A stretch of 64,000 nt of DNA, from positions 1 through 64,000 of the forward strand of contig NZ_FXTP01000007.1 of assembly GCF_900182705.1 (NCBI RefSeq), written 5' to 3'. Shown piece after piece: positions 1 through 64,000 of the stretch (position 1 is the stretch's first letter; every line of letters begins with the position of its first letter). The position numbers and the translations under genes are program-made. The notes beneath the pieces were generated by a model that saw only the letters and a program-made list of their open reading frames with translations, ran no database searches and was not told the DNA's origin. Source of the DNA: Gracilimonas mengyeensis. Lineage in GTDB: Bacteria > Bacteroidota > Rhodothermia > Balneolales > Balneolaceae.

Positions 1-83
1 GCCAGATCGGCTACTTTACGTCCCTGCTCATGCTGGGAGAGAATAGAGATGATCTGGGATTCGGTAAATCGAGATTTTTTCAT
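1..83 (-). CDS. IS3-family transposase OrfA, partial (N-terminus only)
   Basis: Only 27 codons are present, beginning at an ATG at 83 and running off the left edge. The residues MKKSRFTESQIISILSQHEQ followed by GRKVADL are the hallmark start of IS3-family OrfA, an HTH_Tnp_1 helix-turn-helix protein that binds the IS ends. In intact members OrfA is followed by OrfB with a DDE catalytic domain, made by programmed -1 frameshifting; none of that is visible here. It belongs to the insertion that broke the adjacent hydrolase. Confidence 0.8.
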   Translation of the reverse strand, partial: MKKSRFTESQIISILSQHEQGRKVADL

Positions 84-140
84 AGGTCAAAAGTATGTGT
101 TTTTCTACTTTAGACCGGACGAATTTTAGGGAAGCTGACA
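1..140 (-). mobile_element. IS3-family insertion sequence, one end
   Basis: The left edge of the window holds one end of an insertion sequence whose transposase reads leftwards out of the window. The presumed terminus is the TGTCAGCTTCCC sequence (minus strand, 129-140). It directly abuts the point where the neighbouring hydrolase reading frame is cut. The IS identity comes from the OrfA start at 1-83. The other end and the target duplication lie outside the window, so the exact boundary is inferred. Confidence 0.7.
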
Positions 141-375
141 CCCGGTTCCGCGTTTATCAAAAAGGATAACACGGGCTATTTTGCCCAACTCCTGGAGAAA
201 GTCCACCAACTCCGGGCAGGCCCACATCCAGTCAATATTGGATACCCAGCCGGGAATATACACCAGGTCGATAGGTCCCTCCCCAAACACCTGGTAAGCA
301 ATGTTAATCCGTCCACTCTTGGTATATTTTGTAGCAGGTTTCAATAATCGTAGAATTCGTGAATCTCTTATTCAT
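141..375 (-). pseudogene. Alpha/beta hydrolase fragment disrupted by an IS
   Basis: The frame encodes the N-terminus of an alpha/beta hydrolase of the type often linked to adenylate-cyclase-like proteins. It keeps SGRINIAYQVFGEGPIDLVY, the PGW strand-loop and FDKRGTG. It stops straight after FDKRGTG, where the IS end begins, so nucleophile, acid and histidine are lost. The 5' end is damaged too. A good ribosome site (AGGAGG) and an ATG at 375 lie upstream, but they are one frame away from the hydrolase frame, which otherwise would have to use a TTG at 344. A frameshift plus IS truncation means it is non-functional. Confidence 0.75.
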
Positions 376-584
376 GCAGTACCCTCCTGGTATTTTTATA
401 CCGAAAAGTAACCCCGACCAAATTTGCTGAAATAAAAGATTAGTATCAAAGGGTATTCGGGGTGTTTTGGGGAGCTTGGGGCCTTTCGTAGTAGCATTTG
501 CAATGAGTGCAACCATACGTCCGAAGAAATGACTGCTTTGCGCTTCCCAGCGAGCCTAGTGGCAATTTACTTATTTAAAATCAA

Positions 585-3500
585 TCATTTCTTTTTTAAA
601 ATCCAGTCTCCGCGAATTCTCTGTTTTACTTTTTCTGGATCAAAGTTCGGAGGGGAAGGCTTATATACTTTAGCGTCTTTTTGAATTTCGTACCCCACTT
701 CAAGATGCTCCCGGAACTCTTTGAGGTCGATGGTTGCAATAATGACAAGGTCATTTTCTCCGCCATCCAATCGAATCAGGTTTTTGAAGATGGTCTTCGC
801 CGGTAGCGTCAACCGATTATCCCCGAAATGTGAAGAATTTACCTGAGCCACATACATATTTAAATCTCTGGCTGTTGAATCAATGATACTTGAAAAATAA
901 TTCACGTCCTGATTGTATTCCGAGGCAACCAATAAATCTACTTTAGATCGGAACCACGACCGGTGTTCAATATCTGCCAGTTCAAAACAATAAAATGTTG
1001 TGAAGTACAGGTTTCGCCATTTGAACAAATGGTAGAAGTACTCATCATTATGAACTACATCTAAATGATTCGCCCGAATTACAGCCAATTCACCGTGACT
1101 ATAATGGTTCTTCAGTCGGGGAATAAAAATTGCATCTTGTCTTTTTCTTAGCCTGAACGGTAACACCGTTGCAATGAAATTGAAGACATCTTTTCCAGTA
1201 TTGATATGCTCAATTCCAAAGACCATTCCAAACTGGTGGTTTTTTGCAAACCATAACAAGCCAGAAGTGAAAGCATGTGGTATAGATATCTCGGGAAAAA
1301 TTGCCAGATCTGTTCTTGGCTTTTCAGTTCTGAACTTTTCCAGTATTCTGTAAATTCTGTCTAACCTTTCAAGATTAGTTAGTGGTCTGCCCCTCAAGCT
1401 GTACTCCGCTTCGTGCTCCCACTTTACTTTCATATTAGCAAGGCCGATTCGGATGTTAAGCTTTTCGTTTTCGTCTACTTCAAAATCATCCGGCAAGACA
1501 TCCTGAATATGAATTTCCTGTATATGTTCATGGTTTTCTATCTGATTTATATTCACCTCATCCGATAACCGCCGAATGGCCTCTTTGATATCCAGTTCAT
1601 CAGTTGGGATATTATTCCACTCTATAAACTTTTCTAATGCCTTAGAAATGAACTCATGTGTAAAACGGTCAGTTTTCAACTGATTTACCGTGTTGTTCAA
1701 AACGATGTTATATATCCACCAATAATGAGAAACCTCATACAAATTGAAAAAGCGGGGATAGGGATTGGGCTGTTTGGCAAGGGTAAATGTTTCTTTATTC
1801 AAATTGGACCAATCCAGTTCCTGCTCAATAAGTGAACGGATAGTTGAAATACTTTCTGACTGGGCCCAGTTTGTAAATTCCAGAAGCGGATAGGTAACGT
1901 AAGCAGAACGCACAAACCAAATATTCCGGATCGCAAGTGTGGTGTTGTTTATTGTGTCAATCTTGGGAGATTCTGTACCAAAAATAGATTCCAGCCTCTC
2001 TGCAAACCACTTGTCATTCAAAATTTTAGCTTTTAAAGCAAAAGATTGGGCTAAGGATGTGCACAGGTAGTTTCTCAACGTCTTTTGCAAAGAGTCACGA
2101 ACATTGTCAAATCGTTCATCTATCTTTAGGTGTTCAATTTCATTTTGGATGTTTTTTAAAAGAATCGCCAAATCCATTTTCCGATCTGCAACGACCAAAA
2201 GTGTGAACAGCTTTTCCCAAAGTTGGTAATATTCGATAAGATTACTACCCTTGAAAAAGGCCTGGACTTTTTTGAATTCTTCTTTTAATCTTTTGCCATC
2301 TTTCCAGATAGCAAGGGTGGTCGCTTTGTACAAATAGGTGGAAAGACCAACGCGATTCTCTTTATAATCTTTTAGGGTCCGTGGTTTTCCGAAGCTGTCA
2401 TCGTACAGCAGTTCATACACTTCTTTATCAAAGTCGAGGCGGTCTTCCGTTGGAAGTCGCCGAAATTCGCTACTCCGATCTTCTATATCTTTTTGAAGCT
2501 TGTCTATGACGGATTGGGAATAACCGGCTTTGAATTCATAGACCATCACCTTGCGCCGCTGTAAACTTAATAATGGATACTTTGGATTTCTGAAGAAATA
2601 GACCTGTTCTGGGTCTTTTCCATCTGATTTATACTGCTCGACCCTGAACAGGTTGGAGAAGTTTTTAATAATGTTCTTGCTATTGGAGCTAAGTTTTTGA
2701 GGCTGTTCTTCGAACCGTTTATCGTGCCCATATGTTCTAATAAGTAATTTAAGTCGTTCATCATCAATTTCAACGCTTTCAGTTTCTGAAACAACTAATA
2801 TGATGTCATCCACATAACGACCGTAGTAGCTTGTGCTTACGAGATTGGCTACATCGTCGTCGAAAGATTTGAGATAATTATTGGCAAGTATGTATGACGA
2901 AAATAATCCTATGGGCAGAATGACTTCATTTTCTGCATATCTACTGCTATTTGATTTCTGAGGTACATTTATCAAAACATTTTTGGTATAAACCTGATGT
3001 ACCCTGAACATCATCTCTTGAAGCAACTTATCCAGTTCGTTATCACCAACAAACTCTTCCAAATCCTGCCATTTTAGTCGGACATTGTAGTAATAACTGC
3101 TAATGTCCAAATTTACAAAGGTTGCGTTGTGGCCTCTTTCCAGCTCTTTTTTTACCTCTTCTATCCCTTTATCACGCCACTTTTGATACTGCCGGTAATA
3201 GGGCTCTAATAACCCCCGGCCGGAGACAATGCCACTGCCTTCTTCGTTTAAAAGTAGACGATTACCATAGCACGATTCAGGAAGGTCTTTATCTATTTTA
3301 TATCCGATTCGGATCAGCCATAAAATGCTCAGGAGGTGTATTTCAAGAGGGGCATCAATGATCAGGTTGATGTCTTTAATGGTTGTTTTCTTTTCTGCTT
3401 TGAAATTGGTAATAAACTGTCCGTTCGGTTCACTTTTTTTTATGCGTTTTGGTATGACTACATAGGAAATATTTTTTAAATAAGGCTTTAAGCTCTTTTT

Positions 3501-3668
3501 CCCTTCTAGCAACCCGAGTACGGATTTTTCTAGCCTTTTTTTTCCATGCTGATACAGGTATGTAACCAGTTGGTTGCGGAGGTGTAGATTAGTGTTTGAC
3601 TTATCGTAATAAACCTGATTTTTAAGCTTTTTTATAGCTTGCTTTATAAGAGCTTCTTCATTTTCCAT
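585..3668 (-). CDS. Reverse transcriptase-nitrilase fusion, DRT class 1 type antiphage protein
   Basis: A 1027-residue protein with two recognisable enzymatic parts. The N-terminal half (about 100-380) is a reverse transcriptase: motif A is VNLDISSYY with catalytic D188, and the active site is YVDD at 285-288. The C-terminal part (about 738-990) is a carbon-nitrogen hydrolase (nitrilase) domain with a visible E-K-C triad: E793 in FPE, K853 and C894 in FYCFEL. About 350 helical residues link them. RT-nitrilase fusions define UG1/DRT type 1 defence reverse transcriptases, which protect against phages in other bacteria; function here is inferred from architecture. There is no maturase or HNH domain as in group II introns. 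It is a single-gene unit, more AT-rich than the genes to its right, next to an IS, which suggests transfer. Confidence 0.88.
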   Translation of the reverse strand: MENEEALIKQAIKKLKNQVYYDKSNTNLHLRNQLVTYLYQHGKKRLEKSVLGLLEGKKSLKPYLKNISYVVIPKRIKKSEPNGQFITNFKAEKKTTIKDINLIIDAPLEIHLLSILWLIRIGYKIDKDLPESCYGNRLLLNEEGSGIVSGRGLLEPYYRQYQKWRDKGIEEVKKELERGHNATFVNLDISSYYYNVRLKWQDLEEFVGDNELDKLLQEMMFRVHQVYTKNVLINVPQKSNSSRYAENEVILPIGLFSSYILANNYLKSFDDDVANLVSTSYYGRYVDDIILVVSETESVEIDDERLKLLIRTYGHDKRFEEQPQKLSSNSKNIIKNFSNLFRVEQYKSDGKDPEQVYFFRNPKYPLLSLQRRKVMVYEFKAGYSQSVIDKLQKDIEDRSSEFRRLPTEDRLDFDKEVYELLYDDSFGKPRTLKDYKENRVGLSTYLYKATTLAIWKDGKRLKEEFKKVQAFFKGSNLIEYYQLWEKLFTLLVVADRKMDLAILLKNIQNEIEHLKIDERFDNVRDSLQKTLRNYLCTSLAQSFALKAKILNDKWFAERLESIFGTESPKIDTINNTTLAIRNIWFVRSAYVTYPLLEFTNWAQSESISTIRSLIEQELDWSNLNKETFTLAKQPNPYPRFFNLYEVSHYWWIYNIVLNNTVNQLKTDRFTHEFISKALEKFIEWNNIPTDELDIKEAIRRLSDEVNINQIENHEHIQEIHIQDVLPDDFEVDENEKLNIRIGLANMKVKWEHEAEYSLRGRPLTNLERLDRIYRILEKFRTEKPRTDLAIFPEISIPHAFTSGLLWFAKNHQFGMVFGIEHINTGKDVFNFIATVLPFRLRKRQDAIFIPRLKNHYSHGELAVIRANHLDVVHNDEYFYHLFKWRNLYFTTFYCFELADIEHRSWFRSKVDLLVASEYNQDVNYFSSIIDSTARDLNMYVAQVNSSHFGDNRLTLPAKTIFKNLIRLDGGENDLVIIATIDLKEFREHLEVGYEIQKDAKVYKPSPPNFDPEKVKQRIRGDWILKKK

Positions 3669-4023
3669 TTTATATTAATCGATTGAATGTTTGATATAAT
3701 GCGATGGCAATCAGGAAAATAACATAATATTATCCGAACGAAGGTATTGTTAGGGTAAACGGGAGGAAACCGCCTTCACAGGGTTTTCAGTACATTTTCG
3801 TTCGTATAATGTGAGTTTTAAGATGTTACCCGAACCACTGCTCCGTTAAGGTGTTCGAATAATACCCCGCTCTTTATATGGAATTACTTCCTCATCTCTT
3901 TCAAAATAACAAAATTGAAATCATAAGCAACGGCTTTATGGATAAACTAAAGTTATCCATATAGCTTAGCTGAAACTGATCTAATACCTAAAGAGCCCTT
4001 CCCCCACAACAAATCCCAAAAAC

Positions 4024-4058
4024 AAAAAAAGGCAACGACATCAGAAGACATCGTTGCC
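4024..4058 (-). terminator. Putative rho-independent terminator
   Basis: Read on the minus strand, GGCAACGA pairs with TCGTTGCC (4051-4058 with 4031-4038), with a partly paired 12-nt loop, and is followed by a run of seven T. It lies about 250 bp beyond the stop of the minus-strand SDR at 4305 and before the RT-nitrilase promoter, so it would insulate the RT gene. Confidence 0.6.
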
Positions 4059-4120
4059 ATAGGTTAGTACAACTATAAAAGGTAGTCCAATCAGGTCACT
4101 AATAACCTGAGCTCGATTAA

Positions 4121-4290
4121 AAATGTGAAAATTAATCCAAAAGCCTATAGGGGTCATTCCTGCGAAAGCAGGAATCTTATTGTTGCCATTAAGTCAACAG
4201 TTGATACCTGTAAAGCAATTAGATTTCGGGCCTCACCGACAAGTTTGTCGGGACAGGTGCGCCGCGAAATGACTTTTGGGCTTTTAATAA
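4121..4290. repeat. Dispersed repeat family A, copy 1
   Basis: A non-coding repeat whose second copy lies at 8590-8730. Shared blocks are GGGGTCATTCCTGCGAA, AAGTCAAC, CAATTAGATTTCGGGC and CGCCGCGAAATGACT. It contains a perfect 8-bp hairpin with a GAAA tetraloop (4156-4175). Both copies sit in gaps beside minus-strand genes. Confidence 0.75.
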
Positions 4291-4304
4291 TCGAACTGAA
4301 GGTA

Positions 4305-5051
4305 TTAAAGCTCCTGGGCCGTTGGACGGAAGAGAATCTCGTTGATATCCACTTCTTCCGGCTCACTTACGGCAAAAGCAACCAGACGCGCAAAGGCTTT
4401 GGGCTCAAGCCCTACTTTGCCTACATATTCTTTATTTCCTTCCTGAATCTCATCATTGCTGATGTGTTCCAGAAGTTCGGTTTTAACCGCACCCGGAGAA
4501 ATAATGGTCGTACGGATGTTGTAAGGCTTCACTTCCTGTCGCAAGCCCTCGGAAATCACCCGCACCGCAGACTTCGTGGCAGAATAGACGGATGAGCCTG
4601 GAAAGATCTTATGCCCCGCTACGGAGGAAATATTGATGAACTGACCGGATTTCTGCTCCTTCATATACGGAAGCGCAGCGGCGATACCATACAGCACGCC
4701 TTTGATGTTTACATCAATCATCTGCTCCCATTCGTCAATTTTCAGTTCTTCCATCTGGGAAAGCGGCATCAGTCCGGCATTGTTTAATACCACATCTACT
4801 TTGCCAAACTCCTCAACGGCCGCATCTACCAATGCTTTTACCTGCTCGCGCTCGGTTACATCGGTGGTCACGGCAAGCGCCTTTCCTCCTTTTTCTTTGA
4901 TATCCTTTGCCAGCGACTCAATCCGCTCTGTACGCCGGGCACCCAGCACTACGCTGGCTCCTTTATCGGAGAGATGGCGGGCTGTTTCTTCACCCAATCC
5001 ACTGCTGGCTCCTGTTATCACTACTACTTTATTTTCTATGTTATTACTCAT
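4305..5051 (-). CDS. Short-chain dehydrogenase/reductase (SDR)
   Basis: A 248-residue classical SDR that probably reduces a carbonyl or oxidises an alcohol with NAD(P). The Rossmann glycine motif TGASSGLG is at 13-20, NNAG at 90-93, and the catalytic serine, Y156 and K160 lie in ISS and YSATK. The arginines after the second strand (GARR) favour NADP(H). Length is normal for the family. The real substrate cannot be read from sequence; close relatives are annotated as YdfG-like oxidoreductases. It is the last of several oxidoreductase genes read leftwards from 13.4 kb, but repeats of nearly 1 kb separate it from the next gene, so it is probably transcribed alone. Confidence 0.9.
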
Positions 5052-5200
5052 TGGCTTACTCTTATTTTTTATTCCTATTTAAAATTCAAACTAAAACACT
5101 CTGCACTGAGAATCCCATACTTCCCATCAGTTGTGGTATCCAGATCCCGAACAAGCCGGACATTTGGTGGCTAAGAATTTTCAAAAACATTTCAATGCCT

Positions 5201-5426
5201 GTCATCGTGAGGAGGCATGTTGCATAAACTCGATATTTGCGGCTACCGACGTGGCGATCTGTTGAATCTTAGGAATTTACTTACCAACGCTTCGTTGATA
5301 AATATCCTAAGTTGTATTAGGCAGATTGCCGCGTCGATACACCTCCCAAATTTTTATTTGGCATCCTATTCTCCTCGCAATGACGGTGTTTTAAATGATA
5401 CGAGTGGTTTTCAAAAAATCACCTAA
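5201..5426. repeat. Dispersed repeat family B, copy 1
   Basis: Non-coding element bounded by complementary ends (GTCATCGTGAGGAG at the left, CTCCTCGCAATGACGG at the right). Internal blocks CGACGTGGCGATCTG and AGATTGCCGCGTCG are also complementary. Related copies lie at 6797-7020 and 36341-36515. The fold resembles a large cruciform of the kind common in Bacteroidota genomes; function unknown. Confidence 0.75.
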
Positions 5427-5790
5427 TGCCAGGCCCGGGTCCAATCAAAAACATCCGGGGGTATGGGACGGTAAAACCACCCATCATTTGATCCTTTTAT
5501 CTCAGGTCCCGGATAGTAAAAGACCGCAAGACAATCACGTACTTGCGGCCTGGGTTTTCGGGGTACAAAATTTCTTTGATTCCATTTTCGCAGGAATGAT
5601 TTTGTAAAGACTTTATTGATTATGAAGTTCATTAAATCAAAACAAAGATAACCCTTTGTTAGCTCTTCTAATTACGCATTCCAAACCTATCCTTAAGAAA
5701 TTCAAACTATTTTCACTATTAACAAAACTACTCTTCACTGATAGAGCATAGGTTTGGGTGAGGATGAATGTCGCGATCTCTCCACCATCC

Positions 5791-6027
5791 CGGTCATCCA
5801 TCCCGAATGGCTCGGGACGATGGACCTTGCATTTTGTGGAGCATACTCAAGCAATTTCATGTACTACTTTGCCAGTGGCTCAAGCGCTGTTGCCCGTGAT
5901 AAGTTGGTAATCATTTTGTGGCTAAGGTTCTTCAGCGGTAGCTTCTGAATGACTGCATGATTTTAGCCATTAGACTTTTCGGAATACTAAAGTGCAGGCT
6001 TTTAAACCCGGGTTTGGGACCAATAAA
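5791..6027. repeat. Dispersed repeat family C, copy 1
   Basis: Non-coding repeat starting CGGTCATCCA, with shared blocks GATGGACCTTGCATTTTG, TTGGTAATCATTTT and TGGCTAAGGTTCTTC, and ending GGGACCAATAAA. The second copy is 10571-10812. Both copies end within a few bases of the stop codon of a minus-strand gene, so they form the 3' untranslated region of those genes. The rest of the 5052-6028 gap holds repeat B and nothing recognisable. Confidence 0.75.
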
Positions 6028-6028
6028 G

Positions 6029-6763
6029 TTATGCAGGAAACTCAACTCCTGTTAACTCTTCGCAGATTGAGATCAGTTTATCCTGTAAATCTGTATCATC
6101 TGCTTTCGTGTTATAGTCAGCTTGGTTTTTGTGATAGAAATACCGGCCGCTCACCAATGCTTTCTCTTCCTCACTCACGGAAAGCCAGACCTGTGTCTCG
6201 GCTCCTTTCTGCAGATCATCCGGGGCACTGGAACCGCCCATTTTGGTGGGCACCCATCCCGGGTCCACGGCATTGGCATATACATCCGGCCATTTACGCG
6301 CCACCGCTTTGGTAAGTAACAGTATCTGCAACTTGGAATCCGAGTAAGTGATCTGATCCTGGGAGGATGTTAATTCATCCAGCTTGGGGCGTCCGGATTT
6401 ATGCATACCGGAGCTGAGGTACACCAGGCGTTCCGGCTTTTGGATGAGGCAGGTCAGGATGTAGGGCGCCAGGGTATTTACGGCAAAAATCTTTTTGCCG
6501 GAGGCTCTAAGAATGCCGGCATTATGAATCACGGCATCAAAGCGTCCCAGCTCGTTGGCCTTTTTGGCTAATTGCTTGGTTTCTTCAATGCTCGACAGGT
6601 CGTCAATTAACACCTCTTCTGCTTCGGGGAGTTCGTTCCTGGCATCCTTCGCGCGTTGTTCATTGCGGGCGTGCAGGATAACACTATGTCCCTGATCGAT
6701 TAATTTCTCTGCTGCAAGTTGTCCCAGTCCGGCCGTTGAACCGGTAATGAATATTCGTGCCAT
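6029..6763 (-). CDS. Short-chain dehydrogenase/reductase, second copy type
   Basis: A 244-residue SDR distinct from the one at 4305. It has TGSTAGLG at 7-14, NAG at 81-83, a YLSS strand with the catalytic serine, and Y140 and K144 in YSDSK. The C-terminal VDPGWVPTKMGG is typical of the retinol-dehydrogenase-like and protochlorophyllide-reductase-like branch of SDRs. Substrate unknown. It is flanked on both sides by long non-coding repeats and probably has its own promoter. The repeat C copy begins right after its stop codon. Confidence 0.88.
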   Translation of the reverse strand: MARIFITGSTAGLGQLAAEKLIDQGHSVILHARNEQRAKDARNELPEAEEVLIDDLSSIEETKQLAKKANELGRFDAVIHNAGILRASGKKIFAVNTLAPYILTCLIQKPERLVYLSSGMHKSGRPKLDELTSSQDQITYSDSKLQILLLTKAVARKWPDVYANAVDPGWVPTKMGGSSAPDDLQKGAETQVWLSVSEEEKALVSGRYFYHKNQADYNTKADDTDLQDKLISICEELTGVEFPA

Positions 6764-6796
6764 TTTTGATTATTTAGTGTGAGTTTGAGTAAATCC

Positions 6797-7020
6797 GTCA
6801 TCGCGAGGAGGTAATTTGCATACACTCAAGCTTTCTGCTTATCGACGTGGCGATCTGTTTGATCAAGGCAACTCCTTTCCCAACGCTTCTTTGATGAAGC
6901 CCCAAGCGGTTTTAGAGAGATTGCCGCGTCGTTACCCAACCCAAACCTACCTTAGGCATCATAATCTCCTCGCAAAGACGGTGTTTTTACGTGATAATAG
7001 TGGTTTTCAAAAAATCACCC
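6797..7020. repeat. Dispersed repeat family B, copy 2
   Basis: Same element as at 5201, beginning GTCATCGCGAGGAGG and ending CTCCTCGCAAAGACGG followed by GTGGTTTTCAAAAAATCACC, which both copies share. It lies immediately upstream of the SDR start at 6763, on the far side of its promoter. Confidence 0.75.
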
Positions 7021-7994
7021 AGCGCCCGGTCAGCTGAACACAGACCTGTCACCACCTCAATAGTGTTGCCCGCTTTTGGGCAAAATTAATGTCTCGCAAT
7101 GACAGGTTTTGTATCATGATTACTCAGCCTCTTCTTCTTTCTGCTTGCTTGGAGTATCTGATGAAAACAGAAACAAAAAAAGGTTTCGAAGCGTTGTTCT
7201 GTATCGAAATTAGTCTGTAATTTTGCCCCTCAGGACCCTCCCCTTTATCCCCTCCCGGGAGGGGAAGTTCTTTGGGGGATATACATTCTAAATAATTAGG
7301 CAGAGTTGCTTTCAAAATGCGTTTGTAAAATCTATTGTGGACATCAAATGTTCCTGCCATGACAGATTAGCTTTGAAAGCTTTTACTCTTCTCTCGGCCT
7401 TAGAAAAAAGAGCGTGAAGAAGTAGGCGAAATGAAGCGTTAAGAAAGAAATCATACCGCATGGTCGCTGGCTTACCTGCAAGCCCAGAGATGGAGCATTG
7501 ATTTCTTTTAGCATAATGGAGTCGGCTTTACCTCTTTTTTCGCCCGCCTTGATCTTTTGCTACTTTTGTATCAAGACAAAAGTAGGAGCAAACGCAGTGC
7601 GTTAAAGCGAAACAGCATCAGTTATTTCCAGAGATTTTGTGGCGAAGATGTCCAATGTTGGTCATCGTTCCAAGATATCGCGAACTAATCGTTCTCCCTT
7701 AACACTGCTCATAGACATTATCCGGGAGATTGCCACAGGCTGTGTTCCCTTCGGTCACAGCTACCTTCGTAATGACAGGTTTTGTAGCATATAAAAGATC
7801 TTTCACTTCATTCCGCTCTGCTGCATTTCGTTCAAGATGACAATGGGGCCGATGGATTAAGTTCAAAGACGCCTTTGGCGCCTTATGGTGGCCTCCCGGC
7901 CTTAATGTCATACCGGCAAGTGAATGCAGCGTAGCGGAATGAATGAGGAAGTATCCCAAAAATACGCTTGGAGCAGTTTTGAGATCGATTTTTC
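7021..7994. other. Non-coding gap with palindromes
   Basis: Nearly 1 kb without a supportable gene. A perfect 10-bp hairpin, CTACTTTTGT/ACAAAAGTAG, lies at 7560-7585. Part of repeat B (GAGATTGCC ... TAATGACAGG) recurs at about 7725-7785. A G/C-rich direct palindrome CCCTCCCGGGAGGG sits near 7250. Short open frames here look like translations of these repeats. Confidence 0.6.
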
Positions 7995-8558
7995 TTACAA
8001 TTCCTTTACTACTTTTGCAGGAACGCCAGCCACTACAGTGTTGGCGGGAACATCTTTAGTTACCATGGCCCCGGCGGCAACTACGGAATTCTCCCCCACG
8101 GTAATTCCCGGTAAGATGGAGGCCGCGCCTCCGATCCAGGCGTTTCGTTTTATAACCACGGAACCGGGCACCATCGTTTTTCGGTCTGCTACTTCAACGG
8201 GGTGATTTTCCGAGGTGATGTTGACCCTGGGTCCGATCATCACTTCGTCCTCAATCGTGATACCGCCCAGGTCTAAAAATGAGCAGGCATGATTGATAAA
8301 TACCTTCTTCCCTAACCGGATATTCTTGCCCACATTGGTATAAAATGGAGGAAACAAGGTAGTGCTTTCATCCACTTCCTCCCCGATCACTTCGCCCAGC
8401 CATTTTCGGGCTTCATTCACATCGGTTGAGGCATTTAGCTTCCTGATGAGCCCCATCGTCTGGTTTACGGCTTCCCGGATATTGGAATAATCGGGATCAT
8501 CCATAGGAATGACTTCACCGGAAGTTAATCGCTCAAAAATGTCTTTCTTCTTTTCCAT
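7995..8558 (-). CDS. Maltose/galactoside O-acetyltransferase-like hexapeptide protein
   Basis: A 187-residue left-handed beta-helix acetyltransferase of the Maa/LacA/NodL group, expected to move an acetyl group from acetyl-CoA to a sugar hydroxyl in the cytoplasm. After the N-terminal helical domain (1-65), hexapeptide repeats run from about 70 to 185. They include the FINHACSFLDLGG loop and the catalytic-histidine segment ITSENHPVE, and end in NTVVAGVPAKVV, the usual CoA-binding C-terminus. Length matches the family. It is isolated between repeats; there is no sugar operon beside it, so the acceptor is unknown. Confidence 0.88.
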   Translation of the reverse strand: MEKKKDIFERLTSGEVIPMDDPDYSNIREAVNQTMGLIRKLNASTDVNEARKWLGEVIGEEVDESTTLFPPFYTNVGKNIRLGKKVFINHACSFLDLGGITIEDEVMIGPRVNITSENHPVEVADRKTMVPGSVVIKRNAWIGGAASILPGITVGENSVVAAGAMVTKDVPANTVVAGVPAKVVKEL

Positions 8559-8589
8559 GCTATCTTATGATCTGAGTTCGATTTAAAAG

Positions 8590-8730
8590 GTTGTGAATGA
8601 ATTCAAAAAGCCCAAAGGGGTCATTCCTGCGAAGGCAGGTTTTTTAATCTTGCCAGTAAGTCAACGGCTAATACCTGAAAAGCAATTAGATTTCGGGCAT
8701 ACGCCGCGAAATGACTAGGAGGTTTATCAT
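8590..8730. repeat. Dispersed repeat family A, copy 2
   Basis: Second copy of the element at 4121, lacking the insertion that carries CGACAAGTTTGTCGGGACAGG in copy 1. It lies just upstream of the acetyltransferase start. Confidence 0.7.
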
Positions 8731-8742
8731 AAAGACCACTTA

Positions 8743-8936
8743 AACGTGTTTACCGGTTAAAAGATCACATGTAAAAGGAAATCCTCAAAGCGTTTTACCC
8801 ACCGACTGGTTCAAGCGTCTCGCTTGTACCACTTTGTATATCCTACCTGAGTTGTCTTATTCCAACAAACCACAAGCGAGACCCCGAATAACTCGGGGCG
8901 GCAGGCGGAGGAACATTGATAACCGGTAAACGCGTT
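8743..8936. repeat. Nested inverted-repeat element (MITE-like)
   Basis: Outer arms AACGTGTTTACCGGTTA (8743-8759) and TAACCGGTAAACGCGTT (8920-8936) pair at 16 of 17 positions. Inside, GTCTCGCTTGT (8817-8827) pairs perfectly with ACAAGCGAGAC (8872-8882). No open frame of note lies within. The structure suggests a small non-autonomous mobile or recombination element. Confidence 0.65.
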
Positions 8937-8976
8937 ACTTTAATAAACCGAACGCAGGTTTATGGTTATAACCTGA

Positions 8977-9366
8977 TTAGTTTCCCGGCAAAACTTTAAC
9001 CGTGGCCGCCCGGGCGCGCTCACTGATCATGGGGCTCAGATAGGGACTACCACTGTATTTATCCTTGTACGCTTCATCAATTTTGTCATTGATGCTTTCA
9101 CCTTTTACCGGCTCAAAACGCACTTTCTTTTCCATACCGGCGGCTTCAATTTTCCCGGCCTTTTGCTCAATGGCAGACTGATACCAGCTGGAGGAAGTGC
9201 CATTATAGGCCCGCACATAAAGCTCTCCTTCTACTTCCACTACCCAAATCCAGGTAAGGGTGCCGAAGGTTTCTCCGTCCTCCCGGTATGGAGCAATGTG
9301 AAAGTCATCCTTTTGGGCTATTTGTTGTTTCTCTTCGTCTGTTAATGTGGTTGAAAGGTCGCTCAT
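8977..9366 (-). CDS. DUF2255 family protein
   Basis: A 129-residue protein starting at the ATG giving MSDLSTTLTDEE. A longer frame upstream to 9456 has poor coding character (MCSGDIGHSLRNC) and is not used. The central TLTWIWVVEVEGELYVRAYN and SSWYQSA segments match DUF2255, a small domain of unknown function with a nitroreductase-associated or split-barrel look, here ending in ARAATVKVLPGN. It lies 125 bp downstream of the cupin at 9492, on the same strand, and may be the last gene of that unit. Confidence 0.8.
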   Translation of the reverse strand: MSDLSTTLTDEEKQQIAQKDDFHIAPYREDGETFGTLTWIWVVEVEGELYVRAYNGTSSSWYQSAIEQKAGKIEAAGMEKKVRFEPVKGESINDKIDEAYKDKYSGSPYLSPMISERARAATVKVLPGN

Positions 9367-9491
9367 GCTTGTATGTATGCTTTTTCCTGTTAAAGTGATG
9401 TGCAAGAAATACCGGCCGCAATTTCTGAGGCTATGACCGATATCCCCTGAACACACTTAATTCACTTAGTTTCTAAGAGTGACTTGAAGAT

Positions 9492-9890
9492 TTAACTTGC
9501 CGAATACTGTTCGTCAGAAACTTTTTCTTCCCAGTCTACAGCCTTTCCATCCTTTTCTTCCTGAACGGCAATGTGACTCATGGCTTTATCAGCAGAGGCA
9601 CCGTGCCAGTGTTTTTCACCCGGCTCAAACCAAACCACATCTCCGGGCCCTACTTCTTCTATAGGTCCGCCTTCACGCTGTACCCAGCCTAAACCGGATT
9701 GAATAATCAGGGTTTGTCCTGCGGGATGGGTATGCCATGCGGTTCGTGCACCGGGTTCAAAGGTTACGACTACACCTGCAGCTTTGGTTACTTCTTTCTT
9801 TTGAAATAAGGGGTCGATTCTAACTGAACCTGTGAACCATTCTTCGGGTCCTTGTACAGAATTAAGTGACTTATTTTTGGTAATTTCCAT
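9492..9890 (-). CDS. Cupin, hydroxynitrile lyase-like metal-binding type
   Basis: A 132-residue single-domain cupin. The metal ligands are plain: H53 and H55 in WHTHPAGQ, Q59, and H94 in GEKHWHG. This is the layout of the manganese cupins represented by GtHNL and of the cupins that accompany carboxymuconolactone decarboxylases. No signal peptide, so cytoplasmic, unlike its paralogue at 12957. It sits 12 bp downstream of the cyclophilin-like gene (stop at 9903) and is probably co-transcribed with it. Reaction unknown; C-C lyase, isomerase or dioxygenase activity are all possible. Confidence 0.88.
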
Positions 9891-9902
9891 AGTGGTTATC
9901 TC

Positions 9903-10373
9903 TTAATTTTGAATGTCGAATGTTGCGGTATTTGTGGAAGCCAGGGCCTCTACAAAACCTGAAATGTCTTCGATATGCGCTATTGGAATCAGTCCTTTTG
10001 CATATCTGAAATCTTTATAAAAAATGGCGACATCGCCCCAGGGAGCGTAATACATCACATCTCCTTTAGACGCTTCCGCTCCTTCGGGGGCATCTTTGGT
10101 ACTTAGGGCCGGGTCGGGATAGAAAATCTTTTCTATGCCCGCATAATCTTCCAGCTCTGTGGTAAAAGGCATCTGATCAAGCAGGCTCTTTGCGGTTGGG
10201 TTATCTTGATAAATCACGGTAAATGTTTCTGATCCTGCCGTAATCGTCCCTTCAATCTTTGATCCGTTTGTAGCCATTTTCTCTGTTATTTTTTGATCTG
10301 TTTGTACTGTTGCCGGATGGAGGAAGCTCATCACTCCCATCATGAATGGCATCAGAATTGATATGAGCGTCAT
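9903..10373 (-). CDS. Cyclophilin-like fold protein (Cyclophil_like2)
   Basis: A 156-residue protein with an N-terminal hydrophobic segment (MPFMMGVMSFLHPA), probably a signal peptide, then a cyclophilin-like beta-barrel from about 38. IYQDNPTAKSLLDQMPFTTE, GDVMYYAPWGDVAIFYKD and LIPIAHIEDISGF are the standard markers of this family. These proteins lack the classical peptidyl-prolyl isomerase active site and have no proven function. They recur beside AraC regulators, aldo/keto reductases and cupins, as they do here. It directly precedes the cupin at 9492. Confidence 0.85.
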   Translation of the reverse strand: MTLISILMPFMMGVMSFLHPATVQTDQKITEKMATNGSKIEGTITAGSETFTVIYQDNPTAKSLLDQMPFTTELEDYAGIEKIFYPDPALSTKDAPEGAEASKGDVMYYAPWGDVAIFYKDFRYAKGLIPIAHIEDISGFVEALASTNTATFDIQN

Positions 10374-10570
10374 GCCTTGCCTTGGTTTAGGGGTAATATG
10401 ATGCTGTATAAGTGATCCACAACAGAGAAAACTTCCGGCAGAGTCCCTAACATCCGGACTCTGCGGAAGCTCCCTGTTGGGATCTGTCCGTTTGCTGAAT
10501 GACTAAACCTTCCTACACTGAAAGTTTAAGGGGATGGCTAGGGACTTATAATCCATATGTCATCTCCACC

Positions 10571-10812
10571 CGGTCATCCAGAGGATACCTCCGATGGACC
10601 TTGCATTTTGCAGAGCATCCGCTCATCATTCCTTAGAACTATTTCCAGTGACTCCTAGTGCACTAACTTTGGCCAGTTGGTAATCATTTTCTGGCTAAGG
10701 TTCTTCGGGAGTACCCTCTGAATGACGCTAAATGTAAAGATAGATTTCTTTGGAATACTTAAGTGATGCATTAAAAGTGTAAGGTTTAGAACACTCCACT
10801 GGGACCAATAAA
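10571..10812. repeat. Dispersed repeat family C, copy 2
   Basis: Second copy of the element at 5791, ending 10 bp before the stop codon of the aldo/keto reductase. It splits the oxidoreductase cluster into an AKR-ADH-cupin part and a cyclophilin-cupin-DUF2255 part. The remaining sequence at 10374-10570 has no clear feature. Confidence 0.75.
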
Positions 10813-10822
10813 AAACTTCAGA

Positions 10823-11683
10823 TCAGCCTTTTGCAAAAACAGGAAACTTGCTGGATTCGCCGTAGTCTTCGATAGGCTTCCGGTTCTTCAGCGTTGCCAT
10901 ATCCTCCTCAGAGATTTCAAAATCCACCGCCGCATTACTTTTCATATGCTCGGGATTGGATGTTTTAGGCAGGGGAAGCAGACCAAGCTGAAGATCATAT
11001 CGTACGCATAACTGTGGTACGGATACATCGTATTTGTCAGCCATTTCTTCCAGGTCATCGGCACCTAATAACTCACCGTGACCAATGGGAGAATAAGCTT
11101 CTACCAGGATTTCATTTTCTTCACAGAACTCAATCAGTTCGAAAGGCGTGTTGCTAATGTGTGCAAGCACCTGGTTCACCATAGGCTTGATTGTTCCGTT
11201 GTCGAGAATATTCTGCAGGTCTTCCTTCTCAAAGTTGGACACACCGATCGCTTTAAGCTTTCCGGCTTCATACGCTTCTTCCAAAGCTTTCCATGCTTCC
11301 AGGTTACCTTCAAAGAAACGTTCTTCTCCCTGAAAATCTTTCCACGGTTTTGGACTGTGGATAATCATCAGGTCAATATATTCCAGACCTAATTTTTCAA
11401 GGGACTCGTCAATGGATTTCACTGCTTCGTCATAAGACTTAATTTCAGCGGCAAGCTTGGTGGTAATGAACAGCTCTTCGCGGTCCACTCCACTTTCCCG
11501 GATGCCTTTACCCATCTCTTCTTCATTCTGATAGGCTTGGGCAGAATCAATGTGGCGGTATCCGGCTTTCGTAGCTTCTTTAACAATATTGACGGCTTCA
11601 TCACCATTTACAAACCAAGTACCGAGACCTATTTTAGGAATTTCAACTCCATTTGAGAGGGTATATTTCTCTTCTAAAATCAT
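10823..11683 (-). CDS. Aldo/keto reductase (DkgA-like)
   Basis: A 286-residue (beta/alpha)8 NADPH-dependent reductase. The catalytic tetrad D46, Y51, K76 and H109 is intact, with GYRHIDSAQAYQNE and the AIGVSNF and PLPKTSNPEH segments for cofactor binding. Relatives reduce 2,5-diketo-gluconate, methylglyoxal and other reactive aldehydes. It follows the zinc ADH at 11735 in the same orientation with a 51-bp gap. AKR plus ADH under an AraC regulator matches the yqhC-yqhD-dkgA arrangement of enterics, so aldehyde detoxification is the likely role. The start is preceded by the ATAACAACT leader also seen before the neighbouring ADH. Confidence 0.92.
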   Translation of the reverse strand: MILEEKYTLSNGVEIPKIGLGTWFVNGDEAVNIVKEATKAGYRHIDSAQAYQNEEEMGKGIRESGVDREELFITTKLAAEIKSYDEAVKSIDESLEKLGLEYIDLMIIHSPKPWKDFQGEERFFEGNLEAWKALEEAYEAGKLKAIGVSNFEKEDLQNILDNGTIKPMVNQVLAHISNTPFELIEFCEENEILVEAYSPIGHGELLGADDLEEMADKYDVSVPQLCVRYDLQLGLLPLPKTSNPEHMKSNAAVDFEISEEDMATLKNRKPIEDYGESSKFPVFAKG

Positions 11684-11734
11684 AGTTGTTATCTCTTTAT
11701 TTTTTATTAGTTAATTACTTTTATTCTTTCTTGT

Positions 11735-12946
11735 CTAAAACGTAGCCGCATCAATCACATACCGGTAACGGGCTTTCTTATCCACTACATTTTCCCAGGC
11801 CTTATTGATTTCTTTCGCATCAATCACCTGTATTTCCGGGCGAATGCCGTAATCGGCACAATAGTGTACAACTTCCTGGGTCTCTGGCATTCCGCCGATC
11901 AGTGAAGCGTTAAAGTTCACCCGGGTGGAGGCCAAGGCAATGTTGCTCAGGTTGATGGAAAAGCCATCAGGCATCCCTACATAGGTGAAATTACCATACG
12001 GTTTTACACATGCTTCATACGGTGCTGCGTTAAACTGGTAAGGAATGGTACAGATCATATAGTCAAGCGTTTTGCTGTAGGCACCTAAGTTGCTCATGTC
12101 ATCATTGACTACAATTACTTCTTTGACGCCCCAGGATTTGATGTCTTCCACCTTATCGGGAGAAGTGGTAAAAGCGTACACTTCCGCACCTTTGGATACG
12201 GCCAGCTTCACTGCCATATGACCTAGTCCACCAATACCGGCCACCCCTACTTTCTCTCCAATATTGAAATCTTCTTTCATCAACGGAGAATAAGTGGTGA
12301 TACCTGCGCAAAGCAGTGGCGCGCCTTCTTCAAAACTGATGTGTTCCGGAATGTGAACGGCGAAATGATCTCTGACCACAATCTTATCGGAATAACCGCC
12401 CTGTGTAATCCCAGTTGGGGAGTCTTCATCAGGATAACCGTAGGTGAATAAAGTTTCTCCCCGTTCGCAATGTTGCTCATCTCCGTGTTTACAGCTGTCA
12501 CATTCCATGCAGCTGTCCACCATGCAGCCCACTCCTGCACGGTCGCCCACTTTAAACTTGGTTACATTTTTACCAACGGCAGCTACCACTCCAACAATTT
12601 CATGTCCCGGCACCTGAGGATATTGCTGCTGCCCCCAGTGGCCTTTCATCTGGTGGATATCGGAATGGCAAATGCTGGCAAACTTTACGTCTATCAGAAT
12701 GTCATCTTCTCCCACCGGCCGGCGTTCAAACTCCCATGGACTCAGTTTTCCGGATTCGTCCGTAGCCGCATAACCTTTGGACTTAATGTTTGTCTCAAAG
12801 AACAAGGCGCTATTTTGCTCTGCCTCAGGGCTTGCAAATAATTGCCCAGAACCGGCCATGGATAAACCGGCACCGGCCAGCACGGTGCGTTGCAAAAATT
12901 CTTTTCTTGAGTGGGTTCCCTTTTTAGGTTTTTCAGTGTTTTCCAT
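11735..12946 (-). CDS. Zinc-dependent alcohol dehydrogenase (CAD family) with Tat-like leader
   Basis: A medium-chain dehydrogenase of the cinnamyl-alcohol/YahK branch. From the chosen ATG at 12946 (MENTEK, 403 residues) it has a leader with SRKEFLQRT and a hydrophobic stretch, resembling a Tat signal although the second residue of the pair is K, not R. Catalytic zinc ligands lie in CHSD and GHEIVG. Structural zinc cysteines are in CMVDSCMECDSCKHGDEQHC, and the Rossmann motif is GIGGLGHMAVKL. A start at 12982 would overlap the preceding cupin and lacks support. It probably turns reactive aldehydes into alcohols; export to the periplasm would be unusual for an NAD(P)H enzyme and needs the leader to be genuine. 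Confidence 0.88.
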   Translation of the reverse strand: MENTEKPKKGTHSRKEFLQRTVLAGAGLSMAGSGQLFASPEAEQNSALFFETNIKSKGYAATDESGKLSPWEFERRPVGEDDILIDVKFASICHSDIHQMKGHWGQQQYPQVPGHEIVGVVAAVGKNVTKFKVGDRAGVGCMVDSCMECDSCKHGDEQHCERGETLFTYGYPDEDSPTGITQGGYSDKIVVRDHFAVHIPEHISFEEGAPLLCAGITTYSPLMKEDFNIGEKVGVAGIGGLGHMAVKLAVSKGAEVYAFTTSPDKVEDIKSWGVKEVIVVNDDMSNLGAYSKTLDYMICTIPYQFNAAPYEACVKPYGNFTYVGMPDGFSINLSNIALASTRVNFNASLIGGMPETQEVVHYCADYGIRPEIQVIDAKEINKAWENVVDKKARYRYVIDAATF

Positions 12947-12956
12947 AGTTGTTCTG

Positions 12957-13448
12957 TTATTTTGTTGAGTTAAATTCTTCATCGGTTACCGCATCTCCCC
13001 ATTCTACAATCCCCTTTTCGGTATTGGGAACCATATAGATATGCGTCATGCTGCTATCAGCAGATGCACCGTGCCAGTGTGAGACATTGGGCGGGCATTT
13101 AACCACATCGCCTTTCCTAATAATCTCTTTGGGCTCACCTTCAATTTGGTGATAGCCTTTGCCTGCAGTTACTAATAAAATCTGTCCGGCCGGATGGGAA
13201 TGCCAGTTGCAGCGGGCTCCGGCTTCAAACACTACGTTACCGGCGGCCGTGGTGAAAACAGAATCGGCATCCACTAATCCATGGACGTAGGCATTGCCGG
13301 TAAAAAATTCAGATGGCGCTAAATCTCCCTTTGGATAAATTGTCTTTTCTTTTTCTGATTGAGCAGTTTGAGTACCGGGATTTTGGCAAGCCTGTAAGGT
13401 GAATATCAGGGTGAATAGAAGTGCTGTACTAAATACGAATCTCTTCAT
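12957..13448 (-). CDS. Cupin-domain lipoprotein
   Basis: A 163-residue cupin with an N-terminal lipoprotein signal (MKRFVFSTALLFTLIFTLQAC, lipobox LQAC with the acylated cysteine at 21). The metal-binding residues lie in NWHSHPAGQ and VSHWHGAS, as in the cytoplasmic paralogue at 9492. It is the first gene after the AraC regulator and lies 10 bp upstream of the ADH start, so the two form an operon. An exported cupin next to an apparently Tat-exported ADH suggests a shared envelope substrate; this is inference. Confidence 0.88.
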   Translation of the reverse strand: MKRFVFSTALLFTLIFTLQACQNPGTQTAQSEKEKTIYPKGDLAPSEFFTGNAYVHGLVDADSVFTTAAGNVVFEAGARCNWHSHPAGQILLVTAGKGYHQIEGEPKEIIRKGDVVKCPPNVSHWHGASADSSMTHIYMVPNTEKGIVEWGDAVTDEEFNSTK

Positions 13449-13545
13449 GGCCTCATGTTTGATTTAAATTACACCATGAATATAGCCCGAGGCCTGCCTT
13501 AGCTGGTAAAGACTTTCAAACCATTAGTTAAGATATTCAAACTTT

Positions 13546-14412
13546 CTACCGGAATGAGGTGGGAGTAGCCCCGGTATGCTTCTTAAAGAAGTTGTTGAAA
13601 TAGGTAGGATATTCGAAGCCAAGGGAATAAGCGATCTCTGAAATATTCCAATCGGTATGCTGTATTAGTGCTTTTGCCTCGTTTACAATTCGTTCGCTGA
13701 TGTGGTCGGTCGTTGGTTTTCCGGTTACTTCTTTTACCGAACGGTTGAGGTAATTGACATGAATGTTCAAATCTGAAGCAAAATCCTGTGCCGTTCTTAA
13801 ACCCAGGGGCTGATCTTTTCTTTCGATGGGAAACTGTCGTTCCAATAATTCCAAAAATACCCTTGTTATACGCGAAGCCGCATTTTTCTCCGTTTCGTAA
13901 TTTTCGGAGGGCTGCATTTTGAGGGCTTCATGGAGAATCAAATGGATCTGATTTCGGATCAGGTCATCTTTGTATTTATAATCGGATTGCTGTTCATCAA
14001 TCATTCGTTCAAAAATGGAATTCAGATATTGGCGCTGCTCTTCGGAAACATGGAGAATAGGCGTCCCTCCCATCTCAAAGAGCGGCGATTTCAACAAACT
14101 TTCAGAATGATCAGACAGCTGTAAAAATTCCTCTGAAAACAGGCAGGTATAGCCCACATATTGGGTAGATAAGGTTTCCCATGAATACGGAATATGCGGA
14201 TTACCAAAGAATAGCACCGTACCCTCGGCCTCGAAGCTGCGGTCGGCATAATGGATTTTACTTTCGCCGGTAGTCAGGCAGATTTTGTAGAAATCCTTGC
14301 GGCTATAGGTCCGGGTAGCTTCACTGTCATCCTCAATTTGAAAGACGTTAAAGCCTTTCAGCTTGAGCTTTTGATTAAATTCCGAGAGAGTACGTTTTTC
14401 TTTGACTTCCAT
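13546..14412 (-). CDS. AraC-family transcriptional regulator of the aldehyde cluster
   Basis: A 288-residue regulator. Residues about 20-180 form a cupin-like sensor domain (YADRSFEAEGTVLFFGNPHI). The two C-terminal HTH motifs run from about 195 to 288 and include LNRSVKEVTGKP and ISEIAYSLGFEYPTYFNNFF. It is encoded immediately upstream of the cupin-ADH-AKR genes on the same strand, with a 97-bp gap that probably contains the operon promoter. By analogy with YqhC it should activate that operon in response to aldehydes or electrophiles. Confidence 0.9.
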   Translation of the reverse strand: MEVKEKRTLSEFNQKLKLKGFNVFQIEDDSEATRTYSRKDFYKICLTTGESKIHYADRSFEAEGTVLFFGNPHIPYSWETLSTQYVGYTCLFSEEFLQLSDHSESLLKSPLFEMGGTPILHVSEEQRQYLNSIFERMIDEQQSDYKYKDDLIRNQIHLILHEALKMQPSENYETEKNAASRITRVFLELLERQFPIERKDQPLGLRTAQDFASDLNIHVNYLNRSVKEVTGKPTTDHISERIVNEAKALIQHTDWNISEIAYSLGFEYPTYFNNFFKKHTGATPTSFR

Positions 14413-14546
14413 ATTTTAAGTTATGAAAATCAAACTTATTTCAAAAGAGCAGCAGTTCACTCCCTTAGAGCTCGTTCCCAAAGCCACTGGTACACACCGG
14501 GCGGAGGTTTACGGTGGTTCACCAATTTTAAAAGAAGCTATGCCCA

Positions 14547-14852
14547 CTACCTACAGACCTTTTTTAAATTTTGCCAAAATGAAATAATGAGACCTGAGTT
14601 TATTTCATCGTCTTTAATTTTCTGAAAATTATCAATTAACTTTTGCTCCTTCCTGTTAGGTTTTCTTTCCCTACCATTACCCTGATGACATTGTCCCATT
14701 GGAAGGATCAAACTTACATCAGAGCAATTCACTTCAAAAACTACACAGATGGAAGCATTATCTCTTCTTCTATTTTGTATCTGTTCTGATATCCACCGAG
14801 GTCTAATTCCTGAACCTTTTTCAGTTGCCTGATTTATTCTTATGGTAATCAT
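14547..14852 (-). CDS. Possible small hypothetical protein
   Basis: An open frame of 101 codons in the 714-bp gap at 14413-15126. It starts at an ATG after an AGAGAT leader and has balanced composition (ASICVVFEVNCSDVSLILP, then a basic C-terminus). No family is recognised and no neighbour supports it. It may be chance; the rest of the gap shows nothing. Confidence 0.3.
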   Translation of the reverse strand: MITIRINQATEKGSGIRPRWISEQIQNRRRDNASICVVFEVNCSDVSLILPMGQCHQGNGRERKPNRKEQKLIDNFQKIKDDEINSGLIISFWQNLKKVCR

Positions 14853-15126
14853 ATCTCTGACTTTTAAATTAAAGTTAACTATAATTTAATAGCCAACAGT
14901 GTCAGATCATGTCACCCTGTTTATAAAAACTTCCAATCCTTCCTAACTCACTAAACGAAAGCCACAAATTCTTTTGTTTCCATCAAATAGAGGTTTTTAC
15001 CCTTACCAAGCTTCAGGGGCAAGACAAAATCCTGTAAATCTACTCAATCCTGCATAATCCCGGTTCAAACGCCCGTAAGCTGAACCAGGATTTATAGGAT
15101 GACCAAGATTAGCAAGATTTTATCAT

Positions 15127-15819
15127 TCACTTCATCCGCCTTATCCTCGCCCCTCTCACCATCAACCAAATACAAAGTGATACTTCCCCAAGCGCTGCTG
15201 AAATTCCTACTATCCATCCAAACATCACTTTATACTCGGGATACAGAATGAATCCAAAGCTCTCGGTCAGGTAGCCAAAAGCAGCGCAGATCATAAGGAT
15301 TCCAAGTAAAGTTGGGAAATTGTACGATTTCATCAGTAAATAGCCAAGGATGAAACAGTGAACTCCAAACGTAACGCCGGCCAGGATGTATCCGAGGTGA
15401 TGCATTTCCATGAAAAACTGGGAAAATTCCATCAACTGTAGACTGCTGAATTGAGCAGCTAAACCAGGACTTTCCAACACCTTCAAGGCCGCAAAGTGAT
15501 TCAGTAAATTGGCAGTAGCAATGCCAGGATGGGCTATCAATCGGAATGCCGCCATAGCGAGAGCCAGTGGCTTATGCACTGATTTTAACAGCACATACAG
15601 CAATACAGAAATAGCTACGTCGGTTGAAAAGGCAATCAGATCGGTAATTAATCCCCAGCGAAATAATGAAGTTGCATTCAAAATATTTTGGGCAGTCATG
15701 GCTGCATCGCCGGCTACATAAATAGATTCACGAACTACGCCCTGGCTAAAGCCGGCACACACAATTACCAAGAAGTACAATACGCCCGTAATTCTGCCTG
15801 TTTTCTTAAGATCTTTCAT
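15127..15819 (-). CDS. DUF4386 integral membrane protein
   Basis: A 230-residue protein with about six transmembrane helices. The start MKDLKKTGRITGVLYFLVIV and the LLFV-rich helices, with the conserved MEMHHLGY segment, match DUF4386, a family of inner-membrane proteins without a known activity. The start is fixed by a strong ribosome site, GGAGG, 6 bases before the ATG. The gene overlaps the last 14 bp of the MDR at 15806, so the two are translated from one transcript. Confidence 0.88.
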   Translation of the reverse strand: MKDLKKTGRITGVLYFLVIVCAGFSQGVVRESIYVAGDAAMTAQNILNATSLFRWGLITDLIAFSTDVAISVLLYVLLKSVHKPLALAMAAFRLIAHPGIATANLLNHFAALKVLESPGLAAQFSSLQLMEFSQFFMEMHHLGYILAGVTFGVHCFILGYLLMKSYNFPTLLGILMICAAFGYLTESFGFILYPEYKVMFGWIVGISAALGEVSLCIWLMVRGARIRRMK

Positions 15820-16795
15820 AGCTTCCCTCCTTATGAATCGTTAACAGTACATTCCCTTTCTTCCGCCCGGATTCCACATAGCGGTGTGCTTCCTGAATCT
15901 CCTCCATCGAATAACTCCGATCTATTACCGGACGAAGGACTCCTTTCCTGATCATATCAGTAACTTCCTCCAGGGACTCTTTGGTTTCTTTAGTGATCCC
16001 GGTAAAAACCTTCTTCCCCTTTCGCAGTGCGTTTCCCATCATTCCAAACATCAAGCCGATATTAAAAGCCGTTGAAATGAAGTGGCCTTCATCGGTAAGA
16101 TGATCCCTGACCTTCCTGAAACTCAGATTTCCCACCGTATCAAAAATGATGTCGTACTGTTGATTGCTCCGGGTGAAATCCGTGGTCTTATAATCGATGA
16201 CGGTATCGGCGCCGATTTCTTTTACCCATTCCACATTGCTGGTGCTGCAGATACCAGTCACATGAGCTCCTGCAGCTTTGGCGATTTGAACCGCGTAACT
16301 TCCCACACTTCCCGAAGCCCCATTAACCAGCACCGAACTTCCGGATTTTAAATTTCCTTGAGACAAAAAGAATTGAGCCGTCATTGCTCCTATTGGAACG
16401 GTGGCTAACAGTTCTTGATCGATGCCTTTCGGTGAGCGTCCCAATACGCTGTTTTCATCCACTGTGATATATTCCGCATAAGCCCCGGTTTTCATTCCCG
16501 TGCTGCCAAAAACTTTATCGCCTGCAGAATAATTAGTAACTCCTGCACCCACTTTCACCACTTCCCCGGCAAACTCTTGTCCCAATACGGTTTGCTTTGG
16601 CTTAAAGAAGCCGTTCGCTATCCGCACCATAAAGGGATCCGCCTTTCGTAGATGCCAGTCGGCGGCCGTCACCGAGCTACTGTTTACTTTGATGAGCAGC
16701 TCCCCGGAACCCGGCTCCGGTATTGGACTTTGCATTAGTTGCAGCACTTCAGGGCCGCCATACTTTTCGTAGATTATTGATTTCATCGTCTTCAT
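15806..16795 (-). CDS. NAD(P)-dependent quinone oxidoreductase-like MDR
   Basis: A 329-residue zinc-free medium-chain dehydrogenase. It has GELLIKVNSSSVTAADWHLR near the N-terminus, a Rossmann motif VNGASGSVGSYAVQIAKAAG and AHVTGICSTSNVEWVKEIGAD, as in the quinone oxidoreductase/zeta-crystallin group. The zinc ligands of true ADHs are absent. The start is taken at the ATG at 16795 because GGAGG ends 6 bases upstream; an in-frame ATG at 16807 lies at that ribosome site itself. It is coupled to the DUF4386 gene. A paralogue lies at 50400. Substrate unknown. Confidence 0.9.
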   Translation of the reverse strand: MKTMKSIIYEKYGGPEVLQLMQSPIPEPGSGELLIKVNSSSVTAADWHLRKADPFMVRIANGFFKPKQTVLGQEFAGEVVKVGAGVTNYSAGDKVFGSTGMKTGAYAEYITVDENSVLGRSPKGIDQELLATVPIGAMTAQFFLSQGNLKSGSSVLVNGASGSVGSYAVQIAKAAGAHVTGICSTSNVEWVKEIGADTVIDYKTTDFTRSNQQYDIIFDTVGNLSFRKVRDHLTDEGHFISTAFNIGLMFGMMGNALRKGKKVFTGITKETKESLEEVTDMIRKGVLRPVIDRSYSMEEIQEAHRYVESGRKKGNVLLTIHKEGSYERS

Positions 16796-16828
16796 GTGTA
16801 CCTCCATAGGTTTTTTATTGAATGGAAT

Positions 16829-17449
16829 TCACCGAATGGCGGAAAGATCATTTCCGGTCAAAGCCGATACATTTCGCGTTATTTTTTTGATGTCCCAGTT
16901 CCACCATTGCAGCTTGAGCAGCTGTTCAATATTTTCTTTAGAGAATCTTTTTCTGATGAGGCTGGCCGGGTTTCCGCCCATCACACTATAGGACGCCACA
17001 TCTTTTACGATTGCTGAATTTGCAGCAATGATAGCCCCATCCCCTATTTTAACCCCGCCCATGATGGTGGCATTATGGCCGATCCAAACATCATTGCCAA
17101 TAATGGTATCCCCTTTGGTGGGATAGGATTTATTCTCCATGGCCTGCTCCCAGCCGTTTCCAAAAATGGCGAAAGGATAGCTTGTTATAGCATCAGTCAG
17201 ATGATTGGCGCCGTTCATGATGAAGGAAACGTCGGAGGCAATCATACAGAATTTCCCGATTATGAGTTGGTCCTCGGTGAAGTCGAAGTGATACTTCACA
17301 TTCTTTTTGAAATTTTGGACGTCTTCCAAATCATCGTAGTAGGTGTAATCTCCCACTTTGATCTTTGGATCATCTATCAGGTTCTTCAGAAAACATAGCT
17401 TTTTGTGATGTTCTAAAGGGAAAAGGGTGTTTTTATCTGGTCCGGTCAT
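16829..17449 (-). CDS. Vat-like xenobiotic/streptogramin A acetyltransferase
   Basis: A 206-residue hexapeptide-repeat acetyltransferase of the Vat/xenobiotic acyltransferase class. The segment GDYTYYDD is the family start signature. IIGKFCMIASDVSFIMNGANH holds the catalytic histidine (H83), and NDVWIGHNATIMGGVKIGDGAIIAANS and YSVMGGNPASLIRKRF form the CoA-binding coil. LQWWNWDIKKI closes the trimer contact. Vat enzymes acetylate streptogramin A; chromosomal relatives in environmental bacteria may use other acceptors. The frame is open to 17575, but the family starts near MTGPDKNTLFPL, so 17449 is chosen. Confidence 0.88.
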   Translation of the reverse strand: MTGPDKNTLFPLEHHKKLCFLKNLIDDPKIKVGDYTYYDDLEDVQNFKKNVKYHFDFTEDQLIIGKFCMIASDVSFIMNGANHLTDAITSYPFAIFGNGWEQAMENKSYPTKGDTIIGNDVWIGHNATIMGGVKIGDGAIIAANSAIVKDVASYSVMGGNPASLIRKRFSKENIEQLLKLQWWNWDIKKITRNVSALTGNDLSAIR

Positions 17450-17999
17450 AGTTTTCTTTTGTTTGATTACGGAGCCAAGATGAGCATATAGGCTATCGCA
17501 ATCGTACGAAATCACCAATTCGGAACTTTTGTGAGATTTCGGACTTTTTGGAAAGGAGGTTTTTACCCTTCCCAACCAACACCCCTCACAACCAATTCAA
17601 GAACTAATTGAATTGGTTGATCTCCCCTCAAGGGAAGAATTATTCCTTGAGGTTGAATCCATGAGGAGTTCTGGCAAGTAATACGACTATAGCAAACTAA
17701 TCCAAACCGGAAAGCAAGTCCTCCCTTGAGGGAGGTGCCGACCGTATGCGAGGCGGAGGCTGTTGTCGCCAAAGCATCTTTGCCTTTCATAAGCTCGTTC
17801 CCAACGACCTCGTTGGGAATGCCTCAGCGGGGCTCCCGGTCCGCATGGTTCGTCAACAACACAAAGCCCAAACTCCGGCAACCACCACAGCCATAGATAC
17901 CCTCCGAGCGGAGGTTTCCGGCAGTGCAACTCGTTAACCCCGGGCTGCGTCCGGCTTGCACCCAAACAAAATTCAACACCTCTGCGGACATACCCGCTG
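17450..17999. other. Non-coding gap with strong hairpin
   Basis: About 550 bp with no supportable gene. A perfect 12-bp palindrome CAACCAATTCAA/TTGAATTGGTTG lies at 17589-17619, next to CTCCCCTCAAGGGAAG and CTCCCTTGAGGGAGG boxes that also occur in the repeats near 27.3 and 27.8 kb. The right half is G+C-rich and borders the stop of the regulator at 18000. Confidence 0.55.
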
Positions 18000-19754
18000 C
18001 TACTTCTGCTGCTTTAGCCACGCCCGGGGTGTGGTACCGGTTTTCTTTTTGAAGTAGTCGTTGAAGGTGGATTTAGAATTGAAGCCACTTTCAAAAGCGA
18101 TCCCCAACAAGGTCAGATTTTGGTTGGATGGATCCAGAGCAATATCCTGGAAATATTCCAGCCGATGAGAGTTTATAAAATCATTAAAATTCATCTCTTT
18201 ATCCTCGTTGATAAGCCAGGATAGCTTGTTGGAACTGGTGTTCAAGTGATCGGCCAGCGAAGAAAGTGAGAGATCGGGATTAAGGAAAACCTGTTGTTCA
18301 TACATACTTTCGTCCAAAGCCACCAGGAGTTCCGCCCTTTCCTCTTCATCGGTAATGAGTGGCCTGGGCCCCGCTGACTCCTTATAGACATCACTCAATA
18401 AAGGCAAGGCTCCGGGAATAAAGCGACTCAGGTTTTCAAATCCGGCTTGGTCCTGCAGCTTCACCAAAAAAGGATCACAATCAAAACACATGAACTTGCC
18501 GTGTTTTTTTTCCAGACCGTGTTCCAGCATCTCAAAAGCCTGTTCGTAATTTTCTTCAAGCGTAAGAAAGTACAGTTGCCAGGCATGGATGGTCTCATCA
18601 GCTAAAGAAGGTATCGGATAATCACTCACCGGCACCCCATGATATAACTTATTCAAGGTTTGGTAATGCACCATAAAAGGATAATCCGCATAACCATCCA
18701 GAAGCTCTTCCAATTCATTCTTTTTATTTAACAAAATCAGGCTAGCAGCCTTCAGCTGTACGGCAAACATCCATTTTGGATCCTGACGGAGCACTTTGTC
18801 CATCTGTTGGATGGCCCGCTCATATTCCCCCGAAAAATACAGGATGTTCCCTTTCATGAAGGTATGATTTAATGAAAGCGGGTTGAGTTCCAGCGCCCGG
18901 TCAATATGGATCAAAGCCTCGCGGAATTGCCCCACCATAATGTACAAGCCCGCCACTGCTTCCAGAGCTTCCGTATGGTTTGGGTTAAGTTGCAGCAACT
19001 GCCGAAAATGCTTTACCGCATATTCATAGTCCCATTCTATCATGATCTCGGCTGACGCTTTTGCCAAAAAATATTCTGATGTCTGGTCGTTCACCGCTGC
19101 GGCTTTATACAGATATTCATAGACGCCGTCGACATCCTTCTCCTCAGAACTCCAAAACACCAGGTAGATATAACATTGAACAATACCATAATAGGCCCTG
19201 GAATTTTCAGGATCCAGTTGAATAGCCTTTTTGTAGAGCTTGATGGCACGGTGTAAGGCATCATTGTTCCATTTTAGCTGCTCATACCGGCCCTTCAGGT
19301 AATAATCATAGGCATCTATACTACTCATGGGTTCATCATGCAGGGATGATTGTAACTCAATATGACCAAAGTTCTCCCTGATTTTATCGGCAACCAGTAA
19401 ACTAATTTCTTCCTGCAGGTCAAAGATGTCTTCCAGCTTCCGGTCAAACTTATCCGACCAGATCTGAAACCCGTTATCCGTCCGAACCAGTTGCACAGAG
19501 ATGCGAACCTTCTGCCCCGCCCTGCGGATGCTGCCTTCCAGCACGGTAGAAACACCCAAAGCCTTCCCAATATCACGAATATCTACTCCCTGATTCTTGA
19601 AGGCAAAGCTGGAAGTGCGGGCCGTTACCTTTAATCCCTCAATTTTTGAAAGGGACAGGATGATCTCTTCCGTAATGCCGTCACTAAAATATTCGTCGTC
19701 CGGCTCCGGACTCAAATTCAGAAAGCGTAAAACGGCGATAGATTTACTGTTCAT
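18000..19754 (-). CDS. TolB/FlgO-like, TPR and AraC fusion regulator
   Basis: A 584-residue regulator with three parts. Residues 1-130 are the TolB-like domain often found beside adenylate cyclases and CadC-type regulators (SIAVLRFLNLSPEPDDEYFS, then GVSTVLEGSIRRAG). About 150-350 are TPR repeats (KAIQLDPENSRAYYG, LLQLNPNHTEALEAVAGLY). About 470-584 form an AraC-type HTH ending AFESGFNSKSTFNDYFKKKT. No transmembrane segment is visible, so it is cytoplasmic. A paralogue lies at 46653. The ligand is unknown; TPRs suggest a protein partner. The nearest possible target is the Vat-like gene. Confidence 0.87.
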   Translation of the reverse strand: MNSKSIAVLRFLNLSPEPDDEYFSDGITEEIILSLSKIEGLKVTARTSSFAFKNQGVDIRDIGKALGVSTVLEGSIRRAGQKVRISVQLVRTDNGFQIWSDKFDRKLEDIFDLQEEISLLVADKIRENFGHIELQSSLHDEPMSSIDAYDYYLKGRYEQLKWNNDALHRAIKLYKKAIQLDPENSRAYYGIVQCYIYLVFWSSEEKDVDGVYEYLYKAAAVNDQTSEYFLAKASAEIMIEWDYEYAVKHFRQLLQLNPNHTEALEAVAGLYIMVGQFREALIHIDRALELNPLSLNHTFMKGNILYFSGEYERAIQQMDKVLRQDPKWMFAVQLKAASLILLNKKNELEELLDGYADYPFMVHYQTLNKLYHGVPVSDYPIPSLADETIHAWQLYFLTLEENYEQAFEMLEHGLEKKHGKFMCFDCDPFLVKLQDQAGFENLSRFIPGALPLLSDVYKESAGPRPLITDEEERAELLVALDESMYEQQVFLNPDLSLSSLADHLNTSSNKLSWLINEDKEMNFNDFINSHRLEYFQDIALDPSNQNLTLLGIAFESGFNSKSTFNDYFKKKTGTTPRAWLKQQK

Positions 19755-19850
19755 CAGATTTGATTGACAAAAAGAAGGATACCTGATTGGTGAATTCAGC
19801 AGAAGATACTAATTCACGGGAAAAAGGCTTCGCCTTGTTTGCATCTATTT

Positions 19851-20263
19851 CTATTCCCTGTCCTTAACAGGAATGACGAATTTCAATCCGGACCAATTTT
19901 CATCAACTGCGCATACTTTAATGTCCACAAGTCCATGCTTTAACCCTGTTTCACGGACTACATTCCCGTTTAAGTCCGTTTCAACCTTTGATGCTTTTTG
20001 GGGCCAGGAAATCCAGAGCATCCCATTTTGCTCCATTTCCTGTTTTAGTTGTGTGATATCCTGATCGAGTACAGCCACACTTTTAGAGAAATAATGAATG
20101 AAATCCTTTTTGGTTTTAGGGTCAGTTGTGATGTTTATATCGGCGGGAAGATCAGAAAACAGCTCATAATAATGATCGGGCTCCTTATGATTCTTACTTT
20201 GAATCCATCCTTAATCCCCAGTTTTTTTGCCAACGGTGTTCCAGAGTAGCCGGCGGTTTTCAT
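19851..20263 (-). pseudogene. DUF3052 family gene with a frameshift
   Basis: Two frames together make one DUF3052 protein. The first starts at the ATG at 20263 (MKTAGYSGTPLAKKLGIKDG). The second covers 20078 back to 19851 (WISWPQKASKVETDLNGNVV, then GLVDIKVCAVDENWSGLKFV). They are joined near 20184, where one base is missing from AATCATAAGGAGCCC; restoring it gives an uninterrupted frame reading PDHYYELFSDLP. It is either a genuine single-base deletion or a sequencing error. The DUF3052 function is unknown. Confidence 0.75.
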
Positions 20264-20330
20264 TTTATCCCCTTTTTTGTTGCTAATGCTTGAGTTCCAC
20301 ATTGACATCTCCCATGCAGATCATGTTTAA

Positions 20331-20385
20331 TACTCTTTTGAGGTTGCACCTCAAAGCAAAAGTACTCGAAGGCTAAGCCTTCCGT
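20331..20385. repeat. Partial copy of dispersed repeat family D
   Basis: Shares CTTTTGAGGTTGCACCTCAAA and GAAGGCTAAGCCTTCC with the fuller copies at 28007, 35924 and 51358, but lacks their terminator hairpin. Confidence 0.65.
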
Positions 20386-20419
20386 CAGCTCAAACTATCA
20401 TACATAGAATGAAGGCAGA

Positions 20420-20617
20420 CTACATTTCTGGAAATAGCATAATTTCTTTTCTAAAAACAAGATCGGAAAGTTGTTTGCCGTTGGATAGCCTGTACATCGT
20501 CCATCGCATATCGGTCCATCCATCTGTCGCAAATCCGGTAAATGCAGCCACTCGGACCGGGGGAACCGTACAGGCATTCCTCCCAATTAGTTCGGAAGAG
20601 ATTGGAATAGAATGCAA
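20420..20617 (-). CDS. Possible small cassette ORF or gene remnant
   Basis: A 65-codon frame with a TTG start (TVPPVRVAAFTGFATDGWTD, DMRWTMYRLSNGKQLSDLVF). The sequence looks protein-like rather than repetitive, and it lies just downstream of an attC-like repeat, as a short gene cassette would. No family is recognised. It could also be a fragment of a larger decayed gene. Confidence 0.3.
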   Translation of the reverse strand: MHSIPISSELIGRNACTVPPVRVAAFTGFATDGWTDMRWTMYRLSNGKQLSDLVFRKEIMLFPEM

Positions 20618-20621
20618 ATTA

Positions 20622-20705
20622 AATCCTTAGAAACAAGTTTTCATCGCACCGTCCACGCTTGTCCCGATACACTTGTCGGCGTTCCGGTTTAAAATGCCTT
20701 ATTAC
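20622..20705 (-). repeat. attC-like palindromic repeat, copy 1 (divergent)
   Basis: Follows the OMP gene. On the minus strand it starts AAGGCATTTTAAACCGGAACGC and ends near GATGAAAACTTG. It shares the left block (AAGGCGTTTYAAA) and the GAAACTTG block with the copies at 21379 and 22152, but the right arm is not conserved. Confidence 0.5.
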
Positions 20706-20715
20706 ATGCTCAAGA

Positions 20716-21369
20716 CTAATTGAAATTGTAAGATAAACCCATTGAGACACCAAATCCGGATAGTTTTACAGGTACAGTAGTTTTATTTTCTTCCTTTACA
20801 TCAGTTTTTAAAAATCGGTAGTAACCCTTTGTAGTAATACCGATTGCTCTGTTTAAGTTTAGTCCTAGTTCCAGAAGTGGGGAAAAGGTTGGAGCATATT
20901 CTGATCTGAATTCTTCAGATTGGCCAAACCGATCCCTGATAGTTAAATAAGTAAGTCCACCACGTAAACCTGTTCTGAAATAGAGATTATTGGTTAGAGT
21001 TATTGGATATAGAAGAAATAATTCACCCGAAAAAATTCGAAGATCACTTCTAAAACTATTATCACATGCTCCATTTGGGCAAAATTCACTTCCATCAGAA
21101 TTTGATTCCATAAGCTTTCCAGTTAAAAAGCCAGTAGCTAATCCAGAAATGAAAGGTGAGGACAAAAACTTCCTTTTAGCTATTTCAAGTGAAAAGCCTT
21201 TAAGGTGAATGTTTTCTTCTGCTACCCCCGTTTGTACCGGTTCCTGATAAGGATTTTCCTGATTCGGAAACAGATCAACCGATAGATTGATTTGAACAGG
21301 TTGAGCTTTCAATGTCACGAAAAAGAAAACGTAAATGATTAATACAGGAACAGATTTTTTCAAGAGCAT
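20716..21369 (-). CDS. Predicted outer-membrane beta-barrel protein
   Basis: A 217-residue protein with a signal peptide (MLLKKSVPVLIIYVFFFVTLKAQ). Alternating hydrophobic strands follow, such as LYFRTGLRGGLTYLTIRD, SPLLELGLNLNRAIGITTKG and the last strand VSMGLSYNFN. It ends in an aromatic-containing beta-strand, as outer-membrane proteins do. The segment SEFCPNGACDNSF could form a disulphide. No named family is recognised. It begins 10 bases after the attC-like repeat at 21379, the spacing expected for a gene cassette. Confidence 0.7.
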   Translation of the reverse strand: MLLKKSVPVLIIYVFFFVTLKAQPVQINLSVDLFPNQENPYQEPVQTGVAEENIHLKGFSLEIAKRKFLSSPFISGLATGFLTGKLMESNSDGSEFCPNGACDNSFRSDLRIFSGELFLLYPITLTNNLYFRTGLRGGLTYLTIRDRFGQSEEFRSEYAPTFSPLLELGLNLNRAIGITTKGYYRFLKTDVKEENKTTVPVKLSGFGVSMGLSYNFN

Positions 21370-21378
21370 ATCGACCCA

Positions 21379-21480
21379 GCGTTTAAACGGCGCGGAGATT
21401 ATAATTTAGTTGAAGTAGCAAAATTAATTCCTGGCAATCAAGTTCCATCGCACCCCTCCTGCGTGCGATTTGAAACGCCT
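21379..21480 (-). repeat. attC-like palindromic repeat, copy 2
   Basis: On the minus strand it runs from AAGGCGTTTCAAATCGC to CTCCGCGCCGTTTAAACGC. The ends GCGTTTCAAA and GTTTAAACGC are imperfect inverses. An inner hairpin ATCGCAC/GTGCGAT is perfect. The block CTACTTCAACTAAATTATAA is identical to the copy at 22152. It separates the toxin-antitoxin genes from the OMP. Confidence 0.6.
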
Positions 21481-21498
21481 TGATAGGCACCGAAGGAA

Positions 21499-21792
21499 TT
21501 ACATTTTATAATCAGAAAAATCTTGCCGGAAATGACGAACGGTTAAAATTTCGATTATCTCAGGATTAATCTCATAGATTACCCCATAATTCTCATGAAC
21601 AACTATTTCTCGGATTTTGTCATTATTTGTTGGCGGAAATACTCTTCCTGATTCTGGATTTTTAGTTAAATTTTCAACTTTCTCTTCGATCAAATCAATA
21701 AGAGCTAAAGCAGCACCTGGATTATCTTCAGCAATGTACTCGAGAATTTCTTTGGTTTTGTTTCTTGCCGTTGGAGACCAAATAATTTTCAT
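21499..21792 (-). CDS. RelE/ParE-superfamily toxin
   Basis: A 97-residue toxin of the RelE/ParE fold. It begins KIIWSPTARNKTKEILEYIA, has the PESGRVFPP loop and ends with the typical strands IREIVVHENYGVIYEI and ILTVRHFRQDF. RelE members cleave mRNA on the ribosome and ParE members poison gyrase; the sequence alone does not decide, but LEYIAEDNPGAAL resembles ParE. Its start overlaps the stop of the antitoxin by 4 bp (ATGA), so the two are translationally coupled. Such pairs are typical stabilising cassettes of integron arrays. Confidence 0.9.
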   Translation of the reverse strand: MKIIWSPTARNKTKEILEYIAEDNPGAALALIDLIEEKVENLTKNPESGRVFPPTNNDKIREIVVHENYGVIYEINPEIIEILTVRHFRQDFSDYKM

Positions 21793-22070
21793 GATGAATA
21801 TTGTGATCTCAATTCGTTTATGAATTCATCATGACTTATACCTTCTCCATTATCTAATTCCTTTCGGGCAGCAGATAATTCTTCCAATAACTCAATCTTA
21901 TCCAACATTTTTTGATAATCTTCTACATCAATTAATACGGCAGAACTTTTGCCATGCTGAGTAAGAATAAGCGGTCGGCGTTTTGATTTCACATGCTCAA
22001 TATAAGAGGCAGCATTTGCTCGAAAATCGGAGAGTGACCGAATATCTTGGTCAAGTTTAATGTGAGACAT
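21789..22070 (-). CDS. Phd/YefM-family antitoxin
   Basis: A 93-residue antitoxin. The N-terminal DNA-binding domain has RSLSDFRANAASYIEHVK and RRPLILTQHGKSSAVLIDVE, the standard Phd/YefM signature. The flexible C-terminal region (from about 62) would bind the toxin. It is upstream of and overlaps the toxin, and normally represses the shared promoter. The 80-bp region between the start and the attC-like repeat at 22152 is AT-rich and probably holds that promoter. Confidence 0.9.
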   Translation of the reverse strand: MSHIKLDQDIRSLSDFRANAASYIEHVKSKRRPLILTQHGKSSAVLIDVEDYQKMLDKIELLEELSAARKELDNGEGISHDEFINELRSQYSS

Positions 22071-22151
22071 GGTGAAAATTTTTAATTATTGTTCTTTTTA
22101 ATGTACTAAATTCAGAACAAATTATTGTATTAAATATCTCGGAAAAAAGGT

Positions 22152-22257
22152 GCCTAACGGCGCGGTGATTATAATTTAGTTGAAGTAGCGATATTAATTT
22201 CTTGCAATCAAGTTTCAACCGAACCCTGTCCGCGTCCTTTTGAAACGCTTATACAGC
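22152..22257 (-). repeat. attC-like palindromic repeat, copy 3
   Basis: On the minus strand it starts GCTGTATAAGCGTTTCAAAA, continues with GGACGCGG, and ends CCGCGCC followed by GTTAGGC. GTTAGGC fits the integron R' consensus GTTRRRY. GGACGCGG pairs with CCGCGCC apart from one unpaired A, like the extrahelical base of attC sites. GGTTGAA and TTCAACT also pair. It contains the last 14 codons and stop of the gene at 22215. Confidence 0.6.
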
Positions 22258-22832
22258 ATTTTAACTTTGGTAAAGAATCTATCTTTTTTCCTTAACAACC
22301 AAGTTTTATGAAGTGGATGTATTTTTGAAATTAAAGATCTGATATTCTCATCAAACTCTTTCAGATTGTTGTTGTAGACAGTTATGGTTCTTTCAGGAAT
22401 ACCTCCAACATTATCCTCTTTTGCATAAACAACAAAACCTGAATAAAGACTATCTAATATTTTTAGCCTATCCTTAAAACCATATAGCTTTTTAGTGAGA
22501 AAGTATTGTCCTTTCTCGGCCTCCCATTCTGAAACTGAAGAAACAATAGAATCAAATTGATCTGGCAAATCTGGTGGATTTATTGGTATTTCGGTTCTCC
22601 ATGATTCGTCAATTTCAAATAAGCTTTGAACTGTCTCAATTAGACCTGCATTTCTCCATGCTTTTGAGAGCTCAATATGAATAATTCGATCTTCTAATAC
22701 TCTTCTTAATTCTGTGAAGGTCTTTCTGGTTTTTCTTCTTTCATTTACTAAATAAGCTATAAATGCTGTCATTGAGGATAATATCCAACCTGAAAAAATA
22801 TATAGGAGATTTTCGATTGTCTCGGGATTCAT
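22215..22832 (-). CDS. Unknown single-pass membrane protein
   Basis: A 205-residue protein with one transmembrane helix near the N-terminus (about 8-28, LLYIFSGWILSSMTAFIAYL). A basic stop-transfer sequence follows (NERRKTRKTF) and then a mainly helical cytoplasmic region with FTELRRVLEDRIIHIEL and KLYGFKDRLKILDS. No family is recognised. The basic C-terminus MLYKRFKRTRTGFG is encoded by the attC-like repeat at 22152, so the true tail may have been replaced during cassette formation. Confidence 0.65.
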   Translation of the reverse strand: MNPETIENLLYIFSGWILSSMTAFIAYLVNERRKTRKTFTELRRVLEDRIIHIELSKAWRNAGLIETVQSLFEIDESWRTEIPINPPDLPDQFDSIVSSVSEWEAEKGQYFLTKKLYGFKDRLKILDSLYSGFVVYAKEDNVGGIPERTITVYNNNLKEFDENIRSLISKIHPLHKTWLLRKKDRFFTKVKMLYKRFKRTRTGFG

Positions 22833-22891
22833 AGATTAGTTGGAATATTTATTAGTATATATCTAATGCTTTAAAACACCTTATAATACAG

Positions 22892-23737
22892 CTATTCATC
22901 TTTTTCCCATCTATATTTTTTTATCCAATTAATGACGTCTTTTTCATTAGCTATTTTTATTTCTTCACTCTTTAAGTCACTAAATTTTTTTGCAGCACTT
23001 GAGTATCTGCTACTCGAAATAGCTAGACAGCCATCCAAATTATTCGCTTTAGCTACACCGTACAATTCTCTTACTGTAGCAACGGACATTGCTTTTCTAT
23101 TCCTCCCATTTTTAGCCTTGTCAGGATGTTTACATTGAACACAAAATATCTTGGTTTCCTTATTATTGATTCTTGTGGCTAAGAAATCAATACCATCATC
23201 TTTAGTTGATCTATATAAATCCACATCAAAACCCATTCGTGCAAAAATTTCAGCCATTAAAGATTCAAAATCTTCTTTATTGACATCGAGAAGTACTTCT
23301 GGGTTTTCAGATATATTGTCAATAACATTTTGACTTATGTAATTCCGCACTGGAATTCTGCCTTCTTTGGTTTCATAATGCCTTTTAGAATACATAGTGC
23401 CAAACCCAATTCCATAGAAAGGAGTTGATACATCTAGAGGATTGATCGGTAGATCAATGTCAAATAAATCATAAGGAAATAAATGTAGTTCTTCAGATCT
23501 TATAAGCCCCCAACATAACCTGTGATTATCAGAAATAGTGGTTTGATCTTTCGGTAAGAACAATTTATTACCGTGAAGGCAATATCTTAGCGCTCCTTGT
23601 AATACCTTTCTTGTTCCAGCAGTATTTAGTTCTCCGGCAAAACCAACTTCTTTGAACTGATTTGTAGTTTCATCATATATCAGTCTTACTTTTCCCATAA
23701 AAAATGACTGTATTTCTAGAAAGCTGTATAATGACAT
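22892..23737 (-). CDS. Mrr-like restriction endonuclease
   Basis: A 281-residue protein. The first 145 residues are unassigned; the C-terminal part is a PD-(D/E)xK nuclease of the Mrr_cat type. FESLMAEIFARMGFDVDLYR is followed by DDGIDFLA (catalytic D184) and FCVQCKH (Q201, K203). The last acidic position is Q, the variant seen in many Mrr proteins. Mrr enzymes cut DNA carrying foreign methylation. It lies in the cassette-like array, 20 bp downstream of the gene at 23758, and its start codon is inside a 9-bp-arm palindrome. Confidence 0.82.
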   Translation of the reverse strand: MSLYSFLEIQSFFMGKVRLIYDETTNQFKEVGFAGELNTAGTRKVLQGALRYCLHGNKLFLPKDQTTISDNHRLCWGLIRSEELHLFPYDLFDIDLPINPLDVSTPFYGIGFGTMYSKRHYETKEGRIPVRNYISQNVIDNISENPEVLLDVNKEDFESLMAEIFARMGFDVDLYRSTKDDGIDFLATRINNKETKIFCVQCKHPDKAKNGRNRKAMSVATVRELYGVAKANNLDGCLAISSSRYSSAAKKFSDLKSEEIKIANEKDVINWIKKYRWEKDE

Positions 23738-23751
23738 TGCGCTTATACAGC
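23723..23751. repeat. Short palindrome at gene junction
   Basis: GCTGTATAA (23723-23731) and TTATACAGC (23743-23751) are perfect inverses. The same core, GCTGTATAA, begins the attC-like copy at 22152, and GTTATACAGC lies just upstream of the gene at 23758. It may be a collapsed attC-like site. Confidence 0.5.
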
Positions 23752-23757
23752 CAGTTT

Positions 23758-24669
23758 TTACTTTTCACGAGATTTTGTAATAGTACGCGCAATAAAACCA
23801 ACCCATCCCTTTTCTTTGCGATTTTTGTAAGTCTTTGCTAGCTCACGTACGCCTTGAATTCCACTCGTTATATTTGAAATTACTGGAACTTGACCTAAAG
23901 TGAGTGATGCTGCACCATCAACAATTCTTGCATTGCTAAATTCTGAGGAAGCGAGTTCAGCAACAATTCTATTATACTCGTCATTTAAATCTTGTTTAAG
24001 TGAGTCAAGTTCTTCAAATTTAGAATTAGTACTAACTTCTTGAATTTTTGATCTATAGCGCATTAATAAATTATCAGATCTAAGGTCATCTACAAAAGGA
24101 TGGTAGGGTCCTTCTAGAGACTGTAACGAAGGAATACATGGAGCTAAAAGTTTTTCAGAAGTTTGAAGTGTTAATAAACTTTCTTCAAAGGACATCATCC
24201 ACTTTGCATTGACGGAATTTTCAAGCAATTCCAGACCAAATTTATTTGCGATATAATGATCTACTAAGAAATTATCATAACTACCTGGAGTAGGATAAAT
24301 ACCTAGTTCCCCAAAACCTTGACTACGTCCATGATTATCGTAGCGAGCTTCAGGTAAAAATGCTTGGTGGATTGTTTGCTCCCACGTGTCCCAAGGAAAT
24401 TTTTTAATTTCAGGTGGGTCTTCAATTCCCTTTGTAAAGTCAGCAGATAGGCCATCTGTTAATAATTCTTCATCAACAAAGTGCACATAGTCCAATTTTT
24501 CCATGTTGTAGGGGCAAACAGATCGGCTAACAAACCATAACTCATCATAAAAAAGTAACAATGAAAAGGGAGATTCAATTATAGGCCCAGGACGTCCTCT
24601 TTCACTTTCCAAATCATAATAAAAACCAACTGGACTTGAAAAGCCAATAAGTGCTTTACGTTTACTCAT
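23758..24669 (-). CDS. Unknown cassette-type protein
   Basis: A 303-residue soluble protein from the ATG giving MSKRKALIGFSSPVGFYYD; an in-frame ATG at 24696 adds MLYSQEFIT and lies in the attC-like GTTATACAGC sequence, so it is not preferred. Notable segments are RPGPIIESPFSLLLFYDELW, WDTWEQTIHQAFLPEARY and a helical EELDSLKQDLNDEYNRIVAE, before a C-terminal GQVPVISNITSGIQGVRELA. No family is recognised. No catalytic motif stands out. It is AT-rich like the neighbouring cassette genes. Confidence 0.6.
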   Translation of the reverse strand: MSKRKALIGFSSPVGFYYDLESERGRPGPIIESPFSLLLFYDELWFVSRSVCPYNMEKLDYVHFVDEELLTDGLSADFTKGIEDPPEIKKFPWDTWEQTIHQAFLPEARYDNHGRSQGFGELGIYPTPGSYDNFLVDHYIANKFGLELLENSVNAKWMMSFEESLLTLQTSEKLLAPCIPSLQSLEGPYHPFVDDLRSDNLLMRYRSKIQEVSTNSKFEELDSLKQDLNDEYNRIVAELASSEFSNARIVDGAASLTLGQVPVISNITSGIQGVRELAKTYKNRKEKGWVGFIARTITKSREK

Positions 24670-24786
24670 AGTGATAAATTCTTGGCTGTATAACATAGTA
24701 CTGAGCAGATTTGCTAATCCGCAATAAGAAGCCGCATAATATTTTAAATCCCCCTAAAAACCAAGTAAACCCATGTTTTTTCAATG

Positions 24787-24820
24787 TTATGCGAATTTCA
24801 TTTCGCTGAAATTTGCATAA
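24787..24820. repeat. Strong hairpin at edge of cassette array
   Basis: Arms TTATGCGAATTTCA (24787-24800) and TGAAATTTGCATAA (24807-24820) match at 13 of 14 positions around a 6-base loop. The ends (GTTATGC / GCATAA) resemble integron recombination cores. Confidence 0.6.
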
Positions 24821-24845
24821 TATGGTCAGATAAATTTGTAAGGAG

Positions 24846-25010
24846 TTAGCTCTGGCTTGGTCTTACAAAGTAAAAATGCATCGCTCCGCCCTGTTCATTA
24901 AAGGACTCAAAGTAATGGAGATTGGCAACTGCGAGTAATTCATCCACAAGAATGAATTTCTTCACCACACCTTCAAAAAAATTGGTTTCACTGCCTCCAT
25001 AAAATCCAAT
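24846..25010 (-). pseudogene. C-terminal remnant of a lost cassette gene
   Basis: A 54-codon open frame without a start codon on the minus strand. It reads NFFEGVVKKFILVDELLAVA and ends NEQGGAMHFYFVRPSQS before a stop. It is preceded by a stop, so it is only the tail of a gene. It abuts the upstream region of the mannonate genes on the other strand and lies next to the hairpin at 24787. It probably marks the truncated end of the cassette array. Confidence 0.45.
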
Positions 25011-25069
25011 TTATAAGCTATATTGGAAGCAATAAATAATCTCAACTATTCAACAAATAACAATTACAT

Positions 25070-25876
25070 ATGTTTGATTTAACTGGAAAAGTGGCCGTGG
25101 TTACCGGCGGTGGTGGAGTCTTGGGCGGCAGTATCTCAAAAAGCTTGGTCGAAGCCGGGGTTAAAGTGGTCATTCTGGATATTCGGGAAGAGAATGTGAA
25201 CAACCGCGTGAAGGAATTGAAGGACATGGGCGGTGAAGCCATGGGTGTGGTATCCAGCGTGCTCGATATCGAGGATATGAAGAAAACCCGGCAGACTTTG
25301 CTCGACAAATGGGGACGCATAGACATCCTCATCAACGCTGCAGGCGGTAACCTGCCGGGCGCTACCCTGACCGAGGAACAGACGATCTTCGACATGAAAA
25401 TCGAAGACTTCGAGAAAGTAAACGACCTGAACATGAACGGGACCGTGTACCCCAGTTTGGTATTTGGTGAAGCCATGGCAGAGCAAGGCGAAGGAAGCAT
25501 CATCACCATTTCCTCCATGGCAACTTATTCGGCCATCACCCGCGTACTCGGATATTCCACCGCCAAAACGGCCATCAACATTTTCACTCAATGGATGGCG
25601 ATGGAAATGGCGACTAAATTCAGCGAGAAAATACGAGTAAACTCCATCGCCCCGGGTTTCTTCATCGGGGATCAAAACCGCAAGGTGCTCATCAATGAAG
25701 ACGGTTCATACACCGAGCGAAGCAAGAAAGTATTGGCACGCACGCCCATGGGACGTTTTGGTGATATCTCTGAGCTCAATGGTGCCGTTCAGTTCTTGTG
25801 CTCGGATGCGGCATCCTTCATCACCGGGGTTATTTTGCCTGTTGATGGCGGCTTCAGCTCATTCAGTGGCGTTTAA
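25070..25876 (+). CDS. SDR-type D-mannonate oxidoreductase
   Basis: A 268-residue SDR that likely interconverts D-fructuronate and D-mannonate with NAD(H), replacing the classical UxuB. It has TGGGGVLGG near 13, the acidic LDIREEN after strand 2 (NAD preference), NAAGGN, and the catalytic S/Y/K in ISSMATYS and GYSTAKTAINIF. GRFGDISELNGAVQFLCSD is the usual SDR C-terminus. The assignment rests on the mannonate dehydratase gene 31 bp downstream. First gene of a two-gene operon. Confidence 0.87.
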   Translation: MFDLTGKVAVVTGGGGVLGGSISKSLVEAGVKVVILDIREENVNNRVKELKDMGGEAMGVVSSVLDIEDMKKTRQTLLDKWGRIDILINAAGGNLPGATLTEEQTIFDMKIEDFEKVNDLNMNGTVYPSLVFGEAMAEQGEGSIITISSMATYSAITRVLGYSTAKTAINIFTQWMAMEMATKFSEKIRVNSIAPGFFIGDQNRKVLINEDGSYTERSKKVLARTPMGRFGDISELNGAVQFLCSDAASFITGVILPVDGGFSSFSGV

Positions 25877-25907
25877 TCTTATCTAATCTCATCATACATA
25901 CAGTACA

Positions 25908-27125
25908 ATGGCTTTAGAAAAAACATGGCGTTGGTTTGGCGAAAAGGATACCATTACACTCGATATGCTGGTCCAAATGGGAGTAGAAGGCGTGATCACG
26001 GCCTTGCATCATATTCCCAATGGCGAAGTGTGGCCCGAGAAGGAAATCCTCCGGGTTAAAAATCTCATTGAATCCAAAGGGATGCGCTGGAGTGTGGTGG
26101 AAAGTCTTCCGGTGTCGGAAGGAATCAAACTGCACAACGAGGACTATCCCCGGCTCATCGAAAATTACAAGCAATCGGTTCGAAATCTCGGGAAATGCGG
26201 GATTGATACCATTTGCTACAATTTCATGCCCGTTCTGGATTGGGCGCGTACTGAGCTCCATTACCGGCTGGAGAACGGCGGTGAGTCAATGTACTTTGAT
26301 TTCCCCACCTTTGTGGCCTTTGATATTCACATCCTGAAAAGACCCGGAGCCGAAAGGGACTATCCGGAAGAAATAGTAAAACGCGCCGCCGAAGTCTACA
26401 GCAACATGACTGAAGAAGAAGCCGAAGCGCTGGCCTACAACATCATTGTGGTTACGCAGGGTTTCATTGACGGGGTAATAGACGGCTCCGTCCCCGATCC
26501 CAAGAAGCTGTTCCTTGAATTCATTGATCGATACGAAGGAATGGACAAGGCTAAGATGCGCGAAAACCTAAAGCTCTTTTTGGATGATGTGGTACCCGTA
26601 GCCGAAGAAGCAGGCGTGCGCTTTGCCATCCACCCGGATGACCCTCCCTTTCCTGTACTTGGCCTGCCTCGGATTATCGGGCAGGATGAGGATTACGAAT
26701 GGCTGTTTGAGGCCAACAAATCCGTACACAATGGCATTACCTATTGCACGGGATCACTCTCGGCCCGAGCGGAAAATAAGCCCTTGGAACTGGCTCAAAA
26801 GTATGCAGATCGCATTCACTTTGTGCACCTCCGCAATACGCAGTTGCTGGAAGATGGCAGCTTCTACGAATCCGGCCATATCAAAGGCAGCCAGAATATG
26901 GCGACCATTTTGGAGGCTCTGCTTTTGGAGCAGCGAAAACGCAAGAAAGAAGGCAGAACGGATTACCGAATGCCCTATCGCCCGGATCACGGCATCAAAA
27001 TCCTTTCCGATTTTGAGCATGAATATAATCCCGGATATCCCCTCATTGGCCGCCTAAAGGGCCTGGCCGAAATCGATGGAATTATGCGGGGCGTGGAGCA
27101 TTTTTTGGATAAAATGGAAGGCTAA
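25908..27125 (+). CDS. uxuA: Mannonate dehydratase
   Basis: A 405-residue TIM-barrel enzyme that dehydrates D-mannonate to 2-keto-3-deoxygluconate in hexuronate breakdown. It begins EKTWRWFGEKDTITLDMLVQ, and has GVEGVITALHHIPNGEVW, CYNFMPVLDWARTEL, FAIHPDDPPFPVLGLPRI, YCTGSLSARAENKPLELAQK and MPYRPDHG. These contain the metal-binding His/Cys/Asp positions of UxuA (H and D in HPDDPP, C in YCTGS, H in FVHLRN, D in YRPDHG). Length is normal. Upstream partner is the SDR oxidoreductase. No transporter, KdgK or uronate isomerase lies in the window, so the pathway continues elsewhere. Confidence 0.95.
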   Translation: MALEKTWRWFGEKDTITLDMLVQMGVEGVITALHHIPNGEVWPEKEILRVKNLIESKGMRWSVVESLPVSEGIKLHNEDYPRLIENYKQSVRNLGKCGIDTICYNFMPVLDWARTELHYRLENGGESMYFDFPTFVAFDIHILKRPGAERDYPEEIVKRAAEVYSNMTEEEAEALAYNIIVVTQGFIDGVIDGSVPDPKKLFLEFIDRYEGMDKAKMRENLKLFLDDVVPVAEEAGVRFAIHPDDPPFPVLGLPRIIGQDEDYEWLFEANKSVHNGITYCTGSLSARAENKPLELAQKYADRIHFVHLRNTQLLEDGSFYESGHIKGSQNMATILEALLLEQRKRKKEGRTDYRMPYRPDHGIKILSDFEHEYNPGYPLIGRLKGLAEIDGIMRGVEHFLDKMEG

Positions 27126-27149
27126 CCAGCGTGAAGCATTCAATTCCAA

Positions 27150-27490
27150 GCCTCTGCCAACACGACCCCTCTTTGTTTCTCCCCTGCAACGCATGGGAGA
27201 AGACTCGTTGGTAAGCTTGATATGCTTTAAGTGAATTACATCACCGTAAAACTGCCGACAAAAAAATCAAAACCCCACAAACATACCCACCAAGGAGCAA
27301 GTCTCCCCTTGAGGGGAGATCCGTCAATCAGCTGTTCCTGATTGGCGGTGAGGGGTGTGCGATGGCGCTAAAGGAAAAATAGCCCAACCTGCAACCGGGT
27401 TAACTTTAGTCGAGGCACAGCCTCAACGTAAGTGTACTTTTCAAGTTCAACTTGAAAAGATCTGTTGTGCGATGCCACCAGAGGCACGGT
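27150..27490. repeat. Large dispersed repeat family F, copy 1
   Basis: Non-coding unit with ACACGACCCCTCTTTGTTTC, CTCCCCTTGAGGGGAGATCC, GTCAATCAGCTGTTCCTGAT and TTAGTCGAGGCACAGCCTCA in that order. The same order occurs again in 27550-27970, so this is a tandem-like duplication of a 350-400 bp non-coding block downstream of uxuA. Confidence 0.7.
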
Positions 27491-27549
27491 ATCTAACAAA
27501 CTCGTGTCCATGCCAATTGATTAAGATAATTCCCAGAACTAACTAACAA

Positions 27550-27970
27550 GCCCCTGGCTACACGACCCCTCTTTGTTTCTCCCTCCCGAGGATTCGGGAC
27601 ATGGGAGAAGACTCTTAGATAAGCTCCGTCATTCCGCACGCAGCGTAGCGAAGATGCGGGATCTCCCTAATACAACTCAGTTCTTGCAGTCAGGAGATCC
27701 CTGGTCTGGGCCAGGGATGACTGGAACACTCAGTTGCTGCATTTAACGAAGCAATCCAATCCCCAGCAGGAAAGTCTCCCCTTGCCTGTCCCGAGTCTTC
27801 GGGGAGGAAGATCCGTCAATCAGCTGTTCCTGATTGGCGGTGAGGGGTGTGAGATGGCGCCAAAGGGAAAGAATATCCAAACAAGCAGCCTGATTAACAT
27901 TAGTCGAGGCACAGCCTCAACGTGCTTTTACTTTTCAAGTTTAACCTGAAAAGATCTATTGGTGAGATCG
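27550..27970. repeat. Large dispersed repeat family F, copy 2
   Basis: Second copy of the unit at 27150, carrying an extra segment at about 27620-27730 (GTCATTCCGCACGCAGCG and GGAGATCCCTGGTCTGGGCC) and a CCTGTCCCGAGTCTTCGGGG insertion in the hairpin box. No gene lies inside. Confidence 0.7.
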
Positions 27971-28006
27971 GAATGAAAACTAACCTTTCCTAAGGATCCA
28001 AGTGGA

Positions 28007-28165
28007 TCTTTTGAGGTTGCACCTCAAAAGTAATAGCACAGGAAGGCTTGGCCTTCCATGCATTGCTTTAGAATAGCATCTAATTTCTTGCGATCCCCCA
28101 TCGTTGATCAACCCGAAAAATCATCCACATAAAAAGCCTGACCCGCTTATGCGAATCAGGCTTTT
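28007..28165. repeat. Dispersed repeat family D with terminator
   Basis: Begins GGATCTTTTGAGGTTGCACC and ends in a hairpin. Shared with 35924-36088 and 51358-51518. It separates uxuA from the convergent DUF6448 gene. Confidence 0.75.
28132..28165. terminator. Bidirectional terminator hairpin
   Basis: AAAAGCCTGA pairs with TCAGGCTTTT with more pairing inside. A-run on the left and T-run on the right allow it to work in both directions, between the convergent uxuA and DUF6448 genes. Confidence 0.75.
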
Positions 28166-28224
28166 GAGTTAATGGGAACTGAAACCTGCCGGGATTGCTA
28201 AATCAGACAGGGTTCAGACCTAAA

Positions 28225-28815
28225 CTAATCGCCTACTCCATGGGCCGGGCCTGCCTGAATTTTTTGGTACAGGCTGTGGACATAGACAATATATTTTACA
28301 TAAGCATCCACCCATTCCCGTCCGGCTTCAACGCTTGCATCCTTGTTACTTTTGGCTTCCATAGCTTCAGTAAATAAATGCGACGTTTTTTTACGGATTT
28401 GCTTTGCCAGCATATCAGTAACCGGTGCCAGCTTGCCTGAGTTGAGGGCTTCTTCCGCTAATTGAATGTCCTCAGAGCTTTCCTGGGCAGGTTTTAATCC
28501 GGTATAAGGCATGCCTTCGGCCTCACGGTGTAAGCGTACCGTCGTCTCCATAAAATAGCGTTCAGCAAGTTTCTGAGAAGCTCCACCTTCCTGATACACG
28601 TTAAGACTTCGTTCAAATGCCGTCCGTAGTTCCGGTTCCTGTGATTCACCTATCCAGACTAAAGCGTGGTCGATATCTTTGGTTTCAAGGGCTTGGCGGG
28701 CATCCGTAGCTACCGGCCCGTTAACTCGGTCGCAATGAGCTTGAGAAAGGATCGGTGTTAAGGAAAAGAGGGTTAAAAACAGGAGCGTTAATAATGTTGA
28801 TATTCGAGTATTCAT
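28225..28815 (-). CDS. DUF6448 family secreted protein
   Basis: A 196-residue protein with a signal peptide (cleaved near SQA, residue 26). The mature N-terminus starts HCDRVNGPVATDARQALETK, the hallmark of DUF6448. The rest is helical. An exposed His-Cys-Asp start suggests metal or heme binding, but nothing is proven. Members are often found near nitrosative-stress and Crp/Fnr genes; here the Crp/Fnr regulator is next upstream on the same strand with a 99-bp gap. Confidence 0.85.
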   Translation of the reverse strand: MNTRISTLLTLLFLTLFSLTPILSQAHCDRVNGPVATDARQALETKDIDHALVWIGESQEPELRTAFERSLNVYQEGGASQKLAERYFMETTVRLHREAEGMPYTGLKPAQESSEDIQLAEEALNSGKLAPVTDMLAKQIRKKTSHLFTEAMEAKSNKDASVEAGREWVDAYVKYIVYVHSLYQKIQAGPAHGVGD

Positions 28816-28914
28816 AACGGTTAGTTTTTTGGGTTTTTGATTTTCATCCCCAATCTAACCGCTTGAATACAGCACTAAAATGATATAGATCAAATTAGTG
28901 TGGTCATAATCGTT

Positions 28915-29661
28915 TTAGGACTTTGTAACAGATCTGAGCCTCTCAATATCCTGAATAGCTACCCATTGGCGGCCCGTTTCAATGATACCCTCTTTCTGAA
29001 ACGTACTCATGACTCTACTGGCCGACTCGGTGGTAGTACCGGCCATGTCAGCCAAATCTTTACGTGAAAATGGAAGCTGCAGCAAAGTACCACCATCTTT
29101 CTCTTCCCCAAATTTTCCGGATAAGGTAAGCAGGATATTAGCTATCCGTTTTTCAACCGATTGGGTGGTAAGCTGTTTCACCTGTTCCTGCGAGGCCCGT
29201 AACTTTTCTGAGCTAGATTCAAGAAGTGCAATACTCACCGCCGGATATTCCTGCAATACTTCTTTAAAATCTTTTAGTCCGATAGAAAGGATACAGCAAC
29301 CGCTTTGAGCCACGGCTGATTCTGTATAGACATCGCTGCCCAGTAGCTTCAGCGAGCCGAAATAACTACCAGGATTAAGTATATCCAGCACCACATCCTT
29401 ACCTTCGTCCGTATATCTAAGCAATTTAACGGCGCCTTCAACTATTACCCGTAAGTAGTGTGCCGGATCTTCCTGGTAATAAATTTCATCTCCTTCGCTG
29501 AAATGATTAGCCGAAAACTTTTCTACCACCTTATCCAATTCAGGCTGCTTTAAATCCTGAAAAAAAGGAACCATGCCCAGCTTCTCGGTTTTTAGCTCTA
29601 TTGAACAATGAAGGTTCTCTAAAGTGGGGTTGTTAAGTGGAGTAGTCTTTCGACTTCCCAT
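28915..29661 (-). CDS. Crp/Fnr-family transcriptional regulator
   Basis: A 248-residue regulator. The cNMP-binding-like beta-roll (about 30-150) includes FFQDLKQPELDKVVEKFSAN and LNPGSYFGSLKLLG. The dimer helix is at about 150-180, and the HTH near the C-terminus is FSRKDLADMAGTTTESASRV. The four-cysteine cluster of true FNR is absent; single cysteines at 19 and CC in SGCCILS do not form that pattern. It is more like the DNR/NnrR or cAMP-insensitive types that respond to NO or redox state. The following DUF2249, NadA and hemerythrin genes make NO or low-oxygen control plausible. Confidence 0.9.
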   Translation of the reverse strand: MGSRKTTPLNNPTLENLHCSIELKTEKLGMVPFFQDLKQPELDKVVEKFSANHFSEGDEIYYQEDPAHYLRVIVEGAVKLLRYTDEGKDVVLDILNPGSYFGSLKLLGSDVYTESAVAQSGCCILSIGLKDFKEVLQEYPAVSIALLESSSEKLRASQEQVKQLTTQSVEKRIANILLTLSGKFGEEKDGGTLLQLPFSRKDLADMAGTTTESASRVMSTFQKEGIIETGRQWVAIQDIERLRSVTKS

Positions 29662-29674
29662 GACAGTTATCTAA

Positions 29675-30427
29675 TTATTCAGGTTTCAGTTTCATGACTT
29701 TTACCTTCCATTCCCCTGGCATTGCTTGCAGGTATTCCCAATTAAATGGCACATCATTCTCCGCTTCCATCTGATAATATAAGGGTTTAGGATCGTGATC
29801 GTTTATGAACAAAAATGCCTCACCCGCTTTTAATTCATCAAAGGCTTCAAACACCATTTCATGACGTTTGGCAGGTGGGTGTGGACGCACATCAAACTTA
29901 TTCACCACTGTAATATCCGTCGTATCCGCATCATTTTCAGCATGTTTTTGTACGTGAATAACATATTCTCCCTCTTCTTTGCTTTTGTATTTCCAACTAT
30001 GCTCTCCTTCAAATTTCTTTTGAAAAATTTTATGAATTTCCTCCGGGTCGTCCCCCGCCCTTATCTCCATTACATCATTGGGCAGCATCATTCCATAACG
30101 ATGGAAAATGGTGTATTTCCAGTCTTTTTTATCTGTTTTACGCAGATCAATGAGTGTGGAAATGCCCGAACTTTTGCTCCCTTCGGAAGCTTCCGTACGG
30201 GTTACATGTACTTTCCATTCTTCCGGATCACGCTCCAGATATTCCCAGCCGACTACATCCCCAAAGATAGAGCGGAATTCGTAATACAACGGTTTTGGAT
30301 CGTGGTCGTTGATGAAAACAAAGCTACCTCCCGCAGGCAGCTCTTTAAATAGCTTCAACAGTTTTTCGTGACGTTTTATAGGAATAAGATTTCTTACATC
30401 GATTTCATTTTCGGTTATTGCAGACAT
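29675..30427 (-). CDS. Multi-DUF2249 protein
   Basis: A 250-residue soluble protein with two clear DUF2249 modules (about 8-76 and 175-247). Both contain KRHE, then FINDHDPKPLYY, then WEYL. A middle module (about 90-165) of similar size is more divergent. DUF2249 proteins are related to TusA/sulphur-carrier folds and are commonly linked to denitrification and NO-protection genes; biochemical role unknown. Its 24-nt leader is the same as that of the single-module gene at 34172. It lies 13 bp upstream of the Crp/Fnr gene and is probably co-transcribed with it. Confidence 0.88.
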   Translation of the reverse strand: MSAITENEIDVRNLIPIKRHEKLLKLFKELPAGGSFVFINDHDPKPLYYEFRSIFGDVVGWEYLERDPEEWKVHVTRTEASEGSKSSGISTLIDLRKTDKKDWKYTIFHRYGMMLPNDVMEIRAGDDPEEIHKIFQKKFEGEHSWKYKSKEEGEYVIHVQKHAENDADTTDITVVNKFDVRPHPPAKRHEMVFEAFDELKAGEAFLFINDHDPKPLYYQMEAENDVPFNWEYLQAMPGEWKVKVMKLKPE

Positions 30428-30451
30428 TTTTGTCTTATTTAGGGTTAAAAA
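30428..30451 (-). promoter_or_regulatory. Conserved leader shared by two DUF2249 genes
   Basis: On the minus strand the bases before the ATG read TTTTT then AACCCTAAATAAGACAAAA. Together with ATGTCTG this makes 31 identical bases with the leader at 34147-34171. It probably is a shared translation or regulator-recognition element. The remainder of the gap to 30786 holds only a 7-bp hairpin TTGGCGA/TCGCCAA near 30717-30734. Confidence 0.6.
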
Positions 30452-30786
30452 TTTTTTTTGATTTCAGCGGATAGATGTCCTTAACAAATCGGATTCTATC
30501 AAACTAATACACAAGGGGTAGCTTACGCTAGTGTCGGATGTCAATATTCTCAATAGCTGGTTCAAGTGTCTGCTCGTACCAAATTTGAACACATTCAGCT
30601 ACAATCTAAAACGCGCTCATGTGCTCCGCCTTGGAACGTAAGAGCAGCAAAGCTTTTAGTTTTATATGCTATTTGGTTCCAGCGCGGAACGCATGAACCC
30701 AGTTATTAATTTATCCTTGGCGACTAATCGCCAAATCCGTGTTCCATTCCTTCATTCAATTTTGCCAAAAAGCTAACGGCCCATTC

Positions 30787-31731
30787 TCATCCAATTGCCA
30801 GCATCCGCTCAATAGGTTTAATTGCTTTTTCAGCTAGTTCTTCCGGCACCTTCACTTCAAACTGATCGTATTCAAGGGCCTCATATACATTCTGCAGGTT
30901 AATTCTTTTCATAAACTCACATACCGATTCTTCGTTGGCCGGGATAAAGTTTTTGCCCTGGTTTTCCTTTTTCATCCGGTGTAAGATCCCGGTTTCGGTA
31001 GCTACTACAAATTCTTCAGCTTCGGACTCCTTCACAAAATCGATCATCCCGCCGGTAGAATAAATATGGGCATCCTTACAATCGTGGTAAAAAGCTGAAT
31101 TAAGCATACAGGAAGTAGAGCATCCACACTCAGGATGTATGAGAATTTCGGCTTCAGGATATTCTCTTTGCTTCTCTCCCAGGTTCAAATCACCAATCTT
31201 TTCATGCACATGGCAGGCACCGTCCCATATACGCATATTGTCCCGGCCGGTCATAAGTTGGATATAACTGCCCAAAAACTTGTCGGGGCCAAAAAGGATT
31301 TCTTTGTCATCGGGGATAGAATTAATAACATCCATAGCATTGGAAGAAGTACAGCAATAATCGGTTTCAGCCTTTACTTCAGCGGTTGTATTTACATACA
31401 TCACCACTACCGCACCGGGATGCTCACCTTTCCATGTTCGAAGCTGTTCGGCCGTAATGGTATCGGCCAGCGAGCAACCGGCTTCAAGATCAGGAATAAG
31501 CACTCTTTTATTCGGGGAGATGACCGAGGTCGTCTCTGCCATAAAGTGTACACCACAGAAGACAATTGTTTCGGCATTGGTTTGGGCAGCTTTTCGGGCC
31601 AAACCCAGTGAGTCACCAATGTAATCTGCAATATCCTGCACTTCCGGAATCTGGTAGTTATGCGCCAGGATAATGGCATTTTTCTGTTTCCTGAGATCGT
31701 TAATACGAAGTATTAATTCCTCGTTTGTCAT
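30787..31731 (-). CDS. nadA: Quinolinate synthase A
   Basis: A 314-residue enzyme that condenses iminoaspartate with dihydroxyacetone phosphate to quinolinate in NAD synthesis, using a [4Fe-4S] cluster. The cluster cysteines are C86 (LEAGCSLAD), C173 (WDGACHVHE) and C271 (SVCEFMKRI). AHNYQIPEVQDIADYIGDS, the HPE motif and TETGILHRMK are all present. No nadB or nadC lies beside it. Its place in a cluster for NO and Fe-S protection fits the known sensitivity of NadA's cluster to oxygen and NO. Confidence 0.95.
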   Translation of the reverse strand: MTNEELILRINDLRKQKNAIILAHNYQIPEVQDIADYIGDSLGLARKAAQTNAETIVFCGVHFMAETTSVISPNKRVLIPDLEAGCSLADTITAEQLRTWKGEHPGAVVVMYVNTTAEVKAETDYCCTSSNAMDVINSIPDDKEILFGPDKFLGSYIQLMTGRDNMRIWDGACHVHEKIGDLNLGEKQREYPEAEILIHPECGCSTSCMLNSAFYHDCKDAHIYSTGGMIDFVKESEAEEFVVATETGILHRMKKENQGKNFIPANEESVCEFMKRINLQNVYEALEYDQFEVKVPEELAEKAIKPIERMLAIG

Positions 31732-31946
31732 GTTATGTAATTATGCTTTTATCATTTCGTTTAAGAACCATCATGAACTCGCTCCCTCATTCGGCTTGAT
31801 AGCACAATAGTGGCAAGGATTTTAGGAGCTGAATCACATAGATGATCATTGACCCGAGAATCATTAAAAATCCACAACTATTTGCCCAATCCGTGTTATC
31901 TGTATTCTCCTCATCCATTTAACAACGGCAACAAGCTGACAGCTCA

Positions 31947-32570
31947 TCACCCCACACAATACGTGCAAGAAAAATCCCCTTCCGCTATATAACTCGTTCG
32001 TTCTACCTTTTTCTCAAACACTCTTTGGTAAAATTCCTTTTCGAGTTTGCAAGGCAATTTGGTCACTTTGATGATCTCCCGAAATGGACAGTTACATTCT
32101 TTCATGATTAAGCTACCGGAATCCGGGTCCTGTTCAAATTCAGCCATAAACCCTTCTCCGTCCAACATCTGTCGCGTGATCTCAGCTTTATCCTCCTCTG
32201 TCTCCGCATCTTTGCTTTCCAGCATCGCTTGCAATTTCCGGTAACGACGATCCCAAAACTTCTGAAAAAAATCTTCCAGGATCCTATGTTCCCCTTCCGT
32301 TTGCAGGTACCGAATAAATTCCCGCATCATCTCCGGTTCATACGATGGATACAAAGCATGTCCTTTATTGGTGAGCTGAAATTGCAGGCTGGGGCGCCCC
32401 CTCCCCGATCGTTCATAACTACGCACAATGTAGCCGTCCTTCTCCAGTTGTGTAAAATGCTCGCGCACCGTGGTTTTTGCTAAATCCATTTTCTCCACAG
32501 AGTCATCAATAGTCAATTGTCCGTGGTGTTTGATGAGATCCAGTAATTCGTTCTTTGGCCCGTTCACCAT
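31947..32570 (-). CDS. SufR-like Fe-S-binding transcriptional regulator
   Basis: A 207-residue regulator with an N-terminal winged helix (about 5-75, GQLTIDDSVEKMDLAKTTVR). A C-terminal cysteine set follows: ECNCPF, then C about 20 residues later (KLPCKLE) and FSCTYC at the end. This is the SufR/DeoR-type layout in which a [4Fe-4S] cluster controls DNA binding. It lies 6 bp downstream of the hemerythrin gene and is co-transcribed with it. It may control this gene set and recognise the AATAATAAAATC palindrome at 33696-33729, which is inference. Confidence 0.82.
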   Translation of the reverse strand: MVNGPKNELLDLIKHHGQLTIDDSVEKMDLAKTTVREHFTQLEKDGYIVRSYERSGRGRPSLQFQLTNKGHALYPSYEPEMMREFIRYLQTEGEHRILEDFFQKFWDRRYRKLQAMLESKDAETEEDKAEITRQMLDGEGFMAEFEQDPDSGSLIMKECNCPFREIIKVTKLPCKLEKEFYQRVFEKKVERTSYIAEGDFSCTYCVG

Positions 32571-32576
32571 GGTCGG

Positions 32577-33317
32577 TTAGATTAAAAGGTTATCAAGTTT
32601 CATTTTCAGTTTGGAGAGCACATATTGATGTTCTAAGAAGTGATGCTTCTTCAGATCTTGATCCAATTTTTGAAGTGTAAGATAAAATAGACGAAAAGTA
32701 GTACATGCTTCTTTGGGAGGTGTAAAATTATTGGTCAGATCCCGGATTCGTTGCGTGAAATACTCAATATCCTGCTGATCTTTTTCAACAATCTCAGTTT
32801 GTTTTTTCAGTGACTGAACCATTCCATCTTTGGGCTCCCCATTCATTTGAAAAAACCTGAGCACATTGGGGAAATATTTTTGATTCTCAAAACTCAGATG
32901 CATTTCCAGTTTCTTCTTTAGCTTCTGCACATACCAATTCACCTGATTAATCTTTGGATATTGGGCACCATGAACATCCCAGGCTCTTGCTCCATAATCG
33001 TCGGCGTTCTGAATGAGTGAAATGGTATAATCGTGATGTTCTTCTTTCAGATACCGAATTACCAGCTCAGTAGACCAGCTAAAAATTCCATCCGGATAAT
33101 CAAATTCAGTCCCTTTCTTCAGCTGTTTAATTTCCTTGAGGATCTCCTCTTCATTTCGATTTTCAACAGTACAAACTTCCATCAAGGTTTTATGCTCATT
33201 TCCTCGAGTGGGAATGCCAAGTACCTGTAATAACCTGAAACCTCTTTTTTCCTCCTGTAAGAAATCAGCAATGGTTTTCTTTAAAATACCAGGAGGCTCC
33301 TTTTCTTCAACATTCAT
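32577..33317 (-). CDS. RIC-type hemerythrin, iron-sulfur repair protein
   Basis: A 246-residue di-iron protein related to YtfE/ScdA, which restores Fe-S clusters damaged by NO or peroxide. The N-terminal helical domain (1-90) is followed by the hemerythrin bundle with ligands in KEEHHDYTIS, MHLSFENQKYFP and LKKHHFLEHQYV. It starts at the ATG at 33317 (MNVEEKEPPG); a GTG four codons upstream is less likely. First gene of the pair with the SufR-like regulator, divergent from the ferredoxin gene. Confidence 0.85.
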   Translation of the reverse strand: MNVEEKEPPGILKKTIADFLQEEKRGFRLLQVLGIPTRGNEHKTLMEVCTVENRNEEEILKEIKQLKKGTEFDYPDGIFSWSTELVIRYLKEEHHDYTISLIQNADDYGARAWDVHGAQYPKINQVNWYVQKLKKKLEMHLSFENQKYFPNVLRFFQMNGEPKDGMVQSLKKQTEIVEKDQQDIEYFTQRIRDLTNNFTPPKEACTTFRLFYLTLQKLDQDLKKHHFLEHQYVLSKLKMKLDNLLI

Positions 33318-33524
33318 GATGATTTGCACTTTTTCTGATCAATGATGTTTCAATGATAGGCAAAGAAACTTCTATAATCAATATAATCGGTTTTATTAGT
33401 TTTAATTTTTCCGTTATAGATTTCCTATAATTGATCAGTGTCTATCAGGTTAACCAACAGGAAATCATTTGAAATCGATCTTACAGGAGCCACGCTTCTT
33501 TTACTTCCAATGAACTTATCTAAG

Positions 33525-33650
33525 CTCAGTTCGAGATGGGAACTACCCCCCCTGCAGAACTAACCCCTCAGCAGGGTCCAATGAATTGCTCCGGACTTCA
33601 GGCCGGAGCAATTACCGTAAAAGTTGAAATGTTATCTCGAACTCAGGGTA
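33525..33650. repeat. Repeat family G (TTCGAGAT inverted ends), copy 1
   Basis: Ends CTCAGTTCGAGAT and TTATCTCGAACTCAG are inverse. Inside is a perfect 11-bp hairpin AATTGCTCCGG/CCGGAGCAATT (33584-33613). A longer element with the same ends is at 46238-46509. Confidence 0.65.
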
Positions 33651-33695
33651 TGTTAGCGTGAGAATTGACCAAAGCTGCATTCCAATCTTCTTATA

Positions 33696-33729
33696 AATAA
33701 TAAAATCTATTTTAACCGATTTTATTATT
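33696..33729. promoter_or_regulatory. Perfect 12-bp inverted repeat, putative operator
   Basis: AATAATAAAATC (33696-33707) and GATTTTATTATT (33718-33729) are perfect inverses with a 10-base spacer. It lies 63 bp before the FdxA start, in the position of a promoter or operator. Confidence 0.6.
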
Positions 33730-33792
33730 GATTCTCACTAATACACTCTCTAAATTCGAGGCAGAAATAAATGAATTTAACTTAAATCGAAT

Positions 33793-34128
33793 ATGGCTTA
33801 CGTAGTTACCGAAAATTGTATCAACTGTAAGCATACCAACTGTGCGGTTGTCTGTCCTGTGGATGCTTTTCGTGAAGGGCCTAATTTTTTAGCCATCGAT
33901 CCTGTTGAATGTATTGATTGCGATGCGTGTGTCTCAGAGTGCCCCGTAGAAGCCATTTACCCGGATGATGAAGTTCCCTTGAAGTGGGAACACTACATTG
34001 ATTTGAACGAACAGCTTTCCGAAGAGTGGTCAGACCGAATCATCAATGAAATGAAAGAACCGCTGCCGGAAGCTGAATTCTGGGCTGACAAGTTCCCTAA
34101 GCTGGAAGAATTGATCAGAAAGTGGTGA
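33793..34128 (+). CDS. fdxA: FdxA-type 7Fe ferredoxin
   Basis: A 111-residue ferredoxin with two clusters. The N-terminal CINCKHTNCAVVCPVD binds one cluster and CIDCDACVSECPVEAIYP the other, in the pattern of bacterial 7Fe-8S FdxA proteins. The C-terminal extension EDEV... is the normal acidic tail, here DDEVPLKWEHYIDLNEQLSE. It carries electrons, probably to NO- or oxygen-stress reductases. It heads an operon with DUF2249, MIP18-like and NnrS-like genes and diverges from the hemerythrin gene. Confidence 0.92.
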   Translation: MAYVVTENCINCKHTNCAVVCPVDAFREGPNFLAIDPVECIDCDACVSECPVEAIYPDDEVPLKWEHYIDLNEQLSEEWSDRIINEMKEPLPEAEFWADKFPKLEELIRKW

Positions 34129-34146
34129 AGATAGTCAAAAGCTAAA

Positions 34147-34171
34147 TTTTTTAACCCTAAATAAGACAAAA
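34147..34171 (+). promoter_or_regulatory. Leader identical to that at 30428
   Basis: The bases TTTTT plus AACCCTAAATAAGACAAAAA directly before the ATG match the leader of the other DUF2249 gene exactly, and the identity goes on into ATGTCTG. Confidence 0.6.
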
Positions 34172-34414
34172 ATGTCTGATATAGAACAAGAACTAGACGT
34201 GAGGGTTATTCCCCCACCACAAAAACATCCAACGATTTTTAAGACTTTTGAGAACCTGGACGAAGATGAGGCCTTCATTCTGGTAAATGACCACGACCCC
34301 AAACCGCTCAGATATCAGATGTCGGCTATGTTGGGAGACAAAGCTTTCCATTGGGAGTACCTGGAAGAAGGGCCAAATGTTTGGAAAGTGCGGATACTTA
34401 GAACCAGCACTTAA
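34172..34414 (+). CDS. Single-module DUF2249 protein
   Basis: An 80-residue protein made of one DUF2249 module: PPPQKHPTIFKTFENLDEDE, then ILVNDHDPKPLRYQM and HWEYLEEGPNVWKVRI. It resembles each half of the protein at 29675, so the larger one probably arose by duplication. Second gene of the fdxA operon. Confidence 0.88.
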   Translation: MSDIEQELDVRVIPPPQKHPTIFKTFENLDEDEAFILVNDHDPKPLRYQMSAMLGDKAFHWEYLEEGPNVWKVRILRTST

Positions 34415-34426
34415 TTGAATTGAATC

Positions 34427-34744
34427 ATGACCGAACAACGACGCCGGATAGCCCGGAAATTGAAAGAGGTGATAGATCCCGAATTAGGAGTGAACATTGT
34501 GGATCTTGGGTTGGTCTATGACATCCTTATTGAAGATGGACAGGTCACCATAATTTATACCACCACTACTCCGGGTTGTCCTATGCGTCGTTATCTGCAA
34601 CAGCAAATTGATAAGGCACTTACAGAAATTGAAGGGATCGAGTCGTCCGAAAGCAAGCTAGTGATGGAACCCGAATGGTCGGTAGATATGATCGTGCCTG
34701 ATGTCGAGTTTTTTGCTGTTCCACCTCCTCAACTCAATCAATAG
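34427..34744 (+). CDS. MIP18/PaaD-family Fe-S assembly factor (DUF59)
   Basis: A 105-residue protein of the DUF59 fold. IDPELGVNIVDLGLVYDILI is the family signature, followed by the TTPGCPMR motif with the conserved cysteine. Relatives (SufT, PaaD, MIP18) help load or repair Fe-S clusters. Its place after the ferredoxin and DUF2249 genes fits Fe-S maintenance under stress. The NnrS-like gene starts 5 bp after its stop. Confidence 0.9.
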   Translation: MTEQRRRIARKLKEVIDPELGVNIVDLGLVYDILIEDGQVTIIYTTTTPGCPMRRYLQQQIDKALTEIEGIESSESKLVMEPEWSVDMIVPDVEFFAVPPPQLNQ

Positions 34745-34748
34745 CCGG

Positions 34749-35828
34749 ATGCAAGCTTTTCGATTTTCGAACAAATTACTGGCCGGTTTTATGGTTTTTG
34801 CAGCTCTTGGTTTACTGACAGGTTTGTATGCCGGGCTTGCCAAATTGGGTTTTTTGGAAGATGTAAATGTAAACATCCCCGGGGGCATCCACGGCCCACT
34901 CATGATAAATGCCTTTCTTGGAACCCTTATTGGCCTTGAACGTGCCGCCGCTTTGGAAAAACGATGGACGCTTTCCGGCCCTTTTCTTATGGCCCTATCT
35001 GTCGTTTTTATGTTATTTGTGAATCTGCCATACGGGAGCTGGTTATTTACAACCGGCAGCTTTTTCATAACACTCACCCTGTTGTACATCTGTTTCATCC
35101 AGCCAAAGATCTATCACTACATCATGGCAATGGGCAGTACTGCTTTGTTCATCGGAAACCTTTTATTTGCCATGGGAGCACCGGTCTTTGAGGTCGTAAT
35201 CTGGTGGTTAGGCTTTCCCGTACTCACTATTTTTGGGGAGCGACTGGAATTGAACCGAATTATGCGCCCGCCTAAAAAAGCGCAATGGGCTTTTGTAGCT
35301 TTTATTTTCATGTGGGTTTTAGGAACTGTTCTGCTTCATGTAAACCGTGTTCATGGCTGGCACCTGGTAATGGTTGCAACACTTGCTTCTGCCCTCTGGC
35401 TTATTAAATATGACATTGCTCGAAGGACCATAAAATCGGTGCAATGGACCAGATATAGTGCGTGGTGCCTGATCAGTGGGTTTGGATGGCTGATTTTGAC
35501 CGCAGTTTTTGGCTTGATATACGGACTGCCAACCGCTGGGCCAATCTATGACGCCCTGCTTCATATGGTGTTTGTGGGATTTGTATTCAGTATGATATTT
35601 GCTCATGCTTCTGTCATCATCCCTTCCCTTTCCGGAAAGATCATCCCCTGGAGCCGCTATTTTTATCTGCCATTAGTTTTACTCCATGGATCACTGTTCA
35701 TCCGAATTGCGGGTGATTTTCTGGGACTCTATGAAATCCGATCTATTGGCTCATGGATCAATGTGTTGGCTATTTTGATGTTTTTAATCGGAATTTGGGT
35801 TCTCATTTTTAAAAAAAATGAGTCATAA
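34749..35828 (+). CDS. NnrS-like multi-pass membrane protein
   Basis: A 359-residue membrane protein with about ten to twelve helices. It contains IHGPLMINAFLGTLIGLERA, an AHASVIIPSLSG segment and histidines in helices (HMVFVGFVFSMIFAHAS). The pattern is NnrS-like; NnrS proteins are heme/copper membrane proteins that protect from NO. I chose the ATG at 34749 (MQAFRFSNKLL) over an in-frame upstream start at 34701, which would overlap the previous gene by 44 bp. It is the last gene of the fdxA operon, followed by the family D terminator. Confidence 0.75.
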   Translation: MQAFRFSNKLLAGFMVFAALGLLTGLYAGLAKLGFLEDVNVNIPGGIHGPLMINAFLGTLIGLERAAALEKRWTLSGPFLMALSVVFMLFVNLPYGSWLFTTGSFFITLTLLYICFIQPKIYHYIMAMGSTALFIGNLLFAMGAPVFEVVIWWLGFPVLTIFGERLELNRIMRPPKKAQWAFVAFIFMWVLGTVLLHVNRVHGWHLVMVATLASALWLIKYDIARRTIKSVQWTRYSAWCLISGFGWLILTAVFGLIYGLPTAGPIYDALLHMVFVGFVFSMIFAHASVIIPSLSGKIIPWSRYFYLPLVLLHGSLFIRIAGDFLGLYEIRSIGSWINVLAILMFLIGIWVLIFKKNES

Positions 35829-35923
35829 TGTGCCAGTTATTGCCAAATGGATTGGCATCATCAACTTAATGATGATGCCCACCTTCTCCTTTGCGTATCT
35901 CCGACAACTCGAAAAATCCCTCC

Positions 35924-36088
35924 AGGGATCTTTTGAGGTTTCACCTCAAAAGTAACAGCACAAGAAGGCTGCGCCTTCCGAACATTGCTTTGGAATAGCA
36001 CAAGTGTTTTGCCTTACCCCAACGTTCATCAACCGGTAAGGAATCATCCACATAAAAAAGCCTGACTCGCTTGTGCGAATCAGGCTTT
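35924..36088. repeat. Dispersed repeat family D with terminator
   Basis: GGATCTTTTGAGGTTTCACC start and a hairpin AAAGCCTGA/TCAGGCTTT at 36057-36088. It follows the NnrS-like gene and could end transcription from both sides, since the next gene on the other strand stops at 36669. Confidence 0.75.
36057..36088. terminator. Terminator hairpin in repeat D
   Basis: AAAGCCTGAcTCGC pairs with GCGAaTCAGGCTTT (13 of 14), loop TTGT, with A-run before it. Confidence 0.75.
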
Positions 36089-36202
36089 GAGCTCCCCGGA
36101 AGTTACAGACTTGTGGATTTTGGCCTCTGTAAAATGACCTCTTAGGGATTTTAAGCGGAGATCCAAAAGAATCCCTGTTTGAAATTGACTTGGAAAAACT
36201 GG
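36089..36202. repeat. Repeat family E, copy 1
   Basis: GAGCTCCCCGGAAGTTAC at the start and GAAATTGACTTGGAAAAACTG at the end. The second copy is 44598-44710. Both lie in non-coding gaps. Confidence 0.65.
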
Positions 36203-36340
36203 TCCAAATCTACCCTTTTTTGAATCATTCGAACCTTTGTAAAGCATGGATTTTTGTCCCCCCAAAAAGAATAAACGCTCCCCTGCCAAGAAGGCCAAAT
36301 TAGTATGAGTTCGACATAAGGATCGCACAAGCATAGGCCG

Positions 36341-36515
36341 GCCATCGCGAGGAGTGCATTTAAATGCATAAAGATATTATGCGTACTGGCGAAGCGATCC
36401 CCTTACCAACGCTCTGTGCATTATCCTGGAGATTGCTACCGACGCAAGTGTGCGGCATAGGCCCAGTATTTGCTCCCAAATGGTCGCTTCCTGCATCATC
36501 GAAACTCGCAATGAC
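36341..36515. repeat. Dispersed repeat family B, copy 3
   Basis: Starts GCCATCGCGAGGAG, has GGCGAAGCGATCCCC and GGAGATTGCTACC, and ends ACTCGCAATGACGGG. It is more divergent than the copies at 5201 and 6797 but shows the same order of complementary blocks. Confidence 0.65.
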
Positions 36516-36668
36516 GGGTTTTATATCAAACTTACGCCAAATTATACCGGAAACTATTGGACTCTGGAAAGGTGAAAAAAAGGCAGCCATTGCCCGAAAT
36601 TTTTACAATAAGTCGATCTTGGGTAACAACAGCATTGAGTTAATAAATTTCATGTATTCAAGAATTAT

Positions 36669-36854
36669 TCAACAACAATTTTTTTCTGCTTGAACCGGAG
36701 GGCATGGTATATTTCCATATGAACAGAACACGCAACAATCGCCAACTTTTGGTTTGATAATATTTTCACACTCCGGGCATTTCCAAAAAAACTGGCAGGA
36801 ATTTTCCGGCATTTCTTCGTTGGTAGCGAAATCACATTCCGGACAGGTTATCAT
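36669..36854 (-). CDS. GDCCVxC domain protein
   Basis: A 61-residue cysteine-rich protein from MITCPECDF. It has a zinc-ribbon-like CPEC pair in the middle and the family motif GDCCVFCSYGNIPCPPVQ near the C-terminus, ending CC. In some relatives one of the motif cysteines is selenocysteine; here it is encoded as cysteine. The family is linked to metal or redox stress. It follows the MFS gene by 34 bp on the same strand. The frame opens upstream to 36881 but the family starts at MITC. Confidence 0.85.
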   Translation of the reverse strand: MITCPECDFATNEEMPENSCQFFWKCPECENIIKPKVGDCCVFCSYGNIPCPPVQAEKNCC

Positions 36855-36888
36855 AGATGTGAATATTAAACCAGTACTCATTATTTGA

Positions 36889-38136
36889 TCAGTTTGAATT
36901 ATTCAAAACGGGATTATTTAGCTTCTTTAACCCAACATAAAGCCAGATAGCTGATATCAACGTTAAATATCCAGTGATTGTAATCGCCATGCTGATATTG
37001 TACAGATCAGCAATAATCCCGGAAAAAATGGCTCCGAAAGCATAACCCGCATCCCGCCATAGCCGATACACTCCAATACTTTCGGCCCGATCTTCTGGAT
37101 GAACCAAATCAGCCACTGCCGCAAGAAAAGTTGGATACACCATAGCCGTTCCGGTTCCTAAAAGAGCCGATATGATGATAAAAGCAACAAACTGGTCAAC
37201 CATTGGAAATGCAATAAGACTCAAGGCCTGAACCAGCATCCCCGCCCAGAGCATTTTCTTGCGACCGGTATAATCTGATAACTTTCCAGTTACAATTTGC
37301 AGCATGCCCCAAAAAGCAGGATATACTCCCACCACTATTCCAATCTCAGTAAGTGAAAGTCCTGCGGAAGCAAGAAAAATCGGGAAAGCGCCCCAGGCTA
37401 AACCATCGGTAAAATTGGTAATCATACCTCCTTGTGAAATGGCCCTGAGGTTGGAATCTTTGAAACTAACTTCCCAAAACAGGTTCTTTTTAACCCGGTC
37501 TGTTTTGTGGTTTTTGGATTCATGCTGCACAAAGGGTGCGGTATCTCTTACAAGAAAGATAGACATGATCAGCCCTAAGACGGCCATAAAAATTCCGATA
37601 TAAAACGGGTAAGGCCTCAGCCCATATTCGCTGGCAATCCAACCGGTAAGAAATGCGACGATGGCAACGGCTAGGTAACCCGCAAATTCATTCAATCCCA
37701 TAGCCAGGCCACGATCCTTTTCTCCGGCAAGGTCAATTTTCATAATCACATTAGCCGACCACGACAATCCCTGGTTGATACCCAAAAGGATATTTGCAAA
37801 AACAATCCAGTTCCAGTCTGGAGCTAACATGAGAATAAATGGAACAGGGAGTCCAAACAACCATCCTATAACCAACATCTTTTTCCGTCCAAATTGCTGA
37901 GAAAATCGTCCTGCAAAGTAATTGGCTAGCGCCTTGGTTATACCGAAAACGATGATAAAAGAGAAAATGGCCGTTTTAGCGGCAATACCAAAATCAGTTT
38001 CCGCGATCTCAGGTAAAATGGTTCTTTCCAGGCCAACCATACCACCAACAAAGGCATTGATCAAAACCAGAAGTGAAAACTGTTTCCAGTTTTGTTTTAA
38101 TCCGGGAATGTTTTGCATGGTCAGGTTTTCCGTCAT
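36889..38136 (-). CDS. MFS transporter
   Basis: A 415-residue major facilitator with about 12 helices. The FGRKKMLVIGW loop 2-3 motif is present and repeated in the second half as YTGRKKMLWAGM. The substrate is not evident. The gene forms an operon with the GDCCVxC protein and lies next to the metal efflux genes, so a metal, metalloid or NO-related anion is possible. No substrate-specific motif such as those of NarK was seen. Confidence 0.85.
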   Translation of the reverse strand: MTENLTMQNIPGLKQNWKQFSLLVLINAFVGGMVGLERTILPEIAETDFGIAAKTAIFSFIIVFGITKALANYFAGRFSQQFGRKKMLVIGWLFGLPVPFILMLAPDWNWIVFANILLGINQGLSWSANVIMKIDLAGEKDRGLAMGLNEFAGYLAVAIVAFLTGWIASEYGLRPYPFYIGIFMAVLGLIMSIFLVRDTAPFVQHESKNHKTDRVKKNLFWEVSFKDSNLRAISQGGMITNFTDGLAWGAFPIFLASAGLSLTEIGIVVGVYPAFWGMLQIVTGKLSDYTGRKKMLWAGMLVQALSLIAFPMVDQFVAFIIISALLGTGTAMVYPTFLAAVADLVHPEDRAESIGVYRLWRDAGYAFGAIFSGIIADLYNISMAITITGYLTLISAIWLYVGLKKLNNPVLNNSN

Positions 38137-38210
38137 TCTATGGTTTGCTTGTTGTTTGATTGCTTATTTAGTCTCTGAAAGCAATCGCCCATTAAAATAC
38201 GGATTAACCA

Positions 38211-39446
38211 TCAATGATGATGCCCGCCTTCTCCTTTACGCATCTCCGATAACACAAAGAACGCGCCTTTGGTAACCACCTGGCTTTCCTCGGCTACTTC
38301 TTCCAGCAAACGAATCTCTACATAGCCTTCTTCACTCGTTCCAGTTACCACGGGTACCGCTCTTAAATGCGTGCCGCGATGTTCTTCTTCATCGGAATGG
38401 GAAGCTTCTTCCATTTCAATATGCCCCTCTTCCTCTTCAACCATGAAGATATATGACTGCCCGCCGTCGGAAACCACAGCTTCTTCAGGTAAGGAAAGCA
38501 CCGTTTCTTCATCGGTTACAATCATGGCTTCTACATACAATCCCGGTAAGAGGTTTGACTGTTCTTCCATCAGGTGAGCATGTACACGCACAGCTTTGGG
38601 GTTTTGCTCAAAAGCTTTTCCAACCGCAAAAATCTCGCCTTTGTACAATTCTGAGGTGGGTTGATTGGCATACCGAAAATACAGTAACTGACCTTCTTTT
38701 ACCCGGTGCAGGTCTTTTTCATATACCATCAGGTCGATGTGTAATTCACTGTTATCAATCACTTCAAACATATGGTCTCCCGGGGTGATGTAGCTTCCTG
38801 TATTCACTTCTACCAAGCGGACGAACCCATTCAGAGGGGAGTGTACCGGCACTTGTGAGCTGATCCTGCCTTCCAACACCTGTTCAGGATTTAATCCCAA
38901 TAGCTCCAATTTAGATCGAAGTCCTGAAATGCGCGCCTCATTAGAGCGGTACCGTGAAGCACTTTCCTGGAATTCCCGGGCAGAGCCGACCTCTTCATCG
39001 AATAGTCGCTTTTTACGCTCATAATCCTGTTGTAAGAACTCCCGTTGTTCGCTGGCTTCAATAAAATGCTGCTGCATATCAATGATGGCCGGATCTTCAA
39101 TCGTGGCCAATATATCTCCTGTCTCTACGCGATCCCCTTCAATTACGTTGATGTCCGACACCTGTCCTGCCACCAGCGCACTGATGTCTGCCTTTTTCTG
39201 CGGGGGCAATTCCAGCATACCGTTAGCTTTAACGGTATTTTTCAGGGGCAGATACGAAAACTGCCCGATTTCGATGCCCACGGCTTCCATTTGCCGTTCG
39301 CTGAGTTCTACAGATAAAGCATTTTCGGTATGTCCTTCTTCTTCAGCATGTTCGTCTTCATGCGCATGATCTCCGCCGCCGCAGGCTGCAACAAGCAATA
39401 GTCCAAAGAAACTAAAAATGAGTGTACTGTTTTTGATTGATTTCAT
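38211..39446 (-). CDS. Heavy-metal RND efflux periplasmic adaptor (CusB/CzcB type)
   Basis: A 411-residue membrane-fusion protein. It is a lipoprotein (MKSIKNSTLIFSFFGLLLVA then AC lipobox). It is rich in histidine at the mature N-terminus (DHAHEDEHAEEEGHTEN), again in a central-to-late block (HIEMEEASHSDEEEHRG), and ends GEGGHHH, which fits metal chelation. Barrel-sandwich and helical hairpin segments lie between, with VPVHSPLNGFVRLVEVNTGS. An in-frame ATG 57 bases upstream lies inside the non-coding gap and gives no signal peptide. It is preceded by the CusA-type pump, 32 bp away. Confidence 0.92.
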   Translation of the reverse strand: MKSIKNSTLIFSFFGLLLVAACGGGDHAHEDEHAEEEGHTENALSVELSERQMEAVGIEIGQFSYLPLKNTVKANGMLELPPQKKADISALVAGQVSDINVIEGDRVETGDILATIEDPAIIDMQQHFIEASEQREFLQQDYERKKRLFDEEVGSAREFQESASRYRSNEARISGLRSKLELLGLNPEQVLEGRISSQVPVHSPLNGFVRLVEVNTGSYITPGDHMFEVIDNSELHIDLMVYEKDLHRVKEGQLLYFRYANQPTSELYKGEIFAVGKAFEQNPKAVRVHAHLMEEQSNLLPGLYVEAMIVTDEETVLSLPEEAVVSDGGQSYIFMVEEEEGHIEMEEASHSDEEEHRGTHLRAVPVVTGTSEEGYVEIRLLEEVAEESQVVTKGAFFVLSEMRKGEGGHHH

Positions 39447-39478
39447 GATGGTGTTATTTAAGTATTTCAAATTCGTTT

Positions 39479-42400
39479 TCATTGACCATTCAGGTATTGC
39501 CATTCGGCCACCTGCTGCAGATACTCAAGCAGCACCTGTTGGTATTTTTGTTTGATGTCGATGGCTTCATCCAGATAATTTGTGTAGGTCAGATAATTAA
39601 TCTCACCGGCTTCAAAACTTTTCTGGGCGGTATTTATCAATTCCTCGGCCAGCGCATTTTGTTCGTTTTGATAGAATTTCACCTGCTCCTGAAGCTGTAC
39701 CAATTCAGAGCGAAGCTGCTTGGTACGCGATTGAAGTTCAAACCGGTAATCCTCCACCTCCATTGACACCGCTTTTGATTCCAGTCTTGCTGCCTTCGAA
39801 CGCTGATGCTGGGCAGTAAACCACAGAGGAACCTTCAACCCAATATGGATGCCATAGAATCCATCCGTTCCGGCTACTTCCTGCCTTTTATATTGAAGAT
39901 TGAGATTCGGCAGCCATTGGGAGCGCTGGAGCCCCAATTCAGCTTCAGCCACATTGGATTGCTCCCGCAAGTAGCTGAGTTTCGGATTATCATCGAAGCG
40001 CACATCATTCATTCCATTCAGAAAATTCTGGGCCAATTGTTCCAGTGAGCTTTGTTCAATCTGAGCTGAATCCCCGGCATAGGTCCACCGTCGGAGTTCG
40101 AAGTAATATTGTTTAAGCTGAGCCTTGGCTTTCATTTGTTCTGTTTGAATGTTTTGGTAACGAGACTTTGCCCCGGTCAACTCCAGTCGCCCGGATTCCC
40201 CGGTTTCATATCGAAGCTCGGCGGCTTCCATAAACTGCTGATATACCTCGCTCAACTCATTCAGTATGTGAAGTTGCTGGTGTCCATACGCCGTTTGGTA
40301 GTATGCTTTTCTCACCCGTTTAATTAGTTCAGCTTTGGTGAGGTTCAATCCTGCCTGTTGAAGATCCACCTCGGCATTTCCAACCTGTTTTTGATTGATG
40401 AATTCCGTCGGAAAGGGCAGCTCCTGACTGATGCCAAAAGATTCGACGCCCACTCCCTGCTCAGCATCGTATTCACTGCGTGAGTAAAAGAGCTCCGTAT
40501 CGCCGATATCAATGCGTGACTTGCTAAGTGTTTGCTGACTCCTTACCCGTTCAAAGGCTGCCTTCAGGTTCAGGTTGTTTTGCAGAGCTGATTCAATAGC
40601 CTCATCCAATGTAACTTCTTGGACTGATTGAGCAAATACATTTGAATGAGCTCCTAACATCAACCCAAAAAATAGAACGATGGGTGCAGCTATCTTAGGT
40701 GAATTCATCCTCCAGGAAACACCTTCATCAAAAATCCGATAGAGCACCGGAAGCACCACCAGGGTAAGCAAAGTTGCGGAAATCAAACCACCGATAACCA
40801 CGGTAGCCAGCGGTCTCTGCACTTCAGCACCGGCAGAGGTTGAAAGCGCCATGGGTAAAAATCCAAGGGCGTCGGTGAAGGCTGTGAGAAGCACCGGACG
40901 TAAGCGCTGTCGGGTTCCCTGTAAGATTCGCTCATCGATATCTTTCATACCATCCTCCTTTAGTTGTTTGAAAAAGCTGATAAGTATAATCCCATTCAGC
41001 ACGGCGATCCCAAACAAGGCGATAAACCCTACGCCAGCCGATATGCTGAACGGAATGCCTCGAATCCACAACGCAAACACACCGCCAATAGCCGCCAGCG
41101 GAATGGCCGTAAATACCATAAGGGTTTCTTTGAACGAGCTGAAGGTGAAATACAGCAGTAAAAATATGAGCCCCAGTGCAATCGGAACGGCAATAGAAAG
41201 CCGGTCTTTGGCCCGCTGCAGATTCTCAAAAGCACCGCCATAGGTGATATAATACCCAGCCGGAAGATCGAGATTGTTTTCCAGTTCCAGGCGAATCTCG
41301 TTGACCAGTGATTCCACATCCCGGTCGCGTACGTTCACGCCCACCACGATTCTTCGGCGGGAATCATCCCGGGAGATCTGTGCCGGTCCCTCCCGATAAC
41401 CAATGGTTGCAACCTGCTCAAGGGGAACCTGATTCCCGTTGGGCAGGCTAATGTATAAGTCTCTGAGATTTTCGATATCCTGCCGGTACGGCTCCTGAAG
41501 TCGAACAACCAGATCAAATCGTCGTTCTCCTTCGAAGACCACACCCGCTTTGCCCCCAGAAAAAGCCGTTTGAATAGCCTGGTTCACATCCTCAATAGCC
41601 AATCCATATTGAGCTATCTTATTGCGTTCATATTCTACCACCATTTGTGGCAAGCCGGTGATCTGCTCCACGTTGATATCCGCCGCACCCCGAATACCAC
41701 CAACAATTCCGGCAGCTTCATTGCCCTGCTCAAACAACACATCCAGATCATCACCATAAATTTTGATGGCTACATCCGAACGCACGCCGGTCATGAGTTC
41801 ATTGAAACGCATCTCGATAGGCTGGGAAAAGGCGAAGTTTACTCCGGGAACCACAATCATGGCTTCCTGCATTTTCTCTGCCAGTTCTTCTTTGGTTTCC
41901 ACTTTGGTCCATTGATCCTTATCGTGGAGAATGATGATGATGTCCGACATCTCCATCGACATCGGGTCATTGGGCACTTCCCCGGTTCCAATACGGGAAA
42001 CCACTTGCTTTACTTCATCCGGAAACTCGTTTACCAGTATTCCTTCCAGTCGTGTATTGGTCTCAATGGTTTGCGAAAGGGAGGTTCCCGGTTTCACCAG
42101 CGGGTGGATAGCAAAATCGCCCTCATCCAGTTGAGGGATGAATTCACCTCCCATTCTCAGAAACACGATCAATGCTGAAATAAATAAGGCTCCGGCAACA
42201 CCCAGCACGAGTGATTTTCTGCGGAGCGCAAAACGGATGGTCGGCTCATAGATACCATTAAAAAAATTCATGATCTTCGCTGAAACACCATTCTTTTCTT
42301 TGATATCTCCTTTCAGCAGTACCGAAGATATCATAGGTACGTAGGTCAAACAAAGTATCATGGCTCCCAGCATGGCAAACCCAAAGGTGAGCGCCATTGG

Positions 42401-43837
42401 GGTGAACATCTTGCCTTCAATGCCGGTCAGTGAAAGAATCGGGATAAACACAATCAGGATAATCACCTGCCCGAAGATAGCGGAGCGCATCATCCGGCTG
42501 GACGATTGAATGGTCAGCTCATCCACTTTGGCCGCCCGTTCAGCTCCGGTCAACTTCGAAAGCATACCTGATTTCGTTGTGAGCTGATACAGCGTGAATT
42601 CCACGATGATCACCGCTCCATCAATGATGATCCCAAAGTCAATGGCTCCGAGACTCATCAGGTTGGCCGATACCCCAAACAGGTTCATCATGCCCAGCGC
42701 AAATAACATGGACAATGGAATAACCGAAGCCACAATCAGGCCGGACCGGAAATTTCCGATCAATAGAACCAGTACAAAGATTACGATTAATCCACCAAGA
42801 ATCAGGTTTTCCGAAACGGTAGCAGTGGTTTCGCTGATAAGTTCAGTGCGGTCCAGAAATGGTGTAATCACCACCCCTTCCGGCAACGACTCCTGCACCT
42901 GTGCAATCCGTTCTTTGATACGGTCGATGACTTCATTGGTGTTTTCGCCTTTAAGCATCAGAAGCTGTCCGCCTACTTTCTCACCTTCGCCATTGGCAGT
43001 AATGGCTCCATATCTCACGGCATGACCATAGCCCACTTCAGCCACATCACCTATAATAACCGGAATGTTATTCTCCGTTTTGATGACGGTTTCGCGAATG
43101 TCATCCAGGGTTTGTACCTGCCCTTGGCCCCGAATAAAATATGTCTCCGAGCCTTTTTCGATGTAGCTTCCGCCGGTGTTTTCGTTATTTGCCTCCAGTG
43201 CATCATACACCTCTGTCAGCGTAATGTTCATGCTGCGTAACTTCTCAGGGTTCACAGCCACCTCGTACTGCTTCAGGTAACCGCCCCAGCTGTTAATCTC
43301 CACTACACCTTGTATACCGGATAACTGCCTGCGAACAATCCAGTCCTGAATAGACCGCAATTCCATGGCATCATAATGATCCGCATATTTCGGTTCCACA
43401 TCCAGGATGTACTGGTATATCTCACCCAATCCAGTGGTGATGGGAGCCATTTCCGGCGTTCCCATTTCGGCGGGAATTTCTTTTTCGGCCTTTTTAAGCT
43501 GTTCTGAAACCAATTGTCGGGGAAGATAGGTACCCATGTCTTCCTCAAAAACAATCGTGACAATGGAAAGACCGAGTTTGGATACCGACCGCATTTCCAC
43601 CACACCCGGGAGGTTGGCCATCGCCAGCTCCACCGGAAAGGTGATAAATTGTTCGACTTCCTGCGTAGCCAGGTTCGGGGAAGTAGTTATGACGCGCACC
43701 TGATTGTTGGTGATATCCGGTACGGCATCAATCGAAAGCTGTGTTAATGAATAAGTACCCCATGCAGCCAAAGCGATCGTCAGCAGACTAATAATCAGCT
43801 TATTCCGCACAGAATAGCGAATGATATTGTTAATCAT
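39479..43837 (-). CDS. CusA/CzcA-type heavy-metal RND pump fused to outer-membrane factor
   Basis: A 1452-residue protein made of two parts. Residues 1-1043 are a heavy-metal RND pump with 12 helices; the proton-relay helix reads GAIDFGIIIDGAVIIVE with D400, D406 and E413. From M1044 there is a new signal-peptide-like stretch (MNSPKIAAPIVLFFGLMLGA ... NVFAQ) and then a TolC/CusC-type outer-membrane factor of about 380 residues, rich in helical coils. Cation specificity (Cu/Ag or Co/Zn/Cd) cannot be called from sequence. Fused versions of this kind are known in Bacteroidota. It is followed by CusB and preceded by the small protein at 43956. Confidence 0.92.
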   Translation of the reverse strand: MINNIIRYSVRNKLIISLLTIALAAWGTYSLTQLSIDAVPDITNNQVRVITTSPNLATQEVEQFITFPVELAMANLPGVVEMRSVSKLGLSIVTIVFEEDMGTYLPRQLVSEQLKKAEKEIPAEMGTPEMAPITTGLGEIYQYILDVEPKYADHYDAMELRSIQDWIVRRQLSGIQGVVEINSWGGYLKQYEVAVNPEKLRSMNITLTEVYDALEANNENTGGSYIEKGSETYFIRGQGQVQTLDDIRETVIKTENNIPVIIGDVAEVGYGHAVRYGAITANGEGEKVGGQLLMLKGENTNEVIDRIKERIAQVQESLPEGVVITPFLDRTELISETTATVSENLILGGLIVIFVLVLLIGNFRSGLIVASVIPLSMLFALGMMNLFGVSANLMSLGAIDFGIIIDGAVIIVEFTLYQLTTKSGMLSKLTGAERAAKVDELTIQSSSRMMRSAIFGQVIILIVFIPILSLTGIEGKMFTPMALTFGFAMLGAMILCLTYVPMISSVLLKGDIKEKNGVSAKIMNFFNGIYEPTIRFALRRKSLVLGVAGALFISALIVFLRMGGEFIPQLDEGDFAIHPLVKPGTSLSQTIETNTRLEGILVNEFPDEVKQVVSRIGTGEVPNDPMSMEMSDIIIILHDKDQWTKVETKEELAEKMQEAMIVVPGVNFAFSQPIEMRFNELMTGVRSDVAIKIYGDDLDVLFEQGNEAAGIVGGIRGAADINVEQITGLPQMVVEYERNKIAQYGLAIEDVNQAIQTAFSGGKAGVVFEGERRFDLVVRLQEPYRQDIENLRDLYISLPNGNQVPLEQVATIGYREGPAQISRDDSRRRIVVGVNVRDRDVESLVNEIRLELENNLDLPAGYYITYGGAFENLQRAKDRLSIAVPIALGLIFLLLYFTFSSFKETLMVFTAIPLAAIGGVFALWIRGIPFSISAGVGFIALFGIAVLNGIILISFFKQLKEDGMKDIDERILQGTRQRLRPVLLTAFTDALGFLPMALSTSAGAEVQRPLATVVIGGLISATLLTLVVLPVLYRIFDEGVSWRMNSPKIAAPIVLFFGLMLGAHSNVFAQSVQEVTLDEAIESALQNNLNLKAAFERVRSQQTLSKSRIDIGDTELFYSRSEYDAEQGVGVESFGISQELPFPTEFINQKQVGNAEVDLQQAGLNLTKAELIKRVRKAYYQTAYGHQQLHILNELSEVYQQFMEAAELRYETGESGRLELTGAKSRYQNIQTEQMKAKAQLKQYYFELRRWTYAGDSAQIEQSSLEQLAQNFLNGMNDVRFDDNPKLSYLREQSNVAEAELGLQRSQWLPNLNLQYKRQEVAGTDGFYGIHIGLKVPLWFTAQHQRSKAARLESKAVSMEVEDYRFELQSRTKQLRSELVQLQEQVKFYQNEQNALAEELINTAQKSFEAGEINYLTYTNYLDEAIDIKQKYQQVLLEYLQQVAEWQYLNGQ

Positions 43838-43955
43838 GTCAGAGAGATGTAGAAATTGTGTGTTTAAAAGTGGATTGAATCAGACATAGGTTTCCCTGAT
43901 ATCAATCTTAGAAGAAGTGCAAGGCAGATAGTACACTGCCAGAAAAAGAAGGGTT

Positions 43956-44396
43956 TTAAATCAGAAGGCGAGTAATCCGGAGTGTATGCTGTGATTCCGG
44001 AGGTGGCAATGGGTGTTCCTGAAGAGTTATTGGCCGATGAGGACGCTCTGAGATATGGCTAAACCCGTCGCAGTCATTTCCATAGCTCACCGGAAGGTCG
44101 AAATCGGTGTCCTGCTTTTTAAAGGTCAGTGCCAGGTTATCAAAACAACAGGAGCTATGGAAAGAATGGGCGTCGTTTTCCTCATCCATGAGATGAAATC
44201 CATCGGCATTTTCATGATGATCGACCACTAATTCGAAACAACCTTCATCGGCATTAAACACCGAATAGATAGAATGGGACTCCGCAAAACCAAGAATCTT
44301 AACCGGCAGTACAATAGCCATCATCACCCACGAAAGGATAAATCCTGCTGTGGTGAGCCAATTAATTCTATGTATGTGTGAGCGAAAAAACTTCAT
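43956..44396 (-). CDS. Small membrane-anchored His/Cys-rich protein of the efflux operon
   Basis: A 146-residue protein with an N-terminal transmembrane helix (WLTTAGFILSWVMMAIVLPV) and an exported part rich in His, Cys and acidic residues (VVDHHENADGFHLMDEENDA, FHSSCCFDNLALTF). The proline-rich tail reads PHRPITLQEHPLPPPES. It directly precedes the CusA-type pump, so it is probably a metal sensor, chaperone or scavenger; no family is firmly recognised. Confidence 0.65.
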   Translation of the reverse strand: MKFFRSHIHRINWLTTAGFILSWVMMAIVLPVKILGFAESHSIYSVFNADEGCFELVVDHHENADGFHLMDEENDAHSFHSSCCFDNLALTFKKQDTDFDLPVSYGNDCDGFSHISERPHRPITLQEHPLPPPESQHTLRITRLLI

Positions 44397-44597
44397 TGCG
44401 CGTAATGGTAAGCATATTTTCGATGCAGGGCAACGGATTGAGGTGTTTCGCTAAGTAAAACTCAAAGAGGGATGTAAGACGGCGCCGAAGGCATGGTGTT
44501 TTATGTAATTGTTATCATAGCATCTGAAAACATTCTTTCATTGAACGAAATATCCAGCATATTGCTATGAAAGCGTTCTCTCCAGAAAAAACAAATT

Positions 44598-44710
44598 GAG
44601 CTTCCCGGAAGTTACCGACTTGCGAATTTTGTTCACCATAAAATGGCCTCCAGGGCTTTAAACAGGGGGGCGAAAGGTTATCGCTTCGAAATTGACTGGG
44701 TAAAACTGCT
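44598..44710. repeat. Repeat family E, copy 2
   Basis: GAGCTTCCCGGAAGTTACC at the start, and GAAATTGACTGGGTAAAACTG at the end, matching 36089-36202. Lies in the 375-bp gap between the small metal protein and DUF6567 gene; the rest of that gap shows nothing else. Confidence 0.65.
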
Positions 44711-44770
44711 TGAAAGGTTCCATTCGTAATTGAATGGAACCTATTATTCATAGCACTATATCTACTTAAT

Positions 44771-45184
44771 TTATTCAAACTCGATGATATCAGCGGTAAT
44801 GGAAACCGATGCTTTTGTATAAACTATAAAGTTCGCCGTGTTGGAGTCATATTGAATGTTAATAAGCGCCAGTTTTCTCCCTTCTATCGATTCCCCTTGT
44901 TTTTCGAAGTTATCCCAAAGCGATTCACGAGCTTCTTTATATAACATTTTATTTCCATCAAGAGGAATTAAACCTATAGAATTAGTGGCAACGCCCCATG
45001 AATAACTGGCTCCAAATAAATTCGATGTTTCAGATGAGCCTGTAACGTTTTTAGCCACAATAGTATAGTTTCCTTCTTTTAGTTGAACCTCGGTACTATT
45101 AGACGCCATAAACATACCTGCGTTTCCACATCCAGTAAGCAGAAATGCCACGGCCAAAAGAATGATAAATGAATAAGATTTCAT
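44771..45184 (-). CDS. DUF6567 family lipoprotein
   Basis: A 137-residue lipoprotein with signal MKSYSFIILLAVAFLLTGC (lipobox LTGC). The mature part has STEVQLKEGNYTIVAKNVTG and ASYSWGVATNSIG, and then REDSLW... rewritten here as YKEARESLWDNF, matching DUF6567. Role unknown. It follows the NAD(P)-binding protein at a spacing of 10 bp and is likely co-transcribed. An in-frame start at 45205 overlaps that gene and adds MKNNLIN; 45184 fits a lipoprotein better. Confidence 0.8.
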   Translation of the reverse strand: MKSYSFIILLAVAFLLTGCGNAGMFMASNSTEVQLKEGNYTIVAKNVTGSSETSNLFGASYSWGVATNSIGLIPLDGNKMLYKEARESLWDNFEKQGESIEGRKLALINIQYDSNTANFIVYTKASVSITADIIEFE

Positions 45185-45194
45185 ATTGATAAGA

Positions 45195-46070
45195 TTATTT
45201 TTCATTGGATTGTTGTTTTATTTGTTGTACTTCTTGTTTAAAAAAATCCTGTAAGCGATGAGTACCGTAGCGGGTTGCAATATTGTCGCGCGCCATAAGT
45301 GTGAGAAAGTATTCAAGCGGTCCAAATCTTTGCTCGGGTAGAAAAATCTTAGCTGTTTTTAGTATCAATAACCTGATCCAGCCCGGAAGGTGAACAATGC
45401 CAGCCGGTTTATTCCACGCGCATAAAGCCATTTCTGCTATCTCATTTTGAGTGAGAATATCTGGTCCGCCTACCACTATCACTTTTTCTTTCTGCGCAAT
45501 AGCCCGTACACACACTTCCGCAAGGTCAGCACCATGGATAGGGTTTAGCTTTAACTCTCCATTCCCAAACAACACCACCCTTCCTTTTTCAGCCATGTAA
45601 AGCACATCCCGCAAATCTGAAAAAAATCCATTGGGTCGGATGACGGTATATTCTAATCCCGAGGCTTTAAGGACATCTACGAACCGTTCCTTAGCTTCGG
45701 TAATCTTAAGGTGGCGCAGCTTGTCTCCGTCTATAACAGATACACATATAAATTTTCTAACCCCGGCTCGTTCTGCTTCCTGCAATAAGTTCACATTTGC
45801 CTGGTAATCGACATCCATATAGGTGAGGCCGTCTTTCTGCCGGGTGATACCAACGGTTGATATCACTGTCTCAACATCTTTAAAAACACCACTTAGTGTT
45901 TCCGGCTGCGTTACTTCAGCCTGAACTATCTTGATATTTCGGTGTTTCAGATCTTTCAACTTTTCTGAAGCCCGAACCAAAGCTACAGCTGGTATCTTCC
46001 AGTTATCCAGTTCTTCTAGTATATATTTGCCGAGATAGCCACTGGCTCCGACAACTAATATTTTTGTCAT
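45195..46070 (-). CDS. NmrA/SDR-a-like NAD(P)-binding protein
   Basis: A 291-residue atypical SDR from the ATG giving MTKILVVGASGYLGKYILEE. The GASGYLG glycine motif is at about 8-14. VISTVGITRQKDGLTYMDVD, YTVIRPNGFFSDLRDVL and the C-terminal helical section match the NAD(P)H-binding family that includes NmrA and complex-I assembly-type proteins. There is no YxxxK pair, so enzyme activity is doubtful. The frame is open upstream to 46118 but that start has no family support. Confidence 0.85.
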   Translation of the reverse strand: MTKILVVGASGYLGKYILEELDNWKIPAVALVRASEKLKDLKHRNIKIVQAEVTQPETLSGVFKDVETVISTVGITRQKDGLTYMDVDYQANVNLLQEAERAGVRKFICVSVIDGDKLRHLKITEAKERFVDVLKASGLEYTVIRPNGFFSDLRDVLYMAEKGRVVLFGNGELKLNPIHGADLAEVCVRAIAQKEKVIVVGGPDILTQNEIAEMALCAWNKPAGIVHLPGWIRLLILKTAKIFLPEQRFGPLEYFLTLMARDNIATRYGTHRLQDFFKQEVQQIKQQSNEK

Positions 46071-46237
46071 GGTGCATTTCTTTTGATTGCGAAGCCAATA
46101 TCTACAGGTTTGATGCACTAATCGTACGGAATGATATTTTCGGCGCTTTTATGAGATCCCGGACTTTTTAGAGAAGAGAAAGGCTGCCTGCAAAAGAATG
46201 AGAACAATGAATTGAAACAGTAGCAGCATCTTATTGT

Positions 46238-46509
46238 AACGTGAGTTCGAGATAAAGTTTTGATATTAAATAGTTGCTCCGGCCTTTAGGCCGGTAGATA
46301 GATGCAAATAAAACAAAGCTTTGCCCCATTTTTTTTGCTTAAATTTTGATTCAAAGCTTTGGCAATACCGACTTTTAAGCTTGTAGAGACCAACCCTCGG
46401 TACACATAATAGCTCACAAACCATCTGTGACTCGGGTTAATAGTTTCAATGCTGCTTTTCCACCGGCCTGAAGGCCGGAGCAATTGAGCTCTTATCTCGA
46501 ACTCAGGTT
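46238..46509. repeat. Repeat family G with 18-bp inverted ends (MITE-like)
   Basis: Left end AACGTGAGTTCGAGATAA (46238-46255) and right end TTATCTCGAACTCAGGTT (46492-46509) are inverse at 17 of 18 positions. Inner blocks TTGCTCCGGCCTTTAGGCC and CCGGCCTGAAGGCCGGAGCAA are also inverse. About 270 bp without an evident gene, in the 582-bp gap before the regulator. The second copy is 33525-33650. Confidence 0.7.
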
Positions 46510-46652
46510 ATTTTATACTTCCATATTAATAATGCTAACCTCTTTGCAGGATAATGACAAAAAGTGATCCCTTTTTTTTGAGAAGAGCAAGGAATTGCAA
46601 ACGAAGATTCTGTTGCCGATTGATACTCTGTAGGGGCTTAGAATCAAGTCTC

Positions 46653-48458
46653 TTACTTATGCTCCTTCAACCACTTGCGTGGGGTAATGCCAGTTTTCTT
46701 TTTGAAGTAATCATTGAAAGTGGATTTAGAATTAAATCCGCTTTCGAAAGCTAAACCCAATAAGGTGAAATTCTTATTAGCGGGATCCAGCGCCTTCTGC
46801 TTAAAACACTCCAGCCGGAAATTATTAACATAATCGTTGAAGCTTACCCCCACCTGGTCGTTCAGCATCCATGAGAGTTTATTGGGGTGAAGTCCGGCTT
46901 CATCAGCCAGGGTTCTTAGAGATAATCCCGTATCTAAATAGCGTGCATCCTTTTGCATCAACTGGTCGAGTTTCTCCAGAGCCATGTCGATCTCTGCAGT
47001 CTGCATCAATGCTCTGCCATCAACCTCATTCTTTCTCTGCGCACTTCCGTTACTCAGCTCCTTTCCTGAACGTTTGTTGGGTAAGCGGGAAGGTTCGAAT
47101 GTTTTTGTGACCAATGCTTTAAAACCATCTGTTTCCCTAATGTTGTCAAGAAAAGGGCGGCTGAGGAAGTTTGCAAACTGACCTCTTTTATCTGCTACAG
47201 CTCCATCAAGGAGTTTCATTGCTTTGTCTTGGTCCCCAAATTGCGCATATAATAATAAAGGCCAGGGCGTAATTGTAAAACCTTCCTCATTTACAACTTC
47301 ATCTATATCCTCACGCTTGATACCATGATCGCTGGGTTGATGAGTTAATTTATATAACATCTCACATGATCTCGGAGAATCGGTCAATAGTGTATTATTA
47401 AGATACACCTCCAGAGCCTCTTTTCTTTTTAGTTTGATAAGATTTAGATGCTTTATCGTGATAGCATGGGTAAAACCGGGGTCGATCTGAAGAGCTTTTT
47501 CTGTACTTGCAAGAGCTGATTCATAATCTTCCTGCAAGTAATGAATATTTGCTTTGGTAAAATGATGATTGGGAGAAAGAGGATCCAGTTGAAGGATATG
47601 TTTGGTATGATCCATGGCTTCATCGAACCAGCCAATGGCCGTATATAATTCAGCTAATCCCTCCTCAGCTTCCGTATAGGATGGATTTAAAGTCATGGAT
47701 TTGAGATACTGCTTTTCTGCTTCCCGGTAATTCCAATGCCCCCAAAATTCGAGTGTTGCTTTGCTGTAGTACCCCAGAAATGACTGTTCGTCGATCTCAA
47801 ATCCCCGGTCTATATAATCAGCTACCAAATCAAGTGAGGCCATATTTGGGGTCCATGATCCAAACATAGAATGGCAGTAACCCGCTCCAAAATAGGGCCA
47901 GGAAAATCCCGGATCCATCTCTATACATTGTGGATAAAACTGCATTGCATTTCCAATCCCCACACTATCCCATCGCAAATGATTATATCGCGCTTTTAAG
48001 TAGAGATTATAGGCCTGAATATTTTGAGTGGGCACATCCACCAGGTGTTCTCCTATTTCCAGGTGGCCAAAATTTTCCCTGATTTGTTCCGCAATAGCTA
48101 AACTGATCTCATCCTGAAGCTCAAAGATATCCTCAATATCACGATCAAAACGACCCGACCATATTTGAAATCCATCGGTCGTTTGTATCAGCTGAGCAGA
48201 GATCCTGACTCTCTTTTTTGACTTACGTACACTCCCCTCCAATACCGTAGACACACCCAGCTGATTACCAATATGACGCACATCCATATGCCGCCCTTTG
48301 AACGCAAAAGAAGAAGTTCTCGCAGTAACTTTTAAACCCTGAATCCGGGTCAATGCATTAATGATATCTTCGGTAATGCCATCACTGAAATATTCATTTT
48401 CAGGATCTGAACTGAGGTTCAGAAATGGCAGAATAGCTATGGATTTGTTATCGATCAA
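46653..48458 (-). CDS. TolB/FlgO-like, TPR and AraC fusion regulator, second copy
   Basis: A 601-residue paralogue of the protein at 18000, with the same three parts: TolB-like domain (SIAILPFLNLSSDPENEYFS), TPR region (about 160-360, AEEGLAELYTAIGWFDEAMD) and AraC-type HTH at the end (FESGFNSKSTFNDYFKKKTG). The start appears to be TTG at 48458, aligning with the ATG of the paralogue; no nearby ATG fits. Its direct targets are unknown. The divergent OMP gene begins at 48749. Confidence 0.86.
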   Translation of the reverse strand: MIDNKSIAILPFLNLSSDPENEYFSDGITEDIINALTRIQGLKVTARTSSFAFKGRHMDVRHIGNQLGVSTVLEGSVRKSKKRVRISAQLIQTTDGFQIWSGRFDRDIEDIFELQDEISLAIAEQIRENFGHLEIGEHLVDVPTQNIQAYNLYLKARYNHLRWDSVGIGNAMQFYPQCIEMDPGFSWPYFGAGYCHSMFGSWTPNMASLDLVADYIDRGFEIDEQSFLGYYSKATLEFWGHWNYREAEKQYLKSMTLNPSYTEAEEGLAELYTAIGWFDEAMDHTKHILQLDPLSPNHHFTKANIHYLQEDYESALASTEKALQIDPGFTHAITIKHLNLIKLKRKEALEVYLNNTLLTDSPRSCEMLYKLTHQPSDHGIKREDIDEVVNEEGFTITPWPLLLYAQFGDQDKAMKLLDGAVADKRGQFANFLSRPFLDNIRETDGFKALVTKTFEPSRLPNKRSGKELSNGSAQRKNEVDGRALMQTAEIDMALEKLDQLMQKDARYLDTGLSLRTLADEAGLHPNKLSWMLNDQVGVSFNDYVNNFRLECFKQKALDPANKNFTLLGLAFESGFNSKSTFNDYFKKKTGITPRKWLKEHK

Positions 48459-48748
48459 AGATAAAGTAGGTGTTTAAGTACTACCCGTTATTCATATATA
48501 CAGGAAGAAGATATAAAATCATGGGAATAAAGGAATAGAAAAGAAAACTTTAGACTGTAGGTACTACTTGTAATCTTTAGGTTGGCAACATCCAATATCT
48601 CATCAGTAGGTCCGCAATTTCATTTCAGGACGATAGCCTCTCTCCTTCTCCCGATCATTGAGCTGTCGATTCGATAAAGTGGATTTTCTAAGACTAAATC
48701 TATCGACAAATATCAAATCACCCATTTAACCGAATAACATTCAGAACA

Positions 48749-49399
48749 ATGAAAAACCTACTGATTATTGTTTTTACACTTGCCTCATTGAGTGCCTTTG
48801 CTCAAACTAACTTACCAGAGGGTAAAGAAACTGAAGTAGCCCATAAATACAGGGTAAGTTTACCTTATTTCATTATTACAGATCCTATCGGAGATTCCTG
48901 GGACGATCGACAAAACGTTCAAATGATTGAACTTCATATAAAACGCAACTTAGATGATAAAAACATCATTGGATTAAAATTTGCCACCTGGCGATTGTTT
49001 CAACCCATGGGAATCACCTGGTGGGATGGTCTTTTAGATAAGCTTGAGACAGAAAGTGAATTCTATCCGGGACATGTTCGGGAAACCGGAATCGGAATTA
49101 GCTATCAACGCATGTTATGGAAAGGGTTATTTGCAACGGTTGAAGTTCTACCTCAACATCAAACCTACTTGGATTTAGACGGTAATAAAGTTGGAAATGG
49201 TTTTAAAGTATATAATTCCTATCACTTGGGATATCATATCTCAATCGGTAAGAAAAAACGATTTTTCATAGAACCTCAGGTTCATAGTCAGCACTGGATG
49301 TTTGAGACGAAGGCTCCTGAAGGATTTAAGGAGCTGGACGATAAATGGAGAAATTATTTCCTGTTTGAGCCCAATATATACGTAGGGTTTAATTTCTAA
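48749..49399 (+). CDS. Predicted outer-membrane protein
   Basis: A 216-residue protein with a signal peptide (MKNLLIIVFTLASLSAFAQ) and a series of amphipathic strands. It ends in NIYVGFNF with the terminal phenylalanine of outer-membrane barrels. Segments TWRLFQPMGITWWDGLLDKL and KGLFATVEVLPQHQTYLDLD are reminiscent of porin-like or acyl-acceptor barrels, but no family is certain. It is divergent from the regulator at 46653 and first of a plus-strand group with the hydrolase and MDR. Confidence 0.7.
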   Translation: MKNLLIIVFTLASLSAFAQTNLPEGKETEVAHKYRVSLPYFIITDPIGDSWDDRQNVQMIELHIKRNLDDKNIIGLKFATWRLFQPMGITWWDGLLDKLETESEFYPGHVRETGIGISYQRMLWKGLFATVEVLPQHQTYLDLDGNKVGNGFKVYNSYHLGYHISIGKKKRFFIEPQVHSQHWMFETKAPEGFKELDDKWRNYFLFEPNIYVGFNF

Positions 49400-49475
49400 A
49401 GTATAGCTGCCTTGCAGCAGCAGTAGGATAAGCCCAAAAAATAACTCTACAAACAAAGACTCATAACCTGATACT

Positions 49476-50321
49476 ATGTTCAAATCAAAAAAAGGAAAGA
49501 AGGAAATACTTCATCTCTACGACAAAAAATTGAAAAGCCTTAATCTAGATTTTGAGTATTTAACGATACAAACCAGTTTTGGAAAGACCAATATCATAGC
49601 TACGGGAGATTCTGAGAACCCGCCGATAATACTTGTTCATGGTTCGAATGGCTGTGCCCCTGTCGCTCTCGAGACCTATGCTAATCTGTATAAGAAATTC
49701 AGAGTTTTTGCGGTGGATGTTCTGGCTCAACCTAATAAAAGTGCCCAGAATCGCCTGAGTATGAAAGATGATTCCTATGGAAAATGGATGAATGAAATCA
49801 TCGCTGACCTAAAGATTGAATCCGTAACTATGGCCGGATTCTCTTTTGGAGGATTGATCATTCTTAAAACGCTGGAATACGATGAGAATAACATCAAAGA
49901 AGTGGTTCTCTCAGCCCCCGCTTATATCGTAAATGGAAATCCATTGAAGGCCATATTCGAAGTGTTCATACCGATGAAGATGTACATGAAGACTAAAAAA
50001 GTAAAGTATGTTGAGAAGTTTTTATCCCATCTATTTACCGATCGGGATGATTTTGCTATTGAATTTCTTTCCAAAGTCTTTTTAGAGTTTGAAATGGACT
50101 TTACCCCGGTTCCGGTCATTGATGCTAAAAAAGCCGGAGAAATCACAACTCCCATTACCCTGTTCGCAGCTCAAAACGACATCCTGTTTCCCGGAAATAA
50201 AATGATAAAGCGGGCAGAAAAGATATTTCCGTCTCTGAAAAAAAGTACGCTTTTGGAACACTCAAAACATGTCCAAAACCAGGAACAGAATGAACGAATT
50301 GAACGGGAGATCATGAGATAA
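49476..50321 (+). CDS. Alpha/beta hydrolase
   Basis: A 281-residue hydrolase with a full catalytic triad: S123 in GFSFGG, D235 in AAQNDILFPG and H265 near the C-terminus (HSKHVQ). The oxyanion strand is ILVHGSNGC. No signal peptide, so cytoplasmic. Substrate unknown; esterase, lactonase or C-C hydrolase activity is possible. It lies in line with an OMP and an MDR, likely one transcript, though the gaps are 76 and 78 bp. Confidence 0.87.
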   Translation: MFKSKKGKKEILHLYDKKLKSLNLDFEYLTIQTSFGKTNIIATGDSENPPIILVHGSNGCAPVALETYANLYKKFRVFAVDVLAQPNKSAQNRLSMKDDSYGKWMNEIIADLKIESVTMAGFSFGGLIILKTLEYDENNIKEVVLSAPAYIVNGNPLKAIFEVFIPMKMYMKTKKVKYVEKFLSHLFTDRDDFAIEFLSKVFLEFEMDFTPVPVIDAKKAGEITTPITLFAAQNDILFPGNKMIKRAEKIFPSLKKSTLLEHSKHVQNQEQNERIEREIMR

Positions 50322-50399
50322 GGAGCACTTGGTACAATAAGATGCACCCGAAAAGACTACTCAGGTTACTCTAAACGGGCTCAATAAAAAGAAACAATT

Positions 50400-51338
50400 A
50401 TGAAAGCCATTAAATGTTTGAAATACGGAGGTTCTGAAAACCTGGTACTGGCAGATGTTGAACAACCAAACCCGAAAAGCAATGAGGTGCTGATAAAAAT
50501 TAAAGCTACCTCAGTCACCACCAGTGATGTACTCATACGAAGATTGGATGAGCCGCTCATTCCAAAATTTATACTTCAAATCATCTTTGGTTTTGGGAAA
50601 CCACGCAACCCCATTTTGGGGATGGTATCATCCGGACAAGTGGTAGCAAAGGGCGAAAAAGTAACCTCCTTTCAGATTGGTGATGAAGTATTTGCCTACG
50701 GTTCTGTTTCGACTACTAATCACCGCTTTGGGTCTTATGCAGAGTATATATGCCTGCCCGAAGACTGGAATATCGCCCTGAAACCGGCCAACATCAGTCA
50801 TAATGAGGCTGCCGCGGCTCCCTATGGCGGCTTACTCGCTATGCATCTATTGAGCAAAACCTCCATTCAGAAAGGCGATGAACTCTTAATCTACGGGGCT
50901 TCAGGCAGTATTGGGACCATGGCAGTGCAATTAGCCAAAATTGCCGGCGCAAACGTAATCGCTGTTTGTAGCGGCAAAAACGTTGACCTGGTCAAATCGC
51001 TGGGCAGTGATCTTGTGATTGATTACACCTTGCAGGGCGCTGAAAAACAGTTATCCACTTATAAATATGTACTGGACGCAGTCGGAAACTCAAAGTCCTC
51101 ACTACTTAAAGAAAAAAGCAAAAAGGCCTTAAATGTAAATGGTATATACATATCCATTGATACCGGTGTACCTAAAACCCTCAGAAGTGCTTTTATACAA
51201 TTGAAAAACTACCTCGCAGCAGGGAAAATCAAACCGGTAATTGACAGAGTCTTCCCATTAGAAAAAATGGCCGAAGCCCACGATTATGTTGAGCTCGGGC
51301 ATAAGCGGGGTAATGTCATCATAAGTATCTCCCTTTGA
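50400..51338 (+). CDS. NAD(P)-dependent quinone oxidoreductase-like MDR, second copy
   Basis: A 312-residue zinc-free MDR like the one at 15806. It has EVLIKIKATSVTTSDVLIRR, the nucleotide site LIYGASGSIGTMAVQLAKIA and AGKIKPVIDRVFPLEKMAEA at the C-terminus. It could reduce quinones or enones. Repeat D with a terminator follows. It probably shares a transcript with the hydrolase. Confidence 0.9.
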   Translation: MKAIKCLKYGGSENLVLADVEQPNPKSNEVLIKIKATSVTTSDVLIRRLDEPLIPKFILQIIFGFGKPRNPILGMVSSGQVVAKGEKVTSFQIGDEVFAYGSVSTTNHRFGSYAEYICLPEDWNIALKPANISHNEAAAAPYGGLLAMHLLSKTSIQKGDELLIYGASGSIGTMAVQLAKIAGANVIAVCSGKNVDLVKSLGSDLVIDYTLQGAEKQLSTYKYVLDAVGNSKSSLLKEKSKKALNVNGIYISIDTGVPKTLRSAFIQLKNYLAAGKIKPVIDRVFPLEKMAEAHDYVELGHKRGNVIISISL

Positions 51339-51357
51339 CCTATCTGACATAAACAAA

Positions 51358-51518
51358 AAGAGGTAATACCTCAAACATACAAGCAACAGAAAGCTTAGCC
51401 TTCTGTGCATTGTTTTAGAAAAGCAACAGCACATGTTTTGCCTTATCCCAATATTCACCTACCGGCAAAAAATCCTCTACATAAAAAAAGCCTGACTCGC
51501 TTGTGCGAATCAGGCTTT
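51358..51518. repeat. Dispersed repeat family D with terminator
   Basis: Third full copy, with GGTAATACCTC in place of the usual start palindrome and a hairpin AAAGCCTGA/TCAGGCTTT at 51487-51518. It ends transcription of the MDR just before the integrated element. Confidence 0.75.
51487..51518. terminator. Terminator hairpin in repeat D
   Basis: Same hairpin as at 36057: AAAGCCTGAcTCGC with GCGAaTCAGGCTTT, preceded by a run of A. Confidence 0.75.
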
Positions 51519-51695
51519 GAGCTCCCCGGGTAGTGGCTTGGAGGGGTTATTTCAGGTTTCAAAGACCGTTACTTACTCACAAAATATCAGTTACTTACAA
51601 AATGTAAGTAGAGAAACTTTCTTCCCCCAATGAGTGACTTTATTCAAGTTTAGTCTTACTATGGTTGTACCAAATTTCAACCTAAACATGACTGG

Positions 51696-52928
51696 ATGTC
51701 AGCAACTTTTCAAATTGTCTTTAGGTCAGATAAACCTAAGAAAAATGGAGAGTGTCCTGTTTATCTCAGGATCACACAAAACCGTAAGGCCAAATTTATG
51801 AGTACCGGGATTTCAGTGGAACCCAAATACTGGAATTCGGACAAAAGAGAAATTCGCAAGTCACACAGAAACGCGAAGACCCTCAATCAAATTTTAAATC
51901 TAAAAAGAACCGAAGCCGAAGATGCATATGCGGAGTTAGCTCGTCATGGCCGGGATAACTCAAAAAATATCAAGCGTAAGATAAAGGCCAAGAAGGATGC
52001 GGACTTCTTTATATATGCCGAAAATGAAATCAGGGGAAAAACAGAGATCGGTAAGCTATCTCAGGTAAGCCAAACCAAAGTGGCTAAATCCCAGATGGAA
52101 GATTATATAGGAGAACCTCTCCTTCCTATTGCTCAGATGGATCATCACTTTCTGGAAGGCTTTCAAAACTATCTGCTCTATCAGAAAAAGAATAAGCCCA
52201 CTACCATAAAGAAAACCTTTCAGCCCATAAAAAGGATTATCAGGCAAGCCCTGCTGGATCATGTTATTCATGTAGATCCGTTTGTATTCTTTAAAAGGGT
52301 GAAAGAGAATGAACCGCCGGAAAAAACCAAACTGACTTTGGAGCAAATTGACCTTTTGAAGTCATTGGACATTAAAAAAGGTTCGTCCAAATGGCACACT
52401 CGGAATGCTTTCCTATTTAGCTTCTACAGTGCCGGTATTCGGTTTGGGGATGTCTGTGAGTTGACTTGGGATAATGTCAAAGGCGGACGACTCATCTATA
52501 ACATGGGCAAGAATGGGAAGAAATTCAGTACCCATCTGAATGACCCTCAAAAAGAGATCCTCTCCCATTACTCCGGTGAAAGAAACCAATTCATCTTTCC
52601 CTTTCTAAAAAATGATGTAAAGTATGATGACCTGGGTGATCTTCGAAGAGACATTCGATCACAAAATGCTTTGTGCAATAAGAACCTATCTAACCTCAGA
52701 GATCTTGCCAACGACAAAATAGAAAAGGAAGAACTCAAACTACCCTATGTGGAGCATATCTCCTTTCACGTTGCCCGACACTCCTTTGCCCAGCATGCGG
52801 TAAATAACGGAGTATCTGTCTATGAACTCAAACAAGTTCTGCGACACGCTAAAATTGAAACCACTGAAAAATACCTTAAATCACTAAATGCTGAGGTCGC
52901 CGATAAAACCATCAGCAAGCTATTTTGA
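51696..52928 (+). CDS. Bacteroidetes-type tyrosine recombinase (integrase)
   Basis: A 410-residue integrase. The N-terminal arm-binding domain (1-95) is the Arm_DNA-bind_5 type, the SAM-like core-binding domain follows (about 105-200), and the catalytic domain is from 212. The R-H-R-H-Y residues are R249, H358, R361, H384 and Y393 (SAGIRFGD, HVARHSF, LRHAKI, KYLKSL). This type moves Bacteroidota conjugative or mobilisable elements. It marks the left end of the inserted region; it is not an integron IntI, as it lacks the IntI patch and has an arm domain. The next gene starts 6 bases after its stop. Confidence 0.92.
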   Translation: MSATFQIVFRSDKPKKNGECPVYLRITQNRKAKFMSTGISVEPKYWNSDKREIRKSHRNAKTLNQILNLKRTEAEDAYAELARHGRDNSKNIKRKIKAKKDADFFIYAENEIRGKTEIGKLSQVSQTKVAKSQMEDYIGEPLLPIAQMDHHFLEGFQNYLLYQKKNKPTTIKKTFQPIKRIIRQALLDHVIHVDPFVFFKRVKENEPPEKTKLTLEQIDLLKSLDIKKGSSKWHTRNAFLFSFYSAGIRFGDVCELTWDNVKGGRLIYNMGKNGKKFSTHLNDPQKEILSHYSGERNQFIFPFLKNDVKYDDLGDLRRDIRSQNALCNKNLSNLRDLANDKIEKEELKLPYVEHISFHVARHSFAQHAVNNGVSVYELKQVLRHAKIETTEKYLKSLNAEVADKTISKLF

Positions 52929-52933
52929 CTTTA

Positions 52934-53680
52934 ATGAATACAAGACAACACTTTGACGCCATTAAACATGGCAATATGACGAAGCTAGATATCCACAATT
53001 TTGTTGATAATGCTACTGATAACTTCAATCCTGTTAAACTGAAAATGCTGCTCCAGGATCTGGATCACTATATCACGAGATTCTACTTCGACATCAGAAT
53101 AAGACCTTCAGAAATGATCTGGCCTGTTTTTGAGAAAATAAATGAAGATGCAGGACATGAAATTTATACAAACGTTTTAAAAAACATCTGCGGTTTGCCC
53201 GGAGCCGAAGAGGAAACTTTTCAAGATGCTGCTTTAGCCTATGTTCAGCAATATGGTTATGAGGCGGTCATAGAATTTACCGATACCATCAAAAACTTCG
53301 AAAAGGTTGCTGATGAGATGTACGGCAATGAGTTTACCAATCAGTATCTAAACGAAATTTCACTTACAAAATTCAGAACATATCTGAATGATCAGTTGGT
53401 TGAAGCTGAAGAAGAACAGCTGATTGAAAACCAACCGATTGGTCGTCAACCCGTCTTTGATTTGCAGGACACCTTGAACTGGTTTCACGAACTTAAAGGA
53501 AATCCGGATTACCAGCATGCCAATGGTTCACCTCACTACAGTAACATTGATTTGGAGCTGATTTCCCGCCACAAAAGAAAATCTGGACAAAAACCATCCA
53601 TTGACACGATAAAAGTACATCGTAGAAAACTGGGTTTAATGCATACTGGAACACTATCTCGAGGGGTGAAAAAGGGTTAA
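52934..53680 (+). CDS. Unknown mobile-element protein
   Basis: A 248-residue protein starting MNTRQHFDAIKHGNMTKLDI, with a helical acidic composition and a C-terminal segment DLELISRHKRKSGQKPSIDT. No family is recognised. It follows the integrase by 5 bp and is presumably expressed with it. A TTG start at 52925 would overlap the integrase stop but adds only three residues. Confidence 0.65.
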   Translation: MNTRQHFDAIKHGNMTKLDIHNFVDNATDNFNPVKLKMLLQDLDHYITRFYFDIRIRPSEMIWPVFEKINEDAGHEIYTNVLKNICGLPGAEEETFQDAALAYVQQYGYEAVIEFTDTIKNFEKVADEMYGNEFTNQYLNEISLTKFRTYLNDQLVEAEEEQLIENQPIGRQPVFDLQDTLNWFHELKGNPDYQHANGSPHYSNIDLELISRHKRKSGQKPSIDTIKVHRRKLGLMHTGTLSRGVKKG

Positions 53681-53765
53681 TAACCCTTTTTCATCTGTTT
53701 CAGGTTCGCAAAAGTGCGGAAGTTGTGTGCAGTTCAAACAACAACCACAACAAAAGCACACAACT

Positions 53766-54056
53766 ATGCACGCTTATATACCAACCAAAGACGACCTCCA
53801 ACAACTCATTGAAGCCGCAGTAGAACGCACTATGCAAGAGTGCCTCCCTGATGCCATCCGCAAAGCTACCCGAAAGAAATGGCTGACTACAGAAGAAACC
53901 ATGAAGCTTCTGAAATGTTCACGTCGTCATATTCAATATCTAAGAGATACCGAACAGCTTCCCTATGTCCAAAATGGACGAACCATCCGGTATGATATCG
54001 ACGAGATCGAGCAGTTATTGAAAACCCACAAAGTCCAACGAAGAGTTAATTCTTAG
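53766..54056 (+). CDS. Excisionase-like HTH protein (HTH_17)
   Basis: A 96-residue DNA-binding protein. From about 48 it has KKWLTTEETMKLLKCSRRHI, LRDTEQLPYVQNGRTIRYDI and DEIEQLL, the MerR-like excisionase fold. It probably acts as recombination directionality factor or controls the element. The start is taken at the ATG at 53766 (MHAYIPTKDD); the longer GTG-started frame has low-complexity Q-rich residues. Confidence 0.85.
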   Translation: MHAYIPTKDDLQQLIEAAVERTMQECLPDAIRKATRKKWLTTEETMKLLKCSRRHIQYLRDTEQLPYVQNGRTIRYDIDEIEQLLKTHKVQRRVNS

Positions 54057-54068
54057 TCACTGCGTCAA

Positions 54069-54096
54069 AAGAGCCTGCTCCACAATGGAGTGGGCT
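54069..54096 (+). terminator. Strong hairpin after HTH gene
   Basis: GAGCCTGCTCCA pairs with TGGAGTGGGCTC at 10 of 12 positions around CAA. It lacks a long T-run but may end the HTH transcript. It also covers an in-frame ATG at 54085, which argues for the later start of the next gene. Confidence 0.5.
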
Positions 54097-54129
54097 CGAT
54101 TATTTCAAAAATTTCAACAATTGCCTCTA

Positions 54130-55551
54130 ATGAAAAATACCATACTATCAATACCAAAAAACTTCGATCTAAACACCGCTGAACGACCTAGCGATATCAC
54201 TATTAACCAACATCAGGCAAATTTAGTCAGCCCGGAAGACCTCCGACTGCCCGCGGAACTTCTACATGAACTGCCACCCTTAGTCACCGACTATCTCGAC
54301 TACGCCTCACCTCTTTCTGATGCCCCGGATGAATTTCTACTGACTCCTTTCCTGGCGATTGCAGGATCACTTATTGGAAATAACCGGTTTGTCGAACTTG
54401 GAGGCATAACCGTCTATCCGGTTATTTGGACGGTTATTTTTGCTGGTTCTTCCACCCTGCGAAAATCCACTTCGGTCAGCATCGCTAAGAAGCCGTTTAA
54501 AGGAGTCTTGAAAAAATGGAAGGAGGAACATGAAATCAACGTCATGAATTGGCAAGAAGAAAAAGAATATGCCGAGGATCACAATCAACCCTTTGAAGTA
54601 CCGTCTCCTGCTAAACGAACTTTATACTGCTCCGATGGTTTCTCAGATCTCACATTCTGGGAAGACCTGAAGAATAACGGAAGCCTGACCTCCACTCCCA
54701 CCGAATTTACCGCCCTTTGGAATGAGTTAACCAGACCTCGAAATAGTTTAAAAGATTTGGCTCTTTCCATCTTTGATGCGGAAGATTCCATTCGAAGAAA
54801 TACAAAGAATGCCGGGGATATAGAGCTTCAAAACCCCATTTGGTGCATTGTTGGAGCAACTACCCTTTCCAACTTTCAGAAAACCTTGACGGCCATGGAG
54901 CGATCCTCCGGTTTATTGCAACGAATTCTGCCGATTTGCATGAAAGAACGGACCAAACCTTTCAAAGCATTAACGGAATTGGTCAAGCCGGATGAAAAAC
55001 TTTACAACGAAATATGTACTCTAATTGAAGCCCTATCTGCTCTTCCAAGGCGTCCGGTTTCACTAACCATGGAAGCCGCTGAACTGTACACCAACTGGAG
55101 TCATCAGCAGCAAGAGCAAGCGTATGAGCTTGAACAACACATCCCCGATATCGGCGGCTATGTCTCCCGCCTCGATGTCTATACCATCAAGTTTGCATTG
55201 ATCTTCCAAACCCTGGACAATCATAATTATGCCATTAGCGGGAAGAACATGAAAGCAGCTATTCTGTTGTGTCAGTGGCTCTTCAAGCATATCATCTTCA
55301 TGCTTCAAAAGAACTACATCTTTAACCGAACCTATTCTGACCGATTGAAAATTCGGGAGCTTTTATCAAAGCAAGGCGGAAAGATGAGCCGAACGGATCT
55401 GATGAATTATTCCAACTTTGATAAAGAACAGCTCGATAAGGCGTTGGATAATGAAGTAGAAGCCGGATTTATTGAAAGATTGGTCATTGATACCGGTGGC
55501 AGACCCCGCTACGAGTACAAGTTGAAGCCTGAAGGCAACTTAGTTACTTAA
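54130..55551 (+). CDS. DUF3987 family replication-associated protein
   Basis: A 473-residue protein of the DUF3987 family, in which a degenerate P-loop segment (AGSSTLRKSTS) and LYCSDGFSDLTFWEDLKNNG resemble primase/helicase proteins. C-terminal winged-helix-like residues (GGKMSRTDLMNYSNFDKEQL) are present. It belongs to the replication or mobilisation part of many Bacteroidota elements. The start at 54130 (MKNTILSIPKNFDL) is preferred to 54085, which lies in a hairpin. Confidence 0.85.
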   Translation: MKNTILSIPKNFDLNTAERPSDITINQHQANLVSPEDLRLPAELLHELPPLVTDYLDYASPLSDAPDEFLLTPFLAIAGSLIGNNRFVELGGITVYPVIWTVIFAGSSTLRKSTSVSIAKKPFKGVLKKWKEEHEINVMNWQEEKEYAEDHNQPFEVPSPAKRTLYCSDGFSDLTFWEDLKNNGSLTSTPTEFTALWNELTRPRNSLKDLALSIFDAEDSIRRNTKNAGDIELQNPIWCIVGATTLSNFQKTLTAMERSSGLLQRILPICMKERTKPFKALTELVKPDEKLYNEICTLIEALSALPRRPVSLTMEAAELYTNWSHQQQEQAYELEQHIPDIGGYVSRLDVYTIKFALIFQTLDNHNYAISGKNMKAAILLCQWLFKHIIFMLQKNYIFNRTYSDRLKIRELLSKQGGKMSRTDLMNYSNFDKEQLDKALDNEVEAGFIERLVIDTGGRPRYEYKLKPEGNLVT

Positions 55552-55609
55552 ATACTTAGAAAGTCCCAGCCCTAAACCACTTATTAAGAAACTAAGTAAT
55601 TAAGTAGCT

Positions 55610-56650
55610 ATGAATGAGCTAAACAATTCCATCAGTATTTTTAAAAACTTTCAGTCTGAACCAAAGACCATTTCCCTTATACAGTGGCTCCATGCCTGTA
55701 AGCATGGATGCAGGTATTCCAAACAGGTCCTTCGGTATCGTGAGACAAAGCAGGATTTTTTAAAGAAATCCCTGCCTTTGGTAACTGTCGGAGCCGTTTG
55801 TGAGGGTGGTCGCAAAATGGAACAGGTGATTCACAAAACCGGATGGATTGCTTTAGATATAGACGGTAAAGACAATCCACACCTCTCCAATGCCGAACAC
55901 CTGCGGGATGAAGTCGCCAACATTCGCAATGTGGCATTCTCCGGGCTAAGCGTATCGGGAAATGGAGTTTGGGCCCTTATCAAAATTGAAAAGCCAGATC
56001 AACAGGCAGAATACTTTCATGAAATTCAGCAGGACTTTCTGGAATTATTTGGAATAAAACTGGATATCTCAAAAGGAAGAAACCCCAATGATGCCCGGTT
56101 TTATAGCTATGATCCTGACGCCATCATAAAAGAATCCTTCATACCCTATCGAAAACTTTCTAAAGAACTACCCAATTCCCCTGTTTATTTAAATGAATTT
56201 GATGATAGTAGAAATTATCAGAAAGATTTCTGTGGCAATGGTACCAGATATGGAGAAGTAGCCCTTCAGAGTGAACTAAAACTCTTAGAACAATCATCCG
56301 ATGGTAACCGAAACAACCAATTATTTAAAATTTCTGCCCAATTGGCCTCACTGGTTGCCTCAAATTGTTTAAATGAATTCGAAGTTCGCAATCTTTTAGA
56401 ACATTCAGCCCGATTCATTGGCTTGTCTGACAAGGAAATTCATCAAACCATTGAAAGCGGATTCAAGAAAGGGCTGCAAAATCCCAGAATTTTAAAAGTA
56501 TCACATGATTCCTTATCCCACAACACCGCAATTTCTTTAAAAGAAAAGCCTCAGATCAATTCTGCACTTTACGGAATGAATCCCTGGACAGGTGAAGTCT
56601 TTGATGAGCGTGGTTATCCTAAAAATTGGGATAACGTGCTACCCTTTTAA
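55610..56650 (+). CDS. VirE N-terminal/BT4734-like primase-type protein
   Basis: A 346-residue protein with the VirE_N/BT4734-like domain in the first 200 residues: HKTGWIALDIDGKDNPHLSN, VAFSGLSVSGNGVWALIKIE and LDISKGRNPNDARFYSYDPD. The C-terminal part (LKLLEQSSDGNRNNQLFKIS) is the helical region often joined to it. Related to archaeo-eukaryotic-primase folds, it probably helps replicate the element with the DUF3987 protein. It begins 58 bp after that gene. Confidence 0.86.
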   Translation: MNELNNSISIFKNFQSEPKTISLIQWLHACKHGCRYSKQVLRYRETKQDFLKKSLPLVTVGAVCEGGRKMEQVIHKTGWIALDIDGKDNPHLSNAEHLRDEVANIRNVAFSGLSVSGNGVWALIKIEKPDQQAEYFHEIQQDFLELFGIKLDISKGRNPNDARFYSYDPDAIIKESFIPYRKLSKELPNSPVYLNEFDDSRNYQKDFCGNGTRYGEVALQSELKLLEQSSDGNRNNQLFKISAQLASLVASNCLNEFEVRNLLEHSARFIGLSDKEIHQTIESGFKKGLQNPRILKVSHDSLSHNTAISLKEKPQINSALYGMNPWTGEVFDERGYPKNWDNVLPF

Positions 56651-57125
56651 AAAAACCGCCGGTCAATTGATTAGTTATCTACTGATTTATTAGAGTGATT
56701 TTTCTTTAAAAGGCTAAATTGGATGTTATACAGCATATCCAATTCCGTTAATTAACGATTACAGCCGGTTTCTTTGAAAGAATAGAAGAATTACTTGAAA
56801 TAATTCGTGATTCGCGAAATGCAAATCACTGTTTAATGCTATTATTGAGGCCTTTTTGGAATTCATTTAAAAGAATTGGGCTAATTCGTAAATAGTTAGG
56901 TTATTTGGAATAATCGGGCTGTCAGGAATGCTGTTTTATTCCAATTTACTCATATAACTCCGTAGAATTATGCTGTTATCAATCTCTCACGTAAGCTTTC
57001 TTTTGGTGAAAAGGTCTATTCAGAGTAAATGTTTTAAATAATAACCGATTTCAATAAATAACCCCTATTTATAAACATTATTTATAAAAAGTAATCGGTT
57101 TTAACGATATCGGTACTACCGCCAA
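56651..57125. other. AT-rich gap between element core and AbiE
   Basis: A 475-bp region without a gene. It has short inverted pieces such as AATTCGTGATTCGCGAAAT and ATTTATAAACATTATTTATAAA and a CGGTTTTAACGATATCGG palindrome-like box near 57090-57110. It could hold an origin, transfer or attachment site, but no direct repeat of the integrase flank was found by eye. Confidence 0.5.
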
Positions 57126-57905
57126 TCAAAATGAGTATTGCTTCACCAAATCTTCAAAGCGAACCACTTTTTTTCTATCCGTTGCTTTGAATAAAAATGG
57201 TTCCACGTCTTTGGCCATTTCTTCCATATCCAGTTGCTGGCATTTTTCCAGAACGACTTCTTTTAAGGTCTCGGCATCAGATACCGAAATTTTATCTTCA
57301 AGATAATCGTAGTCGGGCTGAATGTTACGCCCCATCAGAAAAACCATATCAAAGAAGTCTCTGCCTTTATTCCTTTCGCGGTTGACAATAGCATATAACT
57401 TTTGAGCCATCAGTAACGGTAATGGAGTGGTCAAAATAGTGGTAAATACCTCGAACCGGTTTAGTACAAACCGTTCAGGCTCATAGTCAAAATGCTGTGG
57501 CTCGGTATCTAATTGAATAAGAATCTTTTCTTCTTTATGGCCCGATAATCCTTTTTCAAAAAGTAATCCCGGAAACTTGATGTGACAGTGCCAGGCTCCT
57601 TTCATCACGGTTTTCATTTCGGTTTCAAATCCTTCTCTGGTGAGTTCCCTTTCAATGAGCTTGGCTACTTTTTCAAAGTCATCTTCACTCAATGAAATAT
57701 TATCAAAATCGAGATCTTCGGAAAAGCGCTGATTCCCATGTACAATTCGAAGACATGTCCCTCCAAGAAAGCATAGTCCTTTGGCATACGGACTTTCAAA
57801 AATGATCTCTAAAATTTTGTATTGCAGGTACTCCCTCAATAAAAATTTAGGATAGCGGTGTAACTGATCCGGGTAAAAGGATTGGATTTCGTCAAGCGTT
57901 AGCAT
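57126..57905 (-). CDS. AbiEii/AbiGii-family nucleotidyltransferase toxin
   Basis: A 259-residue toxin of the AbiEii family. The nucleotidyltransferase signature is GGTCLRIVHGNQRFSEDLDF, with the two catalytic acids in SEDLDFD. Such toxins of type IV systems transfer nucleotides, and tRNA 3' ends are targets for some relatives. The C-terminus has the typical VNRERNKGRDFFDMVFLM helix. It overlaps the antitoxin gene by 14 bp and is co-expressed with it. Abortive infection against phages is a known role for the family. Confidence 0.92.
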   Translation of the reverse strand: MLTLDEIQSFYPDQLHRYPKFLLREYLQYKILEIIFESPYAKGLCFLGGTCLRIVHGNQRFSEDLDFDNISLSEDDFEKVAKLIERELTREGFETEMKTVMKGAWHCHIKFPGLLFEKGLSGHKEEKILIQLDTEPQHFDYEPERFVLNRFEVFTTILTTPLPLLMAQKLYAIVNRERNKGRDFFDMVFLMGRNIQPDYDYLEDKISVSDAETLKEVVLEKCQQLDMEEMAKDVEPFLFKATDRKKVVRFEDLVKQYSF

Positions 57906-58521
57906 TCAAATAGTTTTTTAAGTGATTAATTCGGGTATGTAGTGCATTGGACCCAATATGATTGACATAGGCATCCAGCTTATCCATGGATATGCGGGTT
58001 ACAATTTCTGCTGCATTCCATCGCAAACTTTCAAATTCTGCCGGACTCTCTATTTCACTGTGCAGGTACAGATAGTCAATGATTGTTTTTTCAGGTCCGG
58101 CAATGGTATAGTGGTGGTCATCCCACTGCTGAAGGTGATAGCCAAAAAATAGATCCGGTTTCAGGTTGCGGTATGAGAAATTACCTATCGGTGTATCAAA
58201 GGTATTTGTCTTTACCGTAGTGCATGAAGTGATTTGAAAGACTCCTTCCGGTATAAACCCATAAACGGACAAGGCTGATTCCAACGACACATAGGAAGGG
58301 CCATAGATGGCATTTGCACAATAGAACAGATAAGCTTCATCAACCTTGTAATCTGTGAACCGATAATATCGATTTCGTAATTTTTGGATGTAGCCTTTCT
58401 CCTGCCACTCTACCAGCCTGCGATTGTCGAAATTTGGGAAATGCTTCTCGATCTCACGGACTGAAAAGACCGGAAACCTCTGCATACTTTCTTTGAACTC
58501 AAGATAAGTCATATTTTTCAT
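57892..58521 (-). CDS. AbiEi-family antitoxin
   Basis: A 209-residue antitoxin. The N-terminal winged helix reads FPVFSVREIEKHFPNFDNRR with LVEWQEKGYIQKLRNRYYRF. The C-terminal part (SYVSLESALSVYGFIPEG, TIIDYLYLHSEIESPAEFES) is the AbiEi fold. It represses its own promoter in studied systems. A TTGTTA/TAACAA inverted repeat 10 bases upstream of the start is the likely operator. Confidence 0.88.
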   Translation of the reverse strand: MKNMTYLEFKESMQRFPVFSVREIEKHFPNFDNRRLVEWQEKGYIQKLRNRYYRFTDYKVDEAYLFYCANAIYGPSYVSLESALSVYGFIPEGVFQITSCTTVKTNTFDTPIGNFSYRNLKPDLFFGYHLQQWDDHHYTIAGPEKTIIDYLYLHSEIESPAEFESLRWNAAEIVTRISMDKLDAYVNHIGSNALHTRINHLKNYLNANA

Positions 58522-58530
58522 TTCTATTTA

Positions 58531-58546
58531 TTGTTAATAATAACAA
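58531..58546 (-). promoter_or_regulatory. Putative AbiEi operator
   Basis: TTGTTA (58531-58536) and TAACAA (58541-58546) are perfect inverses with a 4-base spacer, 10 bases upstream of the antitoxin start. AbiEi proteins bind inverted repeats at this position. Confidence 0.55.
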
Positions 58547-58799
58547 TTTTTAGAAATAAAATCTCTCTTTAAATCTACGAGATCAAGTTCCACTTGGGAA
58601 TAGCCCCGGAAAAGCGCCTCAAAGTCCGAGGTATGCTTCTCGGGAGAGGATTTTGAAGGCAAAGTCGTTGGATGGGGTTTTTTAACTCAAAAATAATACC
58701 CTAATAGTTACATCCAGCAATAAAAGTTGAAAGATTTGACTATTTATAATATCCGATTAACTTTTACGCATTGTCAATTCAATTAACTACACTAAAGTT

Positions 58800-60086
58800 A
58801 TGTCATCGGTTATCGGGATTCTTAATAAACAAGCTGTAGCGTTAGCTGCTGATAGTGCCGTTACTATTTCCAGGAGAGATAACAGAAAGATTTTTAATAC
58901 GGCCAATAAAATTTTTACTCTGTCAAAATATCACCCGGTTGGGGTAATGGTTTACAATTCCGCTTCCTTTATGGGAACCCCTTGGGAAATTATCATTAAA
59001 ATGTACCGGGATCAGCTAAAAAATAAATCTTTCAAGACTGTTAAAGCCTATCAAGAAGATTTCTTCAAATACTTGCGTTCAAATAATTTTTTCAGTGACA
59101 GAGAAGAGGAAGACGGTGAGTTGACTGATTTTTTTATTTTCTGGATGAACGTGTTAGTTGAGGAAGTATTGAAAGACCACAGAAATCTACTTTTAAATCC
59201 AACTGAGGAAAACAAAGAAAAATTTCTAAACCGCTTCGCGGAAATGGTCACTAAGTTTACTAAAAATGTGAATGGGCGGGAATTATGCACTGACTTCAAA
59301 AACTATACTCAACGCTCATTTAGTGCCTATACCAAAGATATTTTTGATCAATGTTTACAATGGATTTTTGACCCGTTAGAGCTTGAACTAAAAGATAGCC
59401 TAAAATCGAAACTGCGGAAATTTCTCTTTTATCAGACAACTACCAAAGACTTTTATCGCAATTATACCGGTTTGATTTTTGTAGGGTATGGCGACAAAGA
59501 AATTTACCCGCAATTGATTCCTGTCCATGTATCATTTGTACTCGATGAAAAACTGAGAGCTTTTGTTGACGTTGATAATCAGGCCCAAATTTCCTCAAAA
59601 AATAGTGCCGCTATTCGGCCATTTGCACAGACTGATGTGATTAATACTGTACTTTCAGGGATTGACCCAGAGTTGGATTCTTTTTACACAGACAATTTCA
59701 TGAAATTTCTACAAAAATATAATCGGCTCGTAGCAAAGACGATAGAGGATCAGTCTCAGGAACTTGCAGATGCCATTCTTGGTTTAAATTTAGAGAAAGT
59801 AGTCAAAGAATATATTGATGAAAACTTCAAGATCCGGCGGGAGAATTACATAAACCCTTTGATGAGTGCCGTTGGAAGCCTCTCAAAGGAAGACCTCGCA
59901 GAAATGGCGGAAAGTTTAATTTACTTAACGTATCTTAAACGCAGAATTACTTTTAAAGAAGAAAGTGTGGGCGGTCCGGTAGATGTAGCCCTTATCACCA
60001 AAGGTGATGGATTTATCTGGATAAAACGTAAACACTATTTTGATCCGAAACTTAATCACCACTTTTTCAAAAACTATCTGGAATGA
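58800..60086 (+). CDS. Proteasome/HslV-fold (Ntn hydrolase-like) protein of unknown role
   Basis: A 428-residue protein whose first 60 residues look like a proteasome beta-subunit. After removal of Met1, Ser2 would be the N-terminal nucleophile in place of Thr1. D18 in ALAADSAVT matches Asp17, and K37 in ANKIF matches Lys33. VGVMVYNSASFMGTPWEI follows as the usual next strands. The rest (about 90-428) is helical and has no known domain, with HKHYFDPKLN... written here as RKHYFDPKLNHHFFKN at the end. It is much longer than HslV or Anbu. The next gene overlaps its stop by 4 bp. Proteolytic activity is inferred, not shown. Confidence 0.72.
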   Translation: MSSVIGILNKQAVALAADSAVTISRRDNRKIFNTANKIFTLSKYHPVGVMVYNSASFMGTPWEIIIKMYRDQLKNKSFKTVKAYQEDFFKYLRSNNFFSDREEEDGELTDFFIFWMNVLVEEVLKDHRNLLLNPTEENKEKFLNRFAEMVTKFTKNVNGRELCTDFKNYTQRSFSAYTKDIFDQCLQWIFDPLELELKDSLKSKLRKFLFYQTTTKDFYRNYTGLIFVGYGDKEIYPQLIPVHVSFVLDEKLRAFVDVDNQAQISSKNSAAIRPFAQTDVINTVLSGIDPELDSFYTDNFMKFLQKYNRLVAKTIEDQSQELADAILGLNLEKVVKEYIDENFKIRRENYINPLMSAVGSLSKEDLAEMAESLIYLTYLKRRITFKEESVGGPVDVALITKGDGFIWIKRKHYFDPKLNHHFFKNYLE

Positions 60087-60280
60087 CCGAGCAACCAACA
60101 GATAACACAAGCCGTCGCTTTGATCCTCATGTAGCCGCTGACTTGTGGCGGAAAAAAGAGCAAGAACAAGAGGAACGTAAAGTGATGAATCCTGAAAAAC
60201 TTGCTGAAGAAGTTTCTGACCGGCTGATTAGAATTATTGAAAAGGAGATGAAACGACAGCAGCCTAAAAAAACAGGGTAA
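60083..60280 (+). CDS. 65-residue partner of the Ntn-fold protein
   Basis: A small, highly charged protein (MTEQPTDNTSRRFDPHVAAD, then a coiled KKEQEQEERK and RLIRIIEKEMKRQQPKK). Its ATG overlaps the stop of the preceding gene (ATGA), so the two are made together. It could be a regulator, adaptor or substrate of the Ntn-fold protein. No family is recognised. Confidence 0.7.
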   Translation: MTEQPTDNTSRRFDPHVAADLWRKKEQEQEERKVMNPEKLAEEVSDRLIRIIEKEMKRQQPKKTG

Positions 60281-60289
60281 GCCCCCTAC

Positions 60290-60415
60290 CTAATCCTTCT
60301 TAGGAGGATTTGTCTTTGTAACATCCGGACGCGGAGGCTTTGTTTTGCTGTTGTGCCTAACTCTTTTCTTTTCCGGATACTTTGTAGTGCTTTTCTTTTT
60401 CTTTGAATCGCTCAT
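60290..60415 (-). CDS. 41-residue Lys/Pro-rich peptide
   Basis: A tiny basic peptide: MSDSKKKKSTTKYPEKKRVR followed by HNSKTKPPRPDVTKTNPPKKD. The KTKPPRP block is shared with the peptide encoded just upstream. Its ATG overlaps the stop of that gene (ATGA), and it is the last gene of a three-gene unit. It is convergent with the 65-residue protein gene, with 9 bases between the stops. Function unknown. Confidence 0.6.
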   Translation of the reverse strand: MSDSKKKKSTTKYPEKKRVRHNSKTKPPRPDVTKTNPPKKD

Positions 60416-60510
60416 TTTTTAGGTGGCTTTTTACCTTGACTTGCTGATGGTCTAGGTGGTTTGGTTTTTCCTTTCTTTACTGGTACCGTTTGTTGTGTTT
60501 TTTTAGCCAT
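60412..60510 (-). CDS. 32-residue Lys/Pro-rich peptide
   Basis: A tiny basic peptide: MAKKTQQTVPVKKGKTKPPR followed by PSASQGKKPPKK. It starts 3 bases after the stop of the membrane-protein gene and overlaps the next small gene by 4 bp. The KTKPPRP block shared with that gene makes coding chance unlikely. It may be a nucleic-acid-binding or effector peptide; no family is recognised. Confidence 0.6.
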   Translation of the reverse strand: MAKKTQQTVPVKKGKTKPPRPSASQGKKPPKK

Positions 60511-60513
60511 GAT

Positions 60514-60903
60514 CTATAGATTAATGGTGAAGAATAGTACAAAAACCGTTATTGCTGCAATTAAAAACCCAAATGACCAGTTATTCAATCGGTTCGTCCT
60601 TTCATCTTGCTCATCACTTTCGGTGTGTTTTCCTTGTAACTCAAGAGTTCCCGCTTTAATGGCTGATTTATGGGACAATAGGATAAGCAGTAATGATATG
60701 ACAAATCCCGCCCACGAAGCTATCATAAGAAACTTCCAACCTGCTTCATCCAAATCAACTAAGTCTTTTACGAAGCCCAACGTCAAAATCAATCCCCCGC
60801 TGGATAAGTACACAATTAGTTTGTCAAACTGTTCTTGGGCATAATCCCGCATCTTTCGGACAGTTGCTCTGTATTCTTCTAATTCTTTTTCTTGGTCTGT
60901 CAA
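60514..60903 (-). CDS. Small three-helix membrane protein
   Basis: A 129-residue protein. A basic/acidic N-terminal helix (TDQEKELEEYRATVRKMRDY) leads to transmembrane helices at about 29-47, 58-77 and 109-128 (LIVYLSSGGLILTLGFVKDL; FLMIASWAGFVISLLLILLS; WSFGFLIAAITVFVLFFTIN). The arrangement resembles membrane effectors of small defence operons, but no family is recognised. First gene of the operon with the two Lys/Pro-rich peptides. Confidence 0.7.
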   Translation of the reverse strand: MTDQEKELEEYRATVRKMRDYAQEQFDKLIVYLSSGGLILTLGFVKDLVDLDEAGWKFLMIASWAGFVISLLLILLSHKSAIKAGTLELQGKHTESDEQDERTNRLNNWSFGFLIAAITVFVLFFTINL

Positions 60904-61139
60904 ACTTTTACTGTGTTTCTATTTACAATTCCTCCGGCTCCAGTAACTGAATCAATCGCTATATGTACGATCTATAAGAATGTACTTAATTATCCAAAGG
61001 GAATTGAGATTCTTTTTCCACAAATTTAGAACAGGGTTAACCACAGAAGTATCTTTTTGATAAAAAACATAAACAACTAGTGAAGATCTTAGAGTGATTA
61101 GCTTATAACTATATTAGATAATTCTTTTAAGCTAATGCA

Positions 61140-61919
61140 CTATTTCAATTTTAACTGCTTGTAGTATTCCTTAACAATGGGAATAAAATTTTCAAAATCG
61201 GTTTTACTTTCAATAGATGTAGTTACCCATTTTCCATCTTGATTGTAAGTACCCAGCCTGAAATTTTGTCTTCTTGGATCTATATAGGCAAGAACATTTC
61301 CTTCATATTTAATTGAGATAGAATATTTGAGTGGTTCTGGTTTAATTTTTTCTTTGTCCCAACTTTTAACCTGTTCTACAACCCATTTTGCCAATTTTCT
61401 GCTTTCAGAATCTTTAATGTAATTGTATCTCTCATCTAGGGTATATGATTGAATTCTTTCAGGAAGACTGGGAGCATTTACCTCATTATAAATTAATATG
61501 ATGTCATCGCTTCCCTCGAATTGAATACTTTGAAATGATATTAATGTTATTGGTATATCAATCCATTTTATTCTATTCAAAAGTTGAATGGAAAAACTTG
61601 GTGCAATTAACATTAATCTTAATTCCTGCGATGGATCTATATCAAGCTTACTATATGCTCTGGCATACCCTTCTATATTTCGATTCACATAATCATAATA
61701 GTCAATCGCTTGATCAAGCATTGAATCATTTTCAGTCACTTTCAGTTCGGCTACTACAAGTGATTTCCCTGCGTCTCTAAATAAAACATCTAATGGGCCC
61801 CTTGTTGTAAACGACTGGTGATCTACAAACTCTAGTTCATCTTCAATTAAATGTGGAGCCTTTCTTACAAGATCTTCCAACTTCGTCTCACTTATATCAA
61901 CTGTTTTATAATTCTTCAT
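61140..61919 (-). CDS. NucS/DUF91-like PD-(D/E)xK endonuclease
   Basis: A 259-residue protein with a nuclease core at the start. LEDLVRKAPHLIEDELEFVD is followed by RGPLDVLF with D44, and VVAELKV with E58 and K60, then Q70 in LDQAIDYYDY. These fit the D...ExK nuclease motif of NucS/DUF91 proteins. The C-terminal part (160-259) has no known domain. It is 42 bp downstream of the restriction-methylase gene on the same strand, so it may be the cutting or accessory component of that system. Confidence 0.78.
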   Translation of the reverse strand: MKNYKTVDISETKLEDLVRKAPHLIEDELEFVDHQSFTTRGPLDVLFRDAGKSLVVAELKVTENDSMLDQAIDYYDYVNRNIEGYARAYSKLDIDPSQELRLMLIAPSFSIQLLNRIKWIDIPITLISFQSIQFEGSDDIILIYNEVNAPSLPERIQSYTLDERYNYIKDSESRKLAKWVVEQVKSWDKEKIKPEPLKYSISIKYEGNVLAYIDPRRQNFRLGTYNQDGKWVTTSIESKTDFENFIPIVKEYYKQLKLK

Positions 61920-61961
61920 ACCCTATATGGAATATTATTTCTACTGCGTTATTACTTAATC

Positions 61962-64000
61962 TCATCCCACACTCCCCTCCACAATCCCAATCTCCTCTTC
62001 ACTCAAGCCATACAGCTCATACACCAGTTGGTCAATTTCGGCTTCCAGTTTGCTGGTGTCGGTTTCGGGGTTTTCTTTTTTGGCCGCGAGGATTTTACTG
62101 ACTAAATCACTCAACTCCTCTTGAGATTTAGAAACTTTGATAGGTAAAGTTTTAAATTCACCTACTCTTATTTTCGGGAATAAATCGTCAAACTCATTTC
62201 TTTCATACCTGAAAAACCAAACCATCAATTTAGATCCAAGTATTCCTAAGACATATTTTGGATCAACCTCTTTCTTAATTGGTTTTGCTATGTATAAGCT
62301 TCTATCAATTATTATATCATCCTCCAACAAAGTACAAATAAACCGATCTCCTAAAATCTCTCTCATCACTATCCTTTGACCAGTAAAAAATTTAGGATCT
62401 CTTGGGGCAGCAAGCCATTCACCGTAACTTATAAAGTGTTTTTTGTCCCACTTGGTAACAAACCAATCAATGTGTTTACCTCTAATTTCAGGTACAAAAG
62501 TTTCATCTTTTGCGTGATCGGAATGATACACTTTGTTCTTTATTACATGTTGGGACTGCCCTGTGTATTTATCATAAGGATTTACCCCTCTTGTAATATC
62601 AAACAATTCTTCAATATTTTTGCTCTCACTCCTAATTTTATCTAAAATCTTTTGAGCAAATTCGCTTACTAAGACATTAAATATCAGACCTTCGTTATTT
62701 GCAAATCTTAAAGAGTTTATTTCATGATTAATAGTTACCTCCTCTTCTTTGAAGTGCCAAACTTTTAAGGACTTCTCTTCTTTGGACTTTTTTCCTAAGA
62801 ATATTAAGGTATCTACTGTAGCCTCTTCAAAAGCGTTTGAGATATTGGGATTAACTGAGATAAGGGGAATATTATCTAATACGAATTTTCTACATTTTGT
62901 CATGGTCATGTTTTTCAACCATGAATTAGGTGTAATAAAACTTATATATGCATTCTGTTTAATTAAGTTTGCTCCTCTTTCAATGAAGAAAACATATAGA
63001 TCTAATTGATATTCAGCAGTCTCAAAATTTGAACGTAAGTAATCTTTTTGCTCTGGCACGTTTGTTCCTGATAAATAAGGCGGATTCCCAATCACCACAT
63101 CAAAGCCAATATATTTGCCCTCTTCATCCAGCACTTCCGGGAACTCGAAGCGCCATTCAAAGGCCTGGTTATAAAACGCCCCGCTTTCTTCATCGGCTTT
63201 CTGCTCCTCCAGTTTTTCTACTTTCTTTTTCTGCTTTTTAATGTCCTTTTTGGTGAATTTCTGCTCGCCAAACAGGTCGGCATTTTGCATTAGCTCCAGC
63301 CTGCCCCGTTCTTTGGAGAGCTTTTTGTTAATGGGACGGATATTGGTCAGCGTGGTGGTGTATTCTTCCTTAATCTCACCAATGAGGTTCTGAAGTCGCT
63401 TTTTTTCGGAACGGTCACCCGTGTGTTTGTAATTGCGCACGGCTTCCTTATAGTCCTCCAGCGAATGATCGCTATCCTTGAACACCGAAGACAGATCACT
63501 GTCCAACTCAAACCGGCTGACCAGCGAATTACCCTGCTTAATGTTAATATCAATATTGGGCAATACTTCCAGTTCCAAATACTCGCTTCCTGGCGTGTAA
63601 AAGGCTCGCTTCAGCAGTTCGATCCACAGCCGCAGCCGGCATATTTTCACTGAATTGGAATTGATATCTACCCCAAACAAACAGTTCTCAATCAGGAATC
63701 TCTTTTCGTGAAAAAGCGCCTGCTGTATGCGCTGTCGCTCGGAGGCTATTTTTCGAGAAGCCAGTGTTTGTCCCTGCCAGGTGTGAGACACATCATACTC
63801 AAACAATTCATCATCCCCGTAACTGACAATTAACTCATCATTTTCGACCATCACGTTCAGGTCCCGAAACGCTTTGCCGTCCACATCACATAAAATCCCC
63901 AAATCGGATTTTATGGCCAGCAGCTCATTCAAACACGACACCAAAAAATGACCGGAACCCACAGCCGGATCACAAATAGTAATGGAATTAACGATCTCAT
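61962..64000 (-). CDS. Eco57I/TaqI-type adenine methylase-restriction protein, partial
   Basis: About 680 residues are present; the N-terminus lies beyond the right edge. The visible start includes the SAM-binding motif I CDPAVGSGHFLVS, and NPPY in VVIGNPPYLSGTNVPEQKDY is the adenine methyltransferase motif IV. Between them is a lysine-rich helical insert. From about 480 on, a target-recognition domain (TaqI_C-like, DITRGVNPYDKYTGQ, WFVTKWDKKHFI) follows. It is a type IIG or PglX-like enzyme. With the nuclease gene downstream it forms a restriction-modification module, probably cargo of the integrated element. Confidence 0.88.
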   Translation of the reverse strand, partial: EIVNSITICDPAVGSGHFLVSCLNELLAIKSDLGILCDVDGKAFRDLNVMVENDELIVSYGDDELFEYDVSHTWQGQTLASRKIASERQRIQQALFHEKRFLIENCLFGVDINSNSVKICRLRLWIELLKRAFYTPGSEYLELEVLPNIDINIKQGNSLVSRFELDSDLSSVFKDSDHSLEDYKEAVRNYKHTGDRSEKKRLQNLIGEIKEEYTTTLTNIRPINKKLSKERGRLELMQNADLFGEQKFTKKDIKKQKKKVEKLEEQKADEESGAFYNQAFEWRFEFPEVLDEEGKYIGFDVVIGNPPYLSGTNVPEQKDYLRSNFETAEYQLDLYVFFIERGANLIKQNAYISFITPNSWLKNMTMTKCRKFVLDNIPLISVNPNISNAFEEATVDTLIFLGKKSKEEKSLKVWHFKEEEVTINHEINSLRFANNEGLIFNVLVSEFAQKILDKIRSESKNIEELFDITRGVNPYDKYTGQSQHVIKNKVYHSDHAKDETFVPEIRGKHIDWFVTKWDKKHFISYGEWLAAPRDPKFFTGQRIVMREILGDRFICTLLEDDIIIDRSLYIAKPIKKEVDPKYVLGILGSKLMVWFFRYERNEFDDLFPKIRVGEFKTLPIKVSKSQEELSDLVSKILAAKKENPETDTSKLEAEIDQLVYELYGLSEEEIGIVEGSVG

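Follow-up and report, generated by a model that had tools for sequence, protein, structure and literature searches.

A predicted proteasome-fold hydrolase and its tiny partner protein form a mobile gene pair with a possible role in phage exclusion

Introduction

The DNA analysed here, called the window throughout, is a stretch of 64,000 nucleotides from Gracilimonas mengyeensis. It carries a gene pair whose first member encodes a 428-residue protein that is well supported, on the strength of its structural model, as a proteasome-fold (Ntn) hydrolase, and whose second member encodes a tiny protein of 65 residues. Relatives of this pair are carried by phages and phage satellites and are present in defence islands, which suggests that it may serve as an as yet uncharacterised weapon where phages and bacteria are in conflict. 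Our main reading, to which we give a probability of about 0.5, is that of a mobile two-gene module, composed of an N-terminal-nucleophile hydrolase and a small regulator, that would act in phage exclusion; it is the genomic context that points to defence.

Organisation of the locus

The two genes share four bases (ATGA), which confirms the overlapping 65-residue ORF of the first-pass annotation at 60083-60280, and the proteins are probably made from one transcript. The same annotation had placed the pair between a toxin-antitoxin system and restriction genes, and this is what family matches show, with AbiEi and AbiEii flanking it on one side and, on the opposite side, a type IIG restriction-methylase together with a NucS-like protein. 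The features of the locus are as follows (+, forward strand; -, reverse strand).

51696-52928 (+): tyrosine integrase, by family match, on the left side of the presumed island
57126-57905 (-): neighbouring AbiEii-type toxin, by family matches
57892-58521 (-): neighbouring AbiEi-type antitoxin, by family matches
58585-60935 (no strand): cassette, 94% identical to that of a second genus (L005/L118) by DNA comparison
58800-60086 (+): gene for the predicted proteasome-fold (Ntn) hydrolase, PHROG 5990 / PMI-4-like, 428 aa, ATG start
58803-58805 (+): codon of Ser2, the predicted N-terminal nucleophile once Met is removed, placed at Thr1 by the model
58851-58853 (+): codon of Asp18 (proteasome Asp17), invariant in the alignments
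58908-58910 (+): codon of Lys37 (proteasome Lys33), invariant in the alignments
59082-59444 (+): first helical insertion, about residues 95-215, after H1/H2, from the order of elements in the AlphaFold2 model and not from coordinates
59748-59879 (+): second helical insertion, about residues 317-360, between H3 and H4, placed likewise by order of elements and not by coordinates
59958-59987 (+): C-terminal strand motif EESVGGPVDV (ETVGGPVDV in the family), matching SGGMIDV of the Thermoplasma beta subunit
60083-60280 (+): partner gene, 65 aa, ATG start, with stop/start overlap with the enzyme gene
60191-60259 (+): C-terminal helix of the partner, about residues 37-59, the better conserved portion of the window-type partner; a helix is predicted in the L006 partner
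60514-60903 (-): 129-aa ORF within the shared cassette, a probable membrane protein judging from its hydrophobic stretches
61140-61919 (-): neighbouring protein with a NucS-C-like endonuclease domain, by family matches
61962-64000 (-): neighbouring type IIG restriction-methylase-like gene, whose frame runs on to about 65650 on the contig

The enzyme gene lies inside a stretch of about 14 kb that starts with the tyrosine integrase, followed by HTH_17, DUF3987 and BT4734-like genes; these genes, at 51696-56650, represent the presumed mobile end of an island whose other end would be the restriction gene, at about 65.65 kb of the contig. A comparison of 50901-51800 with 64501-67500 gave 12-base repeats only, which are treated as chance and not as a clear attachment repeat; the window contains no tRNA.

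Fold of the enzyme

An AlphaFold2 model of the window enzyme, built from 46 sequences (the window protein and those of related loci), has a mean pLDDT of 90.5 and a pTM of 0.86. The best PDB matches found for it by Foldseek are 20S proteasome beta subunits (E 2e-4, target-normalised TM-score about 0.54), and in the best row of a VIA-align comparison with yeast beta5, 186 residues superpose with an rmsd of 3.3 A (Z 16.7), residue 2 of the model falling on residue 1 of beta5, the Thr1 position. The model, the structural search and the superposition thus agree on the proteasome fold that had been proposed from the first 40 residues. At the sequence level, the profile of an alignment of 18 sequences, in which the relatives are 27-56% identical to the window protein, has the Thermoplasma beta subunit as its top PDB sequence (E 0.0034), with an N-terminal segment and the C-terminal SGGMIDVAVI segment matched co-linearly.

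According to the order of elements in the model, the proteasome fold is broken up by the two helical insertions listed above, and the close spacing of strands 21-25, 28-32 and 38-40 indicates that an S3/S4 insertion is absent. The first-pass annotation had described about 350 residues without a known domain; in the model this stretch is the rest of the proteasome fold together with its two insertions. Searches against Pfam, NCBIfam and PADLOC returned no usable domain for the enzyme. The Pfam Proteasome family matched below threshold (E 0.064) and was set aside, as were UFL1_C, dUTPase_2 and JetB, whose weak matches are at chance level; the best PADLOC family (E about 0.01) is also at chance level, and no curated defence family was matched. 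In a library of predicted viral structures the enzyme model found distant matches only.

Active site

Ser2, Asp18 and Lys37 occur where the first-pass annotation had located them, and the alignments and the start codon before residue 2 make this more than a chance resemblance. Asp18 and Lys37 are invariant in three MAFFT alignments, which comprise 18, 45 and 46 sequences and overlap in content, and in the profile alignment Lys37 stands on the Lys that precedes LF in the Thermoplasma beta subunit. Among 64 representatives (clusters at 80% identity), 62 have Thr as residue 2, and the other two, the window copy and L006, have Ser. The expected conservation of the triad therefore holds for the Asp and the Lys, and residue 2 is always Thr or Ser, but the Ser from which the claim had started is the minority form and Thr the family norm. 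A start codon lies immediately before residue 2 in all 64 representatives (54 ATG, 7 TTG and 3 GTG), and a propeptide is therefore absent; together with the placement of residue 2 in the superposition, this supports the N-terminal position of the putative nucleophile.

Note that in the count over 64 representatives the start was anchored on the Asp motif, which fixes Asp18, so that the independent evidence for Asp18 and Lys37 is that of the MAFFT alignments. The count leaves out the duplicates L001, L002, L108, L109 and L110, the truncated L027, and also L112 and L113, which apparently belong to other proteasome-like families. These two distant proteins (L112 1468-2265, L113 856-1593), probably members of other groups of the proteasome-like superfamily, likewise start with Met-Ser. 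The Ser169 of the proteasome is not kept, its place being taken by Val390 in the 18-sequence profile alignment, where Glu388, a conserved residue, is close to the position at which Asp166 would fall. In an E. coli prophage (L115 12787-14190) the RefSeq start is set 33 codons upstream of the conserved MTAEI start, thus masking the N-terminal nucleophile.

Relation to known families

The protein family is already known. The window enzyme matches PHROG 5990 over its full length (residues 1-426 on 1-427, E 3.3e-110), and the library entry says of this family only 'unknown function'. Moreover, 22 uncharacterised proteasome-like groups were described by Fuchs, Alva and Lupas in 2021 (PMC8665760). 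In the parts of that paper drawn on here, the group PMI-4 (Proteasome homolog with Multiple Insertions 4) is characterised by insertions after H1/H2 and between H3/H4, by Thr/Ser1-Asp17-Lys33 and by the lack of a propeptide; it comprises 501 sequences at 90% identity with a broad distribution, and is the only PMI group for which Table 1 gives phage members. An S3/S4 insertion is, according to the same parts, a feature of PMI-5/-6. The window family shares with PMI-4 the proteasome core, the triad, both insertion sites, the missing propeptide, the lack of an S3/S4 insertion and the occurrence in phages, and the window enzyme likely belongs to this group, as judged from architecture. It differs in having a partner gene, whereas no informative gene context and no partner gene are reported for PMI-4 in these parts of the paper, and in carrying Ser where most relatives have Thr.

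With 20S beta subunits, HslV and Anbu the window enzyme has the fold and the position of the catalytic triad in common, but it is about twice as long, contains two helical insertions and is accompanied by a tiny partner. An AAA+ unfoldase gene was not seen among the window neighbours scanned, and ring assembly of the enzyme is doubtful. The archaeal ligase Connectase resembles it in combining the proteasome fold with helical insertions and, in the consulted portion of the source, works outside a ring (PMC8665760); its insertion is situated at S3/S4, in contrast to the sites after H1/H2 and between H3/H4 in the window enzyme.

Neither a proteasome-fold anti-phage system nor the tiny partner and the mobile and defence context of this family was found in the papers that searches of the open-licence PMC literature returned. 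The novelty claimed for the locus has therefore to be divided: the family was described in 2021, if membership by architecture is accepted and as far as the text of that source used here extends, and is also present as PHROG 5990, whereas the conserved partner and the mobile and defence setting have no counterpart in the papers returned.

The tiny partner

A 40-80-codon ORF starting at most 40 nt after the enzyme stop is found in 49 of 56 representatives, the window included, compared with 41 of 273 control genes taken from the same loci (other ORFs with 200 codons or more); the size criterion was chosen after inspection of the loci, and the representatives (80% identity clusters) share ancestry and are not independent lineages, so that the Fisher p-value of this comparison serves as a rough indication. 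The 56 are the 64 representatives minus six with too little flank and two that are broken. Among the seven misses, four (L019, L080, L102 and L056) have an ORF of 34-37 codons, mutually similar by eye, and L111 has one of 71 codons at a distance of 57 nt; L022 and L043 have no such ORF within 100 nt, and their enzymes have longer C-termini.

In 18 of 22 close pairs of partner genes, taken after exclusion of pairs that differ at more than 35% of sites, dN is lower than dS (for example 0.10 versus 0.80, 0.12 versus 1.68 and 0.17 versus 0.80), with the changes in close pairs being mostly at third positions. The remaining four pairs comprise two with dS beyond computation, one with a single nonsynonymous change and one that is identical. 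Because dN stays below dS in these 18 pairs, the partner is, on this sequence evidence, most probably a translated protein under purifying selection. A chance ORF, considered as an explanation, is ruled out by the same ratios and by the excess over control genes. The tiny coupled gene noticed in the window thus proves to be a regular companion of the enzyme in homologous loci.

The partner diverges quickly and comes in several types, which follow clades and by eye look unrelated between them. The window type ends in a C-terminal amphipathic helix, the types 'LREWQKKFNPS' and 'LKQ.Y.R.QPKS..DFF' are found in gammaproteobacterial-looking prophages, and a further type is the 34-37-residue 'NAYK' one (all by eye). 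No partner match above chance was obtained in the four libraries Pfam, NCBIfam, PADLOC and PHROG. The partner is annotated as a hypothetical protein in L011, L012, L014, L020 and L025, and has no annotation in the two E. coli prophages examined downstream of the enzyme gene (L114 and L115), the L115 partner having 34 codons. When the in-frame pair of L006 was modelled by AlphaFold2 as a read-through protein, the partner helix was predicted with a pLDDT of about 70-76, and its N-terminal half, mostly below 50, would be mostly disordered; the joined model gave no confident placement of the partner on the enzyme.

Carriage on phages, satellites, prophages and plasmids

The enzyme gene is carried by 13 phage records. 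Seven of these are Streptococcus satellite phages. In the four of them that were examined it follows a putative transcription regulator gene; three of the four end with the enzyme gene, or with the partner behind it, and in satellite Javan421 seven genes come after it, including a RelBE-type pair. A Providencia phage has it close to the lysis genes, one Stenotrophomonas phage examined has it next to holin/lysozyme but on the other strand, and in Streptococcus phage Javan85 it is found at the end, behind the lysin. The Porphyromonas phage (L011 7647-10028), in which the enzyme gene is found inside the head-tail structural cluster and co-oriented with the virion genes, is unlike the cargo positions seen elsewhere.

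Relatives are encoded at 186 candidate places in the IMG/VR virus collection, 80 of which were retained. In a PHROG scan of neighbours, where one protein can match several families, the repressor families phrog_4 and phrog_2328 each match 9 of 53 upstream neighbours and Q antiterminator families match 8 of 47 downstream neighbours (among the 25 commonest families listed). The scan covered 53 of 59 upstream and 47 of 55 downstream neighbours; L010 represented the identical L007, and most of the loci on plasmids and chromosomes were omitted. By the calls of a simple longest-ORF caller, which also supplied the neighbours, the enzyme gene is opposite in strand to both neighbours in 16 of the 53 loci where both were called. 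In E. coli, 22 of 5426 genomes contain a DNA match, over 14-16% of the query. In two of the three E. coli regions examined, Q and the lysis genes flank the enzyme gene, which is on the opposite strand; in the third it lies directly behind a helix-turn-helix regulator gene, whose product would be a repressor judging from its position. Sites between Q and the lysis genes or behind the repressor are typical for lysogenic-conversion and exclusion genes. The genomic position is also similar in kind to the hotspots of anti-phage cargo in prophages and satellites, as these appear in the part of the source used here (Rousset et al., 2022, PMC9122126).

Ten plasmid records contain the enzyme gene, five of them typed as conjugative, and three of the ten copies are broken or truncated. 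A multiubiquitin-ThiF operon is situated a few genes away from the enzyme in four Rhizobium/Mesorhizobium plasmids only, in two arrangements (L017 5267-11423, L018 6001-12210, L022 2733-7437 and L023 6001-12203), and a Clp-type protease is found in the Rhizobium loci; given this narrow occurrence, a functional link to the enzyme, which was considered, is not proposed. Truncated or frame-broken enzyme copies (L008, L023, L024 and L027) suggest turnover of the gene.

Transfer between genera and chromosomal surroundings

Window positions 58585-60935 (2.35 kb) are 94% identical to a Rhodohalobacter contig, of which 60 kb compared with the whole window gave, outside this cassette, two matches of about 100 bases only. 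The two cassette copies encode enzymes that are 99% identical in amino acids (dN 0.004 and dS 0.055 for the gene) and partners that are 100% identical in DNA, and both include the 129-aa ORF on the other strand (window 60514-60903, L118 1170-1559), for which there was no family match above chance. Since the cassette matches while the flanks share almost nothing, the shared unit consists of the enzyme, the partner and the 129-aa ORF.

The occurrence of the enzyme is patchy. Among close relatives it is found in 3 of 95 genomes besides that of G. mengyeensis (4 of 96 with it). In a sample of the phylum, four further full-length copies occur among 393 genomes, three of them the same as among the close relatives, and with the own genome the sample has 7 of 394, of which five are full-length. 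In the phylum of G444, two of 397 other genomes hold a near full-length copy, and one of these copies is interrupted by an internal stop; counted with G444, there are 6 of 398, three of them near full-length and one of these with the internal stop.

Defence genes neighbour several chromosomal copies. Besides the window, this is the case in Rhodohalobacter halophilus, where a 1412-aa NACHT/STAND-like protein (PDC-S60 match), a Schlafen-type helicase, a PIN protein and an HNH endonuclease are encoded nearby, in G423, where three genes of a type I restriction system adjoin the enzyme gene, and in L006, with a 231-aa piece of a type IIG enzyme nearby. The large Rhodohalobacter protein (L117 15354-19592), near the same cassette, has a PDC-S60-like part at its N-terminus. 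The chromosomal copies of G005 and G035, however, adjoin smpB; among the ten neighbours scanned at these places, coiled-coil hits at chance level were the only defence matches. The proposed defence neighbours are thus seen at the former four places and not at the two smpB copies. In two related genomes (L120 7431-9414 and L121 7860-10014) the enzyme gene lies directly beside smpB and the next gene on the far side differs, so that the smpB side may be an integration hot spot.

Proposed function and alternative explanations

According to our main reading, Ser2 (Thr in nearly all relatives) would, after Met removal, serve as the nucleophile, activated by Asp18 and Lys37; the predicted catalytic activity would be proteolysis rather than another acyl-transfer chemistry. 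Ring stacking is probably blocked or changed by the two helical insertions, and the enzyme would therefore work as a monomer or small oligomer. It would act unassisted by an AAA+ unfoldase and on a small set of specific substrates, the specificity being set by the insertions, and the tiny partner most likely would hold it inactive or set its target. On infection by a (competing) phage, the enzyme would be released or redirected, a phage or host protein would be cleaved, and phage production would be blocked. The effector protease of phage defence that the first-pass annotation had suggested gains from the positions on prophages, satellites and defence islands and from the transfer of the cassette, and loses from the two chromosomal copies without defence neighbours.

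The repressor-family or Q antiterminator genes that adjoin the enzyme in many prophages, and the annotated transcription regulator adjoining it in the four Streptococcus satellites, would also be expected if the enzyme cleaved a repressor, an antirepressor or a helper-phage factor, and so controlled lysogeny or induction of the element that carries it rather than host defence. This self-management appears rather unlikely, because the enzyme also occurs on plasmids and in chromosomal islands that contain defence genes, and is part of a transferred cassette complete in itself. Somewhat less credit still is due to a toxin-antitoxin-like addiction pair, in which the hydrolase would be toxic, the tiny protein its inhibitor, and addiction the cause of persistence on mobile elements. 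A tiny partner that diverges fast and in most loci immediately follows the enzyme gene, the mobile carriers and the decayed copies would suit such a pair, but the partner lies downstream of the enzyme gene, and the explanation overlaps largely with phage exclusion, many defence systems being toxin-antitoxin-like.

The partner's presence in most loci would likewise fit an acyl transferase whose N-terminal Ser/Thr ligates or processes the tiny protein or another peptide tag, and Connectase, in the portion of the source used here, is a proteasome-fold monomer with helical insertions that acts as a ligase (PMC8665760); yet no recognition motif shared by the partners was seen, and their types look unrelated between clades by eye, which makes this improbable. 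The head-tail position in the Porphyromonas phage is what a virion or phage-growth accessory would occupy, for example one for structural-protein processing that was kept by chance in degraded prophages and islands. Orientation against both neighbours in the 16 loci mentioned, and occurrence on satellites, plasmids and non-phage islands, render this very improbable indeed.

Set against these alternatives, a module acting in phage exclusion remains our preferred reading, and there is a realistic chance that the pair constitutes a new defence system. Its fullest form is more tentative, falling a little short of even odds: a new type of anti-phage system with the first proteasome-like effector, an N-terminal-nucleophile protease that is triggered by phage and restrained or aimed by a tiny dedicated partner, the two genes having moved as one cassette into prophages, satellites, plasmids and defence islands in several phyla. 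Proteasome homologs that carry large insertions entered the literature in 2021, with no functional clue in the parts of the source drawn on here (PMC8665760). A partner that is conserved and a setting that is repeatedly mobile, and in part linked to defence, now provide a direct handle, as the pair can be tested as a unit. If the pair does block phages, proteasome-type proteolysis would join the immune effectors of bacteria.
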